Origin: a virus
Virus record (IMG/VR): IMGVR_UViG_3300032770_000095
Location: 1-22,235 of that record
Length of the DNA: 22,235 nt
Reading direction: 5' to 3' (one strand)
The notes under the pieces were generated by a model, which ran no database searches, was not told the origin of the DNA, and worked only from the letters and a program-made list of their open reading frames with translations. The position numbers and the translations under genes were made by a program. Positions 1-22,235 of the stretch are shown piece after piece (within the stretch, counting starts at the first letter, position 1; each line of letters starts with the position of its first letter).

Positions 1-474
1 CTAGGAATCCATTTCCATGAGCGCGGCCTTGGTCATGTTCTTGGCGTCGCCGTAGGAAATAAATCCGGATTCTACTACGTAATCGATCCACTCGGACTTG
101 TTGGCGTTCGCGTACGGCCTTTTCACCGCAGGTGCGCGTTCGAAGTCGCTATCGCCGTCACCCCGGTCGAAGTCAGAATCGAAGTCATCCGCTGCTGCCG
201 GTTCTTCGTCGTCAGGGTGGTACGCGTAACGAGGGTCTTCGCCCGGGTACTCGCCGCCGACAGGCTTCAAATGAGATTCGTAGTCAGTAGCGGCGACCTT
301 GAGAACGTCGTATCCACGATCGAGAGCGGCCTTGTCAGGATACTCTGCCAGCCCTTCGCGGATTAGGTCGTCCGCCTCCCACTGCGGCAGGTCTATTGTC
401 TCCCGGTAGCCGCACCATGTCCGGCCGTCGTACCTGCCGCCGGTACGGTGAACCAGCATTCGCACGTAAACCAT
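1..474 (-). CDS. Acidic protein downstream of capsid, probable head-tail connector or head accessory protein
   Basis: 157 aa. I cannot name the family with confidence. The middle (about residues 75-115) is very acidic and low-complexity (DDEEPAAADDFDSDFDRGDGD). The C-terminus (about 125-155, KSEWIDYVVESG then MTKAALMEM) looks like the short helix-extended-loop-helix or SAP-like fold seen at the end of many actinophage proteins next to the capsid. It is the first gene after the major capsid protein on the same strand, where head-tail connectors are usually found. The ATG at 474 is chosen because a longer in-frame start would run through the terminator at 491-522. The ATG has no Shine-Dalgarno but a TATCAT hexamer 6 nt upstream, so it is probably leaderless. 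The stop TAG is at 1-3, so the gene is complete. Confidence 0.7.
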   Translation of the reverse strand: MVYVRMLVHRTGGRYDGRTWCGYRETIDLPQWEADDLIREGLAEYPDKAALDRGYDVLKVAATDYESHLKPVGGEYPGEDPRYAYHPDDEEPAAADDFDSDFDRGDGDSDFERAPAVKRPYANANKSEWIDYVVESGFISYGDAKNMTKAALMEMDS

Positions 475-480
475 AGGCAC

Positions 481-486
481 ATGATA
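481..486 (-). promoter_or_regulatory. Candidate -10 element (TATCAT), leaderless start for the 1-474 gene
   Basis: On the minus strand TATCAT is followed by 6 nt and then ATG at 474. It sits immediately after the terminator at 491-522, so the downstream gene needs its own promoter. No convincing -35 is visible. Confidence 0.45.
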
Positions 487-490
487 TGCG

Positions 491-522
491 AAAAGGCCCC
501 CAGCCGTAGCTGAGAGCCTTTT
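491..522 (-). terminator. Intrinsic terminator after the major capsid gene
   Basis: AAAAGGC pairs with GCCTTTT across the element, with an inner CAGC/GCTG stem and CGTA loop. On the minus strand it ends in a T-run, directly after the capsid stop at 539. The A-run on the other side means it could also work from the plus strand. Confidence 0.85.
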
Positions 523-538
523 CGTCAATCCGGGTGGA

Positions 539-1774
539 TTAGTTGGCGTTGCCCTGGTAGAGCTTGACCGAGTTAGTATCGCCCCAGTTTCCGTCGCCAC
601 GGAGCAGGCAGCGGAAGGTCACCAGGTCGGAACCGAATGCGAAGTCGTCGGAACGCTCGAACCGGAGTCCGCCAACGAGCCTCACGAAGTACTGCGAGAA
701 GTCCCCGAAGGCGATGGACTTCGCGCCGGTAGCCACGGCGGGCATGTAGGGATCGGCGACGAGCGGCTTGCCCAGGAGCAGGTCAGGTGCACCGAGGACG
801 GCGGAGGGCTCCCAGATGGGGCGTCCCTGCGTGTCCTTGAGCTTCCTGAATCCGCCGATGGTCTTGTCCGCTGCGAGCCAGTAGCAGGACCGGGACTGAC
901 GGTACGGCGCAATGACCGAGTACTCCAGGTCCACGAGGTCGTTGTACTGGGCTGCGCCGGACACGCCCGTCGTACCGCCGGTCACGCCGACAGATACACC
1001 GGACAGCAGGCCGCCGGAGATGCCGTTGGTGCCGTTGACCAGGGAGGTGCCGAAGCTGTTGCCGATTGCGCGGCCGGCAGACATTGCGAGGTAGCCGAGA
1101 AGGTCCACGGCAGTGTCATCGATCAGTTCGCGGGAGAGCTGGGTCAGGGAGCCGAACTTGACCGCTGCCAGAGTGCGCTGCGTGAACGCGGGGTCGGCGG
1201 ACGGGATCGTCAGGCCCTGCGCTGCGGAGGTACCCGTGATGTGGCTGGAAACCACCGGGATCTGGATCGTCTCGCCGCCGGAGGTGTTGAGTACGGACGG
1301 ACCGCACTGGAGCAGGCCACTGACCTCGATCAAATAGCTGATGAGCTGGTCGTAGAAGTCGGTCGGGACGGTAGCGGATGCGGAGCTGCCGGCGTTGGTC
1401 TGAAGGACACGCAGGTTAAGAAGACCGGGATTCTGGCGCGCAACATTGAGGGCACCAAGGTTCTTCTCGGATACCATCCACGAACGCAGTTCCTCGCGCA
1501 CGGAGTCGATGTCTCCGCCGCCACGGTGCTCTGCCTTGCGGCCTGCGAGGCTGTTGTACACCTCGTCGGTTTCCTTGGCGCGTGCCTCGGCGTCGAGAAC
1601 GGACTTCAGGCGCTCGTCGATCTTGTCGATTTCGCTGTTCAGGGCCTGCCACTTGCCCTCTTCCTCAGAAGAGAGAGCGCGGTTTTCCTCCGTAGACGTG
1701 TCCAGAAGTGCCTTGGCTTCGTTCCAGGCATTCATCCGGCGGTCACGGAGAGACTTGGCAACTTCAGATGCCAT
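539..1774 (-). CDS. HK97-fold major capsid protein
   Basis: 411 aa, the usual size for an HK97-type major capsid protein that carries its own N-terminal delta domain. Residues about 1-110 are charged and helical (coiled coil), as expected for the scaffold-like segment removed by the prohead protease. The body follows, with a glycine-rich stretch near residues 245-275 and the terminal DLVTFRCLLRGDGNW region. The ATG at 1774 is preceded by GGAGGA at good spacing; the longer in-frame start at 1861 lacks this. The gene lies between the protease and the terminator at 491-522. Its family and position (portal, protease, capsid) are clear; I cannot identify the cleavage site exactly. Confidence 0.93.
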   Translation of the reverse strand: MASEVAKSLRDRRMNAWNEAKALLDTSTEENRALSSEEEGKWQALNSEIDKIDERLKSVLDAEARAKETDEVYNSLAGRKAEHRGGGDIDSVREELRSWMVSEKNLGALNVARQNPGLLNLRVLQTNAGSSASATVPTDFYDQLISYLIEVSGLLQCGPSVLNTSGGETIQIPVVSSHITGTSAAQGLTIPSADPAFTQRTLAAVKFGSLTQLSRELIDDTAVDLLGYLAMSAGRAIGNSFGTSLVNGTNGISGGLLSGVSVGVTGGTTGVSGAAQYNDLVDLEYSVIAPYRQSRSCYWLAADKTIGGFRKLKDTQGRPIWEPSAVLGAPDLLLGKPLVADPYMPAVATGAKSIAFGDFSQYFVRLVGGLRFERSDDFAFGSDLVTFRCLLRGDGNWGDTNSVKLYQGNAN

Positions 1775-1876
1775 TTTGTGTCCTCCAAAAGACAGATAGG
1801 ATCTTCTACCTGGCTCCGGAGTCCACGCCTGAAGGCGGCTACGCCCGGCCACGGGTGTCAATTACTTAGTGAATAT
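1775..1876 (-). other. Leader region of the capsid gene
   Basis: About 100 nt lie between the terminator at 1877-1913 and the capsid start. On the minus strand there is a perfect TTGACA (1856-1861), but I see no good -10 at the usual spacing. A CGCC/GGCG hairpin follows, then GGAGGA before the ATG. The separate leader would allow capsid to be expressed more strongly than protease, or some read-through of the terminator. Confidence 0.35.
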
Positions 1877-1913
1877 AAAAAACCGGACTTCCGCAAGGGA
1901 AATCCGGTTTTTT
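1877..1913 (-). terminator. Strong intrinsic terminator between protease and capsid genes
   Basis: A perfect 11-bp stem pairs AAAAAACCGGA with TCCGGTTTTTT around a 15-nt loop and ends in six T on the minus strand. It lies 25 bp after the protease stop. Confidence 0.9.
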
Positions 1914-1938
1914 ATCGCGGGGTGAGCTACCAGACGAC

Positions 1939-2529
1939 TTACTCGTCGTCAGAGTCCAGGTAGGGGTCGAACCTCTTCTCCTGGAGAGCTGCCATCATCT
2001 TGCGGCGCTGAAGTCCGAGCTTAGCCAGCTCGTCTTCGCCGTTCGCGACGGTGTGGTCCTCGTGCTTCTCGGCATTTCCGGCGGCGGAGCGTCCCTGAGC
2101 TTCGGTGCCCTTGCCGGAACCGGACTCGGAGTCCTCGTCTTCGTCGTCTTCGTCGGCACCGGAATCGCCGCCCTCGTCGTTACCGGACGAAGTAGCGTCG
2201 GCGCGTGCCTCGGAGTTCTCGTCAGCGGAGTTCTGCTGGTCAGCGGTGTCGCTGCCTCCGAGCCAGCTTGCCGGGAGCAGGTGCGTGAGTCCCAGTGCCT
2301 TGGCGCGGGCGATGATGTGCTGCCGGATCGCCTCATGGCTCGCGTGGCCGCGTCCGATGGCGTGAATGGCGTTGTGCAGGTCTTCCTCGTCTGCAATGGG
2401 GTAGGAAGGCTCGCCGTGCGCATTCGGCATCGTCTCGCCGCTCTTGGACATCTTCTTCAGGGCCGCAGCATCGTACTTGGCACGGACTTCAGCCTCGTAC
2501 CAGGCAGCGCGCAGCTCGTCAGCTGTCAT
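1939..2529 (-). CDS. Candidate nested scaffold protein from an internal in-frame start
   Basis: An in-frame ATG at 2529 (codon 247 of the protease ORF) is preceded by GGAGGGAA with 7 nt between the GGAGGG core and the ATG, as good a ribosome site as any in the window. Translation from it would give a 196-aa, helix-rich and acidic protein lacking the protease domain. This is the arrangement of lambda C/Nu3, where scaffold is made from an internal start of the protease gene. The site is seen; the scaffold role is inferred from that analogy, from the composition and from the absence of a separate scaffold gene between portal and capsid. Confidence 0.55.
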   Translation of the reverse strand: MTADELRAAWYEAEVRAKYDAAALKKMSKSGETMPNAHGEPSYPIADEEDLHNAIHAIGRGHASHEAIRQHIIARAKALGLTHLLPASWLGGSDTADQQNSADENSEARADATSSGNDEGGDSGADEDDEDEDSESGSGKGTEAQGRSAAGNAEKHEDHTVANGEDELAKLGLQRRKMMAALQEKRFDPYLDSDDE

Positions 2530-3267
2530 TTCAGTTCCCTCCTGGGAAGTTGAAGTCGTGAACGTGATATTGGACGCAGTGCCCGTGGAGTAAGTACCCG
2601 CAGTAACAGCCGGAACGAACGGGCGGTCGGTGCGCTTGAACAGCTTTACACCCATGTTGGCTTCGAGCAGCGACCGGATTTCGGCCGGCTCAGCCTGGAA
2701 GCGGAGGGAAAGGGACTGGACAGCTCCGTCAACTGCACGGAGGGCTGCGGTGGCGTCCGGGTAGGCGGGGGTGATGACCGGGGCTACGTCTACGAGTTCT
2801 ACGTTGAGAAGAGTACGGAGCGGGTAGCTGAAGTCAGAAAGTCCCCAGTCGTCACCGCCCTCCGGAACCCTGAACGCGAAGCTGGAGTGCTGGCAGTCGC
2901 CGCGCTGGCAAAGCTCAACGATATCCTTGCGGAAAGACGGCGGGTCAACGTCGTACAGCAGGCCCGTGTCATCGAAATCGACAAGGCAGGTGCCGGCACG
3001 GGTAGTGCCCAGCAGGAAGTCGTCATTGTGGTTGTAGCGGCAGACAACATCGGGCCAGCCTTCGGTCTTGGCCTGCGTGAAAGCACGCGGGTTGACCTTC
3101 TCGACAAATCCGCCCAGCTTGCGGGACAGCTTGTTGAATACCGACGCGTACCCGACGATGTGCCCGCTGGAACTGCCTTCGACCATGCGGACTTCGGGCT
3201 TGAACGGATTGATGCGCCGCTCAGGGAACGGCGAATAGAATTCGCCGGCTACGTGAACGTCAGTCAT
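1939..3267 (-). CDS. HK97-family prohead protease with C-terminal scaffold-like extension
   Basis: 442 aa. Residues about 30-185 form the U35/HK97 protease domain: GYASVFN near residue 40, the catalytic histidine in YNHND (H80) and the catalytic serine in QHSSFAF (S128/S129). It cleaves the capsid delta domain and scaffold during prohead maturation. From residue 247 a second module follows, with MTADELRAAWYEAEVR, a DLHNAIHAIGRG helix-rich segment, then a long acidic disordered tail (DDEDEDSESGSG). The ATG at 3267 has GGAGG 6-7 nt upstream; an in-frame start 24 nt further up has none. It is twice the length of a plain protease because of the C-terminal part, which also has its own start (see 1939-2529). 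Confidence 0.9.
   Translation of the reverse strand: MTDVHVAGEFYSPFPERRINPFKPEVRMVEGSSSGHIVGYASVFNKLSRKLGGFVEKVNPRAFTQAKTEGWPDVVCRYNHNDDFLLGTTRAGTCLVDFDDTGLLYDVDPPSFRKDIVELCQRGDCQHSSFAFRVPEGGDDWGLSDFSYPLRTLLNVELVDVAPVITPAYPDATAALRAVDGAVQSLSLRFQAEPAEIRSLLEANMGVKLFKRTDRPFVPAVTAGTYSTGTASNITFTTSTSQEGTEMTADELRAAWYEAEVRAKYDAAALKKMSKSGETMPNAHGEPSYPIADEEDLHNAIHAIGRGHASHEAIRQHIIARAKALGLTHLLPASWLGGSDTADQQNSADENSEARADATSSGNDEGGDSGADEDDEDEDSESGSGKGTEAQGRSAAGNAEKHEDHTVANGEDELAKLGLQRRKMMAALQEKRFDPYLDSDDE
2537..2542 (-). promoter_or_regulatory. Strong internal ribosome binding site (GGAGGG) inside the protease ORF
   Basis: GGAGGG on the minus strand, 7 nt from the in-frame ATG at 2529. The codons it creates (GGAGGGAA, read as ...EGT...) fall in the linker between the protease and scaffold-like modules. 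Confidence 0.6.
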
Positions 3268-3322
3268 CAAGCCTCCAAGACATAGATACAATTCCCAGGT
3301 TACGAGGGAGTCTGCCGGTCCG

Positions 3323-4937
3323 CTAGTTATTCAGCCCGCCAGGCGGCAGTTCCTTGTAGTTCTCCACCATGTCCTTTACTAGGGCATTCGGCATCTTGAG
3401 CTTGAAGCGTTCCGTGTCCACGGATTCGATAAGCCGCCGCTGTACCCGGGAATCGCGCAGGATAGCGGCTGCCTCGTGCTTGCCCATGATTTCCAGTTCG
3501 CGCGAGTACGAGTTCATCATGTTCGCGTAGAACTGGCCGGGGTCGTTAGCGGGACCTGTGGGCTCTCCTGTACTGGGGTCAGGGGCGAATTCTTCTCCTA
3601 CCGGCTTCTTGGTGAGTCCCTGCTTCTGGAGGTTTTCCAGCTTGTTCCCGGCGATGTCCATGAGCAGCACAACCTGGTCCAGCATCGTCTTCGGCAGTGC
3701 TCCGGCACGCTGAGCCATGGAAACCATGAGCTGAAGCGGAAGTGCCTCGGAGCCGGCCTTGTCAGGCAGCGGCGGGAGGTCTTCCAGCTCGCGGAGTTCG
3801 TCCGTAGTCCGCAGGCCGATGGTCCGCTGGATCTGGTAGATTTCCGTGCGCGTCTTCAGGTCGGTCTTCAGCAGGGCATCGGTGTTGAACGCGACTACGC
3901 GGCGGCTGGGCAGCAGGTTCGCGAACCCGTACTCCAGCCTTACCAGCCAGGGCCTGAGCGCTTCGATTACCTGAAGCTGGTTCTGCTCCACCGTGGAATA
4001 GGTAAGGCTGTCGCCGCTCTTTCCGCCGACCCTGTTGGGCGGCAGGTCGTAGATAGAGGCAATGTGCGTGGCGTTGAGCTGCATCGCGTCGATGAACTGC
4101 GCCTCGGACGGCGGCACGGTAACGGGCGTATAATCCCAATCCCGGCCATAGACCAGGGGCTCGCGCCTGCGGAGAGAAGTGACGAGCATCTGCCGGATTG
4201 CGGCGGCCTGGCTCGCATCGACTTCGAGTTCGGAGTTCTGGAATGTTCCGGGCGGGAACCCGCCTGCCGCGTACCAGTCAGTGCCGTAACGCTGGGCTTC
4301 CTGGCCGGCGAGAATGGTCAGGGCGAATGCGCGCAGCGGCGAAATGCCTTCGATCCGGTTAGCCAGGGAGTATCCCTTGAGGTGGAAAAGCTCTGTGTCC
4401 GGGCCGAACCACTTCATGGGGCGCCCGTAGGCGTAAACCTGGGCAGCCAGCGGGTTGAACGGCTGGGAGTCGTTCTGCTCCACGATTACGTACTCCGGCG
4501 GAATCCACTCGATTCCGGTCGGGAAGCCGAATCCGTCGCGTCCGGTTATAAGGCCCCAGGCGTTGCCGTGGATCGTCAGGCTGGACATGCACGCGAAAAG
4601 CCAGTCGTACGGGGTACCGATTACGGACGGGTTGTCGAAGAGGGAAGGCCCTGTGTACGGCGTCCTGCGCCCGTCCGGGTGCTTCGTGTACACCTTGACA
4701 GGAAGAGACGCGGTGTTGTCGCTGAGGATCTTAGTGGCGGCGTAGAGGGCGGGAAGTCCCAGTGCCTTGTCTACGCCGAATACCTGGCGGGTGGGGTGAA
4801 CTGGTCCACCAACCCGTTAAAACATCGAACCGCATAAACGGATCGGTCCACGGCTGTAACTGCCACGGTACACCACCGATCGCACGCTTTTCTACGCGCA
4901 TGTTGCTGAAAGCCGCAACACGTTCAATGAGTCCCAT
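3323..4937 (-). CDS. Portal protein, HK97/phage_portal family, interrupted by a +1 frameshift
   Basis: The N-terminus (MGLIERVAAFSN, from ATG 4937) is in one frame, and the rest (GGPVHPTRQVFGVDKALGLPALYA through the C-terminus ending KELPPGGLNN) is in another. A total of 1615 bp is 538 codons plus one extra base; with one base removed near 4817-4795 it gives an uninterrupted 537-aa portal, a normal length. The downstream frame has a TAA at 4819-4817, so the shift must lie after it. Portal features include LPALYAATKIL near the start, a central GKSGDSLTYSTVEQNQ segment and a helical C-terminal region. A GGAGG lies about 12 nt before the ATG. The break may be a sequencing error, a real lesion, or programmed slippage at CCC-C. 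The portal forms the dodecameric DNA channel and binds terminase. Confidence 0.85.
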
Positions 4938-4966
4938 GTTTCCACACCACCTCCTCTCACTCCACA

Positions 4967-5059
4967 TGCCTATTTCTAGGCACGGCTAGCGGGACGAGCT
5001 GGCAGCCAAGCCGGAACGCTCTTTAACCGGCTGCTCTACCGACCAGGCGTTAAAGAGCG
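4967..5059 (-). other. Structured intergenic region between HNH gene and portal
   Basis: Two inverted repeats are visible. Nearest the portal, a 6-bp stem TGCCTA/TAGGCA closes a GAAA tetraloop on the minus strand (4967-4982), just upstream of the portal ribosome site. Further up, an 11-bp perfect inverted repeat pairs 5017-5027 with 5049-5059 around 21 nt and overlaps the HNH stop codon. On the minus strand the loop resembles a tRNA D-arm (GGTAGAGC), but no tRNA folds. It may act as an attenuator or an mRNA-processing site before portal. Confidence 0.45.
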
Positions 5060-5763
5060 CCGCTTCGGTCAAGACCTGCTAGAAGCGTACCACAACGAAA
5101 CGCAAGGTACAGCTTCGTGGTATGCAACACGGTAAGCAGGTCGCGCAGTGGAGGCATAGAATCGTGTTTGGAAGTATTGCAGGCTGCACAGGAAGGACGC
5201 AAATTAGGAAGAACATCCCAGCCGCCCCGGCTCAGCGGGATCACGTGCTCCGTATGCTCATAAGGGCCGCTGTCGCATAGATAGCAGCGACTTCCGTACA
5301 AGGCGGTTACCTGTTCCCGTGTCCACGGGACACTCACTGTGTTACGGAGACGAGCACGGCGGACACGATTACGTTCGTCCTGCCTCACCTTACGTTGCAA
5401 GGGAGAGCGATTTTTCTCCCACTGAGCCGTCCTGGCTGGGTTTTCAGCTCTCCATAGCTTCCTGCGCTCTAGGATATTTTCTTGATTACGCTGGTAATAA
5501 TTCTTAGAGTACCGCTTACGTTTAATAGGATCTCGAACACGACGCTGCTCGTACTCTCGATAGCGTTCAGGATCGCGCTGACGAGCTGCTGCCAGATAGT
5601 AGCGCCTATACTCTTTACGCTCGGGCTTCTGCTCGTGATTTCGGTAGTGCTGTTTTTGTCTAGCTTCAGCTTCAGCGTCTCGATGATCGCTCTTGTGCCC
5701 CAGCTTACGGACGCAGTAAGTCTTTTTCCGGGGCAGATAATGCCCGCAGACTTCGCCGTCCAT
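5050..5763 (-). CDS. HNH homing-type endonuclease
   Basis: 237 aa. The N-terminus has a C-x10-C-x4-GH-x3-H zinc-binding motif (CGHYLPRKKTYC then GHKSDH), common at the start of actinophage HNH proteins. Residues about 30-125 are very basic (RRYY, RKRYSKNYYQRN), fitting DNA binding. The HNH module is near residues 165-205: CYLC, EHVIPLSRGG, NLRPSCAAC, NTSKHD, with paired CxxC zinc ligands. The ATG directly abuts the TAG of the upstream membrane gene, with AGGGAG just before it. The base composition is visibly more AT-rich than its neighbours, consistent with a mobile gene. Free-standing HNH genes next to portal or terminase can drive their own spread or help DNA packaging; I cannot tell which. 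Confidence 0.85.
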   Translation of the reverse strand: MDGEVCGHYLPRKKTYCVRKLGHKSDHRDAEAEARQKQHYRNHEQKPERKEYRRYYLAAARQRDPERYREYEQRRVRDPIKRKRYSKNYYQRNQENILERRKLWRAENPARTAQWEKNRSPLQRKVRQDERNRVRRARLRNTVSVPWTREQVTALYGSRCYLCDSGPYEHTEHVIPLSRGGWDVLPNLRPSCAACNTSKHDSMPPLRDLLTVLHTTKLYLAFRCGTLLAGLDRSGAL

Positions 5764-6033
5764 CTACTCCCTCGGCGTGATCTTAGACTTACGCCCCTGG
5801 TGGTATCCCATCCGGGTGCACTGACCGAGCCAGGCCAGGCGGCTGGCCGTCCACAGTGCCGTGAATACAACTACGAACCACGACCGGCCCGCGACCCACC
5901 CCAGCGAAACGAAGACGCCGGTAACAATCGTGAGCAGAAGGCGGCCCGTGAACCGCAACGGGTGGATGTTCTTCGCCTTTTCAGCTATCTCGGCGTTAGA
6001 GCGAAGTACCGGGGCATGCACGTGACTGGTCAT
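5764..6033 (-). CDS. Small membrane protein, two predicted helices
   Basis: 89 aa. After a hydrophilic N-terminus (about 28 residues) come two hydrophobic stretches: LLLTIVTGVFVSLGW and WFVVVFTALWTASRLAWL (about residues 32-50 and 53-70), then a basic tail. No family recognised. Its ATG overlaps the TGA of the upstream gene (ATGA). A TAAACT hexamer 7 nt before the ATG could also give a leaderless transcript starting at this gene. Confidence 0.7.
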   Translation of the reverse strand: MTSHVHAPVLRSNAEIAEKAKNIHPLRFTGRLLLTIVTGVFVSLGWVAGRSWFVVVFTALWTASRLAWLGQCTRMGYHQGRKSKITPRE

Positions 6034-6329
6034 GTATCCGAGTTTAGCGCCTTGAGGGCTTCCGCGAGTTCCTTGCGCAGCCATACGTGCGCTTCGCGGA
6101 TTTCGCCGGCGGTGTCCCGGTACATCTGCGCAGAGTCCCCGTACCCTAGTACGTCCTCGTTCAGTGCGATTTCCCCCAGGCGCGAGCATGCCCTGTGCAC
6201 CATGTTGTCGAGGTTGTACAGCTTTTCCCACGACAGCAGCTCGGAACTGCCGCGCTCAATCACCGGAACTCCCAGCACCGCGTTCAGGGGATTCAGGGGG
6301 TAGTACGGATGACCGGGGAAGAAGGGCAT
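6030..6329 (-). CDS. Hypothetical 99-aa protein
   Basis: No recognised family. The N-terminus (MPFFPGHPYYPLNPLNAVLGVPVIERGS) is proline-rich; residues about 35-95 look all-helical (WEKLYNLDNMVHRACSRLGEIALNE, EIREAHVWLRKELAEALKAL), so a small helical-bundle protein is likely. AAGGA precedes the ATG at usable spacing. Its first 74 bp overlap the end of the K+ channel gene in another frame, and it ends in an ATGA overlap with the next gene, indicating translational coupling. Confidence 0.65.
   Translation of the reverse strand: MPFFPGHPYYPLNPLNAVLGVPVIERGSSELLSWEKLYNLDNMVHRACSRLGEIALNEDVLGYGDSAQMYRDTAGEIREAHVWLRKELAEALKALNSDT
6041..6046 (-). promoter_or_regulatory. Candidate -10 element (TAAACT) for the 5764-6033 gene
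   Basis: TAAACT, 7 nt, then ATG at 6033 on the minus strand. It lies inside the coding end of the upstream gene. Confidence 0.35.
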
Positions 6330-6651
6330 TTCTGAGTTCCTTGTGCCGCTTGTCGATGTGGTGCGTAACGCGCTCGGTAACGATACTGGTTGTCAGTCCC
6401 GCTGTCATGAGCGAGTACGCGGCGGCAAACAGCGGGATAACCGTCAGTTCGATCACGATGGCAATTAGTTTAGCCCACCCGGATTCAGGTGTGATATCTC
6501 CGTAGCCGACCGTACTTGCCGTGGTGACCGCGTAGTACAGGCCGTCAAGCACGGCTATGTGCTGCACTACGGCAAAAAGCCATCCGAGGATTGCGTCAAG
6601 GCCGAAGGCAGCCGCGATTACTGTCAGAGCCCTCTTAGCGTGCAGAGTCAT
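6256..6651 (-). CDS. Miniature potassium channel (Ion_trans_2 type)
   Basis: 131 aa. Order: a hydrophobic helix (about residues 8-30), a pore helix (LDGLYYAVTTAS, about 35-46), the selectivity filter TVGYGD (47-52) and a second transmembrane helix (about 60-88), then a short basic cytoplasmic tail. This is the two-TM/one-pore architecture of the smallest K+ channels; a tetramer in the host membrane would pass K+. The filter matches the canonical signature exactly. The start ATG at 6651 overlaps the end of the MazG-like gene by 17 bp; the ribosome site is weak (AAGG immediately before ATG). Function in infection is unknown. Viral K+ channels are best known from chlorella viruses, where they depolarise the host. 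Confidence 0.85.
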   Translation of the reverse strand: MTLHAKRALTVIAAAFGLDAILGWLFAVVQHIAVLDGLYYAVTTASTVGYGDITPESGWAKLIAIVIELTVIPLFAAAYSLMTAGLTTSIVTERVTHHIDKRHKELRNALLPRSSVLPPESPERGAGSSGD

Positions 6652-7021
6652 CCTTGTTTACATAGCCTCGCGTGATTATTTCCCAGAGCTTGCCCTTGAT
6701 ATGCACCTGCGCGTCTTCGTCCAGGACGGCAAACATGACAAATGACGCGATGATTACATCAGAGAGTTCTTTTGTGACTTCCTTCATGTCGCCGCTGCGG
6801 CGGCAGAAACCCTTGAGCCTGTTCCAGGCACCGATGAACTCCCCGGCCTCCTCCACTACTTTCAGCGCCTGCGTGTCGGCCCACTGCTCATCGGAAGCAC
6901 CCTGGCCGGCGTAGACGCGGATCTCCTCAGCCAGTTCTTCTATGAAGAACACCAGGTAGTTGAAGGCCAGCTCAGGGAACTTCTGCTTGAGCAGGCTTTC
7001 GGTGAACTCAGGCTCGGTCAT
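6635..7021 (-). CDS. MazG-like NTP pyrophosphohydrolase
   Basis: 128 aa, mostly helical. It has the metal-binding pattern of the all-alpha NTP pyrophosphatases: EEAGE at about residues 57-61 and ELSDVI at about 85-90 (ExxxE followed by ExxD). Such enzymes hydrolyse NTPs or dNTPs to monophosphates and, in phages, are linked to nucleotide-pool control or lowering of ppGpp. It lies beside a dATP/dGTP-hydrolase-like gene and a DUF3310 gene, so a nucleotide-metabolism block is likely. The ATG has no Shine-Dalgarno but TAGGAT 6 nt upstream. Confidence 0.7.
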   Translation of the reverse strand: MTEPEFTESLLKQKFPELAFNYLVFFIEELAEEIRVYAGQGASDEQWADTQALKVVEEAGEFIGAWNRLKGFCRRSGDMKEVTKELSDVIIASFVMFAVLDEDAQVHIKGKLWEIITRGYVNKDDSAR

Positions 7022-7027
7022 GGCAGC

Positions 7028-7033
7028 ATCCTA
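7028..7033 (-). promoter_or_regulatory. Candidate -10 element (TAGGAT) built on the upstream stop codon
   Basis: TAGGAT, 6 nt, then ATG at 7021. The first three bases TAG are the stop codon of the 7031-7324 gene. Confidence 0.45.
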
Positions 7034-7324
7034 CCGGCAGGTCACGCCGGAACCGGGCGGAACTTCCAAGCCGAACGACCGCAGTGCGGCGCGCAGTTCC
7101 TCCAGTTCGGCCTTGGTGAAGACGACAGCGCGCGGCTTGCTCTCCGAGTCCTGGAAATCCAAGTTCTCTTCTGCGGTAAGGCAGTCCGTCTCGTAGTCGT
7201 AGGTGAAGCTGAAGCGGTCGAACTCCAGCGTCTTGCGCTTGGGCGCTCCTACAGGACGGGTGTAGTGGCGGCCAGTACTGTTCCAGTTGCTGTACATCTC
7301 AGCCATCTGCTCGGTTTCACCCAC
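7031..7324 (-). CDS. Hypothetical 97-aa protein
   Basis: No family recognised. A beta-rich middle (FDRFSFTYDYETDCLTAEENLDF) is followed by a helix (KAELEELRAALRSFGL). The GTG at 7324 is a tentative start: it slightly overlaps the previous gene, while an ATG at 7306 is an alternative with no better ribosome site. The stop TAG also forms part of the next gene's TANNNT box. Confidence 0.55.
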   Translation of the reverse strand: MGETEQMAEMYSNWNSTGRHYTRPVGAPKRKTLEFDRFSFTYDYETDCLTAEENLDFQDSESKPRAVVFTKAELEELRAALRSFGLEVPPGSGVTCR

Positions 7325-7544
7325 TGGAGATAAGCCTCAGCTTCCTGATCGTGGCTTCTTCGCCGGAACGCTGCTTGATTACGCTGGTCAGCAGGCTAGC
7401 ACAGCGCTGCCGGTACTCGGGCTTGTTCTTGTGCACCCACAGAACGTGATCGAGGGCCGCGTCGAACTCCTGGCTCTGCGGAGAGTAAGTAAGCAGGTAC
7501 TCTTCAGCGAGGTTAAGGCGCTCAGCTTCGTCATTCAGTGCCAT
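7317..7544 (-). CDS. Hypothetical 75-aa helical protein
   Basis: Acidic and helical throughout (NDEAERLNLAEEYLL, DAALDHVLWVHKNKPEYRQRCASLLTSVIKQ). No family recognised. GGAGGA lies 9 nt before the ATG at 7544, a strong site that settles the start against the longer frame. It overlaps the end of the upstream gene by 14 bp. Confidence 0.7.
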   Translation of the reverse strand: MALNDEAERLNLAEEYLLTYSPQSQEFDAALDHVLWVHKNKPEYRQRCASLLTSVIKQRSGEEATIRKLRLISSG

Positions 7545-7956
7545 CGGCGATATTCCTCCTGGCCAGTTCGACTGCATTGATGTTCCATACGATAGCAGCC
7601 GCGTGGTCTTCGCCGTCCTGCACGTCGAAGAAGAAATTCATGAAATGGCGCCACAGAGCCTCGGTGTGGTGCTCCAGCGTGTCCTCGGAACGGGAATTCT
7701 CCCAGTTGCGGTTGCCGTACTTCGCACCGCCGCGCGTGTACAGCTCCGCGATCCTGACGATGAGCTGCTGCTCTGCCGGAACGCCCTTGGGGAACATGAG
7801 CGTGTAGAGCGTCTTGCCGGCCTGCGTGTCCCGCTGCACGCCGTCTGAGTGGACGGCTTTCGCACCGGAATCACGTGTAGTGTAGCCCTCAGGGAACTGA
7901 GCCTCGTATTTTGCCTTCAGCTCTCGCCTGTATTCTTCGTAGTCAGCGTCGTACAT
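7531..7956 (-). CDS. dATP/dGTP diphosphohydrolase-like protein (DUF5664 type)
   Basis: 141 aa. The pattern SGAKAVHSDGVQRD, then LIVRIAELYTRGGAKYGNRNWE, then HTEALWRHFMNFFFDVQDGEDHAAAIVWNINAVEL matches the family annotated in phages as DUF5664 or dATP/dGTP diphosphohydrolase N-terminal domain. The conserved His, Glu and Asp residues would bind metal and the triphosphate. In some phages relatives (MazZ) cooperate with PurZ to replace adenine by 2-aminoadenine; no purZ is visible here. The ATG at 7956 overlaps the upstream stop (TGATG) and has AAGG just upstream. Confidence 0.7.
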   Translation of the reverse strand: MYDADYEEYRRELKAKYEAQFPEGYTTRDSGAKAVHSDGVQRDTQAGKTLYTLMFPKGVPAEQQLIVRIAELYTRGGAKYGNRNWENSRSEDTLEHHTEALWRHFMNFFFDVQDGEDHAAAIVWNINAVELARRNIADGTE

Positions 7957-8489
7957 CAGACCTTCTGAAGATAGTAATTGCAGGTATCCGGCGGATAGCA
8001 CTTCAGCAGCCAGCTTACCGCAGCGGTCCTGCTGACCTTCACCGCGCTGTCGCTTCGCGAACCTGCGGCAATCGTGTACGACCCCATCGGCTTCTCCGCC
8101 ATCGTGGCGATAAGGCCCGCAAATGTCTCGACGGTCCAGGAGAGGTACGCGTACGCGCTGGCCTGGTGGAAGGGGTCGTGCACAGAGTCAGTGTAGACGC
8201 TTACGTACCGGGCACCCCGGAAGGAGTTCGCTTTTTCCGGCTTCCCGGTGTCCGGGGCCAGGGCTTCCGCGTGCGCGGCCTGGGTTTCCTCTATGCGCCT
8301 GATCTTACGCTTCAGGTAGAACAGCGCCTTCTTCAGGTCTTCCAGCTCGTCGTCCTTGTCGCGCCTGATGTACTTGAGGACGTTGAACAGGTAGGCGTCT
8401 CCGTCGAACCCCCAGGCTTCCGCTACCTTGATGACCTCGTAGGGATCGTCCTCGCCGCCGTAGTGCGCGGGATGTTCTACGTTGTTCAT
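7956..8489 (-). CDS. DUF3310 domain protein with unassigned C-terminal half
   Basis: 177 aa. Residues about 1-62 are a clear DUF3310 domain (VEHPAHY, YEVIKVAEAWG, YLFNVLKYIRR, DLKKALFYLKRKI), the family of T7 gp1.7-like nucleotide kinases and small SaV-like proteins. The second half (about 85-177, RGARYVSVYTDSVHDPFHQASAYAYLSW and onward) is not recognised and makes the protein longer than the usual DUF3310. It is the first gene of the leftward block; no Shine-Dalgarno, but TACGAT 7 nt before the ATG. Confidence 0.8.
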   Translation of the reverse strand: MNNVEHPAHYGGEDDPYEVIKVAEAWGFDGDAYLFNVLKYIRRDKDDELEDLKKALFYLKRKIRRIEETQAAHAEALAPDTGKPEKANSFRGARYVSVYTDSVHDPFHQASAYAYLSWTVETFAGLIATMAEKPMGSYTIAAGSRSDSAVKVSRTAAVSWLLKCYPPDTCNYYLQKV

Positions 8490-8496
8490 GGCCTAG

Positions 8497-8502
8497 ATCG
8501 TA
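8497..8502 (-). promoter_or_regulatory. Candidate -10 element (TACGAT), leftward promoter
   Basis: TACGAT, 7 nt, then ATG at 8489. The only intergenic gap between divergent genes in this part of the window, so a promoter is expected here. Confidence 0.55.
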
Positions 8503-8512
8503 TCCGTCCCGG

Positions 8513-8518
8513 TAGACT
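8513..8518 (+). promoter_or_regulatory. Candidate -10 element (TAGACT), rightward promoter
   Basis: TAGACT on the plus strand, about 15 nt before the AGGAGG that serves the GTG at 8544. It back-to-back pairs with the leftward TACGAT. No clear -35. Confidence 0.35.
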
Positions 8519-8543
8519 GGCGGTGCACAACTCAGGAGGCGCC

Positions 8544-8720
8544 GTGGCAGACGCAGAACCGCTGTTCGAACTGGACTTCAAGCCGGCCCGGCCGAGCCCG
8601 CCTCCCACGCTGGTAATCAAGAGGAATGACGGGCGCATGCCGCTTGTTATGCCTGAGTGCGAGGCGCTGGAGCTGTACATGCTGCTCAAAGAGCATTTCG
8701 AAAAGGGAGTCGCGGAGTGA
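8544..8720 (+). CDS. Hypothetical 58-aa protein
   Basis: GTG start with AGGAGG 5-6 nt upstream. The N-terminus is acidic, a proline-rich stretch (KPARPSPPPTLVIKRND) follows, then a helix (PECEALELYMLLKEHFEK). No family recognised. It opens the rightward operon and overlaps the next gene by GTGA. Confidence 0.65.
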   Translation: MADAEPLFELDFKPARPSPPPTLVIKRNDGRMPLVMPECEALELYMLLKEHFEKGVAE

Positions 8721-9049
8721 GGGGCAAGAGGCTGCTCATGCGGGACGCAGAGCTGATCCGCGTGTTTGCCGAGTTCGGGTTCACCACAGGACAGCTCGCC
8801 CGCGAGTACGACGTGCACCGTGACACCATCCGGAACGTGGTGAAGGGGGCGAGCTTCAGGCCGGAGGGGCACAGGTCGCGCGGCCAGTGCAGGTACCGCA
8901 AGCTCAGCGCGGAACAGGTCAGGCACATCCGAGCACTGGCTGCCGGAGGATTCGGCGAGCAGGCTATCGCACGGAAGCTGAACGGCATCGTAGGACGTTC
9001 CACCGTGCGCCAGGTGATGGCGGGAACGACGTACCGGGACGTGACCTGA
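8717..9049 (+). CDS. Helix-turn-helix DNA-binding protein with two HTH motifs
   Basis: 110 aa, basic. The first HTH is TGQLAREYDVHRDTIRNVVKG (about residues 24-44); a second is EQAIARKLNGIVGRSTVRQVMAG (about 80-102), joined by a basic linker. Both resemble the recognition-helix modules (NUMOD/MerR-like) found in phage regulators and homing nucleases, but no nuclease domain is present. The GTG at 8717 overlaps the preceding TGA and has GGGAG upstream; an ATG seven codons later is possible. Likely a regulator. Confidence 0.7.
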   Translation: MRGKRLLMRDAELIRVFAEFGFTTGQLAREYDVHRDTIRNVVKGASFRPEGHRSRGQCRYRKLSAEQVRHIRALAAGGFGEQAIARKLNGIVGRSTVRQVMAGTTYRDVT

Positions 9050-9129
9050 TGTTCATGCTCGGCCTGGGTTTCATCGCGGCGGGACTTGCCCTGGTCTACC
9101 TCAGCTGGAAGTACCGCCGTGGCCGCTAA
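9049..9129 (+). CDS. 26-aa single-pass membrane peptide
   Basis: The reading frame MFMLGLGFIAAGLALVYLSW ends in a basic KYRRGR tail. One transmembrane helix fills it. The ATG overlaps the upstream stop (TGATG), and the next gene starts inside it. The tight packing and composition suggest a real gene, although the ribosome site is weak. Confidence 0.5.
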   Translation: MFMLGLGFIAAGLALVYLSWKYRRGR

Positions 9130-9544
9130 GTGGATCGAGGCCGCAGACAAGAAAACCTCCTGCTCGCGCTGCCACGCCGTCATCGACGTAGGCCAGCGGT
9201 TCTACTACCTGCGGCGCGGTACGTACCTGTGCGAGCTGTGCGGTTCGATCGCTGAGCACGAGGAACCGGAAGTCGGGGAAGTGGAATCCGGCGTACTGGA
9301 AGACCTGAAGCAGATCCCGCCTGAAGCATCTGACCGTACCCTGGCAAAGATGATGCTCTCGATGGCCCGGCGAATCGACAACGGCGACGTAGCCGACCGC
9401 GATATCGCGGCGATCACCAAGGAAATCCGGCAGATGTACAGTCAGCTGAAACTTGACTACCCGCCAGAACCTGAGGAAGACGATACCGAGAAATCCCGTA
9501 AACGCCGGGAGCGTATGATTATGATGGACGATTATGACCGTTAA
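9119..9544 (+). CDS. Zinc-ribbon protein
   Basis: 141 aa. Two CxxC knuckles (C15/C18 and C38/C41) around a beta hairpin form a zinc ribbon. The rest is acidic and helical (DRTLAKMMLSMARRIDNGDVADRDIAAITKEIRQMYSQL is split across about residues 70-110) and ends in a charged tail. GTG start with GGAAG upstream, overlapping the 26-aa gene. No family assigned; probably a nucleic-acid or protein adaptor. Confidence 0.65.
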   Translation: MAAKWIEAADKKTSCSRCHAVIDVGQRFYYLRRGTYLCELCGSIAEHEEPEVGEVESGVLEDLKQIPPEASDRTLAKMMLSMARRIDNGDVADRDIAAITKEIRQMYSQLKLDYPPEPEEDDTEKSRKRRERMIMMDDYDR

Positions 9545-9839
9545 GTACGCGCCCCGGATCTACGCGCCGTTCTACAAATGCCCGCCAGAGCCGGGCAGCC
9601 CGGCCGTCAGCAGCTACGAGGACATGAAGAACAGGGCAGGGCGTATCAGCGGTTACCTGCGGGTCGGTATCGCGCCGGAAGTCGCCATGGCCCTGGCGGT
9701 CCAGTCGCCTTACCCGGACGGGGTTAAGACCGGCGTGCGGAAACTGCTGGCCAACGCGGACGGCACGGGAGTCACGCTGGAACAGCTCCGGATCATGCTC
9801 GGCTGGGCAGCCCGCCGGGCGCAGCACACGGGACGGTAA
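9534..9839 (+). CDS. Hypothetical 101-aa protein
   Basis: ATG within the end of the previous gene (11-bp overlap). Mixed composition with a helical middle (SSYEDMKNRAGRISGYLRVG) and a C-terminal helix (LEQLRIMLGWAARRAQ). No family recognised. Confidence 0.6.
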   Translation: MTVKYAPRIYAPFYKCPPEPGSPAVSSYEDMKNRAGRISGYLRVGIAPEVAMALAVQSPYPDGVKTGVRKLLANADGTGVTLEQLRIMLGWAARRAQHTGR

Positions 9840-9841
9840 AG

Positions 9842-10015
9842 ATGGAGTACAGCTACTACGTTTCGTCGGACACAGACAACCCCGGCAACGACGAAAGTTA
9901 CAGGAAACTGTACGACGGCACGGACGCGGCCGGTGCAATGGCAGCCTGGAGCCAGGCCGTAACCGAAGGCTGCACCTACGTGGTGCTGGAAGCGCTCAGA
10001 ACAGACAAGCCGTGA
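9842..10015 (+). CDS. Hypothetical 57-aa protein
   Basis: Starts MEYSYYVSSDTDNP three bases after the previous stop region, with GGGACGG before the ATG. It contains GTDAAGAMAAWSQAVTEG and ends LRTDKP. It ends in GTGA, overlapping the next start. No family recognised. Confidence 0.6.
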   Translation: MEYSYYVSSDTDNPGNDESYRKLYDGTDAAGAMAAWSQAVTEGCTYVVLEALRTDKP

Positions 10016-10215
10016 AGTACCCGTCCGCCCTGCGGAAAGAGATCCGGCTGGCTGTAAGGCTGCACTGGGCAGTCGTAGTGGCAGGCAGCGGCCACCTGAA
10101 GTGGTACGATCCTGAAGGCAAGCTGAGACTTACGACTTCAATGACGTTCTCCGACCCGCGCGGGGTACTCAACGCGAAAGCACAGCTGAGGAAACTAGGG
10201 CTGGCAGTGACATGA
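10012..10215 (+). CDS. HicA-like small protein (dsRBD-like fold)
   Basis: 67 aa. The pattern W-x-V-x-x-A-GSGHLKWYDPEGK, then SDPRGVLNAKAQLRKLGL, resembles HicA mRNA-interferase-type proteins, with the histidine of GSGH at the place of the catalytic GSHH. No HicB antitoxin partner is next to it. It may instead be a phage protein of the same fold with another role. GTG start in a GTGA overlap. Confidence 0.5.
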   Translation: MKYPSALRKEIRLAVRLHWAVVVAGSGHLKWYDPEGKLRLTTSMTFSDPRGVLNAKAQLRKLGLAVT

Positions 10216-10469
10216 AGATCAAACGGCTTTCACCGGGAGCGGCCGGCTGGGTTTCAGTGGCCTGCGTAGTCATTGCCGCCGAGATCATAGACGCGCGCAC
10301 TATGAGCGAAGCTTTCCGGGCAGCGTCCAGGCACAAGGTAGCAGGTGTCCCGATAGCTGTCGGGTACGCAATACTTACAGGACACCTGTTCGGCATCATC
10401 CCGGCAAAATACGATCCTGTCTGTTACCTGGCAGCCCTGGTGCTGCCGAAGCGGAGGCGAGTCTCCTGA
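10212..10469 (+). CDS. Small membrane protein
   Basis: 85 aa, with hydrophobic segments near residues 11-26 (AGWVSVACVVIAAEII) and 43-60 (AGVPIAVGYAILTGHLFG) and a basic end (LPKRRRVS). ATG overlaps the upstream TGA. No function assigned. Confidence 0.65.
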   Translation: MKIKRLSPGAAGWVSVACVVIAAEIIDARTMSEAFRAASRHKVAGVPIAVGYAILTGHLFGIIPAKYDPVCYLAALVLPKRRRVS

Positions 10470-10798
10470 GCCCCAGACCGTGGACCGACGAGGAAAAGGC
10501 CGTTGTCACAGCCAACCCGGAAATGGACACCGTAGTTCTCGCGGAGAAGCTGGGCCGTACGTGGCAGGCGGTGGCGAATATCCGCTGGAGAATGGGGCAT
10601 ACTGAGCGCAAACAGGGAGACTTCGACCTGAGGCCGTCCGGCTGGTACGGCGAAACCGTCGGTACCCTGCTGCTTGCGTATCCTGATGCCTACAGTACCT
10701 GGAAACACTACCACCGTTATACAGAGGTGAAGGTAATTGGCGAGGACACGGCCGGATGGACGAGCCTACTGTGCTACAGAGACGCCGCTTCTCCGTGA
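10466..10798 (+). CDS. SANT/Myb-like helix-turn-helix protein, probable CTG start
   Basis: 110 aa if started at CTG 10466. The N-terminal RPWTDEEKAVVTANPEMD followed by LAEKLGRTWQAVANIRWRMG is a compact Myb/SANT-type HTH; the first ATG (10523) would cut it in half. CTG lies 8 nt after GGAGG and overlaps the TGA of the upstream gene (CTGA), just as its neighbours use ATGA and GTGA. The rest (about residues 45-110) is not recognised. Likely DNA-binding. Confidence 0.6.
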   Translation: MSPRPWTDEEKAVVTANPEMDTVVLAEKLGRTWQAVANIRWRMGHTERKQGDFDLRPSGWYGETVGTLLLAYPDAYSTWKHYHRYTEVKVIGEDTAGWTSLLCYRDAASP

Positions 10799-10808
10799 CC
10801 GCATTCCC

Positions 10809-11063
10809 GTGAGCCGGTACACGGACTACGAAATCAAGGTACAGCCCCTGCCGGTAGAAGATCCCTCTCTGCCCCGCGAGTACTACTGGCACCTGTTCTT
10901 CAAAGGCCGGAAAATCAACGGCGGCCTGTGCGGCGACCCGTCTGATGCACGTATTCGCGCTTCCGAGTACCGGAACGACCACAACCGGCAGATGTGGCTT
11001 ATGAACAACATCTGGGACGAAGAGAATGAATGCTGGGAGTCCTACGGGGAAATGATAATGTAA
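10809..11063 (+). CDS. Hypothetical 84-aa protein preceding terminase
   Basis: From GTG 10809: SRYTDYEIKVQPLP, EYYWHLFFKGRKINGG, ASEYRNDHNRQMWLMNNIWDE. No family recognised. Start uncertain: a TTG at 10737 has a better ribosome site (AGAGG) but overlaps the previous gene by 62 bp. Its position fits a small terminase, but the sequence shows no HTH to support that. Its stop TAA is the first part of the TAATAT before terminase. Confidence 0.55.
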   Translation: MSRYTDYEIKVQPLPVEDPSLPREYYWHLFFKGRKINGGLCGDPSDARIRASEYRNDHNRQMWLMNNIWDEENECWESYGEMIM

Positions 11064-11066
11064 TAT
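11061..11066 (+). promoter_or_regulatory. Candidate -10 element (TAATAT) for terminase, built on a stop codon
   Basis: TAATAT, 7 nt, then ATG at 11074, with no Shine-Dalgarno. The TAA is the stop of the upstream gene. Confidence 0.5.
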
Positions 11067-11073
11067 ACACTGT

Positions 11074-12747
11074 ATGGCCGCAGCCGTCCTCGATTACGAA
11101 GAGGAAATCTTCGGGGACCAGATGCCCCGCCTGTGGACCGCGCCCAGTCGGCACAGGGAAATTACCGAGGGATGCCGTCAGTGTGCCCGCAAAGACGAGG
11201 GCTACGGCAAAATAGGCTGCGGGAACTACCTTTCCACGGAAATACTCGACTGGGCTCGCGGTGTCGGCTACGTTCTCGACCCGTGGCAGGAATGGGTGAT
11301 CCGCGAAGGCTGCGGCACCAAGCCGGACGGCCGGTGGTCCAGTTTCGAGAACACGCTTATCATTTCGCGGCAGAACGGGAAGTCTGCCATCCTCGAAGTG
11401 CGCGAGCTGGCAGGAATGTACCTGCTGGGCGAGGGTCTTATCATCCACACCGCGCACGAGGTGAAGACCTCGCAGGAGCAGTTCCTCCGTATCTCGAACT
11501 CCGTCCTCCAGAATCCCGCGCTGTCGAAACGGCTCAAGGGAAAGCCCCGGGCCAGCCACGGCGAAGAGGCCATCGAGCTGATGCCTACGCCCACGCTCAT
11601 CCTCGGAGCGGGCAACAAGTGGGTGCACAAGTCCGTTTCCAGCCGCCTGCGTTTCCTGGCCCGCAGCCGTGGCTCCGCTCGCGGGTTCTCCTGCAACTGC
11701 CTGATCTACGACGAGGCGATGATCCTGGCTGCGGAGTCCGTCGGCGCGTCCATGCCCACCATGTCCGCCATGCCCAACAGCCAGATGTGGCTCGCCGGCT
11801 CGGCGGGAATGGAAGACTCCGAGCAGCTCGCACGCTCGCGCCGCCGTATCCTGCACGACACCCGGGACCTGTTCGGCGCTGAGTGGTCGGTAGTGCCGCA
11901 CCTGGCTACGTGCCCCGTAGACCGCGAAAACGGCAGGGCCGGCAATAACTACGTCGTCTGCGGTGCGCACGACGACCGTGACGACCCCCGCGCCTGGGCT
12001 AAGGCCAACCCCGCATTCGGCTACCGCCTGTCGGCTGAGTTCACGGTGAACGAACTGGTGACGCTGAGCGCGGTGGAATTCGACCGCGAGCGGCTGGGCA
12101 TCGGCCAGTGGCCCGTGGAAGACGAGGCGTGGCGCGTAGTCAGCGAAGACCTGTTCCGGTCCCTGACGCTGGGAGATCCCGGTCCTATCCCTGCCGGAGC
12201 CAAGCTCAGCTTCGCCATCGACGTGGACGACGACGGGGCCAACACCACGATCGCCGTCGCGTGGATGCACAAGGACGGCTTCATGGTGACGGAGATCCCG
12301 AAGAACTGCGCCCGCACGGGCACCAACTGGGCCGTAGAGCGCCTGGAACAGCTCGTGAGCAAGTACCACCCGCTCGCTATCGTCGCACCCCGGAGCGGGC
12401 CTGCTGCGGGCCTGGGAGACGACCTGGAGAAACTGTGGCCGAAGCACCACAAGTTCAGCACCAAGCTGATCCGCACAGGCCCGTCTGACGAAGCCGCCGC
12501 GTTCGCGTGGTTCATCCAGCAGTGCAACGACGAGGACCGGCCGCTGCGGCACCTGGGCGAGGAACGCGGCTACAAGCTCTGGCGCGCGGTGGGTACGGCT
12601 GAAACCCGCGTCATGGGCGACGGCGGCAAGACCTGGAGTCGCAGGGACAGCCTCACGGACATCACGCCGGCTACGGCCTGCAACCTCGCAGCGTGGGGCC
12701 TGAACAAGAAGATGCGCAACTACGACCTGCTGGCGTCGGTGCGCTAG
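11074..12747 (+). CDS. Terminase large subunit
   Basis: 557 aa. The ATPase has a variant Walker A (SRQNGKS, residues 98-104) and Walker B (LIYDEA, 210-215); this motor drives DNA into the prohead through the portal. The nuclease domain begins near residue 378 (LSFAIDVDDDGANTTIAV, with the metal-binding D383). An N-terminal cysteine cluster (CRQCARK and GCGNYL, about 34-50) is typical of actinophage terminases. Length is normal. It is the last gene of the rightward operon; its stop overlaps the stop of the convergent 12744 gene within CTAG. Confidence 0.93.
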   Translation: MAAAVLDYEEEIFGDQMPRLWTAPSRHREITEGCRQCARKDEGYGKIGCGNYLSTEILDWARGVGYVLDPWQEWVIREGCGTKPDGRWSSFENTLIISRQNGKSAILEVRELAGMYLLGEGLIIHTAHEVKTSQEQFLRISNSVLQNPALSKRLKGKPRASHGEEAIELMPTPTLILGAGNKWVHKSVSSRLRFLARSRGSARGFSCNCLIYDEAMILAAESVGASMPTMSAMPNSQMWLAGSAGMEDSEQLARSRRRILHDTRDLFGAEWSVVPHLATCPVDRENGRAGNNYVVCGAHDDRDDPRAWAKANPAFGYRLSAEFTVNELVTLSAVEFDRERLGIGQWPVEDEAWRVVSEDLFRSLTLGDPGPIPAGAKLSFAIDVDDDGANTTIAVAWMHKDGFMVTEIPKNCARTGTNWAVERLEQLVSKYHPLAIVAPRSGPAAGLGDDLEKLWPKHHKFSTKLIRTGPSDEAAAFAWFIQQCNDEDRPLRHLGEERGYKLWRAVGTAETRVMGDGGKTWSRRDSLTDITPATACNLAAWGLNKKMRNYDLLASVR

Positions 12748-12911
12748 AGGTAAATCTTCTTTTCCGGAGTTCCGACCCGGCAGTCGATCTCTTCACGGTC
12801 GTCGTAAGAGCCGCCTATGACAACTTCATAGCCGGGATAGTCTTCCAGCAGCTCTTGGACCATCTGTGCGAATTCTTCGATCTTCACAGAAGATTCAATA
12901 TCCGCAGTCAC
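12744..12911 (-). CDS. Hypothetical 55-aa acidic protein
   Basis: From GTG 12911: TADIESSVKIEEFAQMVQ, then a likely beta strand (GYEVVIGGSYDDREEI). AGGGA lies about 8 nt upstream of the GTG. No family recognised. It converges on terminase with overlapping stop codons. A longer version from ATG 12965 is possible. Confidence 0.5.
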   Translation of the reverse strand: MTADIESSVKIEEFAQMVQELLEDYPGYEVVIGGSYDDREEIDCRVGTPEKKIYL

Positions 12912-13030
12912 TCGCGTATTCCCTGGTGGTGGTTCGCCCGCCCGGCAGCCCTCTGCTTCCGGCATACCCGAAGGCCCGGTGAAACGGAGTGTACGAACCC
13001 TTGCCGGCTGCACGACCACACGGACCGCCG
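12912..13030. other. 119-bp gap without a gene
   Basis: I see no ORF with a ribosome site and no tRNA fold. GC-rich, no clear terminator. Confidence 0.5.
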
Positions 13031-13573
13031 TCAGGTCAGCATACCCCCGGTGGCGCAGTACGGAACACCGGTACTGCACGCGGTCCATCCGTCAGGCGGG
13101 AGGCCGACTTCGCTGAGCCCCGGAGCCTGCACGTCCTTTCCGCTGCCATTCGGGACCATGGCTACCGAGTCCCCGGCATCAGCAAGGATTACGAACCTGT
13201 AGCTGTAGTCCGGGTTGGTGGCGACCACGAAGTACGTGCGGCTGGTATCCGGTTTTTCCAGCCTGAACCGGCCGCCGCTGTAGCCGATCGCGTAAGCCCC
13301 GCTGGCCGTAGCGAACTCCAGGTGGTCGCCTGCCTCCCATTCCCCGGACCGGGACAGGTCCCGGAACCAGAAGCCCGCACTGGACGCGCACGGAGCCGAC
13401 GTAATCGGTTCCAGGTTCACAGCGGCCTTGTAGGTGGCGCAGCCGCCTCCACCCTGGGCAGTCAGCCAGACGTAGCGCCAGGGGGACGGTGCGGCAGGGC
13501 TTGCGTACGCGGTACCTGCCTGGGAAAGCCCTGCGACCGCAGCAGCGGCAGCGAGAGCGTACCTGATTTTCAC
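13031..13573 (-). CDS. Secreted protein of unknown function
   Basis: 180 aa from GTG 13573. A standard signal peptide: basic KIR, hydrophobic ALAAAAAVAGL, then a signal peptidase I site after AYA (about residue 25). The mature part has aromatic and glycine-rich beta-type segments (GFWFRDLSRSGEWEAGDHLEF, YSGGRFRLEKPDTS) and four cysteines that could form disulfides. No family recognised. A start further upstream would run into the tRNA-like element, so this GTG is preferred although the ribosome site is weak. Secretion by the host is inferred. Confidence 0.65.
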   Translation of the reverse strand: MKIRYALAAAAAVAGLSQAGTAYASPAAPSPWRYVWLTAQGGGGCATYKAAVNLEPITSAPCASSAGFWFRDLSRSGEWEAGDHLEFATASGAYAIGYSGGRFRLEKPDTSRTYFVVATNPDYSYRFVILADAGDSVAMVPNGSGKDVQAPGLSEVGLPPDGWTACSTGVPYCATGGMLT

Positions 13574-13574
13574 G

Positions 13575-13652
13575 TGGACCTGCACGGAATCGAACCGTGG
13601 TGTCCCTGGTCTCCGCGTGCGGTCCTGACAGGGATCGAGACCTTCCAAGCCC
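13575..13652 (-). pseudogene. tRNA-like relic
   Basis: On the minus strand the 3' half is tRNA-like: a perfect T-stem CACGG/CCGTG with loop TTCGATT and a 7-nt acceptor strand CAGGTCC that pairs with GGGCTTG using two G-U pairs. No anticodon arm with U33 can be folded; a CCCTG/CAGGG stem encloses a 20-nt loop instead. It looks like a decayed tRNA at the distal end of the cluster. Confidence 0.45.
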
Positions 13653-13660
13653 ATACTGTT

Positions 13661-13852
13661 TTACTTCAGCGGGCACACCGTCGGTGCGATGTCCGGGGAA
13701 ACGTAGTCGAGCAGGTCGTTCCACTCGTCCCAGGTCAGCTTGCGCCCGGTGTCGATCTTCTGGCGGTTAGCGTAGAACGCCGCGCTTCCCACTTCGTCGG
13801 AAGGCATCTCGTTCTGCTCGCAGTAGGCGATGAAATCCTGGACCATGGTCAC
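13661..13852 (-). CDS. Hypothetical 63-aa protein
   Basis: GTG 13852 with GGAGAG about 6-8 nt upstream. Helical and acidic, with QDFIAYCEQNEMPSDE and LTWDEWNDLLDYVSPDI. No family recognised. It lies between the tRNA cluster and the secreted-protein gene on the same strand. Confidence 0.6.
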   Translation of the reverse strand: MTMVQDFIAYCEQNEMPSDEVGSAAFYANRQKIDTGRKLTWDEWNDLLDYVSPDIAPTVCPLK

Positions 13853-13902
13853 GACGTGCTCTCCTGTCTGTCAAGCCCTTACTCCACGTGGCAAGCATAC
13901 AG

Positions 13903-13975
13903 CAGTCCCGGCGGGAATCGAACCCACGACCCTTCGCTTAGGAGGCGATCACTCTTTCCTCTGAGTTACGGGACT
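13903..13975 (-). tRNA. tRNA-Arg(CCT)
   Basis: Seven-bp acceptor CGGGACT-type pairing is perfect, T-loop TTCGATT. Anticodon loop CTCCTAA reads CCT, for codon AGG. Confidence 0.85.
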
Positions 13976-13979
13976 ATGG

Positions 13980-14051
13980 ACGGCGAACCGAGACTCGAAC
14001 TCGGACCTTCCGGGTTGCAGCCGGACGACTTAACCTCTTGCCTATTCACCG
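13980..14051 (-). tRNA. tRNA-Cys(GCA)
   Basis: Acceptor CGGTGAA/TTCGCCG with one G-U pair; T-stem CCGAG perfect; anticodon loop CTGCAAC reads GCA. Discriminator U, as usual for Cys, followed by an encoded CCA. Confidence 0.9.
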
Positions 14052-14055
14052 CTGG

Positions 14056-14124
14056 TACGCTCGCGGAGAGTCGAACTCCGTATGCCGGCTTCGGACGCCG
14101 GCAGACCCGTCCGGGGACGAGCGT
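14056..14124 (-). tRNA. tRNA-Arg(CCG)
   Basis: Acceptor ACGCTCG/CGAGCGT perfect; long anticodon stem GCCGG; loop reads CCG, for CGG. CCA is encoded. Confidence 0.85.
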
Positions 14125-14128
14125 AAAG

Positions 14129-14207
14129 TACCTGTTGAGAGAATCGAACTCCCCGTGCCGAAGCAAGCGGTTTACAGCCGCCATGTCCACCTTGGAACGT
14201 AACAGGC
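14129..14207 (-). tRNA. tRNA-Tyr(GTA)
   Basis: Anticodon loop CTGTAAA reads GTA. The longer length comes from a class II variable arm, as expected for bacterial Tyr. Acceptor pairs with one G-U. Confidence 0.85.
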
Positions 14208-14229
14208 ATATCCCCTTCCGGGGAAGTGG

Positions 14230-14302
14230 GGCGACTGGAGGGTAACTCTCCCTCTAACACACGGGTTCACAACCCGGTCCCTCAATTTTTGGGTTCAGCC
14301 GC
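14230..14302 (-). tRNA. tRNA-His(GTG), atypical T-loop
   Basis: Anticodon loop TTGTGAA reads GTG; acceptor GCGGCTG/CAGTCGC; discriminator C, the His identity base. T-stem GAGGG/CCCTC encloses AGAGTTA rather than TTCRANY, and the D-loop lacks GG, so the D-T tertiary contact may be weak. Confidence 0.75.
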
Positions 14303-14304
14303 AG

Positions 14305-14375
14305 TACCTAGCCGGGGAATCGAACCCCAATCCTCTGCTTGTAGGGCAGGTGTCCTTCCGTTGAACGAACCAGGC
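14305..14375 (-). tRNA. tRNA-Val(TAC), C33 instead of U33
   Basis: Anticodon loop CCTACAA reads TAC, for GTA, but position 33 is C rather than the nearly universal U. Acceptor pairs with three G-U pairs. T-loop TTCGATT is normal. Confidence 0.75.
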
Positions 14376-14435
14376 ATGAACTCACTGACGCTGTGCCGCA
14401 AAACAGGCCCTATTTATAATGGCTTCAGTGAGTAG
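14376..14435 (-). other. Inter-tRNA stem-loop, 9-bp stem
   Basis: ACTCACTGA (14380-14388) pairs perfectly with TCAGTGAGT (14425-14433). No tRNA folds here. Confidence 0.6.
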
Positions 14436-14510
14436 TACAGCGTAAGGGACTCGAACCCCTAAGTCTCCTGATTCGTAGTCAGGTGCTTTATTCCATTTAG
14501 CTAACGCTGC
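14436..14510 (-). tRNA. tRNA-Arg(ACG)
   Basis: Anticodon stem CCTGA/TCAGG perfect, loop CTACGAA reads ACG, for CGT (inosine could extend to CGC and CGA). Acceptor GCAGCGT pairs with one G-U. Confidence 0.88.
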
Positions 14511-14511
14511 G

Positions 14512-14586
14512 CGAGACCAACGGGACTCGAACCCGTACCCTCCACCTTGACAGGGTGGTGCATTATTCCTGTTTTGCTATGATCCC
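14512..14586 (-). tRNA. tRNA-Asp(GTC)
   Basis: Anticodon stem CCACC/GGTGG, loop CTGTCAA reads GTC. T-stem ACGGG/CCCGT perfect. Discriminator G, as in Asp. Confidence 0.9.
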
Positions 14587-14631
14587 ATGAAACCCCGTTA
14601 CTTATATAGCGCATACGGGACTGAGCGCTTG

Positions 14632-14704
14632 CTGACCTTACTGGATTCGAACCAGTATCCCCCGGATTAACAGTCCAGTGCTTTGCCAGTTAAGCTAAGG
14701 GCCA
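14632..14704 (-). tRNA. tRNA-Asn(GTT)
   Basis: Loop CTGTTAA reads GTT; discriminator G; T-stem ACTGG/CCAGT perfect. One C-A mismatch in the acceptor. Confidence 0.88.
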
Positions 14705-14742
14705 ATGTCCCGGAAATTTAACGTCTTTACGGATTGGACGAG

Positions 14743-14815
14743 TGGCGGGGGAGGGAATCGAACCCTCAATCTCCAGGCTTATGAGGCCGGTAACTTACCG
14801 TTTGTCCACCCCGCG
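14743..14815 (-). tRNA. tRNA-Met(CAT), initiator-like
   Basis: 5' end CGCGGGG with position 1 C facing C, i.e. unpaired 1-72 as in initiator tRNAs; loop CTCATAA reads CAT. The anticodon stem lacks the full GGG/CCC run, so initiator status is probable, not certain. Confidence 0.85.
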
Positions 14816-14817
14816 AG

Positions 14818-14889
14818 CAGTCCCACAGGGAGTCGAACCCTGTTCACCGGATTGAAAGTCCAGCATCCTAACCCATAGACGATGGGACC
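14818..14889 (-). tRNA. tRNA-Glu(TTC)
   Basis: T-stem CAGGG/CCCTG perfect; loop CTTTCAA reads TTC, for GAA. Confidence 0.9.
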
Positions 14890-14899
14890 ATTGTCAGTA

Positions 14900-14969
14900 T
14901 ACGGCAACCGGGTCAGAGTCATACTCCCCAGTGCAACCTGAACGCCCTCTTGGCTTCCCGGCTGCCGTA
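14900..14969 (-). ncRNA. Candidate structured RNA with 13-bp closing stem
   Basis: On the minus strand TACGGCA pairs with TGCCGTA, then a G-U, then CCGGG/CCCGG: 13 consecutive pairs around 44 nt that also hold GAGT/ACTC. It is tRNA-sized (70 nt) and sits between two Glu tRNAs, but has no T-loop or anticodon arm. Confidence 0.5.
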
Positions 14970-14971
14970 AC

Positions 14972-15045
14972 GTGCTCCGAGCGGGTGCTGACCCCGCAAC
15001 CACCGACTTGAGAGGCCGGTATTCTACCGTTGAACTACCGGAGCA
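14972..15045 (-). tRNA. tRNA-Glu(CTC), irregular T-arm
   Basis: Acceptor TGCTCCG/CGGAGCA perfect; D-arm normal; loop CCTCTCA-type reads CTC, for GAG. The T-arm GCGGG/CCCGC encloses GTCAGCA rather than TTCRANY and is offset by one base from the acceptor. Confidence 0.75.
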
Positions 15046-15048
15046 TAG

Positions 15049-15120
15049 TGGGTCCACCGGGATTCGAACCCGAATACGCGGGGTAAAAGCCCGCTGTCCT
15101 GCACGTTGAACGACAGACCC
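15049..15120 (-). tRNA. tRNA-Lys(TTT)
   Basis: Anticodon stem GCGGG/CCCGC perfect; loop CTTTTAC reads TTT, for AAA. Confidence 0.9.
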
Positions 15121-15124
15121 GTGG

Positions 15125-15195
15125 TAGAGACGACGGGACTCGAACCCGCACCTTCCGGCTTATGAGACCGGCACTCTGCATTAAGCTACGCCTCG
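15125..15195 (-). tRNA. tRNA-Met(CAT) or Ile2(CAT)
   Basis: Loop CTCATAA reads CAT. Position 1 C faces U, so the acceptor has six pairs. With an Ile(TAT) gene next door, an Ile2 role seems unnecessary; elongator Met is most likely. Confidence 0.82.
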
Positions 15196-15269
15196 TAGGA
15201 GATCGAGGGATCGAACCCCGTCAAACTGGATATAAGCCAGGCTCCGTCAAACCGTCCGGACCATCTCCC
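15196..15269 (-). tRNA. tRNA-Ile(TAT)
   Basis: Loop CTTATAT reads TAT, for AUA, a codon most bacteria read with lysidine-modified CAT. Acceptor GGGAGAT pairs with one G-U. It abuts the Met(CAT) gene. Confidence 0.85.
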
Positions 15270-15270
15270 G

Positions 15271-15343
15271 TACCGACTCTGAGAATTGAACTCAGCACAG
15301 CGACCTTATCAGAGTCACCCGAGCGACCAGCTCTGCAATCGGC
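15271..15343 (-). tRNA. tRNA-Ile(GAT)
   Basis: Loop CTGATAA reads GAT; anticodon stem pairs with two G-U; T-loop TTCAATT. Confidence 0.85.
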
Positions 15344-15389
15344 TTGGAGGTTCGCAGCTAACCATGGTAGTGGGCAATTCACGAACCCG

Positions 15390-15473
15390 AGGAAGAAGGA
15401 CGAATTGAACGCCATGGTGTTACCCACGATCCGCTTTCGAGGCGGCCCCCATTACCGGCAGGGATCATCTTCC
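15390..15473 (-). tRNA. tRNA-Ser(CGA)
   Basis: Loop CTCGAAA reads CGA, for TCG. 84 nt with a class II variable arm. Acceptor has six pairs; discriminator U is unusual for Ser. Confidence 0.8.
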
Positions 15474-15585
15474 AGTGCAGTCTGCCGGAGAGAACTCCCC
15501 AGTCATCTCCGGCTTTACCCGAGCGCGGTTACCCCGGTTTGTGTTGGGGGCTGGGAACGCAAGGGCAGGCCGCTGCCGTGCCTAG
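15474..15585 (-). other. Inter-tRNA gap with stem-loops
   Basis: GCCGGAGA (15484-15491) pairs perfectly with TCTCCGGC (15506-15513). A second weaker CCCC/GGGG fold follows. No tRNA visible. Confidence 0.5.
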
Positions 15586-15671
15586 CGGAAGACAGAGTAC
15601 TCGAAACCCAGGGTTTTTAGGCCCCCGGCCGGCTTCCAACCGGCGCTCCGGCCCTGCGGAGTTTATCTTCC
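15586..15671 (-). tRNA. tRNA-Ser(GGA)
   Basis: Anticodon stem GCCGG/CCGGC, loop TTGGAAG reads GGA, for TCC. Class II variable arm, discriminator G. Shares a 20-nt identical 3' segment with the next Ser gene (15588-15607 and 15773-15792). Confidence 0.85.
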
Positions 15672-15770
15672 ATTGCGTGCGGGGTGGCAGCTCGTATCTC
15701 ATACTTCTGGAGCTTGAACCGGAGAGCGTTGAATTGGGAACGGTTTTCTTCCCCCAAGACCCACCCGACG
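15672..15770 (-). other. Inter-tRNA gap with nested hairpin
   Basis: AGCTC(15689-15693)/GAGCT(15710-15714) with inner GTAT/ATAC forms a compact hairpin; an outer GGGTGG/CCACCC (15682-15687 with 15761-15766) may close the element at tRNA-like length. Confidence 0.4.
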
Positions 15771-15853
15771 CCGAAGACAGAGTACTCGAAACTCAGGGTG
15801 TTACCCCCCATCCCGCTAGCAACGGGTGGCCGGCCCTGCCGACTTTGCCTCCG
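15771..15853 (-). tRNA. tRNA-Ser(GCT)
   Basis: Loop TTGCTAG reads GCT, for AGC. Acceptor CGGAGGC pairs with two G-U; discriminator G; class II variable arm. Confidence 0.85.
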
Positions 15854-15943
15854 ATAGGAGAGTCCCTGGCTCATTTCACGCCCCAGGATTATAGCCGCTC
15901 TCTACGACTGCGTGAGTTCACTCGTCAGCATCACGCTAGCTGG
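15854..15943 (-). other. Inter-tRNA gap with two short hairpins
   Basis: CCTGG/CCAGG (15865-15869 with 15883-15887) and GCGTGA/TCACGC (15910-15915 with 15931-15936). Each is short enough to arise by chance. Confidence 0.35.
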
Positions 15944-16017
15944 TATCCAGTGCGGGATTCGAACCCGCAGCATCACGGCCTCTCATGCCGAGTGGTCTGC
16001 CAGTTGCCTAACCGGAC
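15944..16017 (-). tRNA. tRNA-Leu(GAG)
   Basis: Loop ATGAGAG reads GAG, for CTC. T-stem GCGGG perfect, CCA encoded. Only 74 nt, with a short TGATGCT variable segment rather than a long class II arm. Confidence 0.85.
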
Positions 16018-16072
16018 GTAGGTCACAGGGTTTTCAATCCCACCTTCCATACCAGGTACCTGTGCGGGTAAG

Positions 16073-16144
16073 TGCGGTAAACGAGATTCGAACTCGCTCT
16101 ACAACCTTGGCAAAGTTGCGTGCTGCCGTTGACACTACTACCAC
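16073..16144 (-). tRNA. tRNA-Gly(GCC)
   Basis: Loop TTGCCAA reads GCC. Acceptor GTGGTAG pairs with two G-U. T-loop TTCGAAT. The 55-nt gap before it (16018-16072) holds a 6-bp CACAGG/CCTGTG inverted repeat. Confidence 0.87.
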
Positions 16145-16264
16145 ATTCGACGGTGTATTTGGACCCCCGCGCCGCCACGGTAAAGGCTTCAGGCGACCCC
16201 TGCAAGGTAGTCCGGCAGTACGTCCGCTTGCAGCCGGGGCGTGTCGGACGGTGCCTGAAACCAG
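16145..16264 (-). other. Inter-tRNA gap with extended hairpin
   Basis: TTCAGGC (16188-16194) pairs with GCCTGAA (16253-16259), and inside it CTGCAAG (16200-16206) pairs with CTTGCAG (16227-16233). The two co-axial 7-bp stems form one long imperfect hairpin. Confidence 0.55.
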
Positions 16265-16338
16265 AGCCACAAGTGGGATTCGAACCCACGACCTGTGCCT
16301 TACCATGGCACCGCTCTTGCCGCTGAAGCTATTGTGAC
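16265..16338 (-). tRNA. tRNA-Thr(GGT)
   Basis: Anticodon stem GTGCC/GGCAC perfect, loop ATGGTAA reads GGT, for ACC. Acceptor GTCACAA with one G-U. Confidence 0.9.
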
Positions 16339-16465
16339 AGGGTGGAACACTTTATTTGAATTCGCGGTCCAGACGAATATGGAACGGGTAATTACTCCGC
16401 GCGAGCGTCCTCGCTCCTGCCGTCCGCCTATCCGACTACACGGGCAACTTCCGCAGTTCACCACG
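16339..16465 (-). other. Inter-tRNA gap, 127 bp
   Basis: No tRNA or ORF seen. A small GAGCG/CGCTC hairpin lies near 16403-16416 and a bulged GTGGAAC/GTTCACCAC pairing may join the two ends. Confidence 0.35.
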
Positions 16466-16538
16466 AGCCCGCTATCGGATTCGAACCGATTACCTGCGCG
16501 TTACAAAGGCGCTGCTCTGCCAGATGAGCTAAGGGGGC
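16466..16538 (-). tRNA. tRNA-Thr(TGT)
   Basis: Loop TTTGTAA reads TGT, for ACA. One mismatch in the acceptor and one at the end of the anticodon stem. T-stem ATCGG/CCGAT perfect. Confidence 0.85.
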
Positions 16539-16638
16539 GTTATAGGGTGAGCAAGTAATTGCGACCGGCACGAAGGCTGCTGTAGCCCTCGCTGTAATTT
16601 TTGGCCAGCGATAACCGATCACGTCCGGCTCACCTTTG
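16539..16638 (-). ncRNA. Candidate structured RNA in inter-tRNA gap
   Basis: GGTGAGC (16546-16552) pairs with GCTCACC (16628-16634) over an 89-nt span, an acceptor-like 7-bp closure. Inside are CGCTG/CAGCG and GGCT/AGCC hairpins. No anticodon or T-loop. Confidence 0.4.
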
Positions 16639-16712
16639 TACTCAACGTGGGATTCGAACCCACAGCATCAGGGTTTCTGAGACCCTGTGGTCTGCCAGTT
16701 GCCTAGTCGAGC
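16639..16712 (-). tRNA. tRNA-Leu(CAG)
   Basis: Anticodon stem AGGGT/ACCCT, loop CTCAGAA reads CAG, for CTG. 74 nt with the same short TGATGCT variable segment as the other Leu genes. Confidence 0.88.
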
Positions 16713-16809
16713 ATGTGGCGACAGTAGCCGCAGTGCGTTTTCGAGAGGCCACCCCGAACTACTCTGACGACCGGGAGCGGCTGCCGTCCTGCCCCGCTGA
16801 TCTCCTGCG
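16713..16809 (-). other. Inter-tRNA gap, 97 bp
   Basis: GTGGC/GCCAC (16715-16719 with 16748-16752) and an AGCGG/CCGCT hairpin. Short stems only; nothing else recognised. Confidence 0.3.
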
Positions 16810-16880
16810 CTTCCCCCCAAGGACTCGAACCTCAATTCCTGGAGTCAGATTCCAGTGTCCTGCCATTGAACGAGAGGGAA
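16810..16880 (-). tRNA. tRNA-Gln(CTG)
   Basis: Anticodon stem CTGGA/TCCAG perfect, loop ATCTGAC reads CTG, for CAG. T-stem contains two G-U pairs. Confidence 0.88.
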
Positions 16881-16966
16881 ATGGGTCCGGGACTATTGCA
16901 GGCTCCTATCCCGGCCTTATTGACTTGTGCACTCCCCGGAGCTAGATCACTGCGCACAAGCCTTGG
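16881..16966 (-). other. Inter-tRNA gap with two stem-loops
   Basis: CCGGGA/TCCCGG (16887-16892 with 16909-16914) and CTTGTGC/GCACAAG (16924-16930 with 16954-16960). Confidence 0.5.
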
Positions 16967-17040
16967 TACTCAGGGCGGGATTTGAACCCGCAGCATCAGG
17001 GGTTTTGAATCCCCGTGGTCTGCCAGTTGCCTACCCGAGC
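16967..17040 (-). tRNA. tRNA-Leu(CAA)
   Basis: Loop TTCAAAA reads CAA, for TTG. T-loop TTCAAAT, CCA encoded; one A-C mismatch at the end of the anticodon stem. Short variable region as in the other Leu genes. Confidence 0.85.
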
Positions 17041-17044
17041 ACAG

Positions 17045-17117
17045 TACGCCGCCAGGGATTCGAACCCTGATCTCGCTGGTTAAGAGCCAGCTATTCTCAC
17101 CGTTGAACTAACGACGC
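17045..17117 (-). tRNA. tRNA-Lys(CTT)
   Basis: Anticodon stem GCTGG/CCAGC perfect, loop CTCTTAA reads CTT, for AAG. T-stem CAGGG/CCCTG perfect. Confidence 0.9.
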
Positions 17118-17121
17118 TCGG

Positions 17122-17194
17122 AGCCACAAGAGGGATTCGAACCCACGGCCTCCCCATTACGAAAGGGGCGCTCTACCGCTGGAGCTATTGTGAC
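17122..17194 (-). tRNA. tRNA-Thr(CGT)
   Basis: Loop TTCGTAA reads CGT, for ACG. Acceptor and discriminator identical to Thr(GGT), pointing to duplication. One mismatch in the T-stem. Confidence 0.86.
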
Positions 17195-17198
17195 ATGG

Positions 17199-17270
17199 AA
17201 GGGTAGACGGGATTCGAACCCGCAGTAGATGCTTGGAAGGCACCGAGTTTGGCCGTTAACTAACTACCCC
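17199..17270 (-). tRNA. tRNA-Gly(TCC)
   Basis: Loop CTTCCAA reads TCC, for GGA. Discriminator U. Its 5' end overlaps the stop of the 17260-17409 ORF by 11 bp. Confidence 0.87.
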
Positions 17271-17409
17271 GTAAAAAGGCATTAAGCTCCCGGTAGGTTT
17301 CCAGGTGCTCCGTGCCGCAGAAGAAGATACGCCGTCCGTTTTCGTAGTGAAAGTCGTACAGCCTGCCGTCTACAGGCTTATCGCAAAACCAGCAGTAGTA
17401 AATCGTCAC
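17260..17409 (-). CDS. 49-aa zinc-binding protein inside the tRNA cluster
   Basis: GTG 17409 has GGGAGG 8 nt upstream. Sequence pattern C6-x2-C9, then C31-x3-H35 (YYCWFCDK and FFCGTEH), a compact zinc-binding fold reminiscent of TRASH/MYM-type fingers. It is the only convincing ORF among the tRNAs and runs into the 5' end of tRNA-Gly(TCC). Function unknown; a nucleic-acid or tRNA-related role would be only a guess. Confidence 0.65.
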   Translation of the reverse strand: MTIYYCWFCDKPVDGRLYDFHYENGRRIFFCGTEHLETYRELNAFLRGS

Positions 17410-17424
17410 AGCAGTCACCTCCCG

Positions 17425-17496
17425 TGGCCCCCGGTGGTATCGAACCACCCTCCCAAGTTCTTCAGACTAGTGCTAATCCGTCTCAGCTAGAGAGCC
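17425..17496 (-). tRNA. tRNA-Phe(GAA)
   Basis: Loop CTGAAGA reads GAA. T-stem GGTGG/CCACC perfect, one T-T mismatch in the anticodon stem. Confidence 0.87.
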
Positions 17497-17543
17497 GTTG
17501 GAGCGTTTATCTTGTATCCCGCAGGTACGCGCTCTGCGGTTAG

Positions 17544-17619
17544 TCGGGCTAGCAGGATTCGAACCTGCGTCCTCTCGGCCCCCAGCCGAGCGCTATAGAC
17601 CAAACTAAGCCATAGCCCG
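17544..17619 (-). tRNA. tRNA-Pro(GGG)
   Basis: Acceptor CGGGCTA/TAGCCCG perfect; anticodon stem CTCGG/CCGAG; loop reads GGG, for CCC. A CCGCAG/CTGCGG hairpin (17519-17539) lies in the gap before it. Confidence 0.9.
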
Positions 17620-17623
17620 AAAG

Positions 17624-17697
17624 TCTGGATGGCAGGATTCGAACCTGCGGCCACTGATTCCCGAAACCAGCGTTCTGCCAAGCTGAACTACACCCAG
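17624..17697 (-). tRNA. tRNA-Pro(CGG)
   Basis: Loop TTCGGGA reads CGG, for CCG. T-stem GCAGG/CCTGC perfect. Confidence 0.88.
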
Positions 17698-17917
17698 TCG
17701 GAGGGCTGTCGCGCTACGGACTTACCCGGTGACTAAACCCGGCAGTATCCGCGCTACGGCGGGGGAAAGCCCACAGAAACCCGTTCCCGCTTTATCCGCT
17801 ACCCTCAGCCGGTCAAAGCCTACTCTCACGGAATCCTTTAGGGAATGCTCTGCCGTTGAGCTACACCTGCGCTATCACGGCTTACGGTGCCCGGAGTTCA
17901 ACCGGGATCTCCCCTGG
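17698..17917 (-). other. 220-bp gap with half a tRNA
   Basis: At 17847-17872 (minus) there is a tRNA 5' end: acceptor strand GCGCAGG, TG, then D-arm GCTC/GAGC. No partner acceptor, T-arm or anticodon arm can be folded, so it looks like a truncated tRNA. A CCCGG/CCGGG hairpin with a 7-nt loop is at 17890-17906, and GCGCTACGG occurs twice near 17711 and 17752. Confidence 0.4.
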
Positions 17918-17989
17918 TGGAGATGATGGGATTCGAACCCACATGTGACTGCTTGCAAAACAGTTGCTTCCCTGTCAGGCCACATCCCC
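17918..17989 (-). tRNA. tRNA-Ala(TGC)
   Basis: Loop TTTGCAA reads TGC, for GCA. The acceptor GGGGATG/CATCTCC contains the G3-U70 pair that defines Ala tRNAs. Confidence 0.9.
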
Positions 17990-18153
17990 AGGGGGACAGC
18001 GAGTGGAGTCGCTGTCCCGGAAGACCGCAGTCAAGGGGATCTGGAGTCCCGCTGCTGCGATCTAGTCTTTTCATGCTTACCACTGTGGAGTTTTCTAGTA
18101 GCTTGTCCGTTCGCATCCTAGTTGGCTTGCGCCGTTCGGGTAGCGGGACATCG
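17990..18153 (-). other. 164-bp inter-tRNA gap with a 10-bp hairpin
   Basis: GGGACAGCGA (17993-18002) pairs perfectly with T CGCTGTCCC (18009-18018) around a 6-nt loop, with no T-run. The rest holds only weak repeats. Confidence 0.55.
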
Positions 18154-18224
18154 CACGCCGCCGAGGAATTGAACCCCGTCCAACAGGTTTGGAATCTGTT
18201 GTGCTACCGTAACACTTGCGGCAT
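18154..18224 (-). tRNA. tRNA-Trp(CCA)
   Basis: Loop TTCCAAA reads CCA, for TGG. Discriminator G, T-loop TTCAATT. It is the first tRNA in the direction of transcription. Confidence 0.87.
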
Positions 18225-18455
18225 ATGGAGTTTTTCTTGCGGTTGTGCCCTCTTACAACGAAGGCCCCGTCCCGGTTATTCCCGGTGCGAGGCCCTAGCT
18301 TGAGAAATTTCCTCGCCCTAGGTCTCCGTCCCGAGAGACAGGTTCCAGGCACTGAAACCGGGCACCTGGTGCTTGCAGCACGGGCGCTGGATAGCGTCGG
18401 TCCTTGAACTCATGACCCCATCTAACCACCGGGCTCCGGAGCTGTCAACCCGCTT
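18225..18455. other. 231-bp gap upstream of the tRNA cluster
   Basis: No ORF with a ribosome site. Short hairpins: GTTGT/ACAAC, CCAGG/CCTGG, GTGCT/AGCAC and the palindrome GCTCCGGAGC. A promoter or terminator for the cluster may lie here, but I cannot point to one. Confidence 0.35.
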
Positions 18456-19577
18456 TTACGACAACGGGCTGATCTGGAGGAACCGCGTGGTGCCGACTGG
18501 CATCGTGAGGCTGACTCCGCTGAACGGGTTGCCCGTGACGCCTGTCCACACATCTGTAGCCACTGCCGTGGGCGTGGCGATACCGAGCTGCGCCAGCGTG
18601 AAAACGGCTGAAGCCGTGCCGCCGCCCTGGTTGAGGAACAGCACCGCGCTGCCGCCGGCCGGATCGGGCTTGACGAATGCCTGGATGTTGGAGACCTGTA
18701 CCGACGTGGCGCACTGCTGGCCGCTCTGGTCGATCGAGATGAAATGCTGGTTCAGCAGTGCGCCGAGTGCGTCAGCCGGAAGCGCGGTCAGGTCAGCGGA
18801 GATAAGCAGAGGACTGGCTTCCATCGCCCACACCGCCAGCTGGTTCTGGAGATCCTGGAGCGTCCACCCGCTGCCCGGGTATCCCGGCGCGATCATGTCC
18901 AGGTCGTTCCAGTGGCCCGGTCCGGCATACGAGTGCAGGTGCAGGTCCGCCGCGAGATGGCCCGTGACCATGGAGTAAGCGGGAAGCAGCGGGTACTCGT
19001 CAGGAGCCACCCGCCACATGTTCGCGAAGCCCGACGAATCCTGGACAGTCTTCAGGAAGCCGCTCTTGCCCATCTGGTAGACAGGCAGTTCCTGGCTGTA
19101 CACCACGTCCGGGTTGAAGTCCCGGAGCGCCTGGCCGAAGCAGCGGTAGTCCTCGGTCAGCGTGTCCTGGGTGGTGTAAGAGGGCAGGCCGCCGCACAGG
19201 TCCACCTTCACGAAGTCGATACCCCAGTCGGCGAATGTCAGCGCATCGCGTGCGTAGTGGCCGCCGCTGCCGGCCAGTCCCTGGCAGGTCGTGGTGCCGA
19301 TCGACGTGTAAATGCCGAATTTCAGGCCCATCCCGTGGATCTGGTCAGCCAGCCAGGGCATGCCGCTGGGGAACTTCATCGAGTTGGGCTGAAGGCAGCC
19401 GTTGTCGTCGCGCACTGCATACGCCCAGCCGTCGTCCAGGTTGACGTACGTATAGCCGGCATCGGCGAGGCCGCTGTCTACGAGAGCCTGGGCCTGGGTA
19501 AGCACAAGAGACTCGCTGATCGCAGTGCGGAAGGCGTACCAGGTGTTGAAACCCATGACAGGATTGACCGGAGGCAT
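18456..19577 (-). CDS. GH27 alpha-galactosidase
   Basis: 373 aa. Opens with the family hallmark MGFNTWYAF, then YTYVNLDDGWA, a LKFGIYTSIGTTTC segment, the nucleophile region DFVKVDLCGG (D126), and the acid/base region PGHWNDLDMI (D225 or D227), all in (beta/alpha)8 order, followed by a C-terminal beta domain. GH27 enzymes release terminal alpha-linked galactose with retention. No signal peptide, so it acts in the cytosol, after lysis, or on the virion. Starts at ATG 19577 behind TAGACT and a close GAGGT. It lies with other genes aimed at the cell surface; trimming galactose-bearing wall glycans of host or debris is a plausible role. Confidence 0.85.
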   Translation of the reverse strand: MPPVNPVMGFNTWYAFRTAISESLVLTQAQALVDSGLADAGYTYVNLDDGWAYAVRDDNGCLQPNSMKFPSGMPWLADQIHGMGLKFGIYTSIGTTTCQGLAGSGGHYARDALTFADWGIDFVKVDLCGGLPSYTTQDTLTEDYRCFGQALRDFNPDVVYSQELPVYQMGKSGFLKTVQDSSGFANMWRVAPDEYPLLPAYSMVTGHLAADLHLHSYAGPGHWNDLDMIAPGYPGSGWTLQDLQNQLAVWAMEASPLLISADLTALPADALGALLNQHFISIDQSGQQCATSVQVSNIQAFVKPDPAGGSAVLFLNQGGGTASAVFTLAQLGIATPTAVATDVWTGVTGNPFSGVSLTMPVGTTRFLQISPLS

Positions 19578-19583
19578 ACCTCT

Positions 19584-19589
19584 AGTCTA
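19584..19589 (-). promoter_or_regulatory. Candidate -10 element (TAGACT) built on the upstream stop
   Basis: TAGACT, 6 nt, ATG at 19577. The TAG is the stop codon of the lipoprotein gene. Confidence 0.45.
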
Positions 19590-20204
19590 CTTCGTGATCA
19601 CACTCTCGGCGGTCGGCCAGTTAACGGCGATAGCATGCTGGGCTGCGGTAAGACTGGCGTGACCTGAGCACACGGCATCGTGAAGCGCGTCTTCAACCTT
19701 GTCCTTGGGGTTCGGGATCGCGCCCTTTTCCGGCCAGAGGTTCGCCGTAGCGTTCGATCCGCCCAGTTCCAGGGGAATGAGGTGGTCGTACTCGCCGTAG
19801 GCGGCCGGGTCCGTAGTCACGATGCCGTAGCGGGCGTAAGCCGCCTCGCGCTGCGCCTTGGTGAAGTGCTCGCGGTGGCTGCTGGCCCAGTCCGGAGAGC
19901 ACACGTCCGCGACCGAAGTCGTAAGCACGGCACCGGGAGTGCACTTCGGGTCAGGCAGCAGGTCGCCGGCCGCATCGTAGCGCACGTGGCACGGGGAAGT
20001 CTGAGTCGGAACCGGAGTCACGGTAGGCGTTGACCTGGCCACAGGCGCAGAGGCAGGAACAGGTGCAGAAGAGGCAGGAACAGGCGCGGAAACAGATGCA
20101 GAGGAGGCAGGGACAGGCGAAGCCGTCGTGTTCGGTGCGCACGCGGCGGTGAGCACCAGCAGCGGGGCAAGAAACAGGCCCCCGGTAATCTTCTTCACGT
20201 TCAT
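19587..20204 (-). CDS. Lipoprotein with an HNH-type nuclease domain
   Basis: 205 aa. Lipoprotein signal: basic start, hydrophobic GGLFLAPLLV, lipobox LTAAC (C22). Then a disordered Pro/Ala/Ser/Val linker (about 25-70) of PVPASSA-like repeats. The C-terminal domain (about 100-200) carries YDHLIPLELGGSN followed by NLWPEKG, the signature of secreted HNH-type nucleases, with D-H catalytic residues. The product should be tethered outside the host membrane. The ATG at 20204 lies in the loop of an 11-bp inverted repeat; a TTG two codons earlier is a weaker start. A surface nuclease encoded by a phage suggests superinfection exclusion or scavenging of DNA, but this is inference. Confidence 0.8.
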   Translation of the reverse strand: MNVKKITGGLFLAPLLVLTAACAPNTTASPVPASSASVSAPVPASSAPVPASAPVARSTPTVTPVPTQTSPCHVRYDAAGDLLPDPKCTPGAVLTTSVADVCSPDWASSHREHFTKAQREAAYARYGIVTTDPAAYGEYDHLIPLELGGSNATANLWPEKGAIPNPKDKVEDALHDAVCSGHASLTAAQHAIAVNWPTAESVITK

Positions 20205-20228
20205 GTCCAACCGCAGGTTACCGGGGGC
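20178..20228 (-). promoter_or_regulatory. 11-bp perfect inverted repeat enclosing the lipoprotein start
   Basis: GCCCCCGGTAA (20178-20188) and TTACCGGGGGC (20218-20228) pair perfectly; the 29-nt loop contains the ATG at 20202-20204. In RNA this could hide or display the start. In DNA the GTTACCGG half-sites could bind a repressor, since they recur at 21973-21988. Confidence 0.55.
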
Positions 20229-20236
20229 TTATTCCC

Positions 20237-21223
20237 TTAGCTGTTCTTGTCGGTCAGCCAGCCGTTAAGTGCCTTCACGATGTACGCGGGCCTCGGGTAC
20301 CACGACTTGAGGAAGCGGTGCGCCGCGACAACCAGCGCAAGCTCGCTAGGATCAAGCGGAGGAGTAGGCGTCGGAGTAGGCGTCGGAGTAGGCGTCGGAG
20401 TAGGCGTAGGAGTAGGCGTCGGAGTAGGTGCGGGGGCAGGGAACGGGTTCGGCTGGCCGGTGAGCGCCGCGAACTGCGCGCCGAAGCTCTGGAGGTCAAC
20501 GCCTTCCACGTCCTTCCCGGTAGCCTGGTTAACCCAGTCCTGGCTGATGAGCGCCCACGCCTCACCGCTGCTGCCCGCGACGTACTCGTTCCAGAAGGCG
20601 TAGGTCATCTTCTGCACCGCGCCCCACGTGTACACGTAGAGGTACTGCGCGTCGTAGCCGACGACGAGAACGCAGTGGCCGCCCTCGATCTGGCTGCCCG
20701 GTACGTAGTCCCACGGCTGGCCGGCGTTGAACTGGTCCATGGCCGAAGACGGGAAGGGGAAGCCGATGTCCACCGCGCCGAACTCGGCTACGGCCAGCTT
20801 CACGTCGCTGGTGTTCTTGGGGGCGAGCTGGGCGAATGCCGCGAGCTTGTGCGGGCCGAACCCGGTCTTGCGCAGCCAGTTCAGGCCGTCCTGGATTTCC
20901 GTGCCCTGGTCAGTGGGGTTTTCTCCCGGCGGTCCGGCGTTCGGGTCGAACCCGGTGATCGCGGAGTAGGAGTCGAGTGCCTGCGCGGTGCTGACTACGT
21001 ACTCGGCCGTCTGGCCCAGGTAGGTCTGCTGCTCTGTGAAGTGGCCGTTGGAGGCTTCTACGCAATCGCCCCAGTCGTCGTTGCCCAGCATGCCGATATT
21101 CGGAAGCTGGGAGTAGTAGTCCACAGAACCGGGCGGGGTCACGCCGGCCTTGCGGAATGCAGCGAAATAGAGCCTCGCCTTGTGAGGATCGTTCGGCTTG
21201 ACGCCGGGACGGAATGTAACCAT
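20237..21223 (-). CDS. Papain-like (C1-type) cysteine protease with (PT)n linker
   Basis: 328 aa. Catalytic Cys in DDWGDCVEA (C54) and His in GGHCVLVVGYD (H183); VYTWGA follows at the place of the Asn region in C1 peptidases. A proline-threonine linker (about 266-290) separates a C-terminal helical domain (SELALVVAAHRFLKSW). No signal peptide, so it may be virion-borne or released at lysis. The linker and end domain suggest a wall- or protein-binding module. TAAAGT lies 7 nt before the ATG. Confidence 0.75.
   Translation of the reverse strand: MVTFRPGVKPNDPHKARLYFAAFRKAGVTPPGSVDYYSQLPNIGMLGNDDWGDCVEASNGHFTEQQTYLGQTAEYVVSTAQALDSYSAITGFDPNAGPPGENPTDQGTEIQDGLNWLRKTGFGPHKLAAFAQLAPKNTSDVKLAVAEFGAVDIGFPFPSSAMDQFNAGQPWDYVPGSQIEGGHCVLVVGYDAQYLYVYTWGAVQKMTYAFWNEYVAGSSGEAWALISQDWVNQATGKDVEGVDLQSFGAQFAALTGQPNPFPAPAPTPTPTPTPTPTPTPTPTPTPTPPLDPSELALVVAAHRFLKSWYPRPAYIVKALNGWLTDKNS
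20361..20432 (-). repeat. Six 12-bp tandem repeats encoding the PT linker
   Basis: The unit reads GGAGTAGGCGTC on the plus strand, six copies in a row, the last degenerate. On the minus strand each unit adds PTPT. Likely length-variable between relatives. Confidence 0.85.
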
Positions 21224-21230
21224 GTAGCCT

Positions 21231-21236
21231 ACTTTA
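21231..21236 (-). promoter_or_regulatory. Candidate -10 element (TAAAGT) built on the upstream stop
   Basis: TAAAGT, 7 nt, ATG at 21223. TAA is the stop of the 21234-21419 gene. Confidence 0.5.
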
Positions 21237-21419
21237 CCTGTCGTAGCGGTAATCGCGAAGTTCTCGCTTAGATTCCTGCCGTTCGCGGCGGCGGTACTGC
21301 CGCTTGATCGCAGCCTTGGCCCCTCGGCCCCAGCGCAGGAAATGCCGCCAGCCTGTCAGGGCGTCCTGCTCGTCACCGTCCAGGCGCAGCAGGCGCCTGC
21401 CCATACTGCTCTGGCCCAT
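21234..21419 (-). CDS. Small basic protein, 61 aa
   Basis: Starts MGQSSMGRRLLRLDGDEQDA and becomes strongly basic (AAIKRQYRRRERQESKRELRDYRYDR). No family recognised; could bind nucleic acid. Same TAAAGT-N7-ATG leader as its neighbour. Confidence 0.65.
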   Translation of the reverse strand: MGQSSMGRRLLRLDGDEQDALTGWRHFLRWGRGAKAAIKRQYRRRERQESKRELRDYRYDR

Positions 21420-21424
21420 GTACC

Positions 21425-21937
21425 CTACTTTAGCTGAATATCGCGGTTGTAGAGGCCCGCCGGCGTAACATATCCGGGCCAGCGGTTGTCTGTGAAGATA
21501 CGCGCGCCGAGACGCAGGTAGAACTCGTCCGCGAGCTGGGAGCAGATCATGTGCCCGTCATCCGCGATCTTGTTCTTGAGCCCGGGTACCGGAATGTGCA
21601 GGCGATGCGCGGCAAGGTACGCGTAGTCGAGAAACGAGTAGGGAACGCCCTTGAGGCCGGCAGCTATCTGGGCAAGCAGGACCGGGGACGCGTTCTTTAC
21701 ACCGGAAGAAGCCCCGTAGATACCCTCGCACCAGTACACGTTCGTGTACGCGAGCGGCACTATGCGCGCGCCGCCGGGCTCAGCTTCGAGGATCAAGTTG
21801 CCCGGGAGATAGACAAAAGCATGTTCCCAGGTGGAAAAGCCCTCGCCGTTGAGCCACTGGCCGAGCCGGATACCCGCGCCCACGTCTCCTGCTATCTGAG
21901 TAAGCCCGATCATGCCGGGCAGTGGCTGGAGTGTCAT
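21425..21937 (-). CDS. Permuted NlpC/P60-like papain-fold hydrolase
   Basis: 170 aa. The order is His first (STWEHAFVYLP, H39), then a Glu-containing strand (LILEAEPGGARI), then Cys (HMICSQLADEFY, C132): the circularly permuted papain-like arrangement of YiiX/LRAT-type NlpC/P60 proteins. Members cleave amide or ester bonds in peptidoglycan peptides or lipids. GFSTWEHAFVYL and QWLNG are often seen in actinophage homologues near lysis or tail genes. TACGCT lies 6 nt before the ATG, and there is no Shine-Dalgarno. Confidence 0.75.
   Translation of the reverse strand: MTLQPLPGMIGLTQIAGDVGAGIRLGQWLNGEGFSTWEHAFVYLPGNLILEAEPGGARIVPLAYTNVYWCEGIYGASSGVKNASPVLLAQIAAGLKGVPYSFLDYAYLAAHRLHIPVPGLKNKIADDGHMICSQLADEFYLRLGARIFTDNRWPGYVTPAGLYNRDIQLK
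21427..21432 (-). promoter_or_regulatory. Candidate -10 element (TAAAGT) for the small basic protein
   Basis: TAAAGT, 7 nt, ATG at 21419. It overlaps the end of the 21425-21937 gene (its stop TAG starts at the last base of the hexamer). Confidence 0.5.
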
Positions 21938-21943
21938 ATCCGC

Positions 21944-21949
21944 AGCGTA
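21944..21949 (-). promoter_or_regulatory. Candidate -10 element (TACGCT)
   Basis: TACGCT, 6 nt, ATG at 21937; the gene is first in the leftward run. No clear -35. Confidence 0.45.
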
Positions 21950-21972
21950 TCCCGGCGCAATTCGGGGCTCAA

Positions 21973-21988
21973 GTTACCGGCCGGTAAC
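21973..21988. promoter_or_regulatory. 16-bp perfect palindrome, candidate operator
   Basis: GTTACCGG followed by CCGGTAAC, 24 bp upstream of the TACGCT box. The 14-mer CCGGTAACCTGCGG (21981-21994) recurs inverted at 20211-20224 beside the lipoprotein start. Confidence 0.55.
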
Positions 21989-22235
21989 CTGCGGAAGCTA
22001 ATTCACCGGGGGTTTTAGCGCCCGCAAGCCGCTGACCAGGTAATTAGCGCGGCTAACAGACACATTACGGATACGTTTATGCGGTACATAGTTGAAGCTT
22101 CAAGGAACCCGGAGTCTCGACAAGAATTCGAAAGGTTTTCGCCGGATTTTCGCAGGTCAGGAGGGTTTTTCGAGAGATTTTCGAAGAAATCGGCATAATT
22201 CGTTGCCTTTTTCGAACGGGGGGAGATTTGGCGAC
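21989..22235. other. Non-coding end region
   Basis: No ORF with a ribosome site. It holds TTAGCGC twice (22015-22021, 22044-22050) and the phased TTTTCG repeats. More AT-rich than the coding regions. Possible regulatory region, replication origin or genome end. Confidence 0.5.
22136..22214 (+). repeat. Five phased TTTTCG repeats
   Basis: TTTTCG starts at 22136, 22147, 22167, 22178 and 22209: steps of 11, 20, 11 and 31 bp, all near multiples of the helical turn. T-runs in phase would bend DNA or align binding sites on one face. Confidence 0.55.

Follow-up and report, generated by a model that had tools for sequence, protein, structure and literature searches.

Why phages carry tRNA genes has been a matter of debate for over 50 years (PMC10264068). 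Among viral tRNA clusters, 8 of 228 held all 20 isotypes in a 2019 survey (PMC6409571), so the earlier note on this DNA was fair in calling complete sets rare, although they are not new, as Xanthomonas phage XacN1 and mycobacteriophage Momo precede the one described here. Cluster C1 mycobacteriophages (Momo, Bxz1, Rizal) carry about 34-36 tRNAs, those of Momo covering by description all 20 amino acids (PMC4472892) and accompanied by a tmRNA; for Momo, no link of the tRNA set with codon use was reported (PMC10264068). tRNAs for 20 amino acids are likewise found in XacN1 (PMC5852040), and Streptomyces phages of the NootNoot/Samisti12 kind, also actinobacteriophages, have ~40 tRNAs, some of them short Leu tRNAs. 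For a tmRNA reduced to its tRNA-like domain the precedent is mycobacteriophage DS6A, and a similar molecule was reported to inhibit tmRNA (PMC4131195).

A complete tRNA array in a soil-phage lineage

The window, meaning the whole 22,235-nt stretch analysed (positions 1 to 22,235 of IMG/VR record IMGVR_UViG_3300032770_000095), is assigned to a phage because head, protease, portal and terminase genes are present in it. ARAGORN called 29 tRNAs between 13902 and 18224, every one on the minus strand, and 25 reached the gathering score of the Rfam tRNA model in a scan of the whole window. Five tRNAs counted by eye in the earlier note, Arg(CCG), His(GTG), Ser(CGA), Ser(GGA) and Ser(GCT), had no ARAGORN call; all were recovered both by covariance models trained on relatives' tRNAs only and by a separate cloverleaf scan, giving a total of 34 (Table 1). 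The relatives' Arg model scored 72.3 bits (E=9e-17) in the Arg(CCG) slot, the Ser model 35.6, 35.0 and 24.9 bits in the three Ser slots and the His model 29.8 bits (E=5e-7) in the His(GTG) slot; the Ser and His models score other tRNAs equally high and therefore support a tRNA in the slot more than its isotype. Extras in the cloverleaf scan were exactly these five, at 18.2-23.4 vs a top antisense score of 16.2. In a second cloverleaf scoring, antisense hits reached 18.4, most of them having TCG "anticodons", so this scoring was not relied on alone.

Count, strand, extent and composition were therefore as originally read from the letters: 34 tRNAs on one strand, here the minus strand, for 20 amino acids, with agreeing isotype sums. 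Having 34 genes in 4.3 kb, the array is a phage tRNA gene cluster in the published sense of at least 15 tRNA genes at no fewer than 2/kb, and it contains 20 of the 20 isotypes (PMC6409571), His being the weakest. Among the six sole representatives that the earlier note singled out for checking, Ala, Trp, Phe, Cys and Val were called by both ARAGORN and Rfam, and His by neither.

Table 1. Features of the window, with strand and supporting evidence
Feature	Coordinates	Strand	Evidence
terminase large subunit (query for closest relatives)	11074..12747	+	PHROG 9, E=6.6e-51
mini-tmRNA	about 13576-13652 (13575..13652)	-	strict structural scan, 72 distinct copies, stem covariation
tRNA-Arg(CCT)	13902..13975	-	ARAGORN, Rfam
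tRNA-Cys(GCA), U73, encoded CCA	13977..14051	-	ARAGORN, identity bases
tRNA-Arg(CCG), compact D-arm	14057..14124	-	relatives' model E=9e-17, cloverleaf scan; ARAGORN-missed
tRNA-Tyr(GTA)	14128..14207	-	ARAGORN
tRNA-His(GTG), C73 CCA, non-canonical D-/T-loops	14231..14302	-	relatives' model, cloverleaf scan; weakest call
tRNA-Val(TAC), loop CCTACAA with C33	14304..14375	-	ARAGORN
tRNA-Arg(ACG)	14435..14510	-	ARAGORN, Rfam
tRNA-Asp(GTC)	14511..14586	-	ARAGORN, Rfam
tRNA-Asn(GTT)	14631..14704	-	ARAGORN, Rfam
tRNA-Met(CAT), C1:C72 mismatch	14742..14815	-	ARAGORN
tRNA-Glu(TTC)	14817..14889	-	ARAGORN, Rfam
tRNA-Glu(CTC), unusual T-loop GTCAGCA	14972..15044	-	ARAGORN
tRNA-Lys(TTT)	15048..15120	-	ARAGORN, Rfam
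tRNA-Met(CAT), C1:U72 mismatch	15122..15195	-	ARAGORN
tRNA-Ile(TAT)	15195..15269	-	ARAGORN
tRNA-Ile(GAT)	15270..15343	-	ARAGORN
tRNA-Ser(CGA)	15391..15473	-	relatives' model, cloverleaf scan; ARAGORN-missed
tRNA-Ser(GGA)	15587..15671	-	relatives' model, cloverleaf scan; ARAGORN-missed
tRNA-Ser(GCT)	15772..15853	-	relatives' model, cloverleaf scan; ARAGORN-missed
tRNA-Leu(GAG), short variable loop	15941..16017	-	ARAGORN
tRNA-Gly(GCC), A73	16072..16144	-	ARAGORN
tRNA-Thr(GGT)	16264..16338	-	ARAGORN, Rfam
tRNA-Thr(TGT)	16465..16538	-	ARAGORN, Rfam
tRNA-Leu(CAG), short variable loop	16638..16712	-	ARAGORN
tRNA-Gln(CTG)	16809..16880	-	ARAGORN, Rfam
tRNA-Leu(CAA), short variable loop	16964..17040	-	ARAGORN
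tRNA-Lys(CTT)	17044..17117	-	ARAGORN, Rfam
tRNA-Thr(CGT)	17120..17194	-	ARAGORN, Rfam
tRNA-Gly(TCC), U73	17196..17270	-	ARAGORN
tRNA-Phe(GAA)	17424..17496	-	ARAGORN, Rfam
tRNA-Pro(GGG)	17543..17619	-	ARAGORN, Rfam
tRNA-Pro(CGG)	17623..17697	-	ARAGORN, Rfam
tRNA-Ala(TGC), G3:U70, encoded CCA	17915..17989	-	ARAGORN, Rfam
tRNA-Trp(CCA)	18153..18224	-	ARAGORN, Rfam

Discriminator and identity bases mostly match the assigned amino acid across the array (Ala G3:U70 and A73; Cys U73; His C73; Pro C1:G72; G73 in Asp, Asn, Gln, Trp and two Ser), the exceptions being Gly(GCC) with A73, Glu(CTC) with A73 and Ser(CGA) with U73. In the sole His tRNA the usual D-loop GG is missing, as is the T-loop TTC (AGAGTTA instead), so this tRNA looks degenerate and its functional status is uncertain. 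Leu tRNAs with short variable loops seem odd, yet they are present in NootNoot too. Three odd ARAGORN calls in relatives, SeC(tca) in L128, His(atg) in L122 and Tyr(ata) in L124, were set aside, since on inspection by eye they are probably ordinary tRNAs with the anticodon misframed.

Syntenic arrays of 34-41 tRNAs for 19-20 amino acids are found in 10 of 11 relatives, an uncultured soil-phage lineage whose contigs reach 210 kb; the one exception is a contig that is truncated. Seven relatives cover 20 of 20 amino acids and the three others 19-20. Synteny and near-complete coverage persist, with identity bases preserved, in phages that share 62-82% head-protein identity with the window. This argues against the array being a tRNA island that built up without serving any function, a reading that several degenerate-looking tRNAs (His, Ser(CGA)) would suit and that we consider barely credible. 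An exact-peptide scan of bacterial genomes with the head protein returned no match, and a head-protein profile scan returned three Streptomyces loci at 46-47% identity, none with tRNAs nearby. In a search among the relatives for one RNA-ligase family, it was absent from all except one.

A mini-tmRNA beside the array

The region described in the earlier note ends just before a 35th tRNA-like gene (~13576-13652). This previously unannotated 77-nt RNA adjoins the array and corresponds to the tRNA-like domain of tmRNA without the tag-coding part: a 7-bp acceptor with G3:U70 and A73, the D-loop GGUCUCGA and a T-arm are present, and the tag-coding domain is replaced by a short stem and CCGCACGCGG hairpin. 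A tmRNA-type acceptor carrying both G3:U70 and A73, together with the D-loop GGUNUCGA and a T-arm, occurs in the window and in 71 other distinct copies, with strong stem covariation over the 72. Some are unannotated in Streptomyces phages, among them the cultured LuckySocke and BRock.

All 72 copies have G3:U70 and A73, measure 76-81 nt counting A73 and have a body of one short stem and hairpin; the tag frame and pseudoknot domain are absent. The central stem has 7.0 bp vs 3.9 in shuffled sequences. A conserved CCGCA/CGG hairpin is seen in phage copies. A tag frame was considered and rejected, since by eye only a few copies meet an early stop when read on from GCA. The window copy has no Rfam match to full tmRNA (ssrA, RF00023) at E up to 1, and only three relatives' copies passed the Rfam cut-off. 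Single-sequence folding was uninformative (z=-0.87), so that the case for the mini-tmRNA rests on comparison. By likeness to the molecule reported to inhibit tmRNA, it may block host rescue of stalled ribosomes. With DS6A as its one precedent, this neighbour holds more novelty than the array itself.

Codon use and the role of the array

Codons lacking a phage decoder (AGA, CAA, CTA, TTA, CCA and TCA, when the Ala and Val boxes are taken as read by their single U34 tRNA) account for 67 of 5286 codons in the phage genes and 3 of 1870 within four virion and packaging genes. Codons matched exactly by a tRNA occur at 22.1 per thousand vs 9.7 (p=8e-5). Within the lineage, use of rare A-ending codons is higher where the matching tRNA exists (joint permutation p=0.0014, close relatives collapsed), a tracking behind which stand few independent decoder gains and losses. 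CAA avoidance of this kind was not seen in actinobacteriophage controls. Codon use thus fits the phage's own array; host codon bias is also a possible cause of the avoidance. The earlier proposal that the array frees the phage from host tRNA depletion or codon bias is borne out as to a complete, conserved set and the codon fit, and the codon data do not separate a depleted host pool from supplementation.

In the explanation that we would give an even chance, the array would supply phage decoders for every amino acid, and with host tRNAs scarce or damaged the phage genes would be read mainly by phage tRNAs, to which their codon use would have adapted. The mini-tmRNA, probably alanine-charged, would occupy SmpB and so reduce how far the host's tmRNA rescues and tags stalled ribosomes. 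We infer that the phage tRNAs are expressed and charged and become dominant, and that trans-translation is inhibited, the last being probable from the likeness to the reported inhibitor. A wider proposal is more doubtful: that this soil-phage lineage is near-autonomous in decoding, with a full set, genes that use almost exclusively array-readable codons and a tag-less mini-tmRNA switching off host trans-translation, and that this RNA is one member of a widespread family of phage RNAs, so far unannotated, that counter rescue and share a conserved central hairpin.

If host tRNAs were still active and the phage merely added tRNAs that speed its own codons, the most-used codons would be expected to be those with a matching phage tRNA, as they are; a complete set exceeds gap-filling, however, including decoders for codons that any GC-rich host should read well, and the phage makes almost no use of codons that lack a phage decoder, though a host would be expected to read them, which makes such supplementation unlikely. 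We see a similarly small chance for anticodon-nuclease evasion, in which host enzymes would cleave tRNAs once infection begins and phage versions with a changed anticodon loop, which escape cleavage, would take their place, as reported for C1 mycobacteriophages (PMC10264068). Of lineage tRNAs, 47 of 412 carry C33, compared with 6 of 117 from four other phages and 0 of 29 from Streptomyces, but in the window C33 is confined to Val(TAC), and Ser(GGA) and Ser(CGA), isotypes avoided by C1 phages, are present. Such evasion would be one cause within the own-decoder explanation rather than its opposite. Much less probable is that the array serves a broad host range by allowing hosts that differ in tRNA pools and codon use; XacN1 with its 56 tRNAs is described with a wide host range (PMC5852040).

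Comparison with known systems

Because one relative may have a decoder that another lacks, the question of why phages carry tRNAs is testable in this lineage, which is of value for having kept decoders for nearly all 20 amino acids with codon use that follows its own tRNA set. In many phages, the mini-tmRNA family would be a candidate for a natural RNA that inhibits trans-translation.

Momo differs from the window in lacking a tRNA for TCN serine codons and in having a full-length tmRNA (435 nt). The tRNAs of XacN1, a 385-kb phage, are scattered among genes within terminal repeats rather than gathered in one compact array. In phages of the NootNoot/Samisti12 kind they are interspersed with genes over ~30 kb, with RNA ligase and polynucleotide kinase nearby and a full 265-nt tmRNA. 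Closest to the mini-tmRNA, likened by description, is the DS6A tmRNA, which has little beyond the tRNA-like domain (PMC4131195). Mitochondrial and some plastid tmRNAs are also tag-less (PMC11915505); the mitochondrial ones are usually permuted, whereas the phage copies keep the standard end order in one short RNA.

Composition and conservation of the tRNA array

The window, a linear viral fragment of 22,235 bases encoding a major head protein, protease, portal and terminase, carries an array in which ARAGORN called 29 tRNAs on the minus strand. Reading the gaps between these calls by eye added Arg(CCG), His(GTG), Ser(CGA), Ser(GGA) and Ser(GCT), and an independent cloverleaf scan returned exactly the same five, all scoring higher than the best antisense hit (16.2). 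Covariance models trained only on relatives' tRNAs also matched Arg(CCG) (E=9e-17), the three Ser tRNAs (25-36 bits) and His(GTG) (29.8 bits) in the window; since the Ser and His models give ordinary tRNAs similar scores, these back the presence of a tRNA in the slot more than its isotype. The earlier note's count from the sequence, 34 tRNAs for 20 amino acids, was thereby confirmed.

All 34 tRNAs have 6-7 of 7 acceptor pairs and 4-5 of 5 T-stem pairs, and discriminator bases, judged by the identity rules of bacterial tRNAs, agree with the assigned amino acid in most of them. Ala combines G3:U70 with A73, Cys has U73 and His C73; G73 is found in Trp, Asn, Asp, Gln and two Ser tRNAs, A73 in the Leu and Lys tRNAs, and C1:G72 in the Pro tRNAs. 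Weak points are U73 in Ser(CGA), A73 in Gly(GCC), A73 together with an unusual T-loop in Glu(CTC), and His, where D-loop GG and T-loop TTC are both lost (the T-loop reads AGAGTTA); the closest relatives, L002 and L003, hold an ordinary His tRNA in the matching slot. Each of the two Met tRNAs shows a 1:72 mismatch, which makes an initiator among them plausible, either being a candidate. The Arg(NCG) tRNA, of some 70 nt, combines a very short D-arm, its loop only 5 nt, with a 7-bp anticodon stem; relatives' arrays L119, L120, L121 and L129 share this form.

Searches of viral contigs with terminase, head and portal placed the window in an uncultured lineage whose longest contigs span 100-210 kb. 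Fifteen of 19 records searched whole contain tRNAs, mostly 27-38 each (Rfam). By ARAGORN and cloverleaf scan, seven (G003, G004, G005, G007, G008, G010, G011) have 38-41 tRNAs and 20/20 amino acids, and G002 lacks a Phe tRNA; G001 and G015 have Trp only through a relaxed call, weak in G015, and G013 is a truncated contig. Gene order is largely preserved, with Trp at one end and Cys-Arg(CCT) at the other.

Features of the window and their coordinates
Feature	Position	Strand	Remarks
Small protein	6256-6651	-	Ion_trans_2 (E=8e-14), an ion-channel domain with two helices, here on a phage contig
Open frame	13031-13654		Signal-peptide-like start, directly after the mini-tmRNA
Mini-tmRNA	13576-13652	-	Overlaps opening codons of 13031-13654
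ARAGORN tRNA calls	13902-18224	-	
Compact Arg(NCG) tRNA	14057-14124		
His(GTG) tRNA	14231-14302	-	D-loop without GG
Val(TAC) tRNA	14304-14375		Only C33 of the window
62-aa open frame	17260-17448	-	Lies within the array, between Gly(TCC) and Phe(GAA); no PHROG/Pfam match
Alpha-galactosidase-like gene	18456-19577	-	Beside the array (Melibiase_2, E=1.6e-54); unusual phage cargo
328-aa protein	20237-21223	-	Long Pro-Thr repeat close to C-terminal end; no Pfam match

Codon use and anticodon loops

If Ala(TGC) and Val(TAC) each read their entire box, the codons without a phage decoder are AGA, CAA, CTA, TTA, CCA and TCA. Of 5286 codons overall these make up 67, and four virion and packaging genes have 3 among 1870. 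The average frequency is 22.1 per thousand for codons that a phage tRNA matches exactly vs 9.7 for the others (p=8e-5); no such difference was reported for cluster C1 mycobacteriophages (p=0.30; PMC10264068). In a comparison of 12 phages, presence of the cognate tRNA goes with greater relative use of CAA, CTA, TCA, CCA and AGA (joint permutation p=0.0014, close relatives collapsed to eight units). The codon results are limited by the small number of independent changes and by the simple gene caller used on the relatives, and host codon bias may contribute to them. Six actinobacteriophage controls show no CAA avoidance of the lineage's kind.

U33 is near-universal in tRNAs. C33 replaces it in 47 of 412 lineage tRNAs (about 11%), with the highest share among arrays L118-L129 in L124 (11/37), vs 6/117 in XacN1, NootNoot, Momo and CcrRogue together, 3/141 in seven other array phages and 0/29 distinct Streptomyces tRNAs. 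This excess would fit protection against anticodon nucleases. The earlier reading, that the set frees the phage from host tRNA depletion, for example by such nucleases, or from codon bias after host shutdown, is supported in part; its mechanism is one that we infer.

A mini-tmRNA family

An Rfam tmRNA search of the relatives gave short matches of about 80 bases adjoining the arrays. They correspond to a mini-tmRNA, the tRNA-like domain of tmRNA with the tag-coding domain replaced by a short stem with a CCGCA(2-4 nt)CGG hairpin. When 2.3 Mb were scanned under strict structural criteria, it turned up in several lineage phages and the window, the sole other match being the genuine 265-nt tmRNA of Streptomyces phage NootNoot.

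A pattern scan of viral contigs (D-loop, hairpin and T-loop) returned 101 stretches; together with earlier ones, 72 distinct copies, the window's included, have the full structure. The filter demanded G3:U70 and minima of 6 acceptor and 4 T-stem pairs, and left G1:C72, G2:C71, A73 and the central stem free, yet the first three occur in 72/72 copies. In an alignment of 61 copies, the acceptor is 100% paired vs 79% with shuffled 3′ halves and the T-stem 99.7% vs 66%, both figures favoured by the filter; the central stem, which is not, averages 7.0 contiguous pairs vs 3.9 (sd 0.15). Cultured Streptomyces phages carry the mini-tmRNA as well, with no RNA annotation in their records. Of 39 contig stretches checked, 7 have at least 11 tRNAs alongside it, so its occurrence does not depend on an array.

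Relation to known systems

The array is of a kind already known, since all 20 isotypes were found in 8 of 228 viral tRNA clusters in 2019 (PMC6409571), in Xanthomonas phage XacN1 (PMC5852040) and in mycobacteriophage Momo (PMC4472892). Judged on the open-access literature, what appears to be new is how large the mini-tmRNA family is, the conservation of its hairpin and its location beside complete arrays. Tag-less tmRNAs have been noted in mitochondria and plastids (PMC11915505). The tmRNA recorded in mycobacteriophage DS6A (PMC4131195) is, like the mini-tmRNA, reduced to the tRNA-like domain; a molecule similar to it was reported as a strong tmRNA inhibitor, perhaps through SmpB titration (PMC4131195).
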